A DNA stretch of 64,000 nucleotides, from contig NC_011026.1 in NCBI RefSeq assembly GCF_000020525.1, forward strand, positions 2,090,001 through 2,154,000. Direction: 5' to 3'. This stretch comes from Chloroherpeton thalassium ATCC 35110. GTDB lineage: Bacteria; Bacteroidota; Chlorobiia; Chlorobiales; Chloroherpetonaceae. Position numbers and translations under genes: made by a program. Of this stretch, positions 1-64,000 are shown in pieces; the first letter of the stretch is position 1; every line of letters starts with the position of its first letter. The notes under the pieces were generated by a model. That model had not been told where the DNA came from. It saw nothing but the letters and a program-made list of their open reading frames with translations, and did not search any database.

Positions 1-373
1 CGAGTACATGCAAACGGTCATGTTCATTTTGGTGATCGCATCGCTGGTGCAAATTGTGGAAATCGTGTTGAAAAAAGTGAGCAAGGCGCTGTATAGCTCG
101 CTTGGTATTTTTTTGCCGCTGATTACCACGAACTGCGCAATTCTCGGTGTGGCCATCTTGGGAAACCAGCAAGACTATTCGTTTTTCATGGCGGTAATTT
201 TCGCATTTTTCTCGGCCATCGGCTTCATTTTGGCCATCGTGATTTTTGCGGGCATTCGTGAAAAAATTGACACGGCTGATGTGCCTGAGCCATTCAAAAA
301 CGTGCCGATTAGCTTTATTTCGGCAGCGATTTTGGCGATGGCTTTTATGGGCTTTTCTGGCCTTGTAAAGTAA
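1..373 (+). CDS. rnfA: RnfA/RsxA, electron transport complex membrane subunit (3' part)
   Basis: This is the C-terminal part of RnfA, an inner-membrane subunit of the Rnf complex, which couples electron flow between ferredoxin and NAD to ion transport. The frame is open at the left edge, so the true start lies outside the window. The visible 123 residues match the family tail: the conserved segment [17 protein letters not shown] and the ending [10 protein letters not shown] are diagnostic, and three to four hydrophobic helices are visible. The family is about 190 residues, so roughly a third is missing by cropping, not by mutation. apbE follows after 7 bases, then rseC and rnfB, so this is the middle of an rnf operon. 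Confidence 0.95.
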
Positions 374-380
374 CGCGCCA

Positions 381-1400
381 ATGAATCGGAAACTCATTTT
401 CATAGCCACGTTTCTTCCGGTGCTCCTGCTGGTTTTTTCTTGCTCATCGGAAACGTACAAGATGTATGAGCAAGAAAAAATTTTGATGGGAACGCTCTTC
501 AAAATCAAAGCTTATTACAACACGAAGGATTTTTCACGTGCGCAATTGGATTCCATCGCAGCGCTTTCTTTTGCCGAAGTCGATCGGCTGGAGCAAGATA
601 TGAGCGAATGGAAACCTGAGAGCCCGATTTCTATGGCAGCGACATTTTCCGGAGAAAAGCCGGTGAAAATCACACCGGAAATTCGGGAGGTTGTTGACAT
701 GGCGTTGGCGATTTCCGAAAGAACGAGCGGCGCGTTTGACATTAGCTTCAAGCCGCTTGGCCAACTTTGGAATGTGAAGCAGCGAACCGTTCCACCGACA
801 AAAGCCGAAATCGATAGCGCGGCAAAGCTCGTGAATTTCAAAAATATTGTATTGCAACCCGATAGCTTGACGCTTTTTTTGAAGCAAAAAGGAATGCGTA
901 TCGGTTTGGGCGGCATCGCCAAAGGCTACGCAGCGAAAAAAGCGGGTGAAGTGCTTGAAAACGCGGGCATCGAAAATTACATCCTAAATGCAGGTGGCGA
1001 TTTGTACTTTTCCGGCTCAAAAAACGGCACGCTTTGGACTTCCGGTATTAAAGATCCAGATGGAGAATCAGCGCCCGTAATGACGTTCGAAATTCGCAAA
1101 AAATTGGGCATTGCAACAAGCGGCGATTATGAGAATTTCTTCATGTATCAGGGGGAAAAATACCATCACATTATTGATTTAAGAACCGGATTTCCGGCGA
1201 AAGGATTGAAAAGTGTAACGGTGTTTTCCGAAGACCCAACGCTGGCGGATGCCTATGCCACCGCATTTTTTATTCTTGGTTATAAGCCGGCTTTGCAAAT
1301 CGTGAAGCAATTGCCAGGCCTTGCTTTTGTGATGATTGACACTGAAAATCAGATTCTAAAAAGTCCAAATGTGGCTGAGTTTATTTCGGAGTTTGAGTAA
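381..1400 (+). CDS. apbE: FAD:protein FMN transferase, ApbE family lipoprotein
   Basis: ApbE covalently attaches FMN from FAD to a threonine of target proteins such as RnfG, RnfD and NqrB/C; it acts outside the inner membrane. The 339-residue protein starts with a lipoprotein signal (hydrophobic stretch ending VFSC, lipid cysteine about residue 21). Family motifs seen are LGGIAKGYA, the NAGGDLYFSG segment, and SGDYENFF followed by HHIIDLRTGFPA near residues 245-275. It begins 7 bases after the rnfA stop and has no strong ribosome site, suggesting coupled translation. Its place inside the rnf operon fits a role in maturing RnfG/RnfD, whose genes would be upstream of the window. Confidence 0.95.
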   Translation: MNRKLIFIATFLPVLLLVFSCSSETYKMYEQEKILMGTLFKIKAYYNTKDFSRAQLDSIAALSFAEVDRLEQDMSEWKPESPISMAATFSGEKPVKITPEIREVVDMALAISERTSGAFDISFKPLGQLWNVKQRTVPPTKAEIDSAAKLVNFKNIVLQPDSLTLFLKQKGMRIGLGGIAKGYAAKKAGEVLENAGIENYILNAGGDLYFSGSKNGTLWTSGIKDPDGESAPVMTFEIRKKLGIATSGDYENFFMYQGEKYHHIIDLRTGFPAKGLKSVTVFSEDPTLADAYATAFFILGYKPALQIVKQLPGLAFVMIDTENQILKSPNVAEFISEFE

Positions 1401-1465
1401 AGTGGTTGATGGATGAAACAATGAGAAGGGAGGATTTTTAACTAAAACGAAATGAGGTGAATGTT

Positions 1466-1864
1466 ATGAAAGGAAGAGTTTTAAAAGTTATTGATGACAA
1501 GGTGGAGCTACGGCTCTTTTGCGATGCCAAAAAAGCATCGATGGACGGGCACTGCGGGGCTTGCCAAGCGCTTAAAACGGAAAATAACAATTCCGATATC
1601 ATTATTGCGCAGAACACCATTAATGCCAAAATCGGCGACGAAGTGGAGTTGGGCTTAAAAGAACATGCCGAGCTAAAGTCCGCTACGATTCTTTTGATGG
1701 TGCCGCTGGCGATTTTTATTGTTGCGTTAGGCGTGGCCAACGGGCTTCATCTATCGGTATGGGCGTCTGTATTGATAGGGGTTTTGACTTTGGGAATTAC
1801 CTACGCAAGTGTTAAACTCATTTATAAAAATAAAACTTATTATTACTTATTGGGAGGGAAATAG
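1466..1864 (+). CDS. rseC: RseC/MucC family (SoxR-reducing system) protein
   Basis: A 132-residue protein of the RseC/MucC family, which in proteobacteria modulates sigma-E or helps keep SoxR reduced together with Rsx/Rnf. It has an N-terminal soluble part with Cys residues in HCGACQ (a CxxC pair), then two transmembrane helices (about residues 73-93 and 97-115). An upstream in-frame GTG exists at 1457, but GAGGTG at 1454-1459 sits 6 bases before the ATG at 1466, which decides for the ATG. The gene is between apbE and rnfB with 2 bases to rnfB, so it is part of the rnf operon. The exact job in this lineage is unknown. Confidence 0.88.
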
Positions 1865-1866
1865 CT

Positions 1867-2757
1867 ATGTTCAGCACAATTTTGATTCCAGTGGTTAGCT
1901 TAGGTTCGGTAGCGTTTGCCTTAGGGGTTATTATTCTTTTTATTTCTAAAAAGTTTTATGTGGAAGAAGATCCGCTGGTTGGCGTGGTCAATAGTCTTTT
2001 ACCCGGCGTGAATTGCGGTGCATGCGGCTATCCGGGTTGCAATCAGTTTGCGGAAGAGTTGGTTCGTACAAAAGATTCCAGCATGGTTTGTCCTCCGGGC
2101 GGTCAAGATACGGCAGAGGAGATCGGTACGACGTTGAACATCAAAATGGCTGAAGTGAAGCCTGTGGTTTGTGTCTCGCTGTGCCAAGGTGGCAATGGCG
2201 TGGCAAAGCCAACTGCCGAATATGTCGGTATTCAAGATTGTTGGGCGGCAATTCAAGCTTTTGTTGGCCCTAAGCAATGCAAATATTCATGTATGGGCTT
2301 GGGTTCTTGCATTGCTTATTGCGACTTTGGCGCGATGAGCCTTGAAAATGGATTAATTAAGATCGATGATGAACGATGCACCGGTTGTGGCGCTTGCATC
2401 CCAGCTTGTCCAACGGGCGTTTTAACCTTGCAGCCAAAACGCGAGAATCGCTATTTCATTGCATGTAATTCACAAGACAAAGGCAATATCGCCAAGAAAA
2501 TGTGTGAAGCGGCTTGTATTGCCTGTCAGAAGTGCGTGAAAGTTTGTGAGGAAGACGCAATCATCATTGAGAACAACCTTGCCAAAATCATTCAGGAAAA
2601 ATGTACCGAATGTGGCAAGTGCGTGGAAGTTTGTCCGGTCAATGTCAATTGCATCATTTTGAAGCACGATCAGGGCGGACTGCCAGCTTATAAAAACGCC
2701 GCTTCTGCGCCGGCAAAAGTGTCGGAAGAAGCTGAATCGCTCAGAAAGGCGAGCTAA
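1867..2757 (+). CDS. rnfB: RnfB, iron-sulfur subunit of the Rnf complex
   Basis: RnfB is the multi-cluster ferredoxin-like subunit that takes electrons into the Rnf complex. Order in the 296 residues: one N-terminal membrane helix (about 5-27); the Fe-S domain with Cys 50, 53, 58 and 75 ([10 protein letters not shown]); a cysteine-rich central segment (Cys 138, 142, 148, 152); and two-cluster ferredoxin modules with CxxCxxCxxxC at about 171-181, 217-227 and 246-256. Starts with ATG after GGGAGG at 1854-1859, a strong ribosome site. Last gene of the rnf cluster; it runs convergently into rarA with 20 bases between stops. Placing rnfB after apbE and rseC differs from the proteobacterial rnfABCDGE order. 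Confidence 0.95.
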
Positions 2758-2777
2758 TTTTTTCGGCTCAAAGGGCG

Positions 2778-4097
2778 TTAAAATCGATTTTTCCAAAGCG
2801 TCTGGAGGTGTTCCTTCAGGCGCTTTTCTATTCCTTGCTCAGTTGGTTTATAAAAACTTTTCTCCGCCAAATTCTCGGGAAAGTAGTTCTCCGGTACAAA
2901 GTGTCCCTGAAAATCGTGTGGGTATTTGTATTCTTTCCCAAATCCGCTGTTTTTCATAAGCTGTGTTGGCGCGTTGCGTAGATGCAACGGCACGCTGGCA
3001 TTTGGCACTTTTTTGACCGCGTCAAGCGCCTTCTCAATTCCCAAATAAGACGCATTGGATTTTTTGCAAGACGCAAGGTAAGTGACGCCCTGCGCCAAGT
3101 TGATCCGAGCTTCCGGCATCCCAATGATTTCAACTGCCCGAAATACGGAAACCGCAAGTGTGAGCGCGTAAGTATCGGCGTTGCCGATGTCTTCGCTTGC
3201 AAAAATGATCATGCGTCGAGCAATAAACTTCGGATCTTCGCCGGCATCCAGCATTTTGGCAAGCCAAAAAAGAGCGGCGTCAGGATCAGAGCCGCGCAGA
3301 GACTTGATAAAGGCAGAAATGACATCATAGTGCGAATCGCCTTTTTTGTCGTAGCGGAGCGCTTGCTGCTGAAGCGTTTTTTCCAGAAGCGACTCTGTGA
3401 TAAGAACGGGTTGTTTTTTGGATTTCTCCGCAGCGTTTATCGCGATTTCAAGGGTGTTTAGCGCTCGACGGGCGTCGCCGGAAGCAAGCCGAAAAAGAAA
3501 ATCCCACGCCTCGATTTGAATTGTTTTTTGCATCAAAATCTCATCGCTTTCAAGCGCTTGATTCACCACGCGGCGAATGTCCTCATTTTCTAACGGCTTG
3601 AGAAGATAGACAACAGAGCGGCTCAGCAGCGCAGGAATAACCTCGAAAGATGGATTTTCCGTAGTTGCGCCGATAAGCTTCAGCGTTCCTTTTTCCACCG
3701 CACCTAGCAGTGCATCTTGTTGTGCTTTGTTGAATCGATGAATTTCATCGATAAAGAGCGAGGTTTTCTTGCCTCTTTTATGATTCTGCAGCGCTTGGGT
3801 GATCACGGAACGAACTTCTTTCACGCCTGAATCGATAGCGGAAATTTGCATGTATTCATAGCCGCTATTTCGCGAAAGCAACAGCGCGAGCGTTGTTTTT
3901 CCAACGCCTGGCGGGCCCCAAAGAATCATCGAAGGAAAATCACCGGAAGAGAGAAATTGCCTAAAAGGGCTGTGCGAATCGGTTAAATGCGGTTGGCCAA
4001 TCACTTCGTCGAGCGTTTTTGGGCGCATGCGTTCGGCAAGCGGCTCAATCGGCGTGGGCTTCGATGACTGCTCGATTTCTTCAAATAAATCGCTCAT
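2778..4097 (-). CDS. rarA: Replication-associated recombination protein RarA/MgsA (AAA+ ATPase)
   Basis: RarA is a clamp-loader-like AAA+ ATPase that acts at stalled replication forks. The protein has Walker A GPPGVGKTTLA near residue 50, Walker B LFIDEIHRF near 105, sensor GATTENPSFE, and the C-terminal MgsA tetramerisation region containing LAQGVTYLA and the HLRNAPTQLMK segment. Length (about 439 residues) is normal. An in-frame TTG lies 9 bases upstream at 4106, but the ATG at 4097 giving MSDLFEE is the conventional start. It is convergent with rnfB and lies 37 bases downstream of the frameshifted membrane gene on the same strand. Confidence 0.95.
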   Translation of the reverse strand: MSDLFEEIEQSSKPTPIEPLAERMRPKTLDEVIGQPHLTDSHSPFRQFLSSGDFPSMILWGPPGVGKTTLALLLSRNSGYEYMQISAIDSGVKEVRSVITQALQNHKRGKKTSLFIDEIHRFNKAQQDALLGAVEKGTLKLIGATTENPSFEVIPALLSRSVVYLLKPLENEDIRRVVNQALESDEILMQKTIQIEAWDFLFRLASGDARRALNTLEIAINAAEKSKKQPVLITESLLEKTLQQQALRYDKKGDSHYDVISAFIKSLRGSDPDAALFWLAKMLDAGEDPKFIARRMIIFASEDIGNADTYALTLAVSVFRAVEIIGMPEARINLAQGVTYLASCKKSNASYLGIEKALDAVKKVPNASVPLHLRNAPTQLMKNSGFGKEYKYPHDFQGHFVPENYFPENLAEKSFYKPTEQGIEKRLKEHLQTLWKNRF

Positions 4098-4134
4098 GAG
4101 AATCAACTACGGATAAAAATTTGTCTCAGCCGGA

Positions 4135-4464
4135 TTATTGCACGGGTTGGCTATAAATTTCCGGGTAGAGTTTTCTGCCGCATTCTGGGCAGATGCCATG
4201 AGAGCAAACGGCGTCGGTGTGGTTGCGAATGTAGTCAGCTACATCGTGCCATTCGCCATTTTCGTCCCGCACTTTTTTGCAAACGCTGCACATCGGCAAC
4301 ATGCCTTCCAAAACTTTGATATTATTAATGGCTTCTTGAAGTTCTTTGCTGAGTTTTTTTTCATTTCGCAGCAAATGAAACTGGGTTCTGGTGTTGATAT
4401 GTGTTTTCCAGCTCAGCCAAAAACCCAAAAAAAATTGGCAAAAAGAAGCGCCGACCAAATACAT
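4135..4464 (-). CDS. Cysteine-rich C-terminal part of the frameshifted membrane protein
   Basis: Downstream half of the gene above, in the -1 frame. The in-frame ATG at 4464 lies inside the upstream half and is probably not a true start. It encodes the end of the sixth helix, a charged helical linker (about residues 30-52), and a tail with LPMCSVCKKVRDENGEW, then SHGICPECGRKLYPE. This Cx2C ... Cx2C tail is known from the C-termini of many sensor kinases and membrane sensors in Chlorobi and deltaproteobacteria, where it follows a coiled coil; metal binding is likely but unproven. It supports a sensor-like role for the whole protein. Confidence 0.65.
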   Translation of the reverse strand: MYLVGASFCQFFLGFWLSWKTHINTRTQFHLLRNEKKLSKELQEAINNIKVLEGMLPMCSVCKKVRDENGEWHDVADYIRNHTDAVCSHGICPECGRKLYPEIYSQPVQ

Positions 4465-4994
4465 TGTTCGGCTACGTGAGGAATATTTTTGCGAGTGAGC
4501 AGAATAAAGCAGACGCCCAGCGAAAAGTAGGTTGCTGTGATGATTTGAAGTATCAGCTGTGTGGGGAAAAAAATGTAGATAGAAAAGATGATGGTAATAT
4601 CAATCAGCAAGTGAAAGAAAAATGTGGGCGGGCGAGTGGAATCAATGTAGAGAATGGCGCTGCAAGTGCTGATGAGCGCTAAAAATGTAACCCGATCAAA
4701 TTGTTTCGGTTCTTTAAACTGTAAGAGGAGATAGAAATAAAAAAGGTTAAAAAGGGTAAGAAAGAGCCTAACTGCAAGAATGATGTGGTAGATGGGTTGC
4801 TCATTTCCGAGTAGCTCTTTGTCCGAGCTGATAAAAAGAAGATTGAAGATGAGCAGCAGACCGACAATAATGATCGCTTGCAAGCGATCTCGATCTAAAT
4901 AGGTTTCGCGATAAGCTTCTTCTAATGGTGCGGATTTGAATTGCCCAAGCCAAGAATGAATTTCTGCGGGGATGCCTATTTCGAGCATTTTCAT
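4413..4994 (-). CDS. Six-helix membrane protein, N-terminal part of a frameshifted gene
   Basis: Unrecognised membrane protein. After about 35 soluble residues there are six hydrophobic helices, the last one running into the break (WSALLFANFF). The frame ends at a stop just after a run of eight T on the coding strand (4427-4434). The next frame, one base back, continues smoothly into the helix, a coiled-coil-like linker and a cysteine-rich tail (4135-4464). Adding one T to the run would give one protein of about 286 residues. In the reading frame the run reads AAT TTT TTT, so it contains T TTT TTT, a legal -1 slippery heptamer. It may be a real frameshift, polymerase slippage, programmed slippage or a sequencing error. 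Confidence 0.7.
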   Translation of the reverse strand: MKMLEIGIPAEIHSWLGQFKSAPLEEAYRETYLDRDRLQAIIIVGLLLIFNLLFISSDKELLGNEQPIYHIILAVRLFLTLFNLFYFYLLLQFKEPKQFDRVTFLALISTCSAILYIDSTRPPTFFFHLLIDITIIFSIYIFFPTQLILQIITATYFSLGVCFILLTRKNIPHVAEQCIWSALLFANFFWVFG

Positions 4995-5175
4995 AATAAG
5001 TTGACTTTCAGCACGAGCGCGTGCTTAAGGATTTCGAGTGAAAAACCTTCAAAAACCTCTAAAAAAAATATTTTAGATGTTTGCTAATTCAAGTTACAAC
5101 AAGCTGAAAAGATGTCAAAAAATAGTGCGTACTAAAGAGTTGCAATTCGCCTCGCAAAAAACTAAGTTGAAAAAA

Positions 5176-6129
5176 ATGAATTCAGTGGCTATGAAATTTT
5201 CAATTGGCAAAGGCATCGCGGTTTCTTTATTCTTCTTGTTGATTAGCGCGCCGCTGTTCGCGCAGGAATTGCAATGCGAGGTGAAGGTTGATCTGGTGCG
5301 CTTGCCTTCCGATGCGCGGCTTCGTTTGGGAAACTTTGTGCAGGTGGTGGAATCCTACCTAAATAATTATCGCTGGACAAACGAAGACTTTACCGATGAA
5401 GATCGCATTTCGTGCAACATGGAATTTATTTTTACCTCAGCCGATGTGAGCGCGTCGCCGCCGGAATATACGGCGCAAGTTTTTATTGGCAGTTCCCGAC
5501 CGGTTTATAATTCCCTGCGCAAAACGATTATTCTCAAATATTTAGACCAGAACATGACCTTTACTTATGACGAGCGGCAAGGCATGTTGCAGCACAACGA
5601 GTTGGTTTTTCAGCCATTGCCAAGCTTTCTGAGCTTTTATGCGATGATGATTTTGGGCTACGATTTTGATTCCTTTAGCGTTTTGGGCGGAACAAGCCTA
5701 TTTGAGCGTGCTTCAAAAATCACCCGGCAAGTTGGCGAAAGCAGTTTTTCTAAAGGATGGAATATTGGCGATGCCGGCGGACAAAATCGCTCGGCTATCG
5801 TCAATGAAATGTTGGATCCGCGATTTGAACCGATTCGCAAAGCTTTTTTTGATTACCACTACAATGGCTTGGATGAGATTTATCGCGACAAGAAAATGGT
5901 GGCGCAAACCTTAAAACAAGTGATTCAAGTTTTTGCGGAAATTGATTCGAGATATCAGCAAAGCCTCATTATCTCGCGCTTTTTTGGTACAAAGTATTCT
6001 GAAATTGCCGAGTTGCTCAAAAATGTGGACGAAGCAGATAAAAAGGATCTCTTTCAAGCATTAATTGCGGTTGACCCTTCGCATAAACAAGCCTACGATA
6101 GTATTTTTAGCCAAAGTAAAACGAAATAA
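5176..6129 (+). CDS. porD: DUF4835 family protein, PorD-like (type IX secretion associated)
   Basis: The protein belongs to DUF4835, whose member PorD is linked to type IX secretion and gliding in Bacteroidetes. Family hallmarks seen: mature start [14 protein letters not shown]-like [43 protein letters not shown] and the [12 protein letters not shown] segment. A signal peptide follows an ATG at 5176 or 5191 and is cleaved after LFAQ. The frame is open further upstream to an ATG at 5077, but that adds 33 residues before the signal peptide and is unlikely. The C-terminal region is helical. nadE begins 19 bases after the stop. Family membership is clear; a secretion role here is inference. Confidence 0.88.
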
Positions 6130-6148
6130 CCCTTTTAATAGAGAAATT

Positions 6149-6970
6149 GTGCTGGCACTGCATTATCCAACGATTGAAAAAATACTGACAAAATTTATTG
6201 AAAACGAAGTCAAGAAGTTCGGATTCAAACGAGTGGTTTTAGGCCTTTCGGGCGGAATCGACTCAGCCGTTTCGTGCAGCTTGGCAACGAAAGCGTTAGG
6301 AAAAGAAAATGTTTTGGCGGTTATGATGCCTTACAAAACGAGCAATCCTGATAGTTTAAATCATGCAACGCTTTTGGTGAAGCAGCTTGGCATTGGCTCG
6401 GAAGTCGCAGAAATCACGCCATTTGTGGATGCGTATTTTAAGCAAGTTCCTGACGCGAGCAATTTGCGAAAAGGCAACATCATGGCCAGAGCGCGCATGA
6501 TGACGCTCTACGATATTTCCGCTCGCGATGCGGCGCTTGTTGTTGGCACAAGCAATAAGACAGAGTTGTTGTTAGGTTACGGTACGCTTTTCGGTGATAT
6601 GGCCTCAGCGATTAATCCTATCGGTGATCTATACAAAACGCACATTTGGGCGCTTGCGCGTCACCTTGAAGTGCCGGAGCCGCTTATTACCAAAAAGCCG
6701 AGTGCCGATTTGTGGGAAGGCCAAAGCGATGAAGACGAGCTCGGATTTACTTATCAAGAAGTTGATGAATTGCTTTACTTCATGGTAGAAGAGCGCCTTA
6801 GCGATGCCGAAATTTTGGAAAAAGGTATTTCGAAAGTTTTTTTAGATAGGGTAAAACGATTGGTGGTAAGAAATCAGTACAAACGCATGGGACCGGTGAT
6901 CGCGAAAATTTCCTCAAGAACGCTCGGCATCGATTTTCGTTACGCGCGCGATTGGCAAGTGGTCAAATAA
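6149..6970 (+). CDS. nadE: NH3-dependent NAD+ synthetase
   Basis: NadE adenylates nicotinic acid adenine dinucleotide and amidates it to NAD+. The ATP-pyrophosphatase P-loop is [11 protein letters not shown], about 30 residues from the start; the [10 protein letters not shown] segment and the acceptor-binding [15 protein letters not shown] are also conserved. About 273 residues, typical for the ammonia-dependent form; no glutaminase domain is present. The frame is open back to 6065 within porD, but a GTG at 6149, 19 bases after the porD stop and preceded by AGAG, gives the normal length. A strong rho-independent terminator follows at 7012. Confidence 0.93.
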
Positions 6971-7011
6971 CCCGGTTCAAGTTTCAGCCAGAAATTCAGC
7001 AATTTAAGCAT

Positions 7012-7045
7012 ATAGAGACGCAAGATATTGCGTCTCTATTTTATT
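7012..7045 (+). terminator. Rho-independent terminator after nadE
   Basis: A perfect 12-bp stem (7012-7023 with 7028-7039) with loop GATA is followed by TTTATTT. It lies 42 bases after the nadE stop and before the convergent heptose kinase gene. The T-rich side is on the + strand, so it mainly ends nadE transcription. Confidence 0.85.
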
Positions 7046-7074
7046 TGGAGTGAGCCATCTGATTTTTAGCCAGA

Positions 7075-8055
7075 TTAAAAATGTTTTAAGCAATACTCAA
7101 AAAGTTTCTCTTTGTTGATGGCCACCGCACCCACTTCTCCGCAAACAATTCCCGCCGCAAAATTTGCCAGTTTTGCAGCCTCAACAATAGTCAAGCCAGC
7201 CGATAGGCCTAAAGTTAGAACGGCGATCACCGTGTCGCCTGCGCCGGATACATCGGCCACTTCAAGCGCAACAGATGGAATATGCGTGAGCGTGTCGTTG
7301 TAGATGCTAACCCCTTTTTCGCCGCGAGTCAGCAAAATATATTTTGACTTTAATTTTTCGCGAAGCATCCGGCAGGCTTCTTCGACATCTTTATCGGTGT
7401 TTTTGAAAGTTCTGCCAAACGCGTCCGAGATTTCCTTGAGGTTAGGTTTGAAAACCGTGCATTTTTGAAATTCGAAAAAGTTCGCGCGTTTTGGATCGAC
7501 CAAAATCGGGATATCGTGTTGGTTGGCGAGTTTGGTGATCTTATGAATAAGCGACTTGGTAAGAACGCCTTTGTTGTAGTCTTCAAAAATCACCGCAGAA
7601 ATGATGGAAATATTTTCCGTAAAACCATTCAGAATTTCCTGCTCAATGGCGTCGGAAATGGGCTCTTTTGTCTCGGTGTCGATTCTAACGATATGATGAT
7701 TTTGTGCAATAACGCGGGTTTTGCAAGTCGTTTTTCGTGTTGGGTCGATAGCTAAAAAATCTGGCGAAAATTCCTGGAGCGTCATTTCATAAGCAAGCTG
7801 CGTGCGGATGTCGTCATTGCCAGTCACGCCAAAAAGCAAGCAACTGCCGCCCAGCGAATGAATATTCATGGCAACATTGGCGGCGCCACCAAGCCGATAG
7901 CTTTCTTCATGCACATCAATTACCGGAACGGGCGCTTCAGGTGAAACCCTTGTGACTTCGCCAATGATGTATTTATCCAGCATCACATCGCCGATAACCG
8001 CAATGCTTTTTTCGCGAAATGAATTGAATAGTGCAGTCAGCTTCGTTCTCTCCAT
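7075..8055 (-). CDS. rfaE1: D-glycero-beta-D-manno-heptose-7-phosphate kinase (PfkB family)
   Basis: This kinase phosphorylates D-glycero-D-manno-heptose-7-phosphate at C1, a step toward ADP-heptose for the lipopolysaccharide core. It is the kinase domain only (326 residues); the nucleotidyltransferase half of HldE is absent and must be encoded elsewhere if the pathway is complete. Evidence: IAVIGDVMLDKYI at the N-terminus, RVSPEAPVPV, the RLGGAANVAMN signature, and the PfkB anion-hole motif DVSGAGDTV near residue 268 with the catalytic Asp. An orphan coding-like fragment lies upstream at 8112-8354, followed by tesA on the same strand. Confidence 0.92.
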   Translation of the reverse strand: MERTKLTALFNSFREKSIAVIGDVMLDKYIIGEVTRVSPEAPVPVIDVHEESYRLGGAANVAMNIHSLGGSCLLFGVTGNDDIRTQLAYEMTLQEFSPDFLAIDPTRKTTCKTRVIAQNHHIVRIDTETKEPISDAIEQEILNGFTENISIISAVIFEDYNKGVLTKSLIHKITKLANQHDIPILVDPKRANFFEFQKCTVFKPNLKEISDAFGRTFKNTDKDVEEACRMLREKLKSKYILLTRGEKGVSIYNDTLTHIPSVALEVADVSGAGDTVIAVLTLGLSAGLTIVEAAKLANFAAGIVCGEVGAVAINKEKLFEYCLKHF

Positions 8056-8111
8056 AAAAAGTAAGAATTCAATCGATTTTTGAAATAGCTCAGAAAAAAT
8101 AAAAAAATCCG

Positions 8112-8354
8112 TTAAAGCGGTGCAACTCCTGTTTGGGCAAGTAAGTTCCTAAGATGCTCAGGTTGAAATTTTTGCAGACAAATGTAAGCATATTTGTGCG
8201 TTTGCCATAATTGAGGGAAAAACGCGTATCCGGCGGCGTGGCAAACTTGGTTGAATAGCATTCTAAAGGGCATGGGCGAAAAAATCCGATCTGCTAAAGC
8301 TAGGAATTTTTTATCAAAATGAACGAGTTGCGGCTGATGGGAAAAACGCTTAAT
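8112..8354 (-). pseudogene. Orphan coding-like fragment, 80 codons, no standard start
   Basis: Between the heptose kinase gene and tesA the minus strand has one open frame of 80 codons that reads like real protein: good amino-acid mix, Cys, Trp and Tyr used sparingly, and an end such as PEHLRNLLAQTG. It opens right after a TGA that overlaps the tesA stop. The first in-frame codons are ATT AAG; the first ATG is about 27 codons in. Either it starts at a rare ATT coupled to the tesA stop, or it is the 3' remnant of a larger gene. I do not recognise the product. Confidence is low and rests only on the look of the translation. Confidence 0.35.
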
Positions 8355-9009
8355 TCAAATCATTTTTGAGCAGCGGTTCCAGAATTTTCCAAACATTTTC
8401 TGCGACCATTTTATGGCCTTCCACATTTGGATGAATGCCATCGGGTAAGTTCAAATTTGGCTGGCCGCCCACGCCCTCAAGAAGAAACGGAATAAGCTGG
8501 GCGCGATTTTCTTTGGCAAGCTCGGGAAAAATTTGCTGGAATGAATCGGTATAGGCTTTGCCCAAGTTTGGTGGCACTTGCATGCCCGCAATGATCATTT
8601 TCATAGCGGGATTTTTCTTTTTCGCCAAATCGATAATGCCTTGAAGATTTTTTTTGGTGGTTTCGGGCGAAATGCCGCGCAAGCCGTCGTTGGCGCCAAG
8701 CTCGAGAATGAAAATGTCCGCAGGCTTTTTCAAAATCCAATTGATGCGCCGAAGTCCGCCCGCAGACGTTTCGCCACTTAGCCCGGCATTCACCACTTTA
8801 AACGGCCAGCCAAGCTGATCTATTTTATCTTGAATGAGCGAAGGAAAGGCGTTGCTTGGGCGAAGTCCCATGCCAGCGGTAATACTATTTCCGAAAAAAA
8901 GAATCGTTTTTTCGGCTTTTGCCTGCGATTGGCTTTTGGGATCGAGCCGTTCGGAAAGCAAAGAAGTATTAAATAACAATAAAATTGAGAGCAGAACGGC
9001 GTTTTTCAT
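8350..9009 (-). CDS. tesA: SGNH-family lysophospholipase/arylesterase, TesA-like
   Basis: A 219-residue exported esterase of the GDSL/SGNH type. A short N-terminal hydrophobic segment looks like a signal peptide. Block I is FFGNSITAG (Asn in place of the usual Asp, a known variant), with the nucleophile Ser; Gly is in LSGETSAGG (block II); block III is LELGANDGL; block V is LPDGIHPNVEGH, giving the Asp-His of the triad. It would hydrolyse acyl esters in the periplasm. It is divergent from the ABC transporter genes at 9111 and 9836, the same arrangement as E. coli tesA-ybbA-ybbP; the 101-bp gap is AT-rich and must hold both promoters. Confidence 0.92.
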   Translation of the reverse strand: MKNAVLLSILLLFNTSLLSERLDPKSQSQAKAEKTILFFGNSITAGMGLRPSNAFPSLIQDKIDQLGWPFKVVNAGLSGETSAGGLRRINWILKKPADIFILELGANDGLRGISPETTKKNLQGIIDLAKKKNPAMKMIIAGMQVPPNLGKAYTDSFQQIFPELAKENRAQLIPFLLEGVGGQPNLNLPDGIHPNVEGHKMVAENVWKILEPLLKNDLN

Positions 9010-9110
9010 AAGTGTGTTTTTAAATCTTAGTTAATATTTATTAAGCCTTTAAATAGGAGAATAAATTCTGTTTTTTTGAAGGTCATTTCTAAAAACAACT
9101 TTTAAAATAA

Positions 9111-9827
9111 ATGAAAACCGTTCTGGAAGTAAGTGGCTTAACGAAGATTTATCAAAGTGGCGAGAGGCATTTGAAGGTGTTGGACGCGATTAATTTTTCC
9201 TTACAACAAGCCGATACATGCGCAATTGTGGGGCCATCGGGCAGTGGAAAAACCACACTGATGGGAATTTGCGCCGGTTTAGATAAGCCGACTTCGGGCA
9301 ACGTGCTTTTGAATGGAATTAATTTGGGCAGTTTAACTGAGGATGGACGCGCCAAAGTGCGCAATGAATATGTGGGATTTGTTTTTCAAAATTTTCAACT
9401 TATTCCTACCCTAACCGCGTTAGAAAACGTCTTAATTCCTTTGGAACTCAGGGGCGAAAAAGTTAGGCATGAAGAAGCGATCGCACTTTTGGAAAAAGTG
9501 AGCTTGAAAGATCGCATGAATCATTATCCTGTGCAGCTTTCGGGCGGCGAGCAGCAGCGCGTGGCTTTGGCGCGAGCGTTCATCAATCGCCCGATGATTC
9601 TTTTCGCAGATGAACCCACGGGAAATTTGGATACTGAAACCAGCAAAGCCGTTGAAGCCTTGCTTTTTGCACTCAATAAAGAAGCGGGAACTACGCTCGT
9701 GCTTGTCACTCACGATATGGAACTGGCCGAGAAAACCGGTCGCATTATGAAAATCAAGGGTGGCAAAATGGTTTTTGACAGCGCAAAAGCAGCTCAGCAA
9801 ATCGGGCTCGAAAATGTGAATCACTAA
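9111..9827 (+). CDS. ybbA: ABC transporter ATP-binding protein, YbbA/LolD type
   Basis: ATPase subunit of a MacB/LolCDE-type transporter. Walker A is GPSGSGKTTLMG near residue 43, Q-loop VFQNFQLIP, signature LSGGEQQRVALARAF, Walker [13 protein letters not shown], and H-loop LVTHDMELA. 238 residues, normal length. The FtsX-like permease follows after 8 bases, so the two form a transporter. Pairing with divergent tesA matches E. coli ybbAP, whose substrate is unsettled; proposals involve extraction or export of lipids or hydrophobic compounds. Confidence 0.93.
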   Translation: MKTVLEVSGLTKIYQSGERHLKVLDAINFSLQQADTCAIVGPSGSGKTTLMGICAGLDKPTSGNVLLNGINLGSLTEDGRAKVRNEYVGFVFQNFQLIPTLTALENVLIPLELRGEKVRHEEAIALLEKVSLKDRMNHYPVQLSGGEQQRVALARAFINRPMILFADEPTGNLDTETSKAVEALLFALNKEAGTTLVLVTHDMELAEKTGRIMKIKGGKMVFDSAKAAQQIGLENVNH

Positions 9828-9835
9828 AAAACGAT

Positions 9836-12409
9836 ATGCAACCTTCTACCTTTTCGCTGTTTCGGCAAATTCTCTGGACTTTCGCCATGGCTTGGCGCGA
9901 CAGCCGCACATATCGCAAGCGGCTCGGACTTTTTACTACTTCCATTGTGTTGGGCACGGCGGCGTTAGTTGCTATCAACTCCCTGAAAGAAAACCTAACA
10001 GAGTCGATTCACACGGAATCGAAATCACTATTAGGTGCGGATCTCTTGGTTGAAAAATCGCAGCCATTTACTTCCGACGAGCGACAGCTTTTCGACTCCT
10101 TGAAATCGGCAGGAAATGATATTTCAAATCAGGTGGATTTTTCCTCAATGGTACTTTTTCCACAAAATGGAAAAACCCGTTTGGCTATTATTCGAGCGTT
10201 TGAAGGAAATTATCCATACTATGGCGAATTTAAAACAGAACCGGAGAATTCTATCCAGCGCTTGAAGCATGAACAGTTTGCGCTGGTTGATGAAGGGCTC
10301 ATGACGCTGTTTGGCGCAAGGGTTGGCGATTCTATTCAGGTTGGCGCGTTGCGGTTTGGGATCGCGGGAAAGTTGGAGGAAATTCCAGGTGAATCGGCTT
10401 TTGAAACTTTAATTGGCCCACGTGTTTATATTCCGCTTGCCTACTTACAGCGCACCGGCCTCATTCAGCAGGGCAGCCGAACAAAGCATAAAGTATACTT
10501 TCAAATAAAATCCTCCGAAGCGTTAGTTCAAGTTCAAGAAGTTCTGAAAGGAAAATTAGATCTGTCCCTAACAAAAATGGTCACTGCCGAAGAGCGACAA
10601 GTAGCGCTGGGCAAGGCCATGGAAAATCTGTATAGATTCTTGAACTTAACCGGATTTATGGCGTTGCTACTTGGCAGCATTGGCATTGCCAGTGCGGTAA
10701 ATGTGTATATGAAGCAGAAACTTGAAACAGTGGCGGTGCTTCGCTGTTTGGGTTCCGTGTCGTGGCAAACGGTCAGTATTTATTTGATTCAGGCAATGGC
10801 CATGTCGCTTTTAGGAACGCTGATCGGCGCGGTTATTGGAATTGGGCTACAATATGTGCTGCCGATCATTTTAGTCGATTTTCTGCCCATTTCCATTGAT
10901 GTTCATCTTTCGCTGTCAAGCATTTTGCAAGCGGCTGCGGTAAGTCTTGGCATCACGCTAAATTTTGCCCTGTTGCCACTTCTGCCTGTTCGCCGAATTT
11001 CGCCGTTGCTGGCGCTTCGCAGCGCCTACGAAACGGACAGCAGACTTGCAAAAGATCCGCTGCGTTGGCTCATTTACGTGATGATTATCATTGGGGTTTC
11101 TATTTTTTCGGTTGTGCAAATCAAGTCGCCGGATGTTTCCTGGTGGTACGGGTTGTTATTTCCGCTTGGCGTGGGCGTGGTGGTTTTGCTGCTCGCCGCA
11201 TTTGCCCAGCTTTTTATTCATTTGCTGCGGCGATTTTTCCCGGAGCGAAGTTCTTATGTGTGGCGGCAAGGTTTGGCAAATCTCTTTCGCCCAAACAACC
11301 AATCGGTGGTGTTGGTACTTTCCGTTGGGTTGGGGGCGTTTTTTATTTCAACGCTATACTTTACTCAAAATGCGTTGCTGAGCCAAATCGCTCTTTCTGA
11401 TAAAAATGGGCAGCCGAATCTTGTGCTTTTTGATATTCAAGCCGATCAGAAAAAAGAAGTGGAGGCGCTGGTGGCGTCGGAAGCAATGCCAATCATGCAG
11501 AACATTCCGATTGTGACCATGCGTTTTTCGAAAGTTAAAAACGTGCAAGTTGCCGATTTGAACCGGGATTCGTCAGGAACGCAGGCCTATTTTTGGGAAT
11601 ATCGAACAACCTATCGCGATACGCTGGACGAAACGGAGAGCATTTTGGCGGGAAAATTTCACGGTCGCGCCTCGAAAAATCAAGAAGTGGTTGATGTGTC
11701 TCTGGCTGAATTTCTAACGAAGCGCCTCAATGTTGGCGTTAATGACACCCTTGTTTTTGATGTGCAAGGCGTGCCGATAACAGCGCTCGTGAGCAGCATT
11801 CGCAAGATCAATTTCACGCGCATTCAGCCGAGTTTTTCCATTGTTTTTCCCACGGGTGTTTTGGAAGATGCGCCGCAATTTTTTGCGCTGGTCACGCGTG
11901 CCAAATCCAGCGCGGAATCTGCCCGTCTGCAGCAGAAGCTGGTTCAGGCTTTTCCAAATGTTTCGGCGATCGATCTCGAATTAATCGTAACCACGCTCGA
12001 CGATGTGCTGAGCAAAATTTCGTTGGTGATTCGCTTCATGGCGCTTTTCAGCATTGCAACCGGTTTTACCGTGTTGGCCGGCGCGGTGATGACAAGCCGT
12101 TACCAACGCGTAAAGGAAAGCGTGCTTTTGCGCTCGCTTGGCGCAATGAAACGCCAGGTTGTGCAAGTGATGATCGTCGAATATTTTTTTCTTGGCAGTT
12201 TGGCGGCGGTGGTGGGCGTTGGCTTAGCGCTTTTAAGCAGTTGGGCGCTGGCGCATTTCTTTTTCAGCATCGATTTTTCGCCCAGTATTTGGCCAATTTT
12301 CCTTGCGATCGGTTTGGTTGTGGGCACAACAGTTTTGATTGGCGTTTGGGTGAGCCGCGGTATTCATGCGCGTTCCCCGCTGGAAGTGCTGCGCGCCGAA
12401 ACGCTTTAA
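9836..12409 (+). CDS. ybbP: ABC transporter permease, YbbP/FtsX-like
   Basis: Large permease of 857 residues. Order: one N-terminal helix near residue 40 (LFTTSIVLGTAALVAI), a periplasmic domain to about 260, three helices between about 270 and 390, a central pair of helices around 420-470, a helix near 510, a second periplasmic domain, and three helices in the last 130 residues (FMALFSIATGFTVLAG and onward). Two FtsX domains in one chain are typical of YbbP. It partners with the ATPase gene 8 bases upstream. It ends with a segment RSPLEVLRAE typical of the family coupling tail. Confidence 0.9.
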   Translation: MQPSTFSLFRQILWTFAMAWRDSRTYRKRLGLFTTSIVLGTAALVAINSLKENLTESIHTESKSLLGADLLVEKSQPFTSDERQLFDSLKSAGNDISNQVDFSSMVLFPQNGKTRLAIIRAFEGNYPYYGEFKTEPENSIQRLKHEQFALVDEGLMTLFGARVGDSIQVGALRFGIAGKLEEIPGESAFETLIGPRVYIPLAYLQRTGLIQQGSRTKHKVYFQIKSSEALVQVQEVLKGKLDLSLTKMVTAEERQVALGKAMENLYRFLNLTGFMALLLGSIGIASAVNVYMKQKLETVAVLRCLGSVSWQTVSIYLIQAMAMSLLGTLIGAVIGIGLQYVLPIILVDFLPISIDVHLSLSSILQAAAVSLGITLNFALLPLLPVRRISPLLALRSAYETDSRLAKDPLRWLIYVMIIIGVSIFSVVQIKSPDVSWWYGLLFPLGVGVVVLLLAAFAQLFIHLLRRFFPERSSYVWRQGLANLFRPNNQSVVLVLSVGLGAFFISTLYFTQNALLSQIALSDKNGQPNLVLFDIQADQKKEVEALVASEAMPIMQNIPIVTMRFSKVKNVQVADLNRDSSGTQAYFWEYRTTYRDTLDETESILAGKFHGRASKNQEVVDVSLAEFLTKRLNVGVNDTLVFDVQGVPITALVSSIRKINFTRIQPSFSIVFPTGVLEDAPQFFALVTRAKSSAESARLQQKLVQAFPNVSAIDLELIVTTLDDVLSKISLVIRFMALFSIATGFTVLAGAVMTSRYQRVKESVLLRSLGAMKRQVVQVMIVEYFFLGSLAAVVGVGLALLSSWALAHFFFSIDFSPSIWPIFLAIGLVVGTTVLIGVWVSRGIHARSPLEVLRAETL

Positions 12410-12527
12410 AGCGTGAGATTCACAGAGCGGCGCGCGCTATTTGTTCAAAAGCCGCAGTTCGAAAAATGTTGCGTCAATCAAAAGCGTGATTTTTCATCGT
12501 GCGAAAGCCGAATACACAGCTTCTATT

Positions 12528-12545
12528 TTCTGCATTTATGCAGAA
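12528..12545. promoter_or_regulatory. Perfect palindrome in front of cinA, possible operator
   Basis: TTCTGCAT-TT-ATGCAGAA is a perfect 8+8 inverted repeat, lying 3 bases before a TTGACT hexamer and 55 bases before the cinA start. It has CTG...CAG ends like a LexA site but with 8 rather than 10 bases between them. It could be an operator or, given the following TTTT, a weak terminator for ybbP. The rest of 12410-12600 shows no gene. Confidence 0.3.
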
Positions 12546-12600
12546 TTTTGACTACATTTTAGTTTAAAACATTAGCCTACTTTAACCTCAACGGTGCAAC

Positions 12601-13863
12601 ATGTTAGCCGAAATAATTTCCATTGGAGATGAGCTTTTGATAGGGCAGGTTGTCAACACCAATGCTACTTTTATCTCTAAATGTTTAGACGAAATTGGGA
12701 TTTCGACGCGACGAATCCTAACCGTTAGCGATAAGCCCGATTGTATCGAAAGGCAGCTTGCTGATTCTTTGAGCCATGCCGATTTGGTGCTCACCACAGG
12801 CGGTTTGGGCCCCACTCACGATGACATAACCAAGAAAATTATCGCCGACTTTTTTGGCTTGGGATATGAATTCAACGAAGAGGCTTTCGAGCGCTGCAAA
12901 GCCCTTTTTGCAAGGCGCGGTAGAGAAATGCCAGCATCGAATCGTTCGCAAGGTGAAGTCATCGAAGGTTCGGTGGTTTTGCAAAATACGCGTGGCACAG
13001 CGCCAGGCATGATTTTGCAAAACCTTCCTAATTATGAAGGAAAGTTTGTTGTGATTATGCCAGGTGTGCCTTACGAAATGCAGGAAATGATGCGCGTATC
13101 GGTCGTGCCTTTCTTTCAGCCGCATTCAAAGCATTTTATTAAGCATACGTCGCTCATGACCGCAGGCATCGGCGAATCGACGCTCGCCGAGCAGATTGGT
13201 GAGGTAAAAGCATTTCTTCCCGACGGATCTACACTTGCATTTCTTCCGCACTCAGTCGGCGTTAGGCTGCGTGTTTCCTCAAAAGGTGAAAATTTCCAAG
13301 CGGTTCAAAAAGAACATGCGCAAGTGGTTGACGCATTAAAAGCACGCATCGGCGGATATTTATACGCCACAACAGATATGCCGCTTGAGGAACACATTGG
13401 CGAATTGTTGAAATCGCGCGGCCTGAGTATTGCCACAGCAGAATCTTGCACGGGTGGGTTAATTGCGAATCGCCTAACAAATATTCCCGGATCTTCAGCC
13501 TACTTTTATCAAGGATTTGTAACTTATTCCAACGAAGCGAAAATCAAGGCGCTGGGTGTTCGTGAAGAAACCCTGGCTGCACATGGCGCCGTGAGCGAAG
13601 AAACGGCTCAAGAAATGGCCGCAGGCTGCCTTGAAAAAACCGGCAGCGACATTGCTATTTCTACAACAGGAATCGCTGGGCCGGGCGGCGGCACGGAAAT
13701 CAAACCCGTTGGAATGGTTTGCATTGGTGTTGCAACCAGCGCAAAACTTGGCAGCCGTTCCTTTGCCAAAACGATGATATTTTGGGCGGATAGATTGCTC
13801 AATAAAGAAAGATTTAGCGAGGCGGCGCTCAATCTTGTTAGGGAATTGTTGAACGCATCGTAA
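12601..13863 (+). CDS. cinA: CinA: competence/damage-inducible protein, NMN deamidase and ADP-ribose pyrophosphatase family
   Basis: Two-domain CinA of 420 residues. The N-terminal molybdopterin-binding-like domain (about 1-170; IISIGDELLIGQV, TTGGLGPTHDD) is linked in the family to ADP-ribose pyrophosphatase activity. The C-terminal domain (about 260-420; TAESCTGGLIANRL, ISTTGIAGPGGG) is the PncC amidase that converts nicotinamide mononucleotide to nicotinate mononucleotide, recycling NAD by-products. Full length. ATG at 12601 comes after GGTGCAAC with no strong ribosome site. The NAD link fits nadE in the same window, though the two are not in one operon. Confidence 0.93.
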   Translation: MLAEIISIGDELLIGQVVNTNATFISKCLDEIGISTRRILTVSDKPDCIERQLADSLSHADLVLTTGGLGPTHDDITKKIIADFFGLGYEFNEEAFERCKALFARRGREMPASNRSQGEVIEGSVVLQNTRGTAPGMILQNLPNYEGKFVVIMPGVPYEMQEMMRVSVVPFFQPHSKHFIKHTSLMTAGIGESTLAEQIGEVKAFLPDGSTLAFLPHSVGVRLRVSSKGENFQAVQKEHAQVVDALKARIGGYLYATTDMPLEEHIGELLKSRGLSIATAESCTGGLIANRLTNIPGSSAYFYQGFVTYSNEAKIKALGVREETLAAHGAVSEETAQEMAAGCLEKTGSDIAISTTGIAGPGGGTEIKPVGMVCIGVATSAKLGSRSFAKTMIFWADRLLNKERFSEAALNLVRELLNAS

Positions 13864-14172
13864 TTGCTATTTTGAACTTATGCAATTTAGCCTGCAGTCG
13901 TAAAGTCTGGCAATGCTAAGCGAATTACCCTTTGAACCGGTTAAAACAACTTGCGGCGTGTGCTGATCCAGAAACGCATAACGCATTTGCTATCACGTAT
14001 TTGTTCTAAATATGATGGCTTTTCAAATAGCCTATAAAGAGGCTTTGTTATAGCTGATTTTTCAAGCTCAAAAAAGTAAGGCTTTGTTGCCGCCATCGCT
14101 ATGTGATGCCATTAGCGATGGCTCTTTATTTTTAATCAGTAGAAATTTGTCGTTCGGAGAGGGAGGAGCAAA
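13864..14172 (+). other. Gene-free leader region upstream of the first GAF/HD-GYP gene
   Basis: No gene is visible in these 309 bases. Several short hairpins are possible (for example AGCCT/AGGCT near 14035 and a TATAGC repeat), and a clear terminator ends 40 bases before the next start codon. I looked for a cyclic-di-GMP riboswitch core and did not find a convincing match. A long 5' leader with an attenuator is possible. Confidence 0.35.
14092..14133 (+). terminator. Rho-independent terminator just before the HD-GYP gene
   Basis: A 9-bp perfect stem GCCATCGCT (14092-14100) with AGCGATGGC (14114-14122), 13-base loop, followed by TCTTTATTTTT. It is 229 bases after the cinA stop but only 40 bases before the next ATG, so it either ends a long cinA 3' region or acts as an attenuator in the leader of the gene at 14173. 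Confidence 0.75.
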
Positions 14173-16260
14173 ATGCAAGAAAAAATCAAAGTCCGTATTC
14201 TTGATAAGGTTTGTTTAGACGTGTCTGCGATGGATGGATCGTTGCTGCAATTTGCAGGACTCTATGATTATTATTGCCCTGCCGATGTTCCTAAAAATTT
14301 AGGTGAGTTTATTTTACAAAATCCCCAGTCGTATTTTTTGGTTCTGGTTGATCCGTTGACGCTGCACAGAGAGCAATTGAAAGTGCCGATAGCGGGTCAG
14401 AAGCGGTTGGCATTTGCAGTGGTGGCCTCACCGCATGAACTCAATGATGTTGAGCATTGCGAAGATTTGCTTGCCAGCAAATGCGTGATCGATGTGCTTG
14501 AGTCGCCGCTCACCGCCAATCGACTGAATATTTTGCTTCGGCGAGCAGAACTGTATTTCCAGCAAGAGCGCGATTTACGAACGCTCAAACATGAGCTAAC
14601 GCAGCAGCGCGATGAACTTCATAAGCTAAATGAAATCGGCATTGCCCTTTCCAGCGAACGCGATATTTCCAAGTTGCTTGATATCATCCTTTCAAAAAGC
14701 ATGGAAATTACCGACGCCGATGCAGGCAGCCTTTATATTGTGGAAGAAATAGAAGGGGTTGAGGAAAATCCGGCGCATTACCTTTTCAACAAGCAACTTC
14801 GCTTTCGGCACACCAAAAATTATAGCAAGGCGGTTCCATTCAAGGAATTTACGATGCCGATTAGTCCGAATAGCATTGCCGGTTATGTGGCGCTTTCCGG
14901 AAAGCCGCTCAATTTGCCGGATGTCTATGAAATTTCCGGCGGTGTGCCGTATGGCTTTGGCGGCAGAAATTTTGATCAATCCATCGGTTATCGTACCACT
15001 TCGATGCTGGTTGTGCCAATGCTCAACCGCAGCGAAGAAACCATTGGCGTCATTCAGCTGATCAATAAAAAGCGAGACGTGACGGCAGTACTGACCGACG
15101 AAGCTGTGACAAAGCAACTTGTCATTGCGTTCAACAAGGTCGATGAGGATTTTATTTATTCGTTGGCTTCGCAAGCAGCGGTGGCTTATGAAAATAAAAT
15201 CCTTTTCGAAGCGCATAAAAATCTGCTCGATTCCTTTATTCGCTTAATTGCCGACGCCATTGATAAAAAGTCGCCATACACGGGCGGCCATTGCAACCGC
15301 GTGCCGGTTTTAACTGAAATGCTGACGCGTGCGGCGTGCGACGACTCAGATAGCGTTTTTGCCGATTTTAACCTCACGCCCGAACAATGGTATGAACTTC
15401 ACATTGCGGCGTGGCTTCACGATTGTGGGAAAGTCACCACGCCGGTCCATGTCATGGATAAATCTACCAAACTGGAAACCATTTACGACCGAATTGAGAC
15501 GGTCAAAGCGCGCTTTGAAGTGCTCAAACGCGACGCCAAAATTGACTATCTCAAAGCGCAACTTGCTGGCGACGCACCGGCTGAGGAGCTCAAAAAAACT
15601 TTCGACAAAAAAATCGCCAAGCTGGAAGATGACTTACGCTTCATTGAATCGGTCAACGTTGGCGGCGAATATTTAGAAAATGAAAAAATAGAGCGTATTC
15701 GCAAGATTGCGTTCACACCGATTGTTTTAGCTGGGCAGCAAACCGCGCTGCTTTCTGGCGAGGAAACATACAATCTGAGCATTCGCAAAGGCACGCTCAC
15801 GCCCGAAGAACGCCAAATTATCAACGACCATATTTCTGTGACCATTGCGATGTTGGAGAAGCTTCCTTTCCCGCGCAATTTGATGCGCGTGCCGGAATAT
15901 GCCGGCGGGCATCACGAAAAAATGGATGGAACAGGTTATCCAAAAGGCCTGAAGCGCTCCGAAATGTCCATTCCTTCTCGAATTATGGCCATTGCCGATG
16001 TATTCGAGGCCTTAACCGCAGTGGATCGTCCTTATAAAAAAGGAAAATCGCTTAGCGAGGCCATGCGGATTATGGGCTGCATGAAAAAAGAAAATCACCT
16101 GGATCCTGATTTGTTTGATTTGTTTGTCAAATCGAAAGTTTATAGAGCCTATGCGGAAAAGTATATGTCGCCGGAGCTGATTGATGAAGTCGATGAGGAA
16201 AAACTGCTTGCGATAAAGCCAAATGCGCTTGAACTGAAACCTGTGGCCGTCAAACTCTAA
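14173..16260 (+). CDS. GAF domain / HD-GYP phosphodiesterase (cyclic-di-GMP), copy 1
   Basis: HD-GYP proteins hydrolyse cyclic-di-GMP. Order in 695 residues: a degenerate receiver-like N-terminus (about 1-125, ending SPLTANRLNILLRRAE), a coiled coil (130-152), a GAF domain (about 160-345), and an HD-GYP domain (about 355-640). Metal ligands are visible: HD at 416-417 (LHDCGK), HHE at 580-582 and DGTGYP at 585-590. Between HD and HHE there are about 160 residues instead of about 65; the extra part is charged and helical. Ribosome site GGAGGAG (14162-14168) is strong. A paralogue of the same build follows at 16432, so this is a tandem duplication. Confidence 0.9.
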   Translation: MQEKIKVRILDKVCLDVSAMDGSLLQFAGLYDYYCPADVPKNLGEFILQNPQSYFLVLVDPLTLHREQLKVPIAGQKRLAFAVVASPHELNDVEHCEDLLASKCVIDVLESPLTANRLNILLRRAELYFQQERDLRTLKHELTQQRDELHKLNEIGIALSSERDISKLLDIILSKSMEITDADAGSLYIVEEIEGVEENPAHYLFNKQLRFRHTKNYSKAVPFKEFTMPISPNSIAGYVALSGKPLNLPDVYEISGGVPYGFGGRNFDQSIGYRTTSMLVVPMLNRSEETIGVIQLINKKRDVTAVLTDEAVTKQLVIAFNKVDEDFIYSLASQAAVAYENKILFEAHKNLLDSFIRLIADAIDKKSPYTGGHCNRVPVLTEMLTRAACDDSDSVFADFNLTPEQWYELHIAAWLHDCGKVTTPVHVMDKSTKLETIYDRIETVKARFEVLKRDAKIDYLKAQLAGDAPAEELKKTFDKKIAKLEDDLRFIESVNVGGEYLENEKIERIRKIAFTPIVLAGQQTALLSGEETYNLSIRKGTLTPEERQIINDHISVTIAMLEKLPFPRNLMRVPEYAGGHHEKMDGTGYPKGLKRSEMSIPSRIMAIADVFEALTAVDRPYKKGKSLSEAMRIMGCMKKENHLDPDLFDLFVKSKVYRAYAEKYMSPELIDEVDEEKLLAIKPNALELKPVAVKL

Positions 16261-16431
16261 CCTTGTTAGATGGGTTCTTTGGAAATGAAATTCTGAATGC
16301 GTTATTCCTGGAAAAATTTCACAGCGTTTTTTGCCAAAACCTAACAAGCAACTTGATTTTCCGAGAAGAAAAACGCATCATTTGCAACTGTTCTGCTAAA
16401 GTCGTTTTAATCAACACGAGAAGGAGTTTCA

Positions 16432-18456
16432 ATGTCCGTTTTAGGAAAGCTACACATTTTGGATCAGGTTGGATTAGAGCCCGCTGTTATCGATGCTTCT
16501 GTTGTTGGCAAAACCGATGGGTTCATGTACCATGCGCCTCGGACAATTGCAGAAAGTTTGAGTTTGCTTGAAAAGCAGCCCAACGGTGAGTTTCGCTGCT
16601 TGCTTTTGATTGCGCCTGAAACGGTGTCGCGTGTTGAAAAGGAACTTCCAGCCAGTTTACAGCAAAAAGTGGCGATAGCAATTGTGGCGTCGGCTGATAA
16701 AATTGACGCCATTGGTGATTGTTCAAAATTGCTTGAAGAGCCAAACCTCATCGATATTTTAGAAACGCCGCTCACGGTTACGCGCATCAATGTGCTTTTG
16801 CGTCGCGCCGAAGTGCATTTCAAGGAGCGCGAGCATGTGGCCTCGTTGCATCGCGCATTGATTTCGCAGCGCGATGAGCTGCAAAAGCTCAATGAAATTG
16901 GCATTGCCCTTTCCAGCGAGCGCGATATTACCGCACTTTTGGAGTTAATTTTGTCCATCAGCATGGAAATTTCGGGATCGGATGCAGGCAGCCTCTACAT
17001 TGTTGAAGAAATTCCCGACTCGCCGTTTGATAAGTACAATTACTTTCGCAACAAGCAGCTTCGGTTTCGCCACTCAAAAAATTTTAGCAAGGAAGTTCCG
17101 TTCAAGGAATTTACCATGCCGATCAGTCCAAATAGCATTGCCGGCTATGCGGCGCTTTCTGGAAAGCCGCTGAATTTGCCCGATGTGTATGAAATTCCAG
17201 AAGGCGTGCCTTACGGTTTTGGCGGGCGCAAGTTTGATGAAAATATTGGGTATCGCACCATGTCGATGCTGACGGTGCCGATGCTCAACCGCGATAATCA
17301 AACGATTGGCGTGATTCAGCTGATCAACAAAAAGCGCGACGTGTGCGTGAGGTTGAACAATGCGGACATCACCCAGCAAGTGGTGATTCCATTCCAAAAA
17401 AACGATGAAAATTTCATTTATTCCTTGGCGTCTCAAGCGGCGGTTGCTTATGAAAATCGGCGGCTTTACGACAGCATCCGCCGCCTGTTTGAAGGCTTTA
17501 TCAAGGCTTCGGTGACAGCCATCGAATCCCGAGATCCAACCACTTCCGGACACTCCGAGCGCGTGGCCATTCTAACGGTGGGGTTGGCTGAGGTGGTTGA
17601 TAAAACCGATGCGGGCACGTATAAGGCCGTCAAATTTTCGCGACAAGATATTCAAGAAATAAAATACGCCTCGCTTCTGCACGATTTTGGAAAAATTGGC
17701 GTTCGCGAGCCGGTTTTGGTCAAGGCCAAGAAGCTTTATGATCACGAGCAGCTCGCGATTGAAAACCGCTATGAGATCATCAGAAAAAGCATTGCGCTTG
17801 AAGCGTCGAAGCAAAAAGTGCAATCTTTGCTGGAAAAATCGCGCGAGGAAGCGTTGGCGACGATTGGGGCGATCGATCAAGCCAGTTATGAAAAAATCGC
17901 TGAATTGGACGATTATCTGGCGTTTATTTTGAAAGTAAACGAGCCAACAATTTTGAAAAGCGAAGGTTTCGAAAAACTTCGTGAAATACACGCCAAATCG
18001 TTTGGGATAAATGGAAAAGAAGCCTATCCGTACCTAACGGAACAGGAAGCAATTCGTTTGATGATTCCAAAAGGTAGCCTCGATGAAGAAGAGCGTCGCC
18101 AAATTGAATCGCATGTGACGCACACCTATAATTTTCTCAAACAAATTCCTTGGACCAACGACTTGCGCAACGTGCCTGAAATTGCGTATGCTCACCACGA
18201 AAAGCTTGATGGCTCCGGTTATCCGCTTAAAATTCCAGCTGAAGCCATTCCGGTTCAATCCAAAATGATGACCATTTCCGACATATTTGACGCCTTGACG
18301 GCTCAAGATCGGCCTTATAAAAAAGCAGTTCCTCTTGATCGCGCATTGGATATTTTAGGCTTTGAAGTCAATGCAAGCAAAATAGATGCAGAGCTCTATA
18401 AAATTTTCATTGATGCAAAAATCTTTGATCTCGTCAATCAAAAGCCGGAAGGCTAA
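16432..18456 (+). CDS. GAF domain / HD-GYP phosphodiesterase (cyclic-di-GMP), copy 2
   Basis: Second copy of the receiver-like/GAF/HD-GYP protein, 674 residues. The GAF parts of both copies share long identical blocks (for example LNEIGIALSSERDI and MPISPNSIAGY). HD is at 417-418 (LHDFGK), HHE at 588-590, DGSGYP at 593-598. It keeps the same long helical insertion between HD and HHE, rich in Glu, Lys and Ala. Unlike copy 1 it has the canonical SGHSERVA in the first HD-GYP helix, where copy 1 has GGHCNRVP. Ribosome site AGAAGGAG is close to the ATG. The 171 bases between the two genes hold no gene and no clear terminator, so they may be cotranscribed. Confidence 0.9.
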   Translation: MSVLGKLHILDQVGLEPAVIDASVVGKTDGFMYHAPRTIAESLSLLEKQPNGEFRCLLLIAPETVSRVEKELPASLQQKVAIAIVASADKIDAIGDCSKLLEEPNLIDILETPLTVTRINVLLRRAEVHFKEREHVASLHRALISQRDELQKLNEIGIALSSERDITALLELILSISMEISGSDAGSLYIVEEIPDSPFDKYNYFRNKQLRFRHSKNFSKEVPFKEFTMPISPNSIAGYAALSGKPLNLPDVYEIPEGVPYGFGGRKFDENIGYRTMSMLTVPMLNRDNQTIGVIQLINKKRDVCVRLNNADITQQVVIPFQKNDENFIYSLASQAAVAYENRRLYDSIRRLFEGFIKASVTAIESRDPTTSGHSERVAILTVGLAEVVDKTDAGTYKAVKFSRQDIQEIKYASLLHDFGKIGVREPVLVKAKKLYDHEQLAIENRYEIIRKSIALEASKQKVQSLLEKSREEALATIGAIDQASYEKIAELDDYLAFILKVNEPTILKSEGFEKLREIHAKSFGINGKEAYPYLTEQEAIRLMIPKGSLDEEERRQIESHVTHTYNFLKQIPWTNDLRNVPEIAYAHHEKLDGSGYPLKIPAEAIPVQSKMMTISDIFDALTAQDRPYKKAVPLDRALDILGFEVNASKIDAELYKIFIDAKIFDLVNQKPEG

Positions 18457-18531
18457 GGGCATCGGATTGCACAGCCCAATTGCGAGCAAAAATATTATCT
18501 TTTATTTTTTACACCTATCGAATGTTTTCGC

Positions 18532-19776
18532 GTGAATGAGCTTACAAATAACGATTCTGTGAAGAAACTATTCTCTGATTTTACCAACAATTCATCGGCA
18601 ACGGAAGATGAAATGATTTTAGATGCGTCGGAAAAAAAGACGCCCGTTTATCCGCCGGTCAATTTGTCCGAAGCGCTGATTTCGCTTGGAAATTTGCGCC
18701 ACAACGCGCGGCAAATTAAGGCGCAAATAGGCCAGTCGCGCCGACTGATGGCCATTGTGAAGGCAAACGCGTATGGGCATAACGCGGGAAAAGTAGCGCC
18801 GGCGTTGGTTCAGGAAGGCGTTTCGGATTTTGGCGTGGCAAATATCAATGAAGCTATTCATTTGCGAAAAGCGCTTCAAGCCGCGCAAGCCAGAGAAGAT
18901 AGCCAAATTTTGGCCTTTGCCTCTCCGCTCGAATGTCAAATGCCTTTTTACCTTCAACACGAAATTGACCTAACCGTTACAAATTTTGAGACGGCAAAAT
19001 TGGCCGAAGCCGTTTCTAAAAATCATGGCAAAAACCTAACGGTTCATTTGAAAATAGACACGGGAATGGGGCGGCTTGGCATTCAGCCGCGTGAGGGTTT
19101 TGCGCTGGCTCGTTATGTTGAGGCCTCTCCGTACTTAAACTTGAAAGGCATTTACACGCATTTTTCGGATAGCGGCGAAGATCTGGCTTTTACCCGAAAT
19201 CAGCTTGAAATCTACAAAAAGCTCGTCTCGGAATTCGAGCACGAAGCAAAAAGAACCGTGCTGAAGCATGCTGCCAATAGCGGCGCGATTATTTCCGATA
19301 ACGACACCTATCTCGATATGGTTCGTCCAGGAATTTTGCTGTATGGCTACACGCCCGCCAAATCGCTCACTACGGCGCTGGATCTGCGGCGCGTAATGCA
19401 ATTTCAGGCACATGTGCTTTTTACAAAATGGGTAGAAAAAGGGGCAACCGTTAGTTATGGCCGGCGATGGATTGCCACGCGGCGAACGCGAGTTGCCACG
19501 GTTTCCGTAGGCTACGCAGATGGATATCACCGAGCGCTCAGCAATAAGGCTAAAGTCTGCATAAATGGAAATCTTTACGAGCAAATTGGTTCAGTCACCA
19601 TGGATCAAATTATGGTGTCGCTTGGTGAGGACAGTTCGGTGCAGGTTGGAGATCCGGTTGTCCTGTTTGGCTGGGACGGGCTGGGAGCAAATGATCTTGC
19701 CGAGCAAATTGGCACGATTGGCTACGAGCTGCTTTGTGCAGTTTCGCCGCGTGTCAAGCGAGTGTTCATTGATTGA
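18532..19776 (+). CDS. alr: Alanine racemase
   Basis: PLP enzyme making D-alanine for peptidoglycan. The PLP lysine is in AIVKANAYGHN; the TYR of the second active-site base is in TVSYGRRW; KIDTGMGRLG and MVRPGILLYG are also family signatures. The GTG at 18532 gives 414 residues with about 45 extra before the barrel. An ATG at 18613, with GGAAG five bases upstream, would give 387 residues, closer to the family norm, and I consider it at least as likely. A stem-loop follows 14 bases after the stop. Confidence 0.93.
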   Translation: MNELTNNDSVKKLFSDFTNNSSATEDEMILDASEKKTPVYPPVNLSEALISLGNLRHNARQIKAQIGQSRRLMAIVKANAYGHNAGKVAPALVQEGVSDFGVANINEAIHLRKALQAAQAREDSQILAFASPLECQMPFYLQHEIDLTVTNFETAKLAEAVSKNHGKNLTVHLKIDTGMGRLGIQPREGFALARYVEASPYLNLKGIYTHFSDSGEDLAFTRNQLEIYKKLVSEFEHEAKRTVLKHAANSGAIISDNDTYLDMVRPGILLYGYTPAKSLTTALDLRRVMQFQAHVLFTKWVEKGATVSYGRRWIATRRTRVATVSVGYADGYHRALSNKAKVCINGNLYEQIGSVTMDQIMVSLGEDSSVQVGDPVVLFGWDGLGANDLAEQIGTIGYELLCAVSPRVKRVFID

Positions 19777-19789
19777 GTTGCGGAATTTA

Positions 19790-19818
19790 TTAGGGCAACG
19801 CCCAAGCTGTTGCCCTAA
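19790..19818. terminator. Stem-loop between convergent alr and DUF4905-like gene
   Basis: A perfect 10-bp stem TTAGGGCAAC / GTTGCCCTAA with a 9-base loop lies in the 48-bp gap between two convergent genes. Neither side has a long T-run, so it is a weak terminator candidate for both. Confidence 0.5.
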
Positions 19819-19824
19819 AATAAC

Positions 19825-20745
19825 TTAAAGCTCTACGCAGCAGAGCGTATCTTTATGGCGCACGTAATATAGTTTTTGATTTCGGGTGAAAAATCCATCC
19901 AAAATAAGTCCGCTCATGCCTGTTCCGATCACATCTTCGTAGATGACCTTCTCATTTTCAATAACCTTTAGCACATAATCGAGCGCTTTTACCGGCAAGC
20001 CAGCTTGATTTCTGGTGACTGCTTGCGTCTGTTTGTGGAATCCCAAAACAACGCGTTCATTCTGAGAAATGATATCATAACCCGCAATAACCGAATCGAT
20101 TTTAGCGTGCTTTTCAGCCAGCGTTAAAAGCGCAGGGTTTGGAGTTGATTTTCCATCGATTTTTTCCGGTAGGCGCACCGCTTGCGAGGCTTCAAATCCG
20201 AGGGAAGTTGCTCTGAGTTCATGAATCCGCTGGGCATTTTGTCCTAAATCAACGCCTTCGTTGCCAGAAAGCGGATCAATCGTTAGGAAATATCGCTCAA
20301 CAAATCCGCCAACGAGCGATTCGCGATAAGCCAAAATTTGGTTGTCCAGAGTAAGGCAAATAAAAGACAGTTCCGGGCGAGCCCACTTAATTTTTTTCGT
20401 GGTGCTCTCAAGCGCCCAAATGCCAAGGTGCTCGGGCACGGTGGGGTCGTAAAAACTGTGAAAGAAAATAAGATTTTGATATACAGCTTCCAGGCCGACC
20501 CACCAGCCATCGCCGACAAGCGCGCCAGCCATTGCGCCAGAAGGATGCGTTAAAACGAAATCCTCCCAAATAAGCGTCCCTGTTTCGTCGTCGAGCAGGA
20601 AAAAGGACACCTGTTTTTGCTCCGTAGAGCGATGTTCACAAATAAGTTTTCCGTTTTCCAGAAAAAATGCTCTCCAAATATTTCCCGACTTTTGAAATTC
20701 CCATTTTGGGGAACGGGTTTTCTTAAAAAAATTCAGCATCTCCAA
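19825..20745 (-). CDS. DUF4905-like conserved hypothetical protein
   Basis: A 306-residue soluble protein with no signal peptide or membrane helix. Sequence is beta-rich with alternating aromatic and acidic residues (FFLLDDETGTLIWED, HSFYDPTVPEHLGIWA), suggesting a beta-propeller-like fold. I believe it is DUF4905, a family of Bacteroidetes and Chlorobi with no known function, but this is from memory of the family look. It starts with ATG at 20745 and is convergent with alr. Nothing in the neighbourhood points to a role. Confidence 0.7.
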   Translation of the reverse strand: MEMLNFFKKTRSPKWEFQKSGNIWRAFFLENGKLICEHRSTEQKQVSFFLLDDETGTLIWEDFVLTHPSGAMAGALVGDGWWVGLEAVYQNLIFFHSFYDPTVPEHLGIWALESTTKKIKWARPELSFICLTLDNQILAYRESLVGGFVERYFLTIDPLSGNEGVDLGQNAQRIHELRATSLGFEASQAVRLPEKIDGKSTPNPALLTLAEKHAKIDSVIAGYDIISQNERVVLGFHKQTQAVTRNQAGLPVKALDYVLKVIENEKVIYEDVIGTGMSGLILDGFFTRNQKLYYVRHKDTLCCVEL

Positions 20746-21109
20746 TATTTTTGATGGTAATAAAAAACGCTTTGTGATAATCTAAAGAATTTTGAAAGAT
20801 ACTTTTCTGGGAAACGAAGCGTTTGGTTGAGCCGAGAAAAATTTGTTCAGAAAAGGTCGGGCTTTCCGGCGTGAAAAAAAGCGTATGTCCATTTTTCTGG
20901 TTGCGATGGAAAGCTCGCTGCTTATTCGGCTCGTATTCATCGCGGTGGCTATGGTTGCGTAGTGAAGTTGGTTGGCGTGAATGGTCGGCAAAGCTGATTT
21001 TTCTTGCGCCATCAGTTGGCAAGCCACGATTTTCTAAGTTTGCTTTTCTATATTATTTGCTTTGCAGTTTTGGCAATTCTTAATTCCTTTTTTTCAAATT
21101 CATCAAAAA
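20746..21109. other. Region without a convincing gene between DUF4905-like gene and tatC
   Basis: About 360 bases between divergent genes. The minus strand is open from 21022 (TTG) to 20723 for about 99 codons, overlapping the start of the gene at 20745, but its translation is rich in Asn, His, Arg and Ser and has no ATG. I do not count it as a gene. It presumably holds the promoters of both neighbours. Confidence 0.4.
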
Positions 21110-21901
21110 ATGCTCGAGACAGAACAGACAAAAGTTTTAACAAGTGGCGATTCGAATGAAAATGCGCAGCCAGAAGAAGAACTGGGATTCTTTGATCATC
21201 TTGAAGAACTGCGTTGGCGGCTGCTAAAAAGTGTGGTTGCGCTCGGGCTCATGGCAATTGTCTGCGCATTTTTTGCGGACTTTTTGGTCAATGATGTGCT
21301 CATTGGGCCATTGAAGCGAAGCAGCCCAAACACCGTGATTCAAAACTTAGTCCCTTACGGTCAGGTTACGCTCTACGTTCAGGTGATTTTATTTGCTGCG
21401 TTGGTTCTGTCTTTTCCTGTTTTGATTTATCAAATTTGGCAATTTGTAATGCCCGGGCTGAAAAAGGAAGAGCGCGTTGCCTCACGCTTTGCGGTCGCGT
21501 TCATTTCAATTTGTTTTTTTGCAGGCATCGCGTTTGGCTACTTTGTGTTTTTACCTGTTTCGCTGAAGTTTTTCGCCAGTTTTGGCTCTGAACTCATTGA
21601 AAACAACATTGCGATTGATGACTACGTGAGCTTTTTTCTTGGAGCGCTGTTTACATCTGGATTTATCTTTGAGCTGCCATTTGTCTCATATGTCCTTTCC
21701 AAAATGGGAATTCTCACGCCAGCTTTCATGCGGTTTTATAGAAAGCACGCCATTGTGGCGATGATCATTATTGCCGCCATCGTGACGCCATCCACCGACG
21801 CCATCACGCAAATGGTTATAGCCGTTCCGATGATTTTGCTTTATGAACTAAGCATTTGGATTTCGGCCTATGTGAATCGCAAAAACGCCGCACTGAAGTA
21901 A
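21110..21901 (+). CDS. tatC: TatC, twin-arginine translocase subunit
   Basis: TatC is the receptor core of the Tat system for export of folded proteins, with six membrane helices. Signatures seen: FFDHLEELRWRL at the N-terminus (the signal-binding region), the conserved FPVLIYQIWQF and PGLKKEER segment, FGYFVFLP, FELPFV, and VTPSTD near the end. The frame is open to a TTG at 21062, but the ATG at 21110 gives a 263-residue protein of normal length. TatA/B genes are not in the window. A single gene with no cotranscribed neighbour in sight. Confidence 0.93.
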   Translation: MLETEQTKVLTSGDSNENAQPEEELGFFDHLEELRWRLLKSVVALGLMAIVCAFFADFLVNDVLIGPLKRSSPNTVIQNLVPYGQVTLYVQVILFAALVLSFPVLIYQIWQFVMPGLKKEERVASRFAVAFISICFFAGIAFGYFVFLPVSLKFFASFGSELIENNIAIDDYVSFFLGALFTSGFIFELPFVSYVLSKMGILTPAFMRFYRKHAIVAMIIIAAIVTPSTDAITQMVIAVPMILLYELSIWISAYVNRKNAALK

Positions 21902-21948
21902 AAAAGTCTTTGTGTTTTTTTAACTGATCAAAAAAAACTGCTTCAATC

Positions 21949-22956
21949 ATGGCTCAAGGAAAAATTGTTATAGAAGAATTTACAAGCGAAGTTTTGCGGG
22001 ACAATCCGCTGGGCGATCCGTTCGTTCGCAAAATCCCGATTTATTTGCCGCCGTCTTATAACGACATCAATCACTTTCCGGTGATTTTTCTTTTGTCGGG
22101 ATTTGCCAGCACGGGGCTGAGCTTTTTGAATTATCGCTTCGGGCGACCGACGCTTGCCGAACAATTGGACAAATTAATTGCCGACGGGAAAATGGCCGAA
22201 ACCATCGTGGTTATGCCGGATTGCATGACGCGCTACGGCGGGGCGCAATTTTTGAACTCCGCAGCCACCGGAAACTACATGCAGCACATCACCGAAGAGC
22301 TGATTCCGTTTATCGATGCGAATTATTACACGATTCCCGGAAAAGATTATCGGGCGCTGGCCGGTCGCTCGTCCGGCGGTTACGGGGCGCTCGTTTTGGC
22401 CATGCACCATCCCGACAAGTTCGCCGCGCTCGCCTGCCACAGCGGCGACATGAACTTTGAGCTTTGCTACGCCAAAAATTTCCCGAAAGCCTCCGTCGTT
22501 TTGGAACGATACGATTACGACATTCCGAAATTTTTTGAGACTTACGAAACCTCCGATAAAAAGCCCGGCGACGGCTTCGTCGTGCTGGACATGATCGGCA
22601 TGTCGGCGGCCTACTCGCCGAACGCAAATAAAAGCGTCCCCGAAAATTTCGATGTCCCGTTCGATTTGCGCACCTGCGAACGCAAGCCTGACGTTTGGCA
22701 ACGCTGGTTGGAAAACGACCCGATTTACATGATTCGTGAGGAAAAATATCAAAATGCGCTGCGGAGCATGAAGCAAATTTTTATCGATTGCGGCAAATTT
22801 GACGAGTATAACTTGCAGTTCGGCGCACGCCAATTTTCCGATAAGCTCGGTGAGCTTGGCATCGCGCACACCTACGAGGAATTCCCGGACTCGCACATGG
22901 ACACCGCGTATCGCTACAATGTTTCGCTGCCCGTTTTGGTCAATGCAATCAAATAA
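21949..22956 (+). CDS. Putative esterase, alpha/beta hydrolase (esterase D-like family)
   Basis: A 335-residue cytoplasmic alpha/beta hydrolase of the Putative_esterase (Esterase D) group. Evidence: IPIYLPPSY start, PVIFLLSGFAS oxyanion region, VVMPDCMTRYGG, LAGRSSGGYGAL with the nucleophile Ser, and a late His in PDSHMDTAYRY. No signal peptide. Base composition is clearly richer in G+C than neighbours to the left (for example 40 of 60 bases in 22381-22440). The ATPase gene follows after 14 bases and may be cotranscribed. Substrate unknown. Confidence 0.87.
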   Translation: MAQGKIVIEEFTSEVLRDNPLGDPFVRKIPIYLPPSYNDINHFPVIFLLSGFASTGLSFLNYRFGRPTLAEQLDKLIADGKMAETIVVMPDCMTRYGGAQFLNSAATGNYMQHITEELIPFIDANYYTIPGKDYRALAGRSSGGYGALVLAMHHPDKFAALACHSGDMNFELCYAKNFPKASVVLERYDYDIPKFFETYETSDKKPGDGFVVLDMIGMSAAYSPNANKSVPENFDVPFDLRTCERKPDVWQRWLENDPIYMIREEKYQNALRSMKQIFIDCGKFDEYNLQFGARQFSDKLGELGIAHTYEEFPDSHMDTAYRYNVSLPVLVNAIK

Positions 22957-22970
22957 TAGCGTAAAAGCCG

Positions 22971-24178
22971 ATGCGGATAAAATCCTTATCAGTTGCGAAT
23001 TTCAAAAGCTTTCGCGCGTTTCGCGTGGCGTTTCAAAAGCTGAATATTTTAATCGGCGCAAATTCTGCGGGCAAGTCCAACTTTTTGCAAATCCTGAAAT
23101 TTCTTCGTGACATCGCAAAAGAGGGCTTGCCGAACGCCGTTTGTATGCATGGCGGCACGGATTACATCCGAAATTTGCACCTCAGCCCGAAAGAGCCGCT
23201 GGAAATTTGCCTAACGCTCGTGCAGCCGCTTCGTTTGTTTGACCGCGCGAATCGCTTGGAAGCGGCGTCGCACGAGCAAACCTACTCGCTGAAAATCGGA
23301 TTCGGCAAAAACAATTGCGGCTATCGGATTTTGCACGAAGAATTAGAGCTTGCGGGCACGTTCGAAAACCGACCGTTCACGCTTCGCATCAAAAACGAGC
23401 AAGGCAAACTTTTGGCTGAAAAAAGTGAAGATTCTGAAACCCCGTTCGATGCGCTCGGCATGTTGACGCTGCCGGCGGATGAGCGGCTCGGGGAAAACGA
23501 GGCGTTGCTTTTGTCGGAAAATTCGCTGTTGGGAATTTATCCGCCGTTCGGTTCGGCGCTTCGGCAATTTGCCTTTTATGATTTTGACCCAAAAATGACG
23601 AAAAAAGCCGTGCCGCTCATCGGCAAATCCGAGCTTGAGGCCGACGGCAGTAACCTTGCGCTCGTTTTAAAAAATATTCTTTCGGACAAAGATCGCAAGA
23701 CCGAGTTTTTAACGCTCGTTCAAGAGGTGCTGCCGTTTATCGAAAGCTTTGAGGCCGAGCGACTTTCCGACAATCTGCTTTATCTGCAAATGCGCGAAAC
23801 CCCAAACAAATCCGTTCCGATTCCGGCGGCGTTCATTTCCGACGGGACGCTCAACATTACCGCGCTGCTCATTGCGCTTTATTTTGAACGAAAAAGCGTG
23901 TTGATTCTTGAAGAGCCGGAGCGCAATATTCACCCGTTTTTAATTTCGCGCCTTGTGGAAATGATGCACGACGCTTCGGAGCAAAAACAAATTTTCCTCA
24001 CGACGCATCATCCCGAGATAGTGCGCTTCGGCGGCGCCAAGAACCTCTTGTTATCTCACGCGACGCGAAAAATTTTTCCATCCTTTCGCATCCCTCGCAA
24101 AAAGAGGAAATCAAAACTTTTTTGAAAAACGAAATCGGCATCGAAGAACTCTACATCCAAGATTTGCTTGGGATATAA
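22971..24178 (+). CDS. RecF/SMC-like AAA ATPase (AAA_21 type) with a frameshifted C-terminus
   Basis: A single-protein ABC-like ATPase of the kind seen in OLD-like and defence ATPases. N-terminal IKSLSVANFKSF, Walker A GANSAGKSN (29-36), signature region FISDGTLNITALL, Walker B LILEEPERNIHP near 320, and H-loop FLTTHHPEIV. As read, the frame stops at 24123-24125 after a tail rich in Lys and Arg. Around 24045-24050 the frame one base back carries on as LLVISRDAKNFSILS and ends at 24176-24178 with IEELYIQDLLGI, which looks like the true end. So the last 40 or so residues are out of frame through a missing base (or extra two). No nuclease domain. Role unknown. Confidence 0.8.
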
Positions 24179-24230
24179 ATTCATTTCCAATACATTCAAG
24201 ACTTGTTTTTATTATGGCAAAAAGAATCGT

Positions 24231-24608
24231 GTCATTCTGAGGATTCTTAGCCGAAGAATCCATCGTGTGGATGCTTCGCCGAAGGCGGCTCAGCATGACA
24301 AGTTTGGGTTTGTCAAACAAAAAAGAATCAGTCATTCTGAGGATTCTTAGCCGAAGAATCCATCGTGTGGATGCTTCGCCGAAGGCGGCTCAGCATGACA
24401 AGTTTGGGTTTGTCAAACAAAAAAGAATCAGTCATTCTGAGGATTCTTAGCCGAAGAATCCATCGTGTGGATGCTTCGCCGAAGGCGGCTCAGCATGACA
24501 AGTTTGGGTTTGTCAAACAAAAAAGAATCAGTCATTCTAAGGCATCTTAGCCGAAGAATTCATCGTGCGGTCGTGTGGATGCTTCGCCGGAAGGCGGTTC
24601 AGCATGAC
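24231..24608. repeat. Tandem array of 100-bp palindromic repeat units (3 identical + 1 degenerate)
   Basis: Units start at 24231, 24331 and 24431 and are identical over all 100 bases; a fourth, diverged unit covers 24531-24608. Each has a 69-bp core with imperfect terminal inverted repeats (GTCATTCTGAG ... CTCAGCATGAC) and internal GAAGAATCC/GGCGGCT hairpin parts, then a 31-bp spacer with GTTTG-T-CAAAC. Apparent open frames through the array shift frame at each unit because 100 is not a multiple of 3, so they are not genes. Another copy is at 29211-29288. Confidence 0.95.
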
Positions 24609-24771
24609 ATTTTTCATCGGCAACGAAATGTGATGGATGGCTTCTTAAAGGCTCTCGCTATCTGGCGTGAACAGATGTTCTCCGCCGTTTTTTCTAATTA
24701 ATTTAGTCGGGCGACTTAAGCGTTTTCAGTTATAAAAAAATCAAGACCTGCATTTATTTTCAACATTAGCA

Positions 24772-25734
24772 ATGACGCAACATTTATCTAAGGCGGACGA
24801 GGCGGAATATCGTCTTTCCATCGAGTTTGCCACAAAGGCTATCGAGCTGGCGCCGACCTGCGAGCCGGCTTTTTTCAGCCGAGCCAGCGCCCATTTTATG
24901 CTCGGCGATTACAGCGCGGCCATCGCCGATTATTCACAAACCATTCAGCTAAACGAAGCGCACATCGATGCGTATTTGGCGCGAGGCGGCGCAAAGCTCG
25001 CTTTGGGAAACTATCAAGGCGCTTTGGCGGATTTTAGCGAAGTGGTTTCGCGCGACGCAAAAAATCCTGAAGGCTATAATTGTCGTGGCACAACGAACTA
25101 CTTGCTGGGCAATTACAGCGAAGCATTGGACGATTTGGTTCAAGGTATTCGGCTCGATCCGCAAACCGGCCTCACCGAGCTGGCGTATAGCTCGCGCAGC
25201 ATGATTGAATATGATCATGGAAATTACGCGGCGGCCATCGCCGATTTGGGCGAGGTCATTAAGTTAGATCCGCAAAATCCCGATGCGTATTATTCGCGCG
25301 GTTCGGCGAATTATTTGGCCAAAAACTATGATGTGGCCGTTAAAGATTTTTCTAAAGCCATTCAGCTCAATTTGCCAAACGAGAAAGCCTATCTGGCGCA
25401 TCTTTTTTCCGGCACGGCGCAAATCGGGCGCGGATATTATCAATCGGCGGTCGAACATTTCAGCCAAGCGATTGAATTGCAAAATGATTGCGCAACGGCC
25501 TACACAAATCGCGGCATCGCGCAAATCGAACTCGGCAACTACGACGACGGCCTTCAAGATGTCATCGCGGCGCTCCGTTTAGACCCGCAAAACGCCGATG
25601 CGTATTTTTATGCGGGCAAAGCGTATAGTTTGCTCAAGCAAGAAAAAAAGGCGGTTGAGCAAATCAAGCAGGCCGCGCGGTTGGAGCACAAACAAGCGCA
25701 GGCATTACTTCAAAAACGACGCATTGCTTGGTGA
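24772..25734 (+). CDS. Tetratricopeptide repeat protein
   Basis: A 320-residue protein made almost wholly of TPR units of 34 residues, at least eight in a row; repeated phrases are YSRGSANYLAKNYDVAV, AIADYSQTIQLN and similar. No signal peptide or membrane helix is present, so it is probably cytosolic. TPR arrays bind partner proteins; no enzymatic domain is attached, so no specific function can be named. Codon use is GC-rich like the neighbours from 21949 to 28821. It is flanked by the repeat array on the left and a VOC gene on the right. Confidence 0.88.
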   Translation: MTQHLSKADEAEYRLSIEFATKAIELAPTCEPAFFSRASAHFMLGDYSAAIADYSQTIQLNEAHIDAYLARGGAKLALGNYQGALADFSEVVSRDAKNPEGYNCRGTTNYLLGNYSEALDDLVQGIRLDPQTGLTELAYSSRSMIEYDHGNYAAAIADLGEVIKLDPQNPDAYYSRGSANYLAKNYDVAVKDFSKAIQLNLPNEKAYLAHLFSGTAQIGRGYYQSAVEHFSQAIELQNDCATAYTNRGIAQIELGNYDDGLQDVIAALRLDPQNADAYFYAGKAYSLLKQEKKAVEQIKQAARLEHKQAQALLQKRRIAW

Positions 25735-25844
25735 GCGATTGCAGGCGGCGTTAATGAAAATTTAAAATGTGGAGAGGCTCGCGGTTTATTAACTTTGACT
25801 TGCCCATCGGGCATTTCCTCTTTAACCGCTAAATCATTGCTGCC

Positions 25845-26243
25845 ATGAACATACAAAGTGTTTCAGCCGCCTTCACCACTGAGAAGGTTCAGGAGACAAA
25901 GGCGTTTTATATAAAACATCTCGGCGCAAAGCTCACCTTTGATTGCGGATGGTACATCAATTTGGAATTCGGGGAGAAAAGTCGGTCGCTGCAGTTCATG
26001 TCGCCGAAAGCCGAACCGCAAAAGCCATCGGTTAGCGACGGGCTGATGTATAGTTTTGCCGTGCCAAATGTGGATGAGGTTTATGAAAACATGACCGGCG
26101 CGGGGCTAATCCCGACGATGCCGCTTGAAGACCATCCTTGGGGCGACAGAGGGTTCGCCGTTCAAGACCCGAATGGCATCATGCTTTACTTTTACACCGA
26201 AGCCGAGCCGAGCGACGAGTTCAAAGCGTTTTTCATCGAATGA
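25845..26243 (+). CDS. VOC family (glyoxalase/bleomycin-resistance-like) protein
   Basis: A 132-residue single-domain vicinal oxygen chelate protein. The two beta-alpha-beta-beta-beta halves are visible: FTTEKVQETKAFYIKHLGA in the first, VPNVDEVYENMTGAGL and the terminal DPNGIMLYFY in the second. The Glu in the last motif of metal-binding members is replaced by Tyr-Phe (DPNGIMLYF), so metal binding is uncertain. Such small proteins often bind or detoxify small molecules; no substrate can be inferred. Followed by a bidirectional terminator. Confidence 0.85.
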   Translation: MNIQSVSAAFTTEKVQETKAFYIKHLGAKLTFDCGWYINLEFGEKSRSLQFMSPKAEPQKPSVSDGLMYSFAVPNVDEVYENMTGAGLIPTMPLEDHPWGDRGFAVQDPNGIMLYFYTEAEPSDEFKAFFIE

Positions 26244-26250
26244 GTTTGTA

Positions 26251-26296
26251 AAAAAAGAAGAGCGCCTTTTTCCTGAAAAAGACGCTCTTTTTTGAT
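26251..26296. terminator. Bidirectional terminator between VOC gene and VIT/vWA gene
   Basis: An A-rich left arm (AAAAAAGAAGAGCG...) pairs with GACGCTCTTTTTT on the right, with a second inner pairing CTTTTTC/GAAAAAG. The stem is flanked by A-run and T-run, so it can end transcription in both directions between the two convergent genes. Confidence 0.85.
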
Positions 26297-26307
26297 TTCG
26301 CAAAAAC

Positions 26308-28821
26308 TTATTTGATTTCAAACGCAACTTCCACCGTTTGAATCGCCTCGCTGCTCGATAAGCTACCGAACAGCATCCGACGCATTTTGGTAAGCAAGCA
26401 CAGTTCGAACCGCTTCTCCTTCACATCGGATTTTTTGATGACGGCTTTCACGACCGCGCCGTTCGGGTTTAGCACCAGCGTGACCGTCAGCTTGCCGCGC
26501 TTGCCGCCAGATTGTGCAAGGCAGCTTTGCAGCATGTTTAAATTCTTTTCAAGCACTTTTTTGATGTCTGCTTCCGTGCGCTCCGTCGTGTTCAAGGAGA
26601 TTTTTCCAATCGCCAATGTAAGTTCTGGCGCCGGGCTTGCGGCTTCCGACTCATCGGCGCTTATTTTCGGTGCAATGCTTAGCGACTTCATTTGTCGCGC
26701 ACCCGCGCCGCCCATTCCCACGCCTCTTCCAATTCCTCCGCTGCCCATCAGGTTTCCGAACCCGCCGCCGCCGACCGCATAATCCGACACGCCGTCGGGC
26801 AAGGGCAGAGGTTGCGTGACGCTCTCGCTTTCGCCCGTCTTGTTGCGAACCTCGCTATCGATGGCGACGAACGAGGTGTATTTGGTCAGCAAATTATAAG
26901 TCAGGCCGAGTTCTGTAATTTCCTTCGTGCGCTCATCGGATTCGGAAAGGGCGTTGTAGTCGCCGAGCGTGGCAATTCGGTCACGCGCCCAAAGGTAGCG
27001 CAAGGCCGCATTTTTCTCCGACGGCTTGAATTTCTTCACATTCAGCGAATGCTCGTACTTTTCCCCGTCGCCGGTAAAACCGCTTAAAGTGATTTTTCCT
27101 TCGGCCTTGCCGCGCCATTTGCCGAACAAAATCACCGGTCGCTCGGCCATCACATCCGGCAAGCTCACCGGTTCGACATCGTAGGTTTCGAAATCGTCAA
27201 ATTTGTATTGAAGCTGCGTTAAAACCGGAAACTCGATGTACTCCAAAAATTTATCCACTTTTTGCTCAAGCTTGATGTCGCTGCTATCCTCCTTCGGCTT
27301 TTGATTTTCGTCGGTCATTCTTAGGCTAAATCCGCCGTGTCCCGGCAATTCAAGCACCGTCGGTTCGCCCGAACCGGCACGTGCCATGCCTTCAATCAAA
27401 AAGCGATTGACGCCGTTGCCGATGCCGACGGCAAACAAATTGGCCTTGTTCAAATTTTTGCGAATCGTTTCAAAAGTTTCAACTTCAAAACTGACATAGC
27501 CGTCGGTGATGACGACAAAGGTGCGCGAACCGGCCTCCTTTTTCGGCAACCCGAGCGCACGGTTCAGCGCCCGCAAAAGCTCGGTGCCGCCGCCGCCGTG
27601 TTCGTTCTCAAGCGCGTAAAATGCTTTCTCGATATTTTTATCGGTTGCGGGAAGCGACTTTTCGGAAAGCAATTTCGAGCCGCCGGAAAAAAGCAGCAGG
27701 TTGAAAGTCTCCGTCGGGCGAAGGCGTCCGAGCAATTTTTTCATCAATTCTTTTGAAATCGCAATCGGCTGACCGAACATCGAGCCGGAGACATCGACGA
27801 TATAAATATATTCGCGGTTGGGAATCATCTTTTCGGTAACGCGCTTCGGCGGCTGAACCGTCGCTAAAAAGAAATTTTCCTTTTCGCCCTCAAAAAGCAA
27901 CAGCCCCGACTGAATTTGATTTCCGGCCAAGCGGTAGCGCAAAATATAGTCGCGGTTGCCGCCGAACTTTTCGGATTTATCGAGCGAGACTTCGGCAAGT
28001 GATTTTTTCTCGAGGCGAACGGCGGTTTTGTGCGAAACGCAAGCGATGTCGTCAATCGGCACGCCGGTCGAGACCTCCACCGCAATATCAAATTCCGAAG
28101 TCGGCGCTTCGCCTTCCTTCAGATAGGGCGTTTTCACCCACTTGTCGCGCTCGCCCGCGTCCGACGCCTTCCGGTTGGAATAGCGCGGCCCGACGACGCT
28201 CGGATAAACGAATTCATAGACGGCGTCCGTCGGCACGAGCAGTTCGGTGTATTTGAGTTCGACGCGAATCGTATCGCCGGGCAAAATATTTGCCACGTTC
28301 ATTTGAAACACATTCGGGCGCTGTTCCTCAAGCAGCGACGCAGTTTTGCCTTCGGATTTGGCCTTTTCATATTCTTCGCGGGCTTTTTGGCGCTCTTTAA
28401 TTTTTGCGACAATCGTGCGCTCGCCAATGGTCATTTTCATGCCATAAACCGCCGCGCGAGTTGACGCTGGAAAAGTATAAATCGCTTCAATCGGCTTTTT
28501 GCCGGAATTTTTATACACCTGCGTAACCGCGACATCGGCAATGACGCCGGCGATTTTCACATCCGCCGAAGTCGAGAGCAGCGGAAGTTGCTCAGCTTCC
28601 GGATCGTCGCTTTTGATGAAAAAATAAGGTGAAAGCGTGCGCTCGTTTTCATCAACCAAAGCGGGCTTTATGTCGTAAAGGTCGGATTTGCCGGAGCGCA
28701 AAGCGTTTTGCTCCTGCAAGCCCTCCGGCGTTTCGGCCTCATTTTGAGCCGTGCAGCTTGATTGGCTAAGCAAAAAAAGAAGGGCAAGCAAAAAGGGTAA
28801 TTTGAAAGACAGGCGTTTCAT
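26308..28821 (-). CDS. VIT and von Willebrand A domain lipoprotein with AgmX/TonB-like C-terminus
   Basis: An 837-residue envelope protein. Order: lipoprotein signal (LSQSSC, Cys 23); VIT domain (about 80-215); vWA domain starting at YIVDVSGSM, with MIDAS residues Asp 343, Ser 345 and Ser 347 and later TDGYVS; a beta domain; a Gly-rich linker (about 690-720); and a C-terminal domain of about 95 residues (NLNMLQSCLAQ, GKLTVTLVLNPNGAV) like the AgmX/PglI or TonB-type domain. VIT-vWA proteins in animals and bacteria act in adhesion or protein binding. The AgmX-like end is known from gliding-related proteins in myxobacteria. The combination suggests an envelope scaffold; its role here is unknown. 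GC-rich codon use. Confidence 0.87.
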   Translation of the reverse strand: MKRLSFKLPFLLALLFLLSQSSCTAQNEAETPEGLQEQNALRSGKSDLYDIKPALVDENERTLSPYFFIKSDDPEAEQLPLLSTSADVKIAGVIADVAVTQVYKNSGKKPIEAIYTFPASTRAAVYGMKMTIGERTIVAKIKERQKAREEYEKAKSEGKTASLLEEQRPNVFQMNVANILPGDTIRVELKYTELLVPTDAVYEFVYPSVVGPRYSNRKASDAGERDKWVKTPYLKEGEAPTSEFDIAVEVSTGVPIDDIACVSHKTAVRLEKKSLAEVSLDKSEKFGGNRDYILRYRLAGNQIQSGLLLFEGEKENFFLATVQPPKRVTEKMIPNREYIYIVDVSGSMFGQPIAISKELMKKLLGRLRPTETFNLLLFSGGSKLLSEKSLPATDKNIEKAFYALENEHGGGGTELLRALNRALGLPKKEAGSRTFVVITDGYVSFEVETFETIRKNLNKANLFAVGIGNGVNRFLIEGMARAGSGEPTVLELPGHGGFSLRMTDENQKPKEDSSDIKLEQKVDKFLEYIEFPVLTQLQYKFDDFETYDVEPVSLPDVMAERPVILFGKWRGKAEGKITLSGFTGDGEKYEHSLNVKKFKPSEKNAALRYLWARDRIATLGDYNALSESDERTKEITELGLTYNLLTKYTSFVAIDSEVRNKTGESESVTQPLPLPDGVSDYAVGGGGFGNLMGSGGIGRGVGMGGAGARQMKSLSIAPKISADESEAASPAPELTLAIGKISLNTTERTEADIKKVLEKNLNMLQSCLAQSGGKRGKLTVTLVLNPNGAVVKAVIKKSDVKEKRFELCLLTKMRRMLFGSLSSSEAIQTVEVAFEIK

Positions 28822-29074
28822 AATCTTGTTCGGTTTGAATTAAAAAGACCCGAGTAACAAGAAACCGGATAGGACGGGTTTTATATGGCAAAAATCCAAT
28901 CTATTTTGGACATGATTTGTGCCGGGCCAAACTTGTGTCGCACTGAGCGGCTAATGTTCCCGACGCGGACAGATAAACGGCCATGATGACAATTCCTTAT
29001 GCCATGTAAATTGATGCCGTCAAAGCAGGGTAGACACTTAGGTCTGCCCCCACACCCTTTGCCGGCTGATGTGT

Positions 29075-29099
29075 AGGGGCGAACCTATGTGTTCGCCCT
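29075..29099. repeat. Hairpin GGGCGAAC-N6-GTTCGCCC
   Basis: Perfect 8-bp arms (29077-29084 and 29091-29098) around CTATGT, with G-T extension. The motif resembles short GC-rich palindromes dispersed in many bacterial genomes; it is not beside any gene. Confidence 0.6.
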
Positions 29100-29139
29100 C
29101 TTTGTGCATCTCAGCCCGCCTACAAAAATGTTGCTATCG

Positions 29140-29191
29140 GTAGCGGAGACGAAGTGCGGCTTCTTGAAAGACTGACATTCATCTCCGCTAC
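29140..29191. repeat. Inverted repeat GTAGCGGAGA ... TCTCCGCTAC
   Basis: Exact 10-bp arms at 29140-29149 and 29182-29191 enclose 32 bases. It lies 19 bases left of the copy of the palindromic repeat at 29211, inside the candidate element. Confidence 0.6.
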
Positions 29192-29210
29192 TGATGCGAA
29201 AAAGTACAAT

Positions 29211-29288
29211 GTCATTCTGAAGCTTCTTAGCCGAAGAATCCAACGTAGCTGGGACGCATGGATGCTTCGCTAAGAAGCTCAGCATGAC
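29211..29288. repeat. Single dispersed copy of the 24.2-kb palindromic repeat
   Basis: Starts GTCATTCTGA, has CTTAGCCGAAGAATCCA and GGATGCTTCG, and ends GCTCAGCATGAC, like units at 24231-24608, but with AGCTTC in place of GGATTC and a different centre (AACGTAGCTGGGACGC). The change AGCTTCTTAG on the left is matched by CTAAGAAGCT on the right, so the hairpin is conserved by compensating changes. Confidence 0.85.
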
Positions 29289-29308
29289 AAGTTGCCGGTT
29301 GTCATTTT

Positions 29309-29349
29309 AGCCGTTTACCTTTTTCCGAAACGGAGAAAGATAAACGGCT
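29309..29349. repeat. Long hairpin AGCCGTTTA ... TAAACGGCT
   Basis: Exact 9-bp outer arms (29309-29317, 29341-29349) continue into an inner stem CTTTTTCCG/CGGAGAAAG with one mismatch around a 3-base loop, about 18 pairs in all. Confidence 0.6.
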
Positions 29350-29694
29350 CAGGCAGACATCATTTCACTCATGTCCAAAATGCGATAACATGCAGATATT
29401 TTTCAAAGGACATTCACAATGATAGGAAATCTACAAAGAGAGGCTCAATAACAAAAACCGTTTGATGTGAGAGAATCCAGGTTTAAAAAAGAGCATGTGA
29501 GCCGAGGATTGGTGGTGTTTAAGGAACAATTCCAAAGAAAAGGCGGTTTTCAAACAGCTTTCTTAAAATAGGGGTTGCGTAAGGAAGGCCGATTCGTTTA
29601 AATTTGTGGCTCAAAAAATAGCGGATTCTAAAAATTAAGAATCAAGTTAGGCAGTTGGGAGTATATTCTCGAAAATCTAAAAAACAAGCAACCC

Positions 29695-30141
29695 ATGAAA
29701 ATCATCAATATGTGGCAGAAAATAGTTGGCTTGTTAAGCGTATTTATCGTATTCTTAGCCTTTTCCGGTACGCTGCTCGCGCAAGAATCGCCGGTGTTAG
29801 AAGCGGCTAAAGATCCCTGCAACGATTCACTTTACTTGCGGCTGAAAGATGCGCCGCCCGTCAGCTTAACAGAGTCGGAGCGAGCCTATGTAAAACAAAA
29901 GCGTAAGGAATGCGAAGAGTACAGATACGGCAAAATTGAAAAGCCCAACGCGTTGCCGGAAAAAGAAGAAGCGCAAGAACTTGAAGAATCGCTTTCAGAA
30001 CTGAAGGCGGACGAAGAAAAGCCGGGTGTGGAGCAAGAATCCTTTTTATCCGCGAGAAACATCGGCATTTTTTCGGTGGTCATTGGCGCGGTGACTGGTT
30101 TAATTATTGCAATTGGGAATGTAACAGAAGCACCATTTTAA
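29695..30141 (+). CDS. Unrecognised exported/membrane protein
   Basis: 148 residues, not recognised. The N-terminus is a signal peptide or anchor ending in GTLLAQ; then a polar, charged middle (about 30-115) with many Glu and Lys and two Cys (PCNDS, KECEEY); near the C-terminus one clear membrane helix (FSVVIGAVTGLIIAIG). If the signal is cleaved this is a periplasmic protein anchored by its C-terminus. The next gene starts 11 bases after the stop, so the two are likely cotranscribed. Confidence 0.75.
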   Translation: MKIINMWQKIVGLLSVFIVFLAFSGTLLAQESPVLEAAKDPCNDSLYLRLKDAPPVSLTESERAYVKQKRKECEEYRYGKIEKPNALPEKEEAQELEESLSELKADEEKPGVEQESFLSARNIGIFSVVIGAVTGLIIAIGNVTEAPF

Positions 30142-30152
30142 AATTTCTACCA

Positions 30153-30596
30153 ATGAGTTATAAGTTTGCAGAAAAAGATTATGCCCGAATCGCGGCGGCA
30201 CTCGGCATGAAAGAGCCGGTTCAGTTGGCAAATCCCGTTCGTTTTGAAATTGAAGATGCCTCCTCACAACGCAGAATCACATTGGAAATTCATGCCGAGC
30301 TCGAAATTGGCGAGCGCATTGGAAATTTAATCTCGGTTTATACGCCGCTTGGGTTGGTGCAACTTCACTTCTGCACGGATTATGTGGTGAGTGAGGAACT
30401 CGGTGAAGTGATTTTATTTGCCGAAGATCGCGGAAAAATCTCCGGCCTCATTCTCAGCAAAGACGCCGGTTTGACCTACTACTGCAATGTCGATAAATCA
30501 CTCTTGTCCAAAGATCCATTCAAATTAAGCGGAGAAGTTTTGGGCTGCGCCATTCAGCTTTCTTTAACCGAGCATAAGCTGGTCGAGATTAAATAA
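30153..30596 (+). CDS. Unrecognised soluble protein
   Basis: 147 residues with no signal peptide or membrane helix. The pattern is mostly beta strands (FEIEDASSQRRITLEIHAE, LVQLHFCTDYVV) with an N-terminal helix. I do not recognise a family. It lies 11 bases behind the exported protein at 29695 and ahead of ybeY by 138 bases that contain a nested hairpin. Confidence 0.75.
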   Translation: MSYKFAEKDYARIAAALGMKEPVQLANPVRFEIEDASSQRRITLEIHAELEIGERIGNLISVYTPLGLVQLHFCTDYVVSEELGEVILFAEDRGKISGLILSKDAGLTYYCNVDKSLLSKDPFKLSGEVLGCAIQLSLTEHKLVEIK

Positions 30597-30632
30597 GCAT
30601 GGTGTTTATTTTGCCCTGATGAACAAATCGGG

Positions 30633-30678
30633 TCGGCTCTGCGCAAACGTGATGCGTTTCAAAAATGGGCAGAGCCGA
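30633..30678. other. Nested stem-loop between an unknown gene and ybeY
   Basis: Outer stem TCGGCTCTGC / GCAGAGCCGA (10 exact pairs, 30633-30642 and 30669-30678), with an inner AAACG/CGTTT pairing. No T-run follows, so it may be an RNA processing site or 3'-end hairpin, not a standard terminator. Confidence 0.5.
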
Positions 30679-30734
30679 AAAGCGTTTGGTGCTTATTTGG
30701 CAACGCTTTATTGAACTTTCAAGCCTCAACCTGA

Positions 30735-31160
30735 ATGTCCATTATCATTTCAAAAACGGTTAAACAAGAACTCCCCGAAGAGAAAATCCGTAAGGCTATC
30801 GAACTTGTCTTGCAAGGTGAAAAGTGTGAGGCAGAGGAAATTTCTGCCGTTTATTGTGGCGATAGGCTGATTAGGAAGATCAACATCGAGCATTTGGCGC
30901 ATGATTATCCAACCGACACCATTTCGTTTCGACTGAATTCGGGCAACGCTATCGAGGGTGAGTTCTACATTTCCTGCGATACCGTCCGGCGCAACGCGCA
31001 AGAATACGAGAGTTCCTTTGAAAATGAATTGCTTCGTGTGACTATTCACTCGGTGTTGCACTTAATTGGCTTCGAAGATCAAAGCGCGGCGCAAAAAGCT
31101 GAAATGACCCAGAAAGAAAACCGCTACTTAGCCGCTCTATTTCACCACGATGAAAAATAA
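30735..31160 (+). CDS. ybeY: YbeY endoribonuclease, rRNA maturation factor
   Basis: YbeY is a metal-dependent RNase needed for 16S rRNA 3'-end maturation and ribosome quality control. 141 residues. The metal site HSVLHLIGFEDQS keeps the first two His of the HxxxHxxxxxH motif but has Asp-Gln at the usual third-His position, a form I know from Bacteroidetes (GYKDK). The TDTISF motif is also seen (YPTDTISFRL). The ATG at 30735 is the first in frame after the hairpin region. Confidence 0.92.
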   Translation: MSIIISKTVKQELPEEKIRKAIELVLQGEKCEAEEISAVYCGDRLIRKINIEHLAHDYPTDTISFRLNSGNAIEGEFYISCDTVRRNAQEYESSFENELLRVTIHSVLHLIGFEDQSAAQKAEMTQKENRYLAALFHHDEK

Positions 31161-31285
31161 ACGCCAATTCAGATTTTTACCATAAAAGGCTGTTTTGTGT
31201 TGATAATTTTGTTTACTTCACTACGGTAGGTTCTGTGTAACTTTGCCTGCCAGTTTTTCATCTCCTAAAAAACATCATAACGCGT

Positions 31286-33373
31286 TTGAATATGTGTGCA
31301 AAACAACACAAGCACGCCGTTAAGTGGTTATTTTTCATCAGCTTAATTTTTTGTGCGATTCTTTTTTCTGCATGTGAAAAAGATGTTCAGCCGGATATTA
31401 AAAAGTCGGAGCGATTGTATAGAGAAGGGCTGTTGTTTCAAGAAAGTTATGAATATCAGCGAGCGCTTCAAGCTTTTCAAGACGCGGCAGCATTGGATTC
31501 GGCGTTGGGCAGAACGCGTGCGTGGCGCTTGAACATGGTTGAACTTGCTAAAATTCAGCAGTGTATTGGGTGGTTGCCTGAAGCGCTCGCCTCGATCGAA
31601 AAAGCTTCTGAACTGGCCGCCAGCGATAGCGCTTTACTTCAAGATGATTTCCGGCGCAAAGAAGCGGCGCTTCATGCCAAGCTTGGGCATCATCACGCAG
31701 CTATCGATGCGCTCAAGAAAATTGAATCGCAAACCACAAGCGATAGGCTTCATCTCGCGGAGGCATATCTTCAACTTCGAGACGCCGGCCTGGCCTATCG
31801 ATATTTCCAGTTGGCGGCAACTTCAAAAGAGCCAATGGCGCAGTTGCGCGCGTATGCTGGGCTTTCGCAAATTTTTGTTGGCTCGCCGGCAACTGCGCGC
31901 GATCAGGATAGCGCGGCGGTGTATGTGAAAAAAATATTGGACTTGACGGCTCAAATTCGTGATTCAAAATTGCCAGACGAGCAAAAATTCGAGATGCTAC
32001 ATCAAGCCGCGCTGCAACTTTCCACGTTTGACGAAGAACGGCGAAATGCCAGCTTTTTGATGTATCAGGCGCTGGCGTTAATTCAAAAAACAGGCTCGGA
32101 AATGCTGACGCGAACGGTGGCATTTGAGGCCAATTCGCTGGTGACTCGCCGCGCGTCGACGCTTGAGATTGCGCTGAATTTCTTCAAGAAAACAAACTAT
32201 CTGATCGGAATGGCGCATGCCTATGTGCTGCTTGGCCTTGAGGATGTCTACAGCCCGCAACAGCAAATTGATTATTTGAAAAACGGGTTGGATGCTTATG
32301 AAAGTCTATTTGCGCCAAAAATTCCGATTGCCGTTGCAAACGATATGGATGCCGGATTTTATCGGCTGATTAATTTGCTACTGCGTCAAGGGCGTCATCT
32401 TGAGGCGTATGAAGTGTCGGAGCGCGTCAAGATGCTACATCAGCGCAGCTTGCTTGGGGAAAATTCGTTTCAATTTGCCGGTGATTCACTCAAGCCTGTG
32501 CTGCATCATTTGGAGCAGCTTTATGCAGAAATCGCCGCGCTTCAGGTGTTAAGCGATAGTTCGGCGTTTCTCTCTGATTTAGATAAAAATGTTCGCCAAA
32601 ATTTTCTATCGCGGCGTTTGGCCGAAAAGCAAGGCGAGTTTTTTGGTTTGCTGGCCGACTTGCGCAAAGAACATCCGAATTATGCCGAGATTTTCCTCCC
32701 AACACCTTTAACCTTGCCTTCCTTGCAGTCGCTTTTGCCGGAGAAAACCGCGCTTGTCGATGTGTTTTTTTCTGAGGAAAAAGCGACAGTGATTTTTATC
32801 ACCAGCGATAAAGTCAAGGTGATGCAAAATGCTCTAAATCGCGAGGACCTTCAAGGTGCGCTCAGCGAACTGCGATGGGAGTTTTTGGAAAATGCCGCGC
32901 ATGTGACCGATGGGCTTTGGCAAAACGAATCTCGGCGCAAGCTTTCGGATGCGTTTGTGGCTGCCATTGAGCCAGAACTTCAGGACATTCAGCAGCTGTT
33001 TATTTGCTCGCAACTTCCTATTCCATTTCATCTATTGGGGCGTTCGGCGTATTTGCAGGAGCAAGTCGCGCTTTCCTACCTGACTTCCGCCAAGCAGCTG
33101 GAACTGGCGCGATATGTGCAGAATCAAAAAATCGTGGAGTTTATGAATGTGAGCGACATGCAGCGCGTGCCGTTGCCTTTTTATAGCAAGCAGCGCGAAA
33201 GTGTGGTATTGTGGGGCGCTGTGCCCGAGCAAGGGTTAGCAGAACAAAAAGTTATTTTAGAGCTGGCTCTTCAAAATAGCGCATCTATTGCTGTTGTGCT
33301 CAAGCAGTTGGCTGAAGATAAAATCATGCGGAACGATTTTTCGTGGGTGATTTTCAGCGCATATGGATACTAA
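31286..33373 (+). CDS. TPR lipoprotein ending in a truncated CHAT-like domain
   Basis: 695 residues. Lipoprotein signal (AILFSAC, Cys 30), TPR-like helices to about residue 400, a coiled region, then a C-terminal part laid out like a CHAT caspase-fold domain: a strand with KTALVDVFF, an LF...PIPFHLLG segment in place of the usual IPDGxLxxLPFxxL, and SYLTSAKQL in place of SYLPS. The chain ends with SWVIFSAYGY, where CHAT proteases have the catalytic His (HFATHG). So the His is Tyr-like and the Cys half is missing. It is probably not a protease. Downstream bases do not continue the domain in any frame I could see. Confidence 0.7.
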   Translation: MNMCAKQHKHAVKWLFFISLIFCAILFSACEKDVQPDIKKSERLYREGLLFQESYEYQRALQAFQDAAALDSALGRTRAWRLNMVELAKIQQCIGWLPEALASIEKASELAASDSALLQDDFRRKEAALHAKLGHHHAAIDALKKIESQTTSDRLHLAEAYLQLRDAGLAYRYFQLAATSKEPMAQLRAYAGLSQIFVGSPATARDQDSAAVYVKKILDLTAQIRDSKLPDEQKFEMLHQAALQLSTFDEERRNASFLMYQALALIQKTGSEMLTRTVAFEANSLVTRRASTLEIALNFFKKTNYLIGMAHAYVLLGLEDVYSPQQQIDYLKNGLDAYESLFAPKIPIAVANDMDAGFYRLINLLLRQGRHLEAYEVSERVKMLHQRSLLGENSFQFAGDSLKPVLHHLEQLYAEIAALQVLSDSSAFLSDLDKNVRQNFLSRRLAEKQGEFFGLLADLRKEHPNYAEIFLPTPLTLPSLQSLLPEKTALVDVFFSEEKATVIFITSDKVKVMQNALNREDLQGALSELRWEFLENAAHVTDGLWQNESRRKLSDAFVAAIEPELQDIQQLFICSQLPIPFHLLGRSAYLQEQVALSYLTSAKQLELARYVQNQKIVEFMNVSDMQRVPLPFYSKQRESVVLWGAVPEQGLAEQKVILELALQNSASIAVVLKQLAEDKIMRNDFSWVIFSAYGY

Positions 33374-33410
33374 TTCACATTTTTGAAAACGCTCATATGC
33401 CAAAGCGTTC

Positions 33411-33460
33411 TTTTAAAAAGTAGTCCTAAATGCGATTTCCAAAAGTGCGTTTAGGACTAC
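33411..33460 (-). terminator. Terminator after pheA (minus strand)
   Basis: Stem GTAGTCCTAAA / TTTAGGACTAC (33420-33430, 33450-33460; 11 exact pairs), followed on the minus strand by TTTTTAAAAG. Lies 15 bases after the pheA stop and between convergent genes. Confidence 0.7.
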
Positions 33461-33474
33461 ATGATGATAGTTGA

Positions 33475-34317
33475 TTATGCGCCCACTTTGCCGTAGCTGC
33501 CAAGCACTTTTACCATCGGAGAAAATTCCCGCAAATGATCAAGCGCGTTTTGGACATGCGTTTCCGACTCGTCGCCAACGAAATCCACATAAAACAAATA
33601 CTCAAATGCAGCCTCGCGCGACGGGCGCGATTCTATTTTTGTTAAATCAATATTTCGCAAGGCCAAAGTGGCCAGTGCTTTGAAAAGTGAACCTGGCACG
33701 TTTGGCAGCAAAAACACGATAGACGTTTTTCGTGAGCCGTTTTCAGAAACTTTCGGATGCCTGGTTTCCTCATTTTCAAGTGCAGTGATGCAAACAAATC
33801 GCGTGATGTTCCAAGCTTTATCGGCAAGGTTTCGCTTGAAAATTTTCAAGCCATAGAGTTCCGCCGCGCGTTCTGAGGCAATCGCGAGTTTTTCGGCAGC
33901 TTTTTCTTTCGCGATAAGTTTTGCGCTACCGGCGGTGTCGTAGGTGGCTTCGGCTTTCAGATGGGGATTTTCTTCAAAAAATCCACGACATTGCGCCAGC
34001 GCTTGCGGATGCGAAAGCACTTCGCAGGCCGTTTCAATAGAGGCTTCTGGCAACCCCATCAAGCAATGTAAAACCGGCACATACGTTTCCGCGACAATCT
34101 TGACGGGATATTTTAGCAGCAAATCATAGTTTTGGTGGATGCTTCCGCCGAGCGTATTTTCAACGGGAAGTGCGCCGTAGGTTAGCTCCTCGCGTTCAAC
34201 GGCCTTAAAAATAGATTCGAAATCTTCAAACGGTTTTTCTTCCTGGCCAAAGCGCAAAGCAGCAATTTCACTATATGCGCCAGGCTCACCTTGATAGCCA
34301 ACGAGAGATTTTTTCAT
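33475..34317 (-). CDS. pheA: Prephenate dehydratase
   Basis: Converts prephenate to phenylpyruvate for phenylalanine synthesis. A 280-residue monofunctional form (no chorismate mutase domain). Evidence: VGYQGEPGAYSE start, LPVENTLGGSI, the catalytic Thr in NITRFVCI near residue 175, and a C-terminal ACT regulatory domain (NVPGSLFKALATLA, IESRPSREAAFEYLFYVD), so feedback by phenylalanine is likely. ATG at 34317. It is divergent from yebC across about 220 bases. Confidence 0.94.
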   Translation of the reverse strand: MKKSLVGYQGEPGAYSEIAALRFGQEEKPFEDFESIFKAVEREELTYGALPVENTLGGSIHQNYDLLLKYPVKIVAETYVPVLHCLMGLPEASIETACEVLSHPQALAQCRGFFEENPHLKAEATYDTAGSAKLIAKEKAAEKLAIASERAAELYGLKIFKRNLADKAWNITRFVCITALENEETRHPKVSENGSRKTSIVFLLPNVPGSLFKALATLALRNIDLTKIESRPSREAAFEYLFYVDFVGDESETHVQNALDHLREFSPMVKVLGSYGKVGA

Positions 34318-34534
34318 TTCGAAATATGTGTTAACTTAGATTTTCAGCTTAAAACGAGCGGCCAAGCGAGCTTTGAATTCCCCCTCAAAAACCAAGCAAT
34401 GTTGGGCATCGTCGTTTATAAAAAATCCAGTAATTATCGGTAAATGCCAATTCTTTTTTCAGGAAAATGGACTGGCATCATTACGGTTTATACAAAAACA
34501 TTCGGTTAATCATCAAAAAAATAAAGGTATTTTT

Positions 34535-35287
34535 ATGTCAGGACATAGCAAATGGGCGACAATTAAACGGAAAAAAGCGGCGACCGACCAAAAAAGAGGA
34601 AAGTTATTCACAAAACTTGTTAAAGAAATCACGATTTCGGCACGCATGGGCGGCGGCGACCCGGACGGCAATCCGCGCCTCCGGCTCGCTATTGAAAACG
34701 CGCGAGCCAACTCCATGCCGGCTGAAAATATCAAGCGCGCTGTTCAGCGTGGCACCGGCGAAATTGACGGTGCAAACTACGAAGAAATTTCTTACGAAGG
34801 CTATGGCCCGGGCGGCATTGCGGTCATTATAGAAGCGGCGACGGACAACCGCAATCGGACGGTCGCCGAAGTGCGTCATATCATGTCGAGAAGCGGCGGC
34901 TCGCTGGGTGAATCGGGTAGTGTGAGCTGGATGTTTCAGCGAAAAGGGAGCATTAGCATTGCAAAATCCTTAGCCTCCGAAGAGCAACTGATGGAACTTT
35001 TGCTTGAAGCTGGCCTCGAAGATTTGAAAACGGACGACGAGGATTATTTTTCCGTCCTCACCGATGTGAAGGATTTGGAATCTGCTAAAAAGGCACTTGA
35101 AGCGGCTAAAATTGCGTATGAGGACGCTAAAATCGACATGATTCCTGATAATACTATCGAGTTGGATGGTGAAGACGCTGAGAAAGCTTTGAAAATGGTT
35201 GATGCGCTTGAAGATAATGACGACGTGCAAATGGTTTATACCAATATGGAAATTTCCGAGTCGGCGCTCGAAAAGCTCAATCAGTAA
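34535..35287 (+). CDS. yebC: YebC/PmpR family protein (TACO1-type)
   Basis: A 250-residue YebC/PmpR protein. Members are described as DNA-binding regulators, and more recently as factors relieving ribosome stalling; which applies here is not clear. It begins [14 protein letters not shown], followed by [30 protein letters not shown] and [10 protein letters not shown]. The frame is open up to 34373, but the ATG at 34535, with AAAGG 7 bases upstream, gives the conserved start. ruvC follows after 29 bases, an order common in bacteria. Confidence 0.95.
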
Positions 35288-35316
35288 AATCGCAATCGGA
35301 GTGAAGGTGAGCGAAA

Positions 35317-35877
35317 ATGATTACACTCGGTGTTGACCCTGGCAGTATTGTAACTGGATATGGGGTAATTGGAAAGAGCGAGGCGGGATTTCGTGTTTTC
35401 GATTATAGCGCAATTCGTCCTGGGGGAAAATGTGATTTCCCCCAGCGAATTAAGTATATTTACGACACGCTTGAAAAGGTCATTTGCGCGTATAAGCCAA
35501 CCCAGCTTTCACTGGAAACGGCATTTTATGGAAAAAACGCGCAATCTGCGTTAAAGTTGGGGCAAGTTCGAGGGGCAATAATTATTCTTGCAATGAATTA
35601 TAATTTAAAATTTGTAGAGTATTCGCCGCGAGAAGTAAAAAAATCGGTTGCTGGAACCGGCAATGCCTCAAAGGAGCAAGTCGCCTACATGGTCAAAAAA
35701 ATGCTTTCCATAGACGATGAAAAAATGGCGTTGGATACGTCCGATGCGTTGGCCATTGCATTGTGTGGCCATTTTAAGTCAGCGTCAATGGCGGCGAGTG
35801 AATTCAAAAAGCAATCCAGAAAGGCAACAAGCTGGGGTGAGTACATTTTGCAAAACCCGCAAGTGGTTGTAAAGTAG
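35317..35877 (+). CDS. ruvC: Holliday junction resolvase RuvC
   Basis: RuvC cuts Holliday junctions with RuvAB. 186 residues. Catalytic acids: Asp in LGVDPGS, Glu in LSLETAFYGKN, Asp in the final TSDALAIALCGH. The KLGQVRGA segment and SPREVKKSVAGTGNASKEQV are family signatures. Ribosome site GAAGGTGAG lies a few bases before the ATG. Probably cotranscribed with yebC. Confidence 0.95.
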   Translation: MITLGVDPGSIVTGYGVIGKSEAGFRVFDYSAIRPGGKCDFPQRIKYIYDTLEKVICAYKPTQLSLETAFYGKNAQSALKLGQVRGAIIILAMNYNLKFVEYSPREVKKSVAGTGNASKEQVAYMVKKMLSIDDEKMALDTSDALAIALCGHFKSASMAASEFKKQSRKATSWGEYILQNPQVVVK

Positions 35878-35910
35878 CATAGAGCCGCAGGTTTTTTTTG
35901 AGCTTTTTAA

Positions 35911-35930
35911 AGATAGAAAGATTTCTATCT
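35911..35930. other. Small perfect hairpin after ruvC
   Basis: AGATAGAAA-GA-TTTCTATCT, 9 exact pairs with a 2-base gap, 33 bases after the ruvC stop. An eight-T run lies just before it, not after it, so a normal terminator on the + strand is unlikely. The rest of 35878-36017 shows nothing. Confidence 0.4.
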
Positions 35931-36017
35931 CTCTGAAACTGTGAGATTGGCATACATGAAAATCAAAAAGGGCATTATTGAATCAATTTATTCTAACCAA
36001 TTAAGTTCCCCCGAGAA

Positions 36018-36497
36018 ATGATAGGTTTGAAGTGGTATCATGGCGTCATATTTTACGTAGTGGTAACAATTTTATCGGGCAGTTGGCTGTCTACTTCGGA
36101 GTATTTAGATAGTCAAGGGCGACCGCCGTTTATGCCTCCTGATTATGTGTTTCCCCCAGTGTGGATTGTAAACAATATCTTAATGATATGGGCAGGGCTG
36201 CGCATTGCTAATAAGCCTGAAGATTTTTCAGCAAAGAAGCAATTGCTGTGGCTTCAAGCTGTTGTGTGGCTTGGGTTTGTCTCATTTTCATGGTGCTATT
36301 TTGCTTTGCATAGTCCAATTTTGGCAGCAGGTGTCGCTCTAATCATGTGGGGCGCGAACTTTGCAACTGTTCTTTTGGCCTATCCAAAAGATAAAGCAAT
36401 TAGCTTTTCCTTGTTTCCACTTCTAATTTGGCTTTCTCTTGCATCAGCGATCGCAATTTATCAAGCGATATATACAACGGATGAATTATTCAATTAA
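36018..36497 (+). CDS. tspO: TspO/MBR family tryptophan-rich membrane protein
   Basis: TspO proteins are five-helix membrane proteins that bind porphyrins and in phototrophs tune pigment genes to oxygen. 159 residues, five hydrophobic helices, many Trp (about nine). The family signature [17 protein letters not shown] and the later W-rich helix [15 protein letters not shown] match. The N-terminal helix is short. It stands alone between ruvC and rfbB. In a green-bacterial host a tetrapyrrole role is plausible but not shown. Confidence 0.85.
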
Positions 36498-36544
36498 CGC
36501 AGGAATGGCTGTTAAAAGTTAAACCGAGCAAAAAACTATATCTG

Positions 36545-37561
36545 ATGAAAAAAATACTTGTGACCGGCGGCGCCGGCTTTATCGGCAGCAACTTTATCGC
36601 TTATATGCTTCAAAAGTACGACGATTGCAAAATTGTCAATTTGGATAAGCTGACCTATGCGGGAAATTTGGAGAACTTAATTTCAGTGGAAAAGCATCCG
36701 AATTATGTATTTGTAAAAGGCGATATCTGCGATAGAGCTGTGACCGACGCCATTTTCAAGGAACATCAAATTGATCATGTGGTTAATTTTGCTGCTGAAT
36801 CTCATGTAGATAGAAGTATTCTCGGCGCGAAAATCTTTGTGGAAACCAACGTGCTCGGCACACAAAATTTGCTCGAAACCGCTAAAACCTTCGGCGTAGA
36901 ACGATTTCTCCAAGTCTCAACGGATGAAGTTTATGGCACTTTGGGCAAAACTGGATTTTTTACTGAAGAAACCCCGCTTCAGCCAAACTCGCCATACTCT
37001 GCCAGCAAGGCGGGCGCTGATATGATGGTGCGAGCCTATTATGAAACCTTCAAATTGCCGTGCGTTATCACCAGATGCTCAAATAATTATGGTCCCTACC
37101 AATTTCCTGAGAAGTTAATTCCATTGATGATTGCAAATGCTTTGAATGATAAACCGCTTCCCGTTTACGGCGATGGAATGAACGTGCGCGATTGGCTTTA
37201 TGTGGAAGATCACTGCGTAGCTATCGATGTGGCGATGCGCTCAGGCAAAAACGGAGAAGTTTATAATATTGGCGGTCACAATGAAAAGCCGAATATTGAG
37301 GTCGTCAAGTTGATTCTTGAAAAGTTAGGCAAACCGGAAAGCTTAATTACTTATGTAACGGATCGGTTAGGTCATGACCGCCGTTACGCCATCGATGCTT
37401 CAAAGATCGAACGCGAACTTGGCTGGACGCCGAAAGAAACGTTTGAAACCGGCATGGAGAAAACAGTCAACTGGTATCTTGAACACAAAGCGTGGTGGCA
37501 GCGAATTATATCTGGTGAGTATCAAAAATATTATGATTTGCTTTATGCAAACAGAGGATAA
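36545..37561 (+). CDS. rfbB: dTDP-glucose 4,6-dehydratase
   Basis: RmlB makes dTDP-4-keto-6-deoxyglucose for deoxysugars of surface polysaccharides. 338 residues, extended SDR fold: NAD site [11 protein letters not shown], catalytic VSTDEVYG and YSASK (Tyr/Lys pair), [16 protein letters not shown] and [15 protein letters not shown] at 36545. The nucleotide-sugar dehydrogenase gene follows after 33 bases; both likely feed the same surface glycan. The other rml genes are not in the window. Confidence 0.95.
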
Positions 37562-37594
37562 TTATTGTTAAAAAAACAAAAAACTAACTAAGAG

Positions 37595-38914
37595 ATGTCT
37601 TTACAAGAAAAAATAAACAACAAAACAGCCTGTATTGGGGTGGTTGGGTTGGGCTATGTCGGTTTGCCAATAGCCGTTGAATTTGCGCGAAAAGGATTTA
37701 AAACAATCGGAATTGATCTGAGCCAGAAAAAAGTGGAAAGCCTTAATCAAGGGGAAAATTACATCCTGGATATTAAGGAACATGAATTCCAAGAAGCTTA
37801 TAACAACGGTTTCAGAGCCGAGTCGAATTATGACCGAATTGGCGAATGTGACATCATTTACATTTGTGTGCCAACACCGTTTTCCGCCAACAAAGAGCCA
37901 GATATTTCTTACATCACTTCAGCAGCTACTTCAATTCAGCCTCATCTTCGCAAGGGACAACTCGTGATTTTAAAAAGCACGACTTTCCCGAACACCACGG
38001 AAGGCTATGTTATGCCAATTTTAGATAAAAGTGGCTTAAAAGTTGGTGAAGATTATTTCCTCGCATTTTCGCCTGAACGCATCGATCCCGGCAATAAAAA
38101 ATGGAATACTTCTAACACGCCTATCGTCGTCGGTGGCGTGACAGACGCCTGCACGGAAGCTGCTTGTCTTGCCAACTTGCAAATTATTTCACAAGTCCAT
38201 CGTGTTTCATCGCCTAAAGTGGCCGAAATGGAAAAACTGTTGGAAAACATTTTCCGCAGCGTCAATATTGCGCTGGTTAATGAATTGGCCTTGCTTTGCG
38301 ATCGTATGGGCGGTATTAACATGTGGGAAGTCGTCGAAGCTGCGGCGACCAAACCGTTCGGGTTTATGCCGTTTTTCCCTGGGCCAGGTATCGGCGGGCA
38401 CTGCATTCTCATTGACCCGTATTACTTGGCATGGCAGGCACGCGAATATGATTTTCAAACCAAATTCATTACGCTGGCGGCGGAAACCAACGAAAACATG
38501 CCGTTTTATGTGCGCGATATGATTTGGCGAGAAATTGCCAAAATGCCGGTCACCTTTGAGAACGCAAAAATTTTAGTTCTCGGCGTTGCATTTAAACAGG
38601 ACGTCGATGATATTCGTCACTCGCCGGCGCTCAGAATTATTCAACTGCTTAAGAAAGAAGGCGCTAAAAATATTCAATATTGCGACCCATATGTGCCAGA
38701 AGTGCATGATGAGGGCATCGATATGGTGGCAAGTGAGTTAACGCCTGAATTGATTTCGTTGGCAGATCTTGTCATTATCACGACGGCGCATAGCGATTTT
38801 GACTACGAAATGATTGCAGCAAATGCGAAAAGAATTGTAGATACTCGCAATGCGACAAAGCATGTGAAAAATTACCGAGACAAAATTTCACTACTCGGCG
38901 ACGGAAAGCAGTAA
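37595..38914 (+). CDS. wbpA: Nucleotide sugar dehydrogenase, WbpA/TviB type
   Basis: UDP-N-acetyl-hexosamine 6-dehydrogenase family (WbpA, WecC, TviB), oxidising a UDP-sugar to its uronate. 439 residues. N-terminal NAD domain VVGLGYVGLPIAVEFARKGF, catalytic Lys in the VNELALLCD region, catalytic Cys in GIGGHCILIDPYYL, and C-terminal UDP domain LGVAFKQDVDDIRHSPAL. The exact sugar cannot be fixed from the sequence. A good terminator follows 24 bases after the stop, closing the rfbB-wbpA unit. Confidence 0.92.
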   Translation: MSLQEKINNKTACIGVVGLGYVGLPIAVEFARKGFKTIGIDLSQKKVESLNQGENYILDIKEHEFQEAYNNGFRAESNYDRIGECDIIYICVPTPFSANKEPDISYITSAATSIQPHLRKGQLVILKSTTFPNTTEGYVMPILDKSGLKVGEDYFLAFSPERIDPGNKKWNTSNTPIVVGGVTDACTEAACLANLQIISQVHRVSSPKVAEMEKLLENIFRSVNIALVNELALLCDRMGGINMWEVVEAAATKPFGFMPFFPGPGIGGHCILIDPYYLAWQAREYDFQTKFITLAAETNENMPFYVRDMIWREIAKMPVTFENAKILVLGVAFKQDVDDIRHSPALRIIQLLKKEGAKNIQYCDPYVPEVHDEGIDMVASELTPELISLADLVIITTAHSDFDYEMIAANAKRIVDTRNATKHVKNYRDKISLLGDGKQ

Positions 38915-38938
38915 ATCGATTCCGTATAAGCAAAACTT

Positions 38939-38968
38939 AAAATCCGGGTTTTTGACCCGGATTTTTTA
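38939..38968 (+). terminator. Rho-independent terminator after wbpA-like gene
   Basis: Stem AAAATCCGGGT / ACCCGGATTTT (11 pairs, loop TTTTG) with a T-run to 38967. It also borders the convergent small gene at 38969, and the A-run on its left could serve the minus strand. Confidence 0.9.
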
Positions 38969-39265
38969 TTAAAAATCGACTTCGATGTTTTTCATCATTG
39001 CGCACATGCGGCAAATTTTTTTTCCTTCGTGTACGGCAAACCATTCTTTTTCCTCGTTGAACCAAAGTTCGCAGTTTGGTTCTTCGCAAGGTTTAAACCC
39101 AACCAACTCGGCAAACTCGGCAACCATTTCAGCCGTTGGGTTTGGACAGGGTTCTTCAGCAAGTGAGCTTTCTTCTGCCAGCGCGTCTCTCAAAACGCCG
39201 TAGGCGGCAACAGGTTTGAAAAATCTCAAGCGCTCTAACGCGGTGTATTTATTTTGTAGAAGCAT
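38969..39265 (-). CDS. Small protein with two cysteine pairs
   Basis: 98 residues, not recognised. Acidic N-terminal half; Cys residues at CPNP, KPCEEPNCELWF and KICRMCAMM. The last two pairs (Cx4C and Cx2C) could form a zinc site. The sequence WFAVHEGKKICRMC looks like the end of a zinc-ribbon-type domain. It starts at ATG 39265 and is divergent from pgsA across 100 bases. Function unknown. Confidence 0.7.
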   Translation of the reverse strand: MLLQNKYTALERLRFFKPVAAYGVLRDALAEESSLAEEPCPNPTAEMVAEFAELVGFKPCEEPNCELWFNEEKEWFAVHEGKKICRMCAMMKNIEVDF

Positions 39266-39365
39266 GAATTTTATAGTTGATGTAAAAAATACTTATAGGC
39301 AAAGACTTATATTTTAGCTATAAACAAAACCATTTTAAGGTGATTCACAAAAATTCTTTTTAGCA

Positions 39366-39923
39366 GTGGACGGTAAGTTTTTAACCTTTTCAAATTTTTT
39401 AAGCATTCTCCGAATCCTTTTGATTCCACCATTTTTATATTTTTTGCATCAAGATGAGCGGCTACTTGCATTTGTTGTTATGCTGATCGCGATCGCAACT
39501 GATTGGTTCGACGGCCAAGTTGCGCGTTGGACAAACACCGTTTCGGATTTTGGCAAAGTGCTTGATCCTTTGGCCGATAAGCTTTGCGCTCTTGGAACAG
39601 CGGGCTATTTTTTGTGGATCGGTGAAATTCCGATTTGGTTTGCGGGATTGGTGGTTTTCAGGGACTTCGTGATTTTTATTGGTGGCATCATTGTGAAAAG
39701 CCGATACAAAATAATTACCACAGCCCTTCCTACTGGAAAGTGGGCTGTGGGTTTTATGGCAATGATGTTTATCGTGATGGTTTGGCCAAATCCACCATTT
39801 GTTGTTGAACCGGTGAAAATGGCCTTCATGTATGCTGCGGCTTTGCTCTTGATGGTTTCGTTCGTGCAGTATCTAATTCGGGTGTATCACATTGTGAATG
39901 GGCAAGCGTACCGAAATTTATAA
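39366..39923 (+). CDS. pgsA: CDP-alcohol phosphatidyltransferase, PgsA-like
   Basis: Likely CDP-diacylglycerol:glycerol-3-phosphate phosphatidyltransferase, making phosphatidylglycerol phosphate. 185 residues, five to six membrane helices, and the full metal motif: DGQVAR, then G at the eighth place, then D...D (DWFDGQVARW ... FGKVLDPLADK). N-terminal NFLSILRILLIPPF is typical. The start is a GTG at 39366 with no clear ribosome site. Its stop abuts the stop of the convergent glmU-like gene with no base between. Confidence 0.9.
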   Translation: MDGKFLTFSNFLSILRILLIPPFLYFLHQDERLLAFVVMLIAIATDWFDGQVARWTNTVSDFGKVLDPLADKLCALGTAGYFLWIGEIPIWFAGLVVFRDFVIFIGGIIVKSRYKIITTALPTGKWAVGFMAMMFIVMVWPNPPFVVEPVKMAFMYAAALLLMVSFVQYLIRVYHIVNGQAYRNL

Positions 39924-40670
39924 TTAAACGGTGGTCTCTCTGGCGTTTAAAATGTTTTCAGCTTCGGTAAGCTGTTCCACCGTATTCACGCCGCGAATTT
40001 CGTCAAAGTCACTTGTTTTAACGGCAGTGACTTTTTTCCCATCAGCAAAGAAAATCTTAAACACGTCTGGCAAATAATACTCACTTTGAGCGTTGTGGTT
40101 ATCAATTCGGCTAAGTGCGTCGAAAAGCGCTTTCTTCTCAAACACATAAATGCCGGAATTAATCTCGTTGATGTCTCGCTCTTCGTCGGAAGCATCTTTA
40201 TGTTCTACAATTTTGTGAACCTCAGCGCCTGACGCATCGCGAATCACGCGCCCATAGCCGGTCGGATCGTCCAATTCGGCAGTGAGAACGGTGGCTGTGG
40301 CGCCAGTTTCATTGTGTGTATCGAGAAGGTGTTGGAGTGTTTTTGCGGTTACCAATGGCACATCGCCGGAAAGAATCAAGACATTTCCTGCAAAATCTTT
40401 TAGCGCAGCTTCTGTTTGCATTACAGCATGTCCGGTGCCAAGTTGCGGTTCTTGAAGCGCGTAATCCGCGCCGAATGCAAGGGTGGCTTCTTTCACAGCA
40501 TCTGCTTGGTGTCCAACAATCAGCACGATTTTTTTTGGATTCAGCATTTTGGAAGTTTCCAAAACATGCTCAATCATCGGTTTTCCCTGAGCTTGATGCA
40601 AAACTTTTGCCAGCGAGGATTTCATGCGAGTGCCTTTTCCGGCAGCCATAATCGCAATAGCAAGTGACAT
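39924..40670 (-). CDS. glmU: GlmU-type N-acetylglucosamine-1-phosphate uridylyltransferase domain
   Basis: Sugar nucleotidyltransferase of 248 residues equal to the N-terminal domain of GlmU: IMAAGKGTRMKSSLAKVLH, QLGTGHAV, LSGDVPL, and NEINSGIY. It would form UDP-GlcNAc for peptidoglycan and lipid A. The C-terminal left-handed beta-helix acetyltransferase domain of bifunctional GlmU is absent, so acetylation must come from elsewhere. It is the last of a minus-strand cluster (ompH, ompH, lptC, panD) with 91 bases after panD. Confidence 0.9.
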   Translation of the reverse strand: MSLAIAIMAAGKGTRMKSSLAKVLHQAQGKPMIEHVLETSKMLNPKKIVLIVGHQADAVKEATLAFGADYALQEPQLGTGHAVMQTEAALKDFAGNVLILSGDVPLVTAKTLQHLLDTHNETGATATVLTAELDDPTGYGRVIRDASGAEVHKIVEHKDASDEERDINEINSGIYVFEKKALFDALSRIDNHNAQSEYYLPDVFKIFFADGKKVTAVKTSDFDEIRGVNTVEQLTEAENILNARETTV

Positions 40671-40761
40671 AATTTTTTAGATGGTTTTCTTTGTGCAAAA
40701 CATTGCTGAATAGGTGCTTCGTAAGCGAAAAGGAATGAGGGGGACGGTCATAACAACCAGC

Positions 40762-41172
40762 TCAATTTCGTTGCTCCAAACTTGGTGCTTCTTCCGGGGT
40801 TGTTTCTTCCCCGAGCTGAAAAATCTTTTTCGGTCTATTTTTTTTATCCACCAGCACAACGGTTGGTTTGTAATCTTTTGCCTCTTCCGGTTCCATTTCA
40901 GCGTAAGTAATAATGATAATTTCATCACCGATAGACGCCAACCGAGCCGCTGCGCCATTAAGCTGAATCGTTCCTGAACCGCGTTTGCCACGAATAATGT
41001 AAGTTTCGAATCGCGCGCCGTTGTTGTTATTCACCACTTGAACTTTCTCATTGGGCATCATACCAGCCAAATCTACCAAATCCATGTCAATGGTGATGCT
41101 GCCTTCATAATAAAGGTCGGCATTGGTGACCGTTGCGCGATGAATTTTTGATTTGAAAATATGTAGTTTCAT
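40762..41172 (-). CDS. panD: Aspartate 1-decarboxylase
   Basis: PanD makes beta-alanine for pantothenate and coenzyme A. 136 residues. The proenzyme self-cleaves at Gly24-Ser25 to form the pyruvoyl group, and YEGSITID puts Gly and Ser exactly there. Other family parts: [42 protein letters not shown] charged tail of about 20 residues extends the usual length. Runs with lptC (88-base gap) on the same strand. Confidence 0.95.
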
Positions 41173-41260
41173 AGTTTCTATTTCCTGTTGTAGTCGTTGC
41201 GTTTCAAGGCTTGTAAAGTTAAAAGACTTGTGAAAATAAACAACTTTTTTATCGGATTCC

Positions 41261-41878
41261 TTATTTCGTGTCGTCTTCGATAGTTGTTTCTCCGCTGGCC
41301 CTAAAAATGCGATAATGTTTCATGTTTTGATCACTTTCAAAACCATAGCCGCGCAACACTTCGTTGGGTTTGGTGATGGTCACAAATTTGTTCGAGCTAA
41401 TTTTTTGTTCGTTATGCGACCATTTCATGTAATCGGTGCGAACAATGGTTGAATCGTTTGACGTGATCACCACATTTTCAAAGGCTTCCATGTCGTTAGA
41501 GGGGTGAATTTTTGCGCGTTCTGCCGTTAAAACGGTGGTGAATTCGCCTTGGCGATTGTAAAAATCCACGCGAAAGCCACCATCGATTTCACGCTCATCC
41601 AAATTGCGCCGCCGATATTGCGCACTATGTTTAATGTGCAATATCGCTTTCACTCGACCCGAGTCGCTAAAAGTCACTTCTGCGTTCCAGGTTTCTTGGA
41701 CGGGCGCGTTATCGCCAATGTAAGTGGTTTGGATTTTTGGACGAGAATCTTTTGAAGAGCAAGCAAAAAAAGTCGTGCTAAAAACGAGCAGCAAAAGGGC
41801 AAAAGGCGTTTTTTTCATTGCGAAAAAGCTTCGCCCGATTGCAAAAAAAAATCGGGCGATTGGATAAGCAGGTGTCAT
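41261..41878 (-). CDS. lptC: LptC-like lipopolysaccharide export protein (lipoprotein)
   Basis: LptC passes lipopolysaccharide from LptB2FG to LptA in the periplasm. 205 residues as drawn. A lipoprotein signal starts at an inner Met (ATG 41818: [11 protein letters not shown], then FFACSS, lipid Cys). The outer ATG at 41878 overlaps the ompH stop as TAATG, suggesting coupled translation; either start is possible. Family parts: [41 protein letters not shown]. Bacteroidetes-type LptC proteins are lipoproteins rather than membrane-anchored, which fits. Confidence 0.85.
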
Positions 41879-42438
41879 TACTTATTAAGCTCGTCAAGAA
41901 CCTTGAAGGTTAAATCATCTTTTTTATCTGCATAAAGCACGGTGCTAACAATGCTGCTTTTGTCGAGCACCATGGTGTAGCCGTGTTTTTTGGCGGTTCT
42001 TTCAATTGCGCCAATCGCCTTTTCACGAATTGGTTTCAGAAGCTCGGCTTGTTTGCGTTCCAGCTCTCCGCCACGGCCCAACTTTTTTTGTTGATACTCT
42101 TGAAGCACTTGCTGCTTTTGAATGATTTCTTTTTCCTTTTGCTCTTTTGCCGACGCGGTCATGGTTGCTTGTTTGCGGTCGTAATCGCTCAGCAAGTCTT
42201 CGTATTCTTTTTTCAGCTGCGAAAATTCAACTTCCCAGCGCTGTGCTGTTTTCTGAAGTTCTGCCTCCGCACCTTTTGCTTCCGGCATTTGCTGCATGAT
42301 TTTTTCCGAATCAACATAGCCGATTCTTTGATCGTCTTGCTTTACAAAAGCTGTTCCGGCAAGCAAAAACAAGCCGAGAAAGCTTGCAACAAAAGTTCCT
42401 TTAAGAAAAGATTTTTGAGTTTCTTTGTTATAAAACAT
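41878..42438 (-). CDS. ompH: Skp/OmpH-family periplasmic chaperone, copy 2
   Basis: Skp-like chaperone for outer membrane proteins. From the ATG at 42438 (MFYNKETQ) it has a hydrophobic signal segment, then QRIGYVDSEKIMQQMPEAKGAE, the hallmark OmpH start, a long charged coiled-coil arm (about residues 60-130) and KHGYTMVLDKSSIV at the end. The frame is open up to 42501 but those residues have no signal character. It sits 12 bases (or 75 from the inner ATG) after copy 1 and is coupled to lptC through TAATG. Confidence 0.9.
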   Translation of the reverse strand: MFYNKETQKSFLKGTFVASFLGLFLLAGTAFVKQDDQRIGYVDSEKIMQQMPEAKGAEAELQKTAQRWEVEFSQLKKEYEDLLSDYDRKQATMTASAKEQKEKEIIQKQQVLQEYQQKKLGRGGELERKQAELLKPIREKAIGAIERTAKKHGYTMVLDKSSIVSTVLYADKKDDLTFKVLDELNK

Positions 42439-42512
42439 TGCGCTTCTGTTCTCCCTACGTTTGTAAATTAATGGATGTAAAATTTGATGGAAATGATTCA
42501 AAAACGAAAAAA

Positions 42513-43067
42513 TTATTCTGTTGCGTCCAGAACAACTTTTCCTGTAACGATATCAATAACTTTTTGGGTTAGGTTATACTCTTCATTTGTATAGAGCAAA
42601 AGAATTTCTCCAGATTTATCAAACACGAAATCGTAGTTTTCGTCTCGCGCCAGCATTTTCATCGCGTTGAAGATACGTGTTTGAATTGGTTTCATCAATT
42701 CTGTTTGCTTTTTAAAATACTCGCCGCTGACGCCAAACTTCTGATTTTGATACGCGGCAATCTCTTGCTCAAACTTCAGAATTTCCTTTTTCTTACTTTC
42801 TTTCAGTACCTCGGTATAAAGAATCTCTTTCGATTGATAATCTTTAAAAAGGCTATCCAAACTGCTGCGTTTTTTGGCGATTTCATTTTTCCATTGAAGC
42901 TCGTATGCGGAGAGTTTTCCTTGCAAGTCGGAAAATTCAGGCATCGCCGCCATAATTTTGTCGGATTCAACATATCCGATTTTTTGCTGAGCAACAGCCG
43001 CTTGCTTGTTAAAGAAAAATAAACAAGTTAAAAAAATTATGGCTGGTTTTAAATATGAAAGAGTCAT
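42513..43067 (-). CDS. ompH: Skp/OmpH-family periplasmic chaperone, copy 1
   Basis: 184 residues. Signal peptide of about 26 residues cleaved after AVAQ, then QQKIGYVESDKIMAAMPEF, a coiled-coil arm and NYDFVFDKSGEILLLY, closely parallel to copy 2. Tandem ompH pairs are usual in Bacteroidetes/Chlorobi, often next to bamA, which is not seen here. First gene of the minus-strand cluster down to glmU; 250 bases without a gene separate it from the nuclease gene to the right. Confidence 0.9.
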   Translation of the reverse strand: MTLSYLKPAIIFLTCLFFFNKQAAVAQQKIGYVESDKIMAAMPEFSDLQGKLSAYELQWKNEIAKKRSSLDSLFKDYQSKEILYTEVLKESKKKEILKFEQEIAAYQNQKFGVSGEYFKKQTELMKPIQTRIFNAMKMLARDENYDFVFDKSGEILLLYTNEEYNLTQKVIDIVTGKVVLDATE

Positions 43068-43317
43068 TTCATCTATTTCTTATTAATTTTTGCAGGTAAA
43101 ACTACAAAACACAGCAGGCAAGCGCAACCCGTTATTTTGTATTCTTTTGTAACGTATTCCTCGAAATAGAAGAGGCGGCGATAAGCCACCTTCTAATTTC
43201 AATATAAAATGGGAAAAATCGTGTTGAGCAGAGAAAAAAATGATTTTTTGAGGAAGCGCGTGTCAGCTAAAAAATAACGTAGGGGAAGAATTTCAATATC
43301 GATTTGTAACGAGAGCG

Positions 43318-43935
43318 TTACGAGTTGCTCGACAACCGCTGGATTTGATCGCGAATTTTGGCTGCTTTTTCGTAATCTTCTTTTTGAACAGCTTCCTCAA
43401 GCTTTGATTTCAAATCGGCCAGTTCGCCTTCTATATTTGTGTGTGCTTGAGGCGCTGGGCTACTGCTAACTTTTTTCTCAGATGAAGGGCGCGTGGCCGG
43501 CGTGCTGGTTTCCGGTTCTTCTTTTCCTTCGTCTGTAATGCCAGCTTCGTTCATCACTTCTTCGGAAACAAAAATAGGCGCTTCGCAGCGAACGGCAACC
43601 GCAATCGCGTCGCTTGGGCGTGCATCAATTTCATGCGTGAGGCCGTTCATTTCACAGACGATTTTAGCAAAGAAGGTTTCATTACGAAGTTCATCGATGG
43701 TGACTTCTGTAATTCCAATGTTAAATGTATCCACCAGGCTTTTGATTAAGTCATGCGTGAACGGGCGAGGTGCTTTGATGTTTTCAAGCTTAAGCGCAAT
43801 AGCTTGTGCTTCAAACCCGCCAATAATGATGGGCAATTTTCGTTTCCCGCCAACCTCAAACAAAATTAACGCATAAGCGCCGTTATTATGCGGGCTTGTC
43901 GATAAGCCCAGAATTTCAACTTGAACTTTTTTCAT
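43318..43935 (-). CDS. Bifunctional nuclease (DUF151/BFN) with C-terminal UVR motif
   Basis: 205 residues. The BFN/DUF151 domain occupies about 1-130: VEILGLSTSPHNNGAYALIL, LPIIIGGFEAQAIAL, RPFTHDLIKSLVDTF, and EIDARPSDAIAVAVR. Plant and bacterial members degrade DNA and RNA in vitro. After a Pro/Ser-rich linker comes a UVR-type helix pair (about 165-200, LEEAVQKEDYEKAAKIRDQI), as in UvrB/UvrC. This fusion is common in Chlorobi, Thermotoga and others. A DNA repair role is inferred from the UVR motif only. Confidence 0.92.
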   Translation of the reverse strand: MKKVQVEILGLSTSPHNNGAYALILFEVGGKRKLPIIIGGFEAQAIALKLENIKAPRPFTHDLIKSLVDTFNIGITEVTIDELRNETFFAKIVCEMNGLTHEIDARPSDAIAVAVRCEAPIFVSEEVMNEAGITDEGKEEPETSTPATRPSSEKKVSSSPAPQAHTNIEGELADLKSKLEEAVQKEDYEKAAKIRDQIQRLSSNS

Positions 43936-44125
43936 ATCCGAGTCAACGCTTCAAATTATGAATACTTCGGCATGTATTTTTGGGAGAACTTTTCGCCGTT
44001 ATTAAAAAGTAAAATACTTTAAATGCACTGAAAAGAAAAAGTTAAATCACCAATTCAAGGTTATAAAAGTTTAATCCAAGTGCGTAAAATGCGGAGCGCC
44101 AATCTGAATTATCTTATCTCCATGT

Positions 44126-45109
44126 TCAATTTTCAGCGTTTACGCGCGTCATTTCTGCAATGAATTCCGGAATAATTTCCAACGCGTCGCCAACAAGGCC
44201 ATAATCGGCAACTTGAAAGATCGGTGCGTCTTTATCTTTGTTGATGGCTACAATCGTTTTTGAGGAAGCAATGCCTGCCAAATGTTGAATTGCGCCCGAA
44301 ATGCCACAAGCAATGTAAAGCTTCGGCGAAATTACTTTTCCGGTTTGCCCGATTTGCTCCGAATGCCCGCGCCAGCCAAGATCCACAACTGCGCGACTTG
44401 CGCCAGCCGCGCCGCCGAGCACGCTGGCAAGATCTTCAATGAGTTTAAAATGCGCTTCGCTTTGCATGCCGCGTCCGCCGGCGACCACGATATCCGCTTC
44501 GGTCACATCTAATTTTCCTGGCAAGGATCGAATTTCTTTGACTATTGTTTTCAGGTCGAATGGCTCAGGTTTGTAATCGTGAAGCTTGGTTTCGTGTCGT
44601 GTGGTTTTGGTTTCTACGATCGAAAATGAATTTGGTCGCAAGCTCACCACTTTAATTGCACTGGTTAGTTCTATTGTGGAAATCAGTTTTCCCGAATAAA
44701 CAAACCGTTTGGCAATCGCTTTTTTTTCATCAAGTTCGAGCGCGATGCAGTCGCTGGCAATGCCTGCCTGAAGTCGAACGGCCACGCGCGGTGCAAGGTC
44801 TTTGCCCATTGCCGTCGCGCTAAAGAAAACGGCCTCAGCGCCAGCGGATGTTGCCGTTTCGGCGATTAAGCGCGCGTAGGTGTTGGCTGAGTAAGTTTCA
44901 AGTTGCGGATCTGCGAAAACATGCACGACACTGGCGCCGTAGTTTCCCAAAATATCAGCTTGTTCGCGTATCTCTTTCGCGCCAATGAGCACTGCGCTGA
45001 GTGTTCCTCCTGAGGTTCTCAGCAGTTCAGTTGCTTTTGAAAGCGCCTCAAGCGACGCCGGTTTGATTCGATTTTCGCGCTGCTCTATAAAAACTAAAAT
45101 GTTAGGCAT
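44126..45109 (-). CDS. etfA: Electron transfer flavoprotein alpha subunit
   Basis: EtfA binds FAD in its C-terminal domain and passes electrons to dehydrogenases or quinone pathways. 327 residues. C-terminal signature GGRGMQSEAHFKLIEDLA, then the FAD site with GQTGKVISPKLYIACGISGAIQH and INKDKDAPIFQVADYG. The N-terminal half has ILVFIEQRENRIKPASLEALSKA. It forms a heterodimer with EtfB, whose gene is 68 bases upstream on the same strand. Confidence 0.95.
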   Translation of the reverse strand: MPNILVFIEQRENRIKPASLEALSKATELLRTSGGTLSAVLIGAKEIREQADILGNYGASVVHVFADPQLETYSANTYARLIAETATSAGAEAVFFSATAMGKDLAPRVAVRLQAGIASDCIALELDEKKAIAKRFVYSGKLISTIELTSAIKVVSLRPNSFSIVETKTTRHETKLHDYKPEPFDLKTIVKEIRSLPGKLDVTEADIVVAGGRGMQSEAHFKLIEDLASVLGGAAGASRAVVDLGWRGHSEQIGQTGKVISPKLYIACGISGAIQHLAGIASSKTIVAINKDKDAPIFQVADYGLVGDALEIIPEFIAEMTRVNAEN

Positions 45110-45177
45110 ATCTGAATTTTTTCTAAAAACTTGTTTGGTTGCAAAGTCTATAATTAAAAGTATCGCTAAATTTGGGC

Positions 45178-45924
45178 TTAGATTACACTCGCTTCATGTT
45201 TCAATGCGTCGACCAATTGTTTAACCGTTTCTAATATTTTCCCCGGTGCTTTTTTCGGTGGCAATTCAAGTTTTGTGTTGTGCGTTTTGCCGGCGGCGCT
45301 CATATCGGCGGTTTGCTTCAGGATTTGTTTTTTCTTGGCAAGCATCATGCCTTTCATGTTGGGTTGGCGCGGGAGGTTCAGCCCTTTTTGAGCCGTCAAA
45401 ATGAGCGGCAATTCTATTTCGAGCAGTTCCGAGCCGCCTTCAATCTCGCGCTCCAGTTTGGCCAGTGAACCTTCTAATTTAAAAGAAGTGACCACGCAAA
45501 CCGCTGGCATTTGCAAAAGCTCGCCAAGCATAGCGCCAACTTGAGCATCATTTGTGGCGATGGATTCTTTTCCCAGAAAGATAATATCAGGCAAGCCGTT
45601 GAACTGTGCGCGAATGACATTTGCCAATGCGTTGGCTACGTCAAAACTTTCGTAAGTTTGATTTTCAATTAAAACGGCGTCATCTGCGCCCATGGCAAAA
45701 GCTTTTCTGATAGTGGGTTGGAAGCTGTCGTCGCCAACGCAAAAAACGGTAACGCGTGCGCCTAAAACACTTCCTTTCACTTGAAGTGCTTCTTCAAGCG
45801 CGTATTCGTCATACGGATTGAGCACAAAGCTAATGCCTTCGCTATCGATGGTTTGGCTATCGGTGGAAATCTTAAGGCGTGCCGCCGTATCGGGCACTTG
45901 AGTTAAACAAACGGCAAGATTCAT
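45178..45924 (-). CDS. etfB: Electron transfer flavoprotein beta subunit
   Basis: EtfB of 248 residues: AVCLTQVPDTAARLKI start, SFVLNPYDEYALEEAL, MGADDAVLI, LGKESIATNDAQVGAMLGELL and LPRQPNMKGMMLAKKK near the end, the usual EtfB path. It binds AMP in classical ETFs and provides the docking loop. First gene of etfBA. No acyl-CoA dehydrogenase or ETF-quinone oxidoreductase is near, so the electron donor is unknown. Confidence 0.95.
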   Translation of the reverse strand: MNLAVCLTQVPDTAARLKISTDSQTIDSEGISFVLNPYDEYALEEALQVKGSVLGARVTVFCVGDDSFQPTIRKAFAMGADDAVLIENQTYESFDVANALANVIRAQFNGLPDIIFLGKESIATNDAQVGAMLGELLQMPAVCVVTSFKLEGSLAKLEREIEGGSELLEIELPLILTAQKGLNLPRQPNMKGMMLAKKKQILKQTADMSAAGKTHNTKLELPPKKAPGKILETVKQLVDALKHEASVI

Positions 45925-46010
45925 AGTTAATCAAAAAATGTCATTGTAGAAATCTTTCGGTCAACTTACGCATTCAATAAAGCAATGTCAATAACGCCAA
46001 AAAGCCTGAG

Positions 46011-46868
46011 TTAGAATTTTTTCGTTCGTCGGCGAAAGTCGGGCAGTTGCGAGCCGCAATGTTTGCAAAATTTCGCGTCCATGTCATGATCTTTGGCTTT
46101 GCAAGTTTTACAAGCGCGCAGTTCATATTCGCCATCTCTTGAACGCGAAAGCTCCGCAGTAACAATGCCTGTTGGAACAGCAATGATGCCGTAGCCTAAA
46201 ATCATCACAAGCGCGGCCAATGCTTGACCAAGTCCTGTTTTGGGAGAAATGTCGCCGTAGCCTACGGTGGTGAGCGTCACAATGGCCCAATAAATGCTGC
46301 TCGGAATGCTCGTAAATCCATTTTCCTCGCCTTCAATAACATACATCAACGAGCCAACCACGATAACCAGCGTCATTACAGTAAACAAAAACACCGTAAT
46401 TTTTCGGCGACTTGCGCTTAACGCCGCAATCAGAAATTCCGCTTCTCCTAAATATTGTGCGAGTTTCAGCACGCGAAAAATCCTTAGAACGCGCAACAAG
46501 CGAATCACCAAAAAAAACTGGCTGCCTGGTAAAATCAGGCTTAAATAGGTGGGAATTACAGCCAGCAAATCGATAATTCCATAAAAGCTTTTGATGTAGA
46601 AAATTGGCCGGCGCAGCGAAATGATTCGCAGAAAGTATTCGATGGTAAAAAGAATTGTGAAAAACCATTCCGCCATTCGAAGCCATTCGCCAAATGAGCC
46701 GGCGATGGACTTCACGCTATCGAGCATGACAACAAGCACGCTCAGCACAATGCTGATGATGAGCACCACATCAAACAGCTTGCCCATGGTTGTATCTGAA
46801 CCAAAAATGATTCGGCTCAATTGCGCTTGCCAACGGCGAATTTGCTCTTGATTCTCAGTTGATTTCAT
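46011..46868 (-). CDS. Voltage-gated potassium channel with C-terminal zinc ribbon
   Basis: 285 residues. Six helices: S1 near 33-50, S2 66-84, S3 93-112, S4 at 120-137 with regularly spaced Arg (RLLRVLRIFRVLKL), S5 157-177, pore with TVGYGD at 201-206 (K+ selectivity filter), S6 214-240. After S6 there is a short tail with CxxC at 253-256 and CxxC at 268-271 (CKTCKAKD ... CKHCG), a zinc-ribbon-like unit. The channel core is a KvAP/KCNQ-like type. The zinc ribbon replaces the usual RCK or cyclic nucleotide gate. Start ATG 46868. Confidence 0.93.
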   Translation of the reverse strand: MKSTENQEQIRRWQAQLSRIIFGSDTTMGKLFDVVLIISIVLSVLVVMLDSVKSIAGSFGEWLRMAEWFFTILFTIEYFLRIISLRRPIFYIKSFYGIIDLLAVIPTYLSLILPGSQFFLVIRLLRVLRIFRVLKLAQYLGEAEFLIAALSASRRKITVFLFTVMTLVIVVGSLMYVIEGEENGFTSIPSSIYWAIVTLTTVGYGDISPKTGLGQALAALVMILGYGIIAVPTGIVTAELSRSRDGEYELRACKTCKAKDHDMDAKFCKHCGSQLPDFRRRTKKF

Positions 46869-47089
46869 CGATATGGATTCCGTTAGAATAGGCTTTTGTC
46901 ATTTTTCCAGCAAAGATAACCGCGCCCTGTTTTTGAATTGCAAAAAAAACGGCGACGCTTCTTGTGTGAAACGCCGGAAACCAAGATAAGAGAAACTGTT
47001 TTTCTAACTGGGCAGGTCAGTTTATTTTTAGTGCGATATTGCATGAACCGCTTTATTCGTCACAGAAACGTTATTAAAAAAACAACTAA

Positions 47090-48391
47090 ATGAATCGCTT
47101 TTTTCAGCTTGCAAACCATAAAACCAGCTATAAACAAGAAGTAATTGCTGGCCTAACAACGTTTTTCACGATGTCCTACATCATTGTGGTCAATCCGGCA
47201 ATTTTGGAAGCGGCTGGGATGCCAAAGGGCGCCTCGATGGTCGCGACAATTTTGACCGCCATATTTGGATGTTTGTTTATGGGCTTTTATGCGAAGCGCC
47301 CTTTTGCAATTGCGCCATATATGGGTGAAAATGCGTTCATTGCCTACACGGTTGTGCTTTCGTTAGGTCATTCTTGGAAAACAGCGTTAGGAGCAATTTT
47401 CATTAGCGGCATCATTTTTACAGCGCTCACGGTTTTAAAACTTCGTTCTTGGCTTGCAGAGGCCATTCCCAAATCGTTGAAATTTAGCTTTGCCGTCGGA
47501 ATCGGTTTGTTTTTGGCGTTTCTTGGCCTGCAAGACATGGGCGTTGTGGCGCTTGGCGTGGCGGGCGCGCCAGTAAAACTTGCCAAATTAACAGAAACAA
47601 CCTCGCTACTCGGCATTTTAGGACTGTTTATAACCGTCGCCTTAATTCAAAGAAAAGTTCCTGGTGCAATTTTAATCGGAATCCTAACCGTGACGGGGCT
47701 TTCGTTTGCGCTGTCGCTTTCGCCAGTGCCAACAGCTTTCATGAGTGCGCCGCCGGATATTTCTCCGGTGTTTTTGCAATTAGATATTTCTGGGGCGCTT
47801 TCAGCAGGATTTATCAGTGTGATTGTATCGGTGCTGGTCATGGATTTTGTGGATACAATGGGCAGTTTGATAGGGCTTTCGGCACGCGCCAATTTGCTGG
47901 ACAAGTCAGGTAATTTGGCTGAAATTGAAAAGCCCATGCTCGCCGATGCCCTGGCAACCATTGCGGCGTCACTTTTTGGGACAACCACAGCGGGCGTTTA
48001 TATCGAATCGGCTTCCGGCATTGAAGCCGGCGGGCGCACGGGACTAACGGCAATCGTTGTGGCGTTGATGTTTGGGCTGTCTCTTTTTTTTGCACCGATT
48101 CTCACCGCAATTCCAGCTTATGCGTATGGTCCGGCGCTGGTTGTGGTGGGAATGATGATGCTGGAATCTGGCACGCATATTAATTATCAAGATCATTCGG
48201 AAGTTTTTCCGGCATTTTTAACCATTATTTTAATGATCTACACATTTAATATTGGCGTTGGCATGACCGCAGGATTTATCGCATTTCCTTTGCTAAAAGT
48301 GCTCAGCGGGCGAGCAAGGGAAGTTTCCTTTGGCATGTGGGTGCTGTGTATTGCATCAATCATGTTTTATTTTTTCTATCCCTATCATTAA
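47090..48391 (+). CDS. NCS2 family purine permease (AzgA-like)
   Basis: 433 residues, 12 to 14 membrane helices. N-terminal FFQLANHKTSYKQEVIAGLTTFFTMSYIIVVNP is shared by AzgA-like guanine/hypoxanthine transporters (written here in two parts: FFQLANHKTSYKQE and AGLTTFFTMSYI). Other marks: IAPYMGENAF, VLVMDFVDTMGSLIGL, and ESASGIEAGGRTGLTA, the substrate and cation site region. It would import purine bases with protons. Alone, divergent from the channel gene over 221 bases; no purine riboswitch was recognised in that gap. Confidence 0.92.
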   Translation: MNRFFQLANHKTSYKQEVIAGLTTFFTMSYIIVVNPAILEAAGMPKGASMVATILTAIFGCLFMGFYAKRPFAIAPYMGENAFIAYTVVLSLGHSWKTALGAIFISGIIFTALTVLKLRSWLAEAIPKSLKFSFAVGIGLFLAFLGLQDMGVVALGVAGAPVKLAKLTETTSLLGILGLFITVALIQRKVPGAILIGILTVTGLSFALSLSPVPTAFMSAPPDISPVFLQLDISGALSAGFISVIVSVLVMDFVDTMGSLIGLSARANLLDKSGNLAEIEKPMLADALATIAASLFGTTTAGVYIESASGIEAGGRTGLTAIVVALMFGLSLFFAPILTAIPAYAYGPALVVVGMMMLESGTHINYQDHSEVFPAFLTIILMIYTFNIGVGMTAGFIAFPLLKVLSGRAREVSFGMWVLCIASIMFYFFYPYH

Positions 48392-48433
48392 ATTACAGGC
48401 AAGTTTTTTTATAAAAAAGACGCCTTCCCCCCA

Positions 48434-48670
48434 ATGTCATACGAGATAGAATTCGATATTTTAAGCAAAGCAAAACATTGCACTGCCCATTATCAATGTT
48501 TGGACTCGCAGCTCAGAAATGTTTGTGCGGTAGAAAACAAGCTGTCTGCTGGTATTTTGTTTGTAAAATTGAACGAGCATACCATTTGCAACCACTGTGT
48601 TCCATTCGGAAACTCTTGCATATGCACGTGTCCAGTCAGAAATTTTTTATATGACAAACATAAAATTTAG
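48434..48670 (+). CDS. Small cysteine-rich protein of unknown function
   Basis: 78 residues starting at an ATG 42 bases after the permease stop. It has seven Cys and three His, ending in a dense block (HTICNHCVPFGNSCICTCP). This could bind a metal or iron-sulfur cluster. No signal peptide is seen. There is no clear ribosome site. The stop is 4 bases from the convergent lolD stop. I do not recognise it, and it could be a chance frame, though the Cys clustering argues against this. Confidence 0.5.
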   Translation: MSYEIEFDILSKAKHCTAHYQCLDSQLRNVCAVENKLSAGILFVKLNEHTICNHCVPFGNSCICTCPVRNFLYDKHKI

Positions 48671-48674
48671 CGGG

Positions 48675-49373
48675 CTAAGCCGGATTTTTGGCTAAAACGG
48701 TGTCGCTTGCAATGGCGCCATCCACCAAGTGAATGCGGCGTTCAGCAGCTTGAGCAAAATCATCATCGTGCGTGACGATCACAATGGTTTGTTGCAATTC
48801 GCGATTGAGTTTTTTGAAAAGCTCATAGACGTTGCTGGCTGATTTTGTGTCCAAGTTTCCTGTGGGTTCGTCGCCAAAAAGCACGATTGGCTCAGTTGCA
48901 AGCGAGCGCGCGATGGCTACACGCTGCTGCTGTCCGCCAGAAAGCTGCGCGGGTTTGTTTGTCATTTTATTTTCAAGCCCAACCGTTGCGAGCAGCATTT
49001 CGGCGCGTTCTTTGGCCGACTTTCGCGTGTAGCGCTCGTTGATGAGCATCGGCATCATCACATTGTCCAGCGCGGAAAATTCTGGTAAAAGAAAGTGAAA
49101 TTGATAGATAAACCCGATTTTTTCATTGCGAATCTGCGCCATTTCGTCCTCATTTTTCTCCGCGATGTTTTCGCCATCGAGCCAAACTTCGCCCGAAGTG
49201 GGCTTGTCCAATCCGCCCATGATGTAAAGCAAAGTCGATTTTCCCGAACCGGAAGGGCCTGTAATTGCCACAAACTCGCCGCGCTTGATTTCCAGCGTGA
49301 GATTTGGAATAATGGTCTGTTTAATATCTTTGGATAAATTGAGTTCTTTGCGAACCGATTTCAGAAAAATCAT
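48675..49373 (-). CDS. lolD: ABC transporter ATP-binding protein, LolD-like
   Basis: ATPase of the LolCDE/MacB family, which drives release of lipoproteins from the inner membrane or similar mechanotransmission. 232 residues: Walker [15 protein letters not shown]-loop IYQFHFLLP (Tyr-Gln where Phe-Gln is usual), signature [14 protein letters not shown], Walker [14 protein letters not shown]-loop IVTHDDDFA. The permease (LolC/E) is not next to it. A second such ATPase is at 9111, so the window has two of this family. Confidence 0.9.
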
Positions 49374-49556
49374 GTCTATTCAAAATTTGAGATGAGAAAA
49401 AATCGCCGATGGTTTTCGTAACAGTAATGCAAATTCGAGAATAATCCTATTGCGGGCGATTACCAAATTGAAGCCTTTTCAGCAACGCGTATTTTTATGA
49501 TATTCAAAAGCTCTCGCGCACGATGCGTTTCATTTAACCCATTCTGAGGAAATAAA

Positions 49557-50285
49557 ATGGAAAACAAATCTTTTCATGTGGCCGCGTTTTTGCTTGCCGT
49601 CGGGTTGATTTTAGGCGGATGGTTTATTGGAAATGGTTTTGTGAAAAGCCGTATGGCCGATAGATATGTCACTGTCAAAGGCGTAAGCGAACGCGATGTT
49701 GAGGCCGATATTGGCCTTTGGCCGATTCGATTTGTTTCTACCGACGATAATTTGGCTCTGGCGCAAAGCAAAATCAAGAAAAGTCGCGATGCAATTATGG
49801 ACTTTCTTGAGCGCTACGGCATTCGCGTGGAATCTGTGGAAGTGCAAAAACTTGAGGTGAATGATGCGCTTGCAAATCAGTATGTGAGCGGGCAAATTCA
49901 AAGCCGATATATCATCACCCAAACGCTAATGGTGCGGACGAAAAATCCAGAGCTTTTTCGTAAAGCCAGCCAAAAAATCGGCGAGCTTGTTGATGCAGGC
50001 GTCATTTTGCCCGCGACTTACGGTCCAGAAAGCGGGCCTATTTACCTTTTCACGCGCCTAAATGACATTAAGCCGGAAATGATTGTTGAAGCAACGGCCA
50101 CCGCGCGCGAATCTGCCTTGCAATTTGCGAAAGATTCTGGCAGCGAACTTGGCGGCATTCGCAGAGCTTATCAAGGTGTTTTTGTCATTCAGCCGAGAAA
50201 TCCGGCGCCGGGTGTCATGGAAGAAAGCGAGTTCTCTAAAACCGTACGGGTGGTTTCTACGGTTGAATATTACCTCGAAGATTGA
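49557..50285 (+). CDS. SIMPL domain (DUF541) protein
   Basis: 242 residues, one N-terminal membrane helix (about 7-27), then a SIMPL/DUF541 domain: MADRYVTVKGVSERDVEADIG, SKIKKSRDAIMDFLERYG, YIITQTLMVRT, ATARESALQFAKDSG, and VVSTVEYYLED at the end. Periplasmic members have been linked to stress and signalling but have no settled role. ATG follows CTGAGGAAATAAA, a reasonable ribosome site. It is a single gene, divergent from lolD over 183 bases. Confidence 0.88.
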   Translation: MENKSFHVAAFLLAVGLILGGWFIGNGFVKSRMADRYVTVKGVSERDVEADIGLWPIRFVSTDDNLALAQSKIKKSRDAIMDFLERYGIRVESVEVQKLEVNDALANQYVSGQIQSRYIITQTLMVRTKNPELFRKASQKIGELVDAGVILPATYGPESGPIYLFTRLNDIKPEMIVEATATARESALQFAKDSGSELGGIRRAYQGVFVIQPRNPAPGVMEESEFSKTVRVVSTVEYYLED

Positions 50286-50353
50286 AAACGTGAAATAGGG
50301 TTTTTCTTATGCGGATTTTGTAGCGTCGCTTATCGCTCGAGAAAAATCGTTTG

Positions 50354-51214
50354 TTAGGCGTTGTTCAGTTCAACGCGCAAAAATGCGCCAACAAGGGAAC
50401 TTGTCGCCGTCAGGATAAAGAAAAGCAGGCTGAAGGCAATGGCTGTGCTAACATCGGCATGCAAGTATTGATGACCGAAGACGAAGCCGAGTTCCCTGGC
50501 GCCGAGTCCGCCAACCGTGAAAGGCAGCACCGCCACAATCGATGAAAATAAAAAAAGCGTGAGGTATTCAGCAATCTGAGTGGTTTGATCCAGTGCGAGT
50601 AAAAGAAATATCGAGCAAATAACTTGTGAAAGCTGTACGCCGAGCGCAAACCCATTCGTTAGAGCCAACCTTTCGAAAAAGTCAGGAAGAAATTGCTTCA
50701 CTAAAAAAGAATAAAGCGGGTATGGCAAAAAAAGCGAAGCAATTAAAAGCCAGGTCAGCGTTTGGCCAAAAGTTTCGCGGAGCGTGGCGAGCAAAAAAAG
50801 CTGGAGCAAAAATACAATCGCAAGCAAACCACTGAAGCGATCCAGCAAAACGGCAAGCGTCGTTTTTTTTATCGCGCTTTGCGACTGTTTTTTTAAAAAG
50901 ATGATTTTGTACGCATCGCCGCCAATGCCGCCCGGCAAAAATAGATTGTAAAACATGCCAATATAGTAAAGCCGAAGATTGGTCATCTCGTCCAGTGCAA
51001 GACCGATGGTGCGAAAAAAATAATTTAAGCGAAGAGCGCCCAAGATTTTGGAGAGATTGAAAAAGAAAAAAGCCGGAAGCAGCCAAAAAAACTTTAGCCC
51101 CGCGAAGATTTCCTTCGTTTTTTCAACGTCAATTTTTTCAAGCACGATAAAAAGTGCGATCGCTGTTAAAATAAGCTTTAAGAGCAGCTTCAGCGCGTTA
51201 GGAATCTTTTTCAT
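50354..51214 (-). CDS. Flippase-like membrane protein (LPG synthase TM / UPF0104 family)
   Basis: 286 residues with about eight membrane helices. Marks of the YbhN/lysylphosphatidylglycerol-synthase-TM family: KEIFAGLKFFWLLPAFFFF near the start, GMFYNLFLPGGIGGDAYKI, TTLAVLLDRFSGLLAIV, and VGGLGARELGFVFG near the end. Family members are thought to flip or translocate lipid-linked compounds. Its start overlaps the end of the glycosyltransferase gene upstream by 17 bases, so the pair is translationally linked and probably makes and moves one lipid-linked sugar. Confidence 0.87.
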   Translation of the reverse strand: MKKIPNALKLLLKLILTAIALFIVLEKIDVEKTKEIFAGLKFFWLLPAFFFFNLSKILGALRLNYFFRTIGLALDEMTNLRLYYIGMFYNLFLPGGIGGDAYKIIFLKKQSQSAIKKTTLAVLLDRFSGLLAIVFLLQLFLLATLRETFGQTLTWLLIASLFLPYPLYSFLVKQFLPDFFERLALTNGFALGVQLSQVICSIFLLLALDQTTQIAEYLTLFLFSSIVAVLPFTVGGLGARELGFVFGHQYLHADVSTAIAFSLLFFILTATSSLVGAFLRVELNNA

Positions 51215-52142
51215 TTCTTGTAAAAATCTCTCTGATGAGGTAAGGCTTTTTATTTTGCGATTCGTAGTAAGTGCGAATCAAAATTTCTGCTAAAATGCCA
51301 ATGGTGATAAGTTGAATACCGCCAATGGTGAAAATGACGCCCGCAAGCAACAGTGGCCTGCCCCAAATGTCTTCACCAAGAATTTTCAAAACGAGAAGGT
51401 AGATGTTGATGCCAAATCCGATCAGAAACGTGAAAAGACCAGTTGTGCCAAAAAGGTGAATGGGGCGCTGAAGGTATTTTTGCATAAACAGCATTAGCAA
51501 AATGTCGCTGGCTACGTTGAAGGTGCGGCCAAGTCCGTATTTAGATTTGCCATGAAGCCGGGCATGATGCTTGACATCCACTTCTGTGATTTTTGCACCT
51601 TGAAGTTTTGCCAGCACCGGAATAAATCGGTGCAACTGTCCGTAGAGCCCCAGGTTTTTGGCAATTTGTTTTCGAAAAACTTTAAGCGTACAGCCATAGT
51701 CGTGCAAGTGCACATCTGTTAAAGTGCGAATTAGAAAATTTGCCACGAGGCTCGGCAGTTTTCGCACAATCATATCATCTTGTCGTTTTTTGCGAACGCC
51801 TGCAACCACATCCCAGCCTTCACTTGTGAGCTTCTCGAGCATCATCGGAATGTCGGCTGGGTCGTTTTGCAAATCGCCATCGAGCGTCACAACATATTCG
51901 CCTTTTGCCGCATCAATGCCGGCGGCCATTGCGTGGGTTTGTCCGTAGTTTTTGTTCAAAATGATCAGCTGCACATGTTCATCAGCGTATTTTTTGACTT
52001 CATCGACCGTCTTATCCGTTGAGCCGTCATCGACCAAAATGATTTCGTAATCGCAAACTTGAAGCGTGGCGCGAATTTTTTCAAGCAGCGGCTTGACATT
52101 TTCTGCTTCGTTATAAAGTGTAATAACCAGTGAGAGACACAT
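51198..52142 (-). CDS. GT2 glycosyltransferase, polyprenyl-phosphate sugar transferase type (DPM1/GtrB-like)
   Basis: GT-A enzyme of about 314 residues: SLVITLYNEAENVKPLLEKI, LVDDGSTDKT, VTLDGDLQNDP (the DxD metal site), and the acceptor region KLQGAKITEVDVKHHAR with GKSKYGLGRT. Two C-terminal membrane helices (TTGLFTFLIGFGINIYL and LAGVIFTIGGIQLITIGIL) anchor it, as in GtrB/DpgS. It would transfer a hexose or similar from a nucleotide sugar to a polyprenyl phosphate. The ATG at 52142 is preferred over the TTG 9 bases upstream. Overlaps the flippase-like gene. Confidence 0.92.
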   Translation of the reverse strand: MCLSLVITLYNEAENVKPLLEKIRATLQVCDYEIILVDDGSTDKTVDEVKKYADEHVQLIILNKNYGQTHAMAAGIDAAKGEYVVTLDGDLQNDPADIPMMLEKLTSEGWDVVAGVRKKRQDDMIVRKLPSLVANFLIRTLTDVHLHDYGCTLKVFRKQIAKNLGLYGQLHRFIPVLAKLQGAKITEVDVKHHARLHGKSKYGLGRTFNVASDILLMLFMQKYLQRPIHLFGTTGLFTFLIGFGINIYLLVLKILGEDIWGRPLLLAGVIFTIGGIQLITIGILAEILIRTYYESQNKKPYLIREIFTRNEKDS

Positions 52143-52212
52143 AAATTTCAACGAGCTTTAGAAAATCGGTTCATATAAGATTTTTTAAATAAAGAAAACC
52201 CAAGCGCCGTAT

Positions 52213-53022
52213 TTAATTGCGCCTGTCCCAAAGAGAATAGGTTACCATGCGCTCCAATGCGTTTTCCGCATCATCAGGAAGCGCCGGGAAAAAGTCAATG
52301 CCAGTTAATTTTTCTACCGAATCGATTGAAACAGCAAAACTGCTCAGGGGCTTTTTGCTATTTTGGTTTGGTAGCACGAACGCGATGGCCTTTGTTTCCG
52401 GCTCAGTGTAATCTAACACGACTTTATAAAAATATTTTGGAACACTGACTTTATCAGCGCCGATGGTTGATAGCCCATCGGTGAGCACCCCGCCTGTTAC
52501 AACATAAATGCGATCATTTTGAACCGCCCATTCTCGAACTTTCTCTTCAAGTTCTTTCCAAATTCCACGATTAAACGAAGGCTTTTGAGGCGCCATATTC
52601 GACATGAAAAAGCTTTCGCTCATGGCCTCTTTGGAAAATTTCATGTCGGCGGCAGGGGCTAAATGGCCGCGGTCGTAGCCGCTTTTTTTATAATCATCAA
52701 GCGTCGCCGAACCTGTTTGGATAGACGGGTCTTCGCGGAAAGCGTCTTTGCGCGTGATTGTTCCTAACGCTTCAGCTTTTGTAAGTTCATAAGCAACCCA
52801 TTCAGCCTGTTCGTGCTTTTCCACGTAGGAAAGTGTGTAATATTGGTGCGCGACAATTTTTCCGTGTGTGGCGCTCGGGAGATAGTTCAGCTCAGCAGCG
52901 GGTTCCTGTTTGGCTTCAGTTTTGGGCGTAAGCTTATAATTTCCAGGCTTTTTGAGAAAAACAGAAACAAGCGCAATGAGGAGGGCGACAACAAATAAAA
53001 TAAGGTAGTGCTTTTTTTTCAT
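52213..53022 (-). CDS. DNA/RNA non-specific endonuclease (NucA family), membrane-anchored or exported
   Basis: About 269 residues from ATG 53022. N-terminal helix (YLILFVVALLIALVSVF) is a signal or anchor. The beta-beta-alpha-metal nuclease motif is GYDRGHLAPAADM, with the general-base His, followed by SNMAPQKPSFNRGIW, giving the metal-binding Asn. These enzymes degrade DNA and RNA outside the cytoplasm. A TTG upstream at 53046 extends the frame by 8 residues and is unlikely. A bidirectional terminator separates it from the next gene upstream. Confidence 0.92.
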   Translation of the reverse strand: MKKKHYLILFVVALLIALVSVFLKKPGNYKLTPKTEAKQEPAAELNYLPSATHGKIVAHQYYTLSYVEKHEQAEWVAYELTKAEALGTITRKDAFREDPSIQTGSATLDDYKKSGYDRGHLAPAADMKFSKEAMSESFFMSNMAPQKPSFNRGIWKELEEKVREWAVQNDRIYVVTGGVLTDGLSTIGADKVSVPKYFYKVVLDYTEPETKAIAFVLPNQNSKKPLSSFAVSIDSVEKLTGIDFFPALPDDAENALERMVTYSLWDRRN

Positions 53023-53080
53023 CGTGACGACAATAACCTTTTTCAAGTTTAAGATAAGATCGTGTCAAAAATGTCGGTGT

Positions 53081-53113
53081 AAAAAAAAAGCCGCTTACTT
53101 AGCGGCTTTTTTT
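53081..53113. terminator. Strong terminator between nuclease gene and exported protein gene
   Basis: AGCCGCT-TACTT-AGCGGCT with a nine-A run on the left and a seven-T run on the right: a bidirectional terminator. It ends minus-strand transcription of the gene at 53131. Confidence 0.9.
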
Positions 53114-53130
53114 GCAGAGACAAAAACGGA

Positions 53131-53919
53131 TTAATACTTATCGACCACTTCTGTGATTGAAACGAGCTCATCGATGTTTTTCTTAGCAAGAACTTCTTTA
53201 TAGTTTGCAAGAATGTAGTTTTCAAGTTTTTTGCCAAGCTTAACGCCAAGAGCGTCTTTTTCGCTTAAGGTGAATACCAAACCGTCAGAAATACGAATTT
53301 TAACGCGGTCAAAAATGATGTTGCGGAGCAATGCTTCAACAAGCGCGTTGGTATTGGCTTCGTTAACCAAAATCTGCTCGAGTTCCGGGCCGAAGTCAGG
53401 TGTTTGAGCTTTTAAGGTTTTGAGCGGAGCTTTGTTTTTGCTTGTCCATTGCAAGTCAAAAACTTGTTTTTCAACAGCAGGGCTCAATTTGCCATTGAAG
53501 CTGCCAGAAGCTTGTGAAAACTTCTTGATGTTGAACGCCATACCTTGTGAAAGGTCAATTGCGTTGGCTTGAACTTCGTTTTTGTTGGAGCGAATGACTT
53601 CGTTGATGATGGATTGAACAGAGTCTGGGCTGTACTCAAGTTTTGCGTAGTTTTGCTCAAAGTCGGCAAGCTGGGTTTTGACGCGTTGCAAGTAAATTCC
53701 GAAAAGGGTGACTTCAACGCCTTTGGTGCGAATATCGGAGTTAAACGCATCAAGATTGGTGATTTCGCCTTTGTAGGTCTGTGGTTTTTTTGCTTGAGCA
53801 TAAATGTCAGGAGAGTTAACCATCAGGCCAATTGCTAACAGTACCGTAGCAAGTAAGATTTTTTTCATGGAGTTAGAAAAAGCTGTCATTTTCAATGGTG
53901 TTTGTTTTACTGGTGTCAT
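53131..53919 (-). CDS. Exported protein of unknown function
   Basis: 262 residues as drawn; the signal peptide starts at an inner ATG (53868, MKKILLATVLLAIG) and is cleaved after DIYAQ. The mature part (about 220 residues) is soluble, with Asn, Lys and Gln in plenty and helices such as VQSIINEVIRSNKNEVQ and YILANYKEVLAKKN. I do not recognise it. High-quality terminator follows. It is probably periplasmic. The extra 17 residues before the signal are likely not translated. Confidence 0.8.
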   Translation of the reverse strand: MTPVKQTPLKMTAFSNSMKKILLATVLLAIGLMVNSPDIYAQAKKPQTYKGEITNLDAFNSDIRTKGVEVTLFGIYLQRVKTQLADFEQNYAKLEYSPDSVQSIINEVIRSNKNEVQANAIDLSQGMAFNIKKFSQASGSFNGKLSPAVEKQVFDLQWTSKNKAPLKTLKAQTPDFGPELEQILVNEANTNALVEALLRNIIFDRVKIRISDGLVFTLSEKDALGVKLGKKLENYILANYKEVLAKKNIDELVSITEVVDKY

Positions 53920-54206
53920 GGTTTTTAAGATTAAAAATTTTTGTTGTTGATAAAACCCTTCTTAGTTGTCACTAAAAAACTTTCGCTTGCGCGTACATCG
54001 TGACTATCTTGGTCATTTTTTCACAGTCAAATCTGCTAAAAATTGGCAAAACATCATAATAGAGACTGGTTCTCAATAAATGTGCCAACTTAACTGCAAA
54101 TACTTCAATGGGTTAGAATAAATACGCTCCAACCTTAAAAATAGGCCGAAGTTATAAATTCTGCATGATTTGAAAAATCTTTTTTAAAAGAACTTGAATA
54201 TTTTTC

Positions 54207-55637
54207 TTAAGCCGATTGAAGTTTTTCCGTAAGAATTTCGTTCACCACTTTCGGATTCGCTTTCCCTTTCATGCGCTTCATGGTTTCCCCAACAAAGTAC
54301 CCGAAAAGGTTTGTCTTACCCGATTTATACTTCTCAAGCTGGTTCGGACTTGCAGCCAGCACTTCAGCGATGACCGTTTCAATTGCGCTTGTATCGGAAA
54401 CCTGCGCCAATCCGTCAGCTTCTACAATCTGCGTAGGTGTAGCGCTTGAAGAAAGCATTTTTTCAAAAACCTTCTTGGCAATGGTGTTGCTGATAGTTCC
54501 TTTGCCGATGAGCGTGATTAGCTCGCCAAGGCGCTTTGGTTCAACAGGAAATGCTTTGATTTCAATAGATTGTTCTTTCAAAGTGCGTAGCACATCGCCC
54601 ATGACCCAGTTTGAGGATGCTTTCGCGTCGTCAGAAATTTTAACGGTTTCCTCAAAATAATCTGCAATTTCTCGTTCCACAGTCAAAACGCCAGCGTCAT
54701 ATTCTGGAATTTGGTATTCGCTAATAAAACGGGACATTCTCTTTTCAGGAAACTCAGGCAATTCTTCCGCATACTTTTGCAACATGGATTCATCTGTCAC
54801 GATAGGCACCAAGTCCGGCTCAGGAAAATAGCGATAGTCGTGTGCAAATTCTTTGCTGCGCATGGGGCGAGTTTCAAGTTTATCGGCGTCCCATAAGCGT
54901 GTTTCCTGAACCACAGTTCCGCCCGCATCCAAAACTTCTGCTTGGCGTTCAGCTTCATATTCAATCGCTTTTTCTACACTCTTAAACGAGTTCATATTTT
55001 TAACCTCGGTGCGAGTGCCCAATTTTTCCTGGCCTTTTGGCCGGATAGAAATATTGGCATCGCAGCGTAGGCTGCCTTCTTCCATGTTTCCATCGGAAAC
55101 GCCAAGATACTTTACAATCTGACGCAATTTTTGCAAGTAAGCCGACGCTTCTTTGGCGCTGCGAATGTCAGGGTGAGAGACGATTTCCAAAAGCGGCACA
55201 CCGCATCGGTTGGCATCGATATAAGTATCATCGCCGATGTCGTGGATAGATTTGCCAGCATCTTCCTCGATGTGAATTCTTACCAGGCGAGTTTTGTGCG
55301 GCTCACCGTCAACATCAAATTCAATATATCCTTCGCTGCAAATGGGTTCTTCAAATTGAGAAATCTGATAGCCTTTGGGAAGGTCTGGGTAAAAATAATT
55401 TTTTCGTGCCATAATGGAGTATGGCGCAATTTTGCAATTTGTGGCAAGGCCAAGCTTGATGGCTGATTCGAGAACTTTCTGGTTCAAAACCGGCAAAGTT
55501 CCGGGCATAGCAAGGCACACAGGGCAAACATTCGTGTTTGCAGGTGCTCCAAATGCAGTGGAACATCCGCAAAAAGCTTTTGTTTGCGTGTTAAGTTGGC
55601 AGTGAACCTCAAGCCCAATGACGATTTCGTAATTCAT
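54207..55637 (-). CDS. gatB: Aspartyl/glutamyl-tRNA amidotransferase subunit B
   Basis: GatB of the GatCAB complex, which converts misacylated Glu-tRNA(Gln) or Asp-tRNA(Asn). 476 residues: [22 protein letters not shown] start with the zinc-site Cys pairs (CGC ... CPVCLAMPG), [16 protein letters not shown], GRxxGI-type [24 protein letters not shown]-like [10 protein letters not shown], and the C-terminal GatB/YqeY tail with [27 protein letters not shown] at 55637. Stands alone; gatA and gatC are not in the window. Confidence 0.96.
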
Positions 55638-55751
55638 CCCTTGTTTTTTATGGTTTCAGCAAAAATCGGAAACCGAAAATATAAAAAAGTTTTTCCCATC
55701 GTGCTATTGCTTCATTCTGCCAAAGAGTAAAGCAATTTTTTCGATAGAAAG

Positions 55752-55792
55752 ATACAAAAAAGGCATTGAAAGATTCTAACTTCAATGCCTTT
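55752..55792 (-). terminator. Terminator after the short clpB
   Basis: On the minus strand, AAAGGCATTGAA pairs with TTCAATGCCTTT (12 exact pairs, 10-base loop) and is followed by TTTTTTGTATC. It lies 23 bases after the clpB stop, so the gene really ends there. Confidence 0.88.
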
Positions 55793-55815
55793 TATCGAAA
55801 CAAAAATCAGCTAAA

Positions 55816-57141
55816 TTAAGAGCTTACCGCATCTAATTCTCGCTTTAGCGCTTCGCGTTCAATTTCCAATCGCCGGATTTCTCGGTTAATTTTATCTAAC
55901 TCTTCGGGCATACTATCGATTTCAATTCGCAAACGCGACGAGGCTTCGTCAATGAGATCGATGGCTTTATCTGGCAAAAATCGGTCTGCAACATAGCGGT
56001 TTGAAAGTTCCGCCGCAGCAACGATAGCTGCATCCGTAATTCTAACACCGTGGTGAATTTCATATTTTTCCTTCAATCCACGCAAAATGGAAATGGTGTC
56101 TTCAACACTGGGCTGATCAACCATAACGGTTTGGAAACGGCGTTCGAGGGCGGCATCTTTTTCAAAATATTTGCGATACTCATCCAGCGTGGTTGCGCCG
56201 ATGCAGCGAAGTTCGCCACGAGCAAGCGCCGGCTTTAAAATATTTGCAGCGTCCATTGCGCCTTCTGCGCTGCCCGCGCCCACGAGCAAGTGGATTTCGT
56301 CAATGAACAAGACCACTTCGCCATCGGACTCTTGAACCTCACGAACCACCGCTTTGAGTCGCTCTTCAAATTCGCCACGAAACTTTGCACCCGCAACCAA
56401 TTGGGCAATATCGAGCGCGGCAATGCGTTTTGTTTTCAAGTTTTCCGGCACATCGCCCGCAACAATTCGCTGCGCAATGCCCTCCACAATCGCCGTTTTA
56501 CCAACGCCTGGCTCGCCAATTAAAACCGGATTATTTTTGGTGCGGCGACTTAAGATTTGTAAGACGCGCCGGATTTCGTCATTGCGCCCGATAACCGGAT
56601 CAAGCTTTCCTGTTCTGGCAAGATCGTTTAAATCGCGGGAATATTTTTTCAGCGAGTTGTAAGTGTCCTCCGCATTTGGATTGGTCACGCGCTGTGATCC
56701 GCGAATCGACGCCAGCACTTTGAGAATGGTGTCCTTTGTAACACCCGCGTCTTTTAAGATTTTTGAAACGGTGAGATTCGCTTCGGCAAGCGCGATGAAC
56801 AAATGCTCAGAGCCGATATATTCATCTTTTAGCGTTTCGGTCACTTCCGACGCGTTGTCAAAAACTTTGGCCAAATTGGTGGACATATATTGGCCAGAAG
56901 CCGACGCGCCGGTTACTTTTGGAAATCGTTCAACCTCACGCTCCGTCACAGAAGTCAGCATCTCGCCAGAAGTGCCTAACTTTTCACAAATTTGATAGGC
57001 AATATTTTCTTTTTTCGCAAGCAGCGCTAAGAGCAAATGCTCTGGCTCAACTTGTTGGTGCTGATGTTTTCGCGCCAACTCTGAGGCAGTTTGAACAGCT
57101 TCTTGCGCGCGTAATGTAAATTTGTTCGGATTAAAATTCAT
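55816..57141 (-). CDS. clpB: ClpB N-terminal half: N-domain plus NBD1, no NBD2
   Basis: ClpB is the disaggregase that works with DnaK. This protein is 441 residues, about half the normal 860. Order: Clp_N repeats (1-145, [13 protein letters not shown]), linker, NBD1 with Walker A GEPGVGKT (209-216), Walker B VVLFIDE (276-282), sensor GATT and Arg residues near 334, and the first turns of the middle domain, ending [11 protein letters not shown]. The second ATPase domain is missing, and a strong terminator follows 23 bases later, with no NBD2 in any downstream frame. I recall green sulfur bacteria having two half-size ClpB genes; that would explain it as a split, not decay. Confidence 0.9.
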
Positions 57142-57198
57142 CGTTCACTCTCGTTCTTAATGTTTAAGGTAATGTTCTTTTCAAAAACCAATGTTTTC

Positions 57199-57642
57199 TT
57201 ACGGGGATGCTTTTGGATATGTTTTATGGTTTGTGTGTTTGTGCAACGCATAAAACCCGATAGCTGAGAGCGTAAAAGTTGCCAAGTTTAAGCTTACTGG
57301 ATTAAATGCAGCAACCAAATAGGCTGGACTGGTGAATGCGACGCCCAAAAGTGCAAAAATCATGGCAATGGCGCTCAGCGCAAGTGGCCAGCTACGAGAC
57401 CAAGTCAGCAGCAACAGCACACCGATTAAAATTTCCGCAACGCCAATAATCGGTAAAACTGACTTGGCCGTTGCGAAATCAATTCCGCCAGCTTGCAACA
57501 AGCGAATTTCATCGACATGGCCAAATAGCAATTTGGGGACTAATCCATGATAAATCCACACAAATGCCGCGCCTATCCGTGCCCAAATATGCACTTGCTG
57601 CAATGCCGCGCGCGCATCGTTTTGCGCATTGATCGTTTCCAT
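57199..57642 (-). CDS. DoxX-like family membrane protein
   Basis: 147 residues with four membrane helices. Match to DoxX-like family by IGAAFVWIYHGLVPKLLF, VLPIIGVAEILIGVLLL and the last helix ATFTLSAIGFYALHK. Family roles range from quinol oxidase subunits to stress-related membrane proteins; none can be assigned. ATG at 57642 and located 57 bases upstream of clpB; a terminator separates it from manC. Confidence 0.8.
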   Translation of the reverse strand: METINAQNDARAALQQVHIWARIGAAFVWIYHGLVPKLLFGHVDEIRLLQAGGIDFATAKSVLPIIGVAEILIGVLLLLTWSRSWPLALSAIAMIFALLGVAFTSPAYLVAAFNPVSLNLATFTLSAIGFYALHKHTNHKTYPKASP

Positions 57643-57670
57643 GAGATCGTTCCTGTTTGGAATTTTTTAC

Positions 57671-57705
57671 TCATAAAAAACGCGAACTCATAGAAAGTTC
57701 GCGTT
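57671..57705 (-). terminator. Terminator after manC
   Basis: Stem AACGCGAAC / GTTCGCGTT (9 pairs) followed on the minus strand by TTTTTTATGA. Lies 67 bases after the manC stop and 29 bases before doxX. Confidence 0.8.
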
Positions 57706-57771
57706 GATAAGAAAATGTCTGTTCCTATTTCATTTTTCCCAATTCTGGCAAAAAACGAAATCCAAGTTAGG

Positions 57772-58908
57772 TTAGGTATAGGATTCAATGTTTTTGCGCT
57801 TGAGCGTATCAACAATTTGCTTCACGTCTTGCGAACGATGGCGCTTACAAATAAGCAGCGCATCGTCCGTGTCTATCACGATAACGTCTTCCATTCCAAT
57901 GATCGCAATGGCTTTTTCGGTCGGTTTCATGACAAGCGTATTTTGGGAATCAAGAAGCAGCAAGTTTTCATCGGCATTGTTCTCTAAGCTACCAGCTTCA
58001 AGGCGCAATTTTAGAACTTCATCCCAGCTTCCTAAATCCGACCAATCAAAAGTACCTTCCATGACATAAACCGTTTCGGCTTTTTCCATCACGCCGTAAT
58101 CGATAGAAATCGGATGCGTCCAGGCATAAACACGCTCAATCGTTTCGTTTTCTTCCGGCGTACCAATGCTTTCATAGATGGCTTCCAAATCTTTGAAAAG
58201 TTCAGGCATGGAGCGCTCAAACTCGCGGCTAATGCTATCGATATGCCAAATAAATACCCCGCTATTCCAAAGGAAATCACCACTTTTCAAAAATCCCTTT
58301 GCTGTTTCCACATCCGGTTTTTCCGCAAATGTTTTCACTTTAAATGCTTTGACTTGATAGGCATCAAAGATCGTCTTTGCCAATGCCGTATCGCCTTCTT
58401 CCGATTGAATGTAGCCATATCCCGTTTCTGGGCGATTGGGTTTCATGCCGATGGTTACCAGCGCGGCTTTTTGCGTCGCCACGTCAATCGCGCCACGAAG
58501 CGTTTGTTGAAAGCGCAGGGTGTCTTGGATTAAATGATCGGCGGGTAAGATAATTGCCACAGAATTTGGATTTCGCTTTCGGATGTAAGCAGTGGCCAGC
58601 GCGATGCAAGGCGCAGTGTTTTTGCCAATTGGCTCGGCAATGATGTTTTCCGGTAAAATATCAGGCAGGCTTTCTTTAACCAGCAGCTCGCCTTGCTTGT
58701 TGGTAACAACCAAAATATTTTCTGGTTTGACAAGTCCTTCAAGTCGCTGAAAGGTTTTCAAAATCATCGTACCGTCACCCAAAAAGTCTGAAAATTGTTT
58801 CGGGTGTTTTTTTCTGGAAAGGGGCCAAAGTCGACTGCCAACACCGCCAGCCATGATGACGGCAAAAATTTCCGGGCTTTCAGGATGTTGCTGCATGGAA
58901 TTTGTCAT
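57772..58908 (-). CDS. manC: Mannose-1-phosphate guanylyltransferase
   Basis: Makes GDP-mannose from mannose-1-phosphate and GTP for glycans. 378 residues: VIMAGGVGSRLWPLSRKKHPKQF (pyrophosphorylase signature, here in parts: VIMAGGVGSRLWPLS and KKHPKQF), EPIGKNTAPCIALA, ILPADHLI, FAEKPDVETAKGFL, WNSGVFIW and DWSDLGSWDE. No C-terminal phosphomannose isomerase domain. ATG at 58908. It is 19 bases behind the TPR lipoprotein gene and likely cotranscribed. Its product could feed the same surface glycans as rfbB/wbpA. Confidence 0.95.
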   Translation of the reverse strand: MTNSMQQHPESPEIFAVIMAGGVGSRLWPLSRKKHPKQFSDFLGDGTMILKTFQRLEGLVKPENILVVTNKQGELLVKESLPDILPENIIAEPIGKNTAPCIALATAYIRKRNPNSVAIILPADHLIQDTLRFQQTLRGAIDVATQKAALVTIGMKPNRPETGYGYIQSEEGDTALAKTIFDAYQVKAFKVKTFAEKPDVETAKGFLKSGDFLWNSGVFIWHIDSISREFERSMPELFKDLEAIYESIGTPEENETIERVYAWTHPISIDYGVMEKAETVYVMEGTFDWSDLGSWDEVLKLRLEAGSLENNADENLLLLDSQNTLVMKPTEKAIAIIGMEDVIVIDTDDALLICKRHRSQDVKQIVDTLKRKNIESYT

Positions 58909-58927
58909 GTTAAAATTCGCTTAGAGT

Positions 58928-59929
58928 TTATCTTGATTCAGTGGCTTTTTCGGCGCTCAGCATGGTTTGCGAAAGTTGCATAATGCGCCTGGCCTCACTG
59001 TTGTATGTGTCATATTCAAGAATTTGCACGGCAAATTGTTTGGCACGCGTGTAATTTCCAGCTTGATAATACGCGGTTGCAAGATTGGTTAAGGCGAGCG
59101 TAAACTGCGGCTTAAGCGCAGTGGCGCGAAGAAATTCCTCAATAGCTTCGCTATTTTTGCCTAACTGCAAGTACACAAATCCTAAATTGTTATGTCCCAT
59201 AGCATATTTCGGCACAATAAGCGTTAATTGTTGAAAAAGCTCAAGTGCTTTTTCAAATTCGCCAGCCTGAAACAAGGCGACGGCAAGGTTATTCTGTGCA
59301 TCATAAAAAAGCGGAGATTTTTCGACAAGCTCGGTATAGAGCCGAATTTTTTCCTCCAAATTTTCAATGTTGTCAGCTTTTTCATAAAGTCCAAACGCAT
59401 CCCAGCTTAAATCGCCCGTTTGAAAGCGGTGAAGGATTTCCAAATTTTCCTGAGCAATTTCATCGTTGGGATTTATTTGTAAGGCTTTTTGATAAAATAG
59501 CTCAGCTCGTTCGTAATTTTTATCCAAAAAAGCCAAATAGCCAATGTTATTATACGCTTCGTAGTTGGATGGATTTAGCTCCTCAGCCGATTCGAACCTA
59601 AGCTTAGCCAAATCGTTTTTGCCAGAAAAGAAAAACGCTTTGCCAAACGAATTTTGAAAAGTAGATCGATCAGTGGGATGAAAAACAGAGGAATTCATAA
59701 TGTAAGGCTCGGCTTCACGAAATTTGCCGATGGCTTTTTCATATAAGCGCGCGTCTAAAAAGCTCAGCCCTTCTTTGTAGTAAAGCAGTCCAAATGCTTT
59801 TGCAAGGCTATCAGGATGCGCGTTTTCTGCGGGCATTTTCGGCGTGGTAACTTCCGAAGTGGTTTGGCAAGCTTGTGCAAAAAGCAAGGCAAAACTCATA
59901 AATATCAAGACAGCCCTTGAGCGATTCAT
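58928..59929 (-). CDS. TPR repeat lipoprotein
   Basis: About 333 residues from ATG 59929, which gives a lipoprotein signal (LIFMSFALLFAQAC, lipid Cys near residue 21). The rest is TPR: YEAYNNIGYLAFLDKNYERA, ALQINPN, YDAQNNLAVALFQAGEFEKA, GHNNLGFVYLQLGKNSEA and LTNLATAYYQAGNYTRA, at least seven units. A GTG at 60040 keeps the frame open but adds 37 residues before the signal. It probably works as a periplasmic scaffold. It heads the unit with manC; whether it takes part in polysaccharide export is a guess. Confidence 0.87.
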   Translation of the reverse strand: MNRSRAVLIFMSFALLFAQACQTTSEVTTPKMPAENAHPDSLAKAFGLLYYKEGLSFLDARLYEKAIGKFREAEPYIMNSSVFHPTDRSTFQNSFGKAFFFSGKNDLAKLRFESAEELNPSNYEAYNNIGYLAFLDKNYERAELFYQKALQINPNDEIAQENLEILHRFQTGDLSWDAFGLYEKADNIENLEEKIRLYTELVEKSPLFYDAQNNLAVALFQAGEFEKALELFQQLTLIVPKYAMGHNNLGFVYLQLGKNSEAIEEFLRATALKPQFTLALTNLATAYYQAGNYTRAKQFAVQILEYDTYNSEARRIMQLSQTMLSAEKATESR

Positions 59930-60045
59930 TGCAGTTCTTTTCTGATAAATTCTGTGAGTGGAGTTGTACAAACCGTGTAAGTTACGGATTCTTTTTGTAA
60001 ATTTTAGATTTGGTTTACTTCGCAAACTTTTAAAATTCACATTCT

Positions 60046-60705
60046 TTGCCTTTGGATCGAGCGGAACTTGAATTGGTTACATATTGGACGGAAAAGCATG
60101 GTGCTGAACTCTCGAATGCACAACTCGAACGTCTTTGGAACTACGCAGAAATGATTCTGGAATGGAATCAAAATGTCAATCTGGTCAGCCGAAAAGACGC
60201 TCACACGGTGATGCTCAAGCATATTTTGCATTCGCTTACAATGGGCTTTTTTCACGCATTCAAAACGGACGAGTCTGTTTTAGATATTGGAACAGGCGGA
60301 GGCTTGCCTGGTATTCCGCTTGCGATTGCGTACCCAGAAACTCGCTTTTTACTCATTGATTCTGTCGGGAAAAAAATTAACGCCACGCGCGATATGGCCA
60401 TGCGGCTTGGCCTGAAAAACGTGCGAACGCTAAAAGCACGAGCCGAAGATTTGAAAAAAGAAAAGTTTCATACTGTTGTTAGCCGGCAAGTGACTACGCT
60501 GAAAAAACTTTGTGATTGGGCGCGGCCACTGCTGATGGATGGCGGCACGCTCATTTGCCTGAAAGGTGGCGACATTGATGAGGAAATCGAAGAAGCGTTG
60601 GTTTATGGCGCAACTCATTTGTGTTTTCCAGAGCATGTGGAAACCCATTCAGTTGAATTTTTGGGCGAGCGATTTCTGCAAAAGTACGTGTTAGTTGCAA
60701 GTTAA
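60046..60705 (+). CDS. rsmG: 16S rRNA m7G527 methyltransferase RsmG
   Basis: RsmG (GidB) methylates G527 of 16S rRNA. 219 residues: NVNLVSRKDAHTVMLKHILHSL, SAM-binding DIGTGGGLPGIPLAIAYP, LIDSVGKKINATRDMA, SRQVTTLKKLCDWARPLL. There is no ATG before the conserved part; the frame opens after a TAA at 60031-60033, and the start must be TTG at 60046 or 60052. Divergent from the TPR lipoprotein over about 115 bases. Confidence 0.92.
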   Translation: MPLDRAELELVTYWTEKHGAELSNAQLERLWNYAEMILEWNQNVNLVSRKDAHTVMLKHILHSLTMGFFHAFKTDESVLDIGTGGGLPGIPLAIAYPETRFLLIDSVGKKINATRDMAMRLGLKNVRTLKARAEDLKKEKFHTVVSRQVTTLKKLCDWARPLLMDGGTLICLKGGDIDEEIEEALVYGATHLCFPEHVETHSVEFLGERFLQKYVLVAS

Positions 60706-60785
60706 GAACAGTTGACCTTATCAAATCAAGCTGTTTTTTTCTTTTCTTTTCGCTTCTTCCTCACAAATAGCTTTTCAAAAAAGTG

Positions 60786-60838
60786 AGTCAAAATTTTCAC
60801 CGGAGACATTGCGTTGTTGGCAAATATCTCCGGTGAAA
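60786..60838 (-). terminator. Terminator after the stomatin/NfeD operon
   Basis: Stem TTTCACCGGAGA / TCTCCGGTGAAA (12 pairs, 60795-60806 and 60827-60838) with a 20-base loop, followed on the minus strand by ATTTTGACTCACTTTTTT. Lies 14 bases after the stomatin stop. Confidence 0.6.
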
Positions 60839-60852
60839 TCGTTTGTTCTCGT

Positions 60853-61794
60853 TTAAGATTTTGTTTTGACTTGGGGAGCTTTGGTGTTGTCCAGGACAGA
60901 CATGGCGGTTGCAACCATCGATGAAATGTCTGCCATATTTGCGGGAATGATCATGGTGTTGTTTTCTTTGGCCAACTTGCCGAATTCCTGGATGTACTTT
61001 TCCGCAACACGCAAGTTTGCAGCGTTTTGGCCGCCCGCTTGATTCAAAGCCTCTGCAATTTTTCGAATTCCTTCGGCTGTGGCGTGTGCCACAAGTTCAA
61101 TTTCTTTTGCTTGGCCTTCCGCTTCATTGATGCGCTTTTGCTTTTCGCCTTCGGAAATTTCAATGGCTTCTTTTTTTAACCCTTCTGCGCGATTGATCCT
61201 CGATTGCCGGTCGCCTTCGGAAGTTGCGATTGCGGCGCGCTTTTCTCGCTCGGCGCGCATTTGTTTTTCCATGGCGTCCATCACGCTTTGTGGCGGCGTA
61301 ATGTCTTTAATCTCGTAGCGCAAAACCTTAATGCCCCAATTTTGTGCGGCTTCGTCAATTGCCGAAACCACTTGTTGGTTTAGGCTTTCGCGTTCTTCAA
61401 AGGTTTTATCCAGCTCGATTTTGCCAATCACCGAGCGAAGCGACGTTTGCGCAAGTTGGCTGGCGGCAAGCCAGTAATTATCAATTCCATAGGCCGAGCG
61501 CTGACTATCGATAACTTGCAAATAGAGCACGCCGTCCACAGACACCGATACATTATCGGCGGTAATACAATCTTGTGAAGGAATATCCACAACCGATTCT
61601 TTTAGCGAGCGTTTATAAGCCACCTTATCTACGAAAGGCACAAGAATATGTAATCCAGCGCCTAACGTTTTATCGTATTTGCCGAGCCGCTCAACGATAT
61701 ATTCGGAGCGCTGCGGAACTACGATAGCCGTTTTTAGCAAAACGACGACGGTTAAAACAGCAAGAATGAGAACTACCACTAACGATTCACCCAT
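60853..61794 (-). CDS. qmcA: SPFH/stomatin-like membrane protease-associated protein (QmcA type)
   Basis: 313 residues. One N-terminal membrane helix (about 5-26), then a band-7/SPFH domain: VPQRSEYIVERLGKYDKTLGAGLHILVPF, SQDCITADNVSVSVDGVLYLQV and ALQTLRS-like AQTSLRSVIG, WGIKVLRYEIKDI; then a coiled coil of charged residues (about 190-250). Such proteins form ring assemblies in the membrane and control FtsH or other quality control. The NfeD partner gene is 9 bases upstream on the same strand; stomatin-NfeD pairs are typical. Confidence 0.94.
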   Translation of the reverse strand: MGESLVVVLILAVLTVVVLLKTAIVVPQRSEYIVERLGKYDKTLGAGLHILVPFVDKVAYKRSLKESVVDIPSQDCITADNVSVSVDGVLYLQVIDSQRSAYGIDNYWLAASQLAQTSLRSVIGKIELDKTFEERESLNQQVVSAIDEAAQNWGIKVLRYEIKDITPPQSVMDAMEKQMRAEREKRAAIATSEGDRQSRINRAEGLKKEAIEISEGEKQKRINEAEGQAKEIELVAHATAEGIRKIAEALNQAGGQNAANLRVAEKYIQEFGKLAKENNTMIIPANMADISSMVATAMSVLDNTKAPQVKTKS

Positions 61795-61803
61795 TTTTCC
61801 TCC

Positions 61804-62265
61804 TTATGTTGGGATGACTTTTAAAGTGAGCCCATCTTCCGATTCGATATTGACGACCAATGCCGACTGTCCTTCCATGAGCGTTGTGTCCGATACCGCC
61901 CGCCAATAGCTTCCCATGACTTTCACTTCGCCTGGAAAGTTCGGTTTAATGGTTTTTGTAACAAGCGCGATTTGTCCGATTTTTGAATCAGTGAAACTTT
62001 CATCCAAAGCGTTTCTCACGTCGCCTTTGAATGTCTTTAAGCTGTATTTGCGAAGTGAGGAAAGAAGCAAAAGTGAAGAAGAAATAAAAAGAATAACTTG
62101 CGCCGTAAGACCGATGTCGAGTAACAAAACCAGCAGACTAACAATCCATGCGCCCGCTCCAAAAAAGAGCAGGATAAATGCCGGAACGCCAAATTCTGCG
62201 GCAAGAAATCCAACGCCAACAAGAAACCAAATGAAAGCAGGAGAAATGCTAAGAACGCTTTCCAT
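61804..62265 (-). CDS. nfeD: NfeD family protein (stomatin partner)
   Basis: 153 residues: three to four membrane helices (FIWFLVGVGFLAAEF, FILLFFGAGAWIVSLL, AQVILFISSSLLLLS), then a C-terminal OB-fold NfeD domain (about 90-153: IGQIALVTKTIKPNFPGEVKV, SYWRAVSD). The segment ALDESFTDSKIGQ connects the two. Short form without the serine protease domain. Acts with the stomatin-like protein encoded 9 bases downstream. ATG at 62265. Confidence 0.9.
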   Translation of the reverse strand: MESVLSISPAFIWFLVGVGFLAAEFGVPAFILLFFGAGAWIVSLLVLLLDIGLTAQVILFISSSLLLLSSLRKYSLKTFKGDVRNALDESFTDSKIGQIALVTKTIKPNFPGEVKVMGSYWRAVSDTTLMEGQSALVVNIESEDGLTLKVIPT

Positions 62266-62474
62266 GTCGATAAAATTAAAGTTGAGCGATATTCCCTTTT
62301 AGCAAGTGCACTTAATCGCCGCCGTCGCCACTGCCATCCCCTCCGTCGAAAACGACGCGCTTATTTTTATCATTTCTTGAAAATCACGCAACGCTGATCA
62401 ACGCCTTTGTTATACGGCATTCTCGTAACAGGCTCAGAATTTTCTTCAGAAAATGGCCAAGCCGCGTGCTAAGT

Positions 62475-64000
62475 TTAACTAATATCAGCATTTAGATTTT
62501 GCGCCGATCGCATATCATGGGCTTCCATTTTCAGCGGCGGGCATAAAAAAACATGCGCGTCTTCTTCAAAAGCCACAGCCGCATTTTTTAGAATGGAAAT
62601 AGGCCGAATTTCTTGAACTTGAACGCCGTTTTCTTGAAGCGCCGCTTTTCCTGAGAGCAGCACCACTGTGTCTTTCACCTGCTGCAGCCGGCCTGTTGGC
62701 GGAGCTGTGACTTTTCCGCCCAGCAGCCAACGCTTCAGGCGAACTTGTCCCCAAAAGCGATACGGCTCTTGCGGACGCAAAATGCTCTCGGCGGCGTGCA
62801 TTCCTGCCAAATGCCAAAGTTTTTCGCCAATAACCGGAATTTCGTGGATGAGCTTCCGCAAATCCTGTGCAGCAATTTTCAGAATTTGAACCGTGGTTTC
62901 GGCTTGCGCAGTGGCGACATGTGTGCCGGCGGTCAAAAATGCCAGCTCGCCGAGCGTGCTGCCGGGACCGAGAATGTCCGACAAGTCTTTTCCGTAAATC
63001 ACGCGCACCGTTCCGCGAACAACGATAATTAGATGATCGCCGGTCTCGCCTTTTGCAATCAGCTGCGTTCCTTGCGTAATCATTTCTTCTTTGGCGGCTT
63101 CCCAAATTTTCTTGAAAGCGCTTTCGTCAATTCCATTCAGCCATGAAATTTGTTTTAAAACCTCGCGCGAATCGGGCAGTTCGATCGATGGCGGGGTGTT
63201 GAAAATGCGTTTCATCCGGCGCTCGACCGCCGCAACCAGCCGCTCTTTTTCAATTTCATTCAACATGCCGCCTTCATACATTTTCTTGATCGAATTTCGC
63301 TCATGATTCAAAATAAGCCGCGCGGCAGTTTTGGTCTCAATGGCCATGGTGATTTCAGGGAAAGTTTCCCGCAATTTTTTAATCGCGCCGAGCGCAATGC
63401 CGCGATTGTAATTCATCTCGACTTGCAAGTTCATCGCGACGGCGTCGTCATGAATGATGCTTTCAAGCGTTTCGCTGATCTCCTCGTGCGCGACCACATA
63501 GCCGCGAGCAATGTCGTAACCGAAGGCCAGCCGGTCGTAGAGTGTGCGGCGAACCATTTTTCCAATGACGGGAAATGATTGAAGTTTGGTTAAAATTGCT
63601 GGAAATTGCCATAAATGCTCAAGTTCTTTCCAGTCGTCCAAGCTGCCTTCGTCGTCGCGATCGAGCGCAATATTAACAGCTTCAGTGAGCCGGCGCACCG
63701 CGCCTTGCCCCAAAACGCCTTCTTCAAATTGCCGCCAATAGCTGCGTTTTTGTGCCTCCAAAATCCGACGCCGCGATTCGGTCAAAATATCCATTTCCTT
63801 CACTTCGCTGACTTCGCCTTTTTCTTTGGGTGTTTTGCGACGCGGCATGTACTCGCGCACGCGCTCCCAATCCGCGCCGGAAAGGAACTTGTTATCTTTG
63901 AGCAGCAAAAAAGTTTGCTCGGTGTCTTCGCGCAACACCTTGATGGCATTATCGAGCAGCAAGGCTTTGGCTGCGGTCACTTTTTGCATCCCAAGCATTT
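62475..64000 (-). CDS. Cytoplasmic region with cyclic nucleotide-binding domain, probably of an SOS1-like Na+/H+ exchanger (5' part outside window)
   Basis: The frame is open to the right edge; only the C-terminal 508 residues are seen. They are soluble. The part RRRILEAQKRSYWRQFEEGVLGQ..LTEAVNIALD resembles the cytoplasmic linker of plant SOS1 and bacterial NhaP-type exchangers with a regulatory tail. A cyclic nucleotide-binding domain follows at about 305-410 (QLIAKGETGDHLIIVVRGTVRVI, LGPGSTLGELAFLTAGTHVATAQAETTVQILKI, split here by commas), and then about 95 more residues. The CNB phosphate-binding loop (GELAFLTAGTHVATA) keeps Gly-Glu but not the usual Arg. The exchanger membrane domain, if present, lies to the right of 64000. 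Confidence 0.7.
   Translation of the reverse strand, partial: MLGMQKVTAAKALLLDNAIKVLREDTEQTFLLLKDNKFLSGADWERVREYMPRRKTPKEKGEVSEVKEMDILTESRRRILEAQKRSYWRQFEEGVLGQGAVRRLTEAVNIALDRDDEGSLDDWKELEHLWQFPAILTKLQSFPVIGKMVRRTLYDRLAFGYDIARGYVVAHEEISETLESIIHDDAVAMNLQVEMNYNRGIALGAIKKLRETFPEITMAIETKTAARLILNHERNSIKKMYEGGMLNEIEKERLVAAVERRMKRIFNTPPSIELPDSREVLKQISWLNGIDESAFKKIWEAAKEEMITQGTQLIAKGETGDHLIIVVRGTVRVIYGKDLSDILGPGSTLGELAFLTAGTHVATAQAETTVQILKIAAQDLRKLIHEIPVIGEKLWHLAGMHAAESILRPQEPYRFWGQVRLKRWLLGGKVTAPPTGRLQQVKDTVVLLSGKAALQENGVQVQEIRPISILKNAAVAFEEDAHVFLCPPLKMEAHDMRSAQNLNADIS

Follow-up and report, generated by a model that had tools for sequence, protein, structure and literature searches.

The window, a stretch of 64,000 nucleotides from the Chloroherpeton thalassium genome, carries on its minus strand an ORF for a six-helix membrane protein that stops shortly after a run of eight T, together with an overlapping frame that continues the sixth helix into a cysteine-bearing tail. 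This arrangement raises the question of whether the cell makes two products from one gene, a bare and a tailed sensor, or whether the gene is broken in the strain or in the deposited sequence. We consider an indel in the homopolymer (a strain mutation or an error in the deposited sequence) to be the probable answer, in a gene that is whole elsewhere and with a leak that is not under selection.

Reading frames around the T8 run

The run lies near the end of the six-helix ORF, on the minus strand at plus-strand coordinates 4427-4434, where it reads as A8. The features of the locus are as follows.

4413..4994, minus strand: ORF1, 193 aa long, with six helices predicted as hydrophobic, the last of which extends into the T8 run; its C-terminus is WVFG, then stop
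4427..4434, minus strand: T8 run (A8 on the plus strand); the in-phase heptamer T_TTT_TTT consists of the first seven T (4434-4428)
4413..4415, minus strand: zero-frame TGA stop, four codons past the T8 run with TGG included in the count
4135..4599, minus strand: open -1 frame with the end of helix 6, the helical linker and the cysteine tail; encodes P0002
4464, minus strand: first ATG of the -1 frame, opening a 109-aa ORF
4303..4383, minus strand: helical linker, a likely coiled coil, QFHLLRNEKKLSKELQEAINNIKVLEG, mostly within helix 5-47 of the P0002 model
4165..4299, minus strand: tail domain LPMCSVCKKVRD...SHGICPECGRKLY; counting the flanking L52 and G54, it retains every one of the 10 columns that do not vary among 52 other tails
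4354..4361, minus strand: a further run of eight, read as A8 on the coding strand, within the tail frame and 65 nt past the end of T8
4326..4434, minus strand: predicted RNA structure starting at the T8 run, z -2.3; its 75-nt parts have z -2.1 to -2.9

Across the run the zero frame reads AAT TTT TTT TGG GTT TTT GGC TGA and thus holds, in phase, a heptamer of the X_XXY_YYZ form associated with -1 programmed ribosomal frameshifting. Past the run the -1 frame reads LGFWLSWKTHINTRTQF, followed by the helical linker and then by a tail with CxxCK and SHxxCPxC motifs. By codon preference the zero frame is the better one up to the run and the -1 frame beyond it, the -1 score being near or below zero over the first dozen codons past the run. 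The position of the run and this switch confirm the original prediction of eight T with protein-like frames on both sides; the stop of the upstream frame four codons on and the permitted -1 heptamer T TTT TTT are likewise found where it had placed them.

Single-frame homologues and the tail domain

If the two frames are halves of one gene, proteins that join them should exist, and three were found. The first, L054, came from the 80 loci kept from a tail-alignment scan of reference genomes: this Terriglobia MAG encodes the six-helix sensor, the linker and the tail as one ORF (27% identity over 268 columns; E 1e-30 within the set of 80 ORFs). A sensor profile of three rows, from which the tail was left out, was then used to search 375 genomes drawn around a MAG labelled as a proteobacterium, and it matched L136 (E 1.5e-11) and L137 (E 4.9e-7); both ORFs hold the tail in frame, even though the profile contained none. 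All three homologues share with the split gene the six hydrophobic helices, the linker and the CxxCK...HxxCPxC tail, and differ from it in that their frame is unbroken. Thus, in every full-architecture homologue found (3/3, all distant), the whole protein is encoded in one frame; conservation of the split and its run, which would be expected of programmed transcriptional slippage, is not seen among them. In a further genome (G100, from the phylum draw of the window), the sensor, aligned to positions 12-259 of the query, is joined to a histidine kinase (HisKA and HATPase_c). Since the sensor stands ahead of an output part in these homologues and in G100, it belongs before an output part in the cytoplasm, with the -1 frame as its natural continuation. 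These sequence comparisons give good support to the view that ORF1 and the -1 frame are halves of one gene, and they uphold the earlier proposal of a single split gene whose -1 frame carries helix 6 on into the cysteine tail.

Structure predictions point the same way. In the AlphaFold model of L054 (mean pLDDT 71), a single helix, 161-217, extends from the final membrane segment across the linker, with block means of 81-97 over most of its length; the tail model of the split gene (P0002, mean pLDDT 83) has one helix, 5-47. A helix that is continuous in both models would place the T run inside the very element expected to pass the signal. At this junction N-x-x-G of L054 and L137 aligns opposite N-x-x-x-G of the split gene. 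An argument that the -1 product is one residue too long was left unused: MAFFT places a gap at the Phe run, but two other alignment modes do not.

The split gene has all the marks of a sensor-linker-CxxC tail protein: the helical linker, CxxCK and [ST]HxxCPxC. CxxCK and [ST]HxxCxxC are carried by 77 of the 80 collected ORFs, and the CxxCK...[ST]HxxCPxC tail is widespread, with at least 564 confirmed stretches; among the matches listed, tail-bearing MAGs are titled Terriglobia, Deltaproteobacteria, Nitrospirae, Chloroflexi, Spirochaetes and Neomarinimicrobiota, besides others. P0002 had no match in Pfam or NCBIfam at E 0.01. The 53 tail members had none in NCBIfam and only weak ones in Pfam (DUF3039 in 12 of 53, best E 4e-4, and six other families with one member each). 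At E 0.001 neither a sequence search nor Foldseek, run with the tail model, found a PDB relative, and a literature search with four tail motif strings returned none. The tail looks like a sensor output domain that has yet to be described; none of the libraries searched has a clear entry for it.

Little in the tail suggests decay past the break. Its frame is free of stops over about 100 codons, and at the 10 columns without variation in 52 other tails it agrees in all 10; those tails were taken from the 80 loci without a fixed selection rule and had been found by motif match. At the columns conserved in at least 90% it deviates in 4 of 22, while 51 of the 52 other tails deviate in three or fewer and one in five. 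Its tail profile score, 104 bits, is close to those of the intact L137 (103) and L014 (97) and above that of the intact L004 (83); it is below 51 of the 52 leave-one-out scores, a comparison biased against the split gene by the motif selection of the other tails.

Closer relatives were sought around the locus itself. The next gene begins about 40 bases past the tail stop and encodes an MgsA/RarA-type AAA+ ATPase (PF12002). The 60 relatives compared include none of the same genus and one of the same family (G001, of another genus). With the sensor half at E 0.01, these 60 and the genome itself (61 in all) yielded a match in the C. thalassium genome and in no relative. G001 keeps the neighbours adjacent, namely the MgsA/RarA gene and the divergent DUF4835 and NAD-synthase genes (its ORFs were matched by sight), yet the gap from the MgsA/RarA gene to the DUF4835 gene is ~0.1 kb there vs ~1.1 kb in C. 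thalassium. By tblastn at E 1, nothing of the split gene was detected at the G001 locus, nor beside the MgsA/RarA gene in seven other relatives. With the gene missing from G001, the comparison of the same locus in close relatives, as first proposed, cannot decide whether the split is conserved; we counted this absence in favour of an indel.

Wider searches were similarly sparse. A scan of genome contigs with the read-through protein confirmed no relative, and a plasmid search gave no match. A single-sequence search of 297 genomes around L054 matched L054's own genome alone, as did the sensor profile against genomes holding tail loci (1 of 50, for 50 of the 80 loci). The sensor half, searched against 394 genomes at E up to 0.01, matched nine. 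Apart from its own genome and G100 (3.5e-6), these were seven weak matches (E 9e-4 to 0.009), each of them partial and some with internal stops.

Homopolymer runs and the case for slippage

To see how the genome treats such runs, we counted them in the window and 20 spaced 20-kb stretches (464 kb, ~14% of the single-contig genome of 3,293,456 bases), using 312 ORFs of 150 aa or more, picked mechanically, and an expectation obtained by shuffling synonymous codons within each gene 100 times. Coding A/T runs of eight are as common as expected (65 vs 69; A8, 38 vs 39.7; T8, 27 vs 29.4), whereas runs of nine or more are avoided (9 vs 36; A9, 3 vs 13.0; A10 and longer, 2 vs 7.0; T9, 2 vs 9.8; T10 and longer, 2 vs 6.0). 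The step between lengths 8 and 9 is sharp and follows a gradient in which runs of six are in excess 1.3-fold and runs of seven 1.1-fold. Four of the nine long runs start in the first eleven codons of their ORF, so that internal runs of nine or more are rarer still. Baranov et al. take a step of this kind as selection against slippage at that run length (PMC1088944). By the same reasoning, slippage would start to cost at run length nine in C. thalassium, and T8 would fall on the tolerated side; avoidance that sets in at 9 and not at 8 is an indirect measure of the length at which runs become slippage-prone. Whichever explanation of the split holds, the sample thus gives the length, nine, at which A/T runs start to be avoided in genes. 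As a separate observation, a membrane-like ORF of 340 aa (L152:16768-17790, plus strand) contains in-frame T12 and A9 runs despite this avoidance.

While T8 is not rare in coding ORFs (27 T8 and 38 A8 in the 312), a run at a frame transition is. Screening 60 coding-like frames over runs of at least eight returned three rows: the T8 site, its reading from the other strand, and the end of a TPR-repeat ORF in L154, which looks like an ordinary gene end. The T8 site is the sole convincing frame transition among the 60.

We regard it as unlikely that slippage here is functional, in the sense that RNA polymerase stutter on T8 or a ribosomal -1 slip on T_TTT_TTT would give a bare and a tailed sensor in a ratio that sets signalling. 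The intact tail frame is consistent with such a role, and the same genome offers a model for it: in dnaX (L037, about 2685) an A9 run is followed four codons later by a stop, the offset is -1, the zero frame ends in KKKTSR and the -1 frame holds a long C-terminal part. Like the split gene, dnaX thus combines a homopolymer run, a -1 offset and a stop four codons on with a long product in the other frame. Being a candidate for programmed realignment, dnaX differs in using A9 and not T8 and in a run that also contains A_AAA_AAG; the use of A9 also fits with an avoidance that starts at nine. C. thalassium dnaX is listed with nine As in PMC3711429. That paper also lists several further species whose dnaX consists of two ORFs and has a poly-A run, whereas the T8 gene is unsplit in all three of its full homologues. 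Another parallel is tssM1 of Citrobacter rodentium, which shares with the split gene a premature interruption with a homopolymer just ahead of the stop, the canonical protein being full length; there, however, transcriptional frameshifting occurs at A11 and both products are reported to be needed (PMC4256274), while the present gene has a run of eight.

Measurements in E. coli bear on both routes. With E. coli RNA polymerase, insertion at T8 restored ~10% of the in-frame GFP control and at T7 ~5%, as reported in PMC6260861, so some leak is likely at the T8 site even if it is unselected. As a -1 site for the ribosome, U_UUU_UUU is described as shifting much less than A_AAA_AAG in E. coli (PMC5009743); this and the tolerance of runs of eight in this genome count against functional slippage.

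RNA structure was also considered. For the 75-80 nt past the run, predicted folding gives z -2.1 to -2.9, the minimum among 65 windows of the gene, and the predicted structure ranks 3rd or 4th of 59 coding runs. At each offset, two or three other coding runs fold equally strongly, and we rejected the structure as proof of programmed frameshifting. A terminator-like stimulatory stem upstream of the run was also discarded: the adjoining stem is weak (-4.3 kcal/mol, 4460-4427), and a stronger one lies well upstream. Should slippage nevertheless be at work, a green bacterium would have, next to dnaX, a case that concerns signalling.

A second split gene and the remaining explanations

At E up to 1, the tail has three matches in the C. 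thalassium genome. L004 is an intact ORF of 184 aa with hydrophobic stretches and the tail. The other, besides the T8 gene, is L003:1450-2600 (genome 1073932-1075082, minus strand), where a Tll0287-like sensor (PF11845, E 4e-24) is followed by the tail in another frame; the break between them is a +1 offset at TTTTAAAAAC, with a short A5 and no long run, and the same pair of sensor and tail is unbroken in L061. Like the T8 gene, L003 has this kind of tail, lies in the same genome and is broken in frame at the sensor/tail joint; it differs in its sensor, in its opposite offset and in having only the short A5 at the joint. Two of the three tail genes are therefore split at this joint, which suggests weak constraint on such tails in this lineage. 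Because L003 lacks a long run and has the opposite offset, weak selection on the tails, or sequence errors, is a simpler reading than a shared mechanism. We give a low probability to the proposal that homopolymer slippage yields a six-helix form lacking the tail together with small amounts of the full form, that the joint has been loosened in two of three tail genes, and that slippage, not the promoter, sets signalling stoichiometry.

Three results incline us to a broken or mis-sequenced gene: runs of eight are not avoided while those of nine or more are, the L003 gene is split without a long run, and none of three full homologues shares the split. Counted on the other side are the undecayed tail, the dnaX geometry, the E. 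coli rescue at T8 and the rank of the RNA structure. The original prediction had left the choice between two products and a broken or mis-sequenced gene; its second half is the one favoured here, and two-product slippage stands unproven. On the indel reading, a single gene would encode a membrane sensor of six helices, the last of them leading directly into a linker in the cytoplasm and a cysteine/histidine tail, and the T run in helix 6 would now be of such a length that the tail falls out of frame. We infer that this came about by a recent strain mutation or an error in the deposited sequence, two origins that are inseparable here. If the sequence is correct, the main product would be the bare six-helix protein without its output tail, presumably with loss of function, and full-length protein would arise only by slippage, probably at a low level and without selection. 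Were the indel all there is, the outcome would be a small correction to the reference genome, with two ORFs joined into one sensor gene.

Phase variation, in which replication slippage would alter the length of the T run and cells of a population would switch the tail on or off, seems to us very unlikely. Eight T is short for a contingency locus, the coding ORFs of the genome contain many runs of eight, and no other run at a convincing frame transition came out of the screen. The run does sit in the helix between sensor and tail, where a change of length would uncouple the tail, and switches of this type are known, for example the G-tract in Bifidobacterium pili (PMC9187656). We attach equally little weight to two separate proteins, with the tail ORF translated alone from ATG 4464 (whose 109 aa comprise helix 6 and the tail) or by re-initiation near the TGA, where a TTG lies a little upstream of the stop, since the parts are fused in 3/3 full-architecture homologues found, the helix is unbroken in the L054 model, and ATG 4464 falls within the sixth hydrophobic segment.

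A screen of ORF pairs, tried as a measure of the genome-wide rate of split genes, was too unspecific: of its 58 candidates, 52 had a start codon close to the stop and six, the T8 site not among them, had none. Elsewhere in the genome, at L153:1749-7519 (plus strand), a coding-like ORF of 157 codons is overlapped by a -1-frame ORF that extends 1765 codons past its stop and has no ATG or GTG near, a possible split gene.
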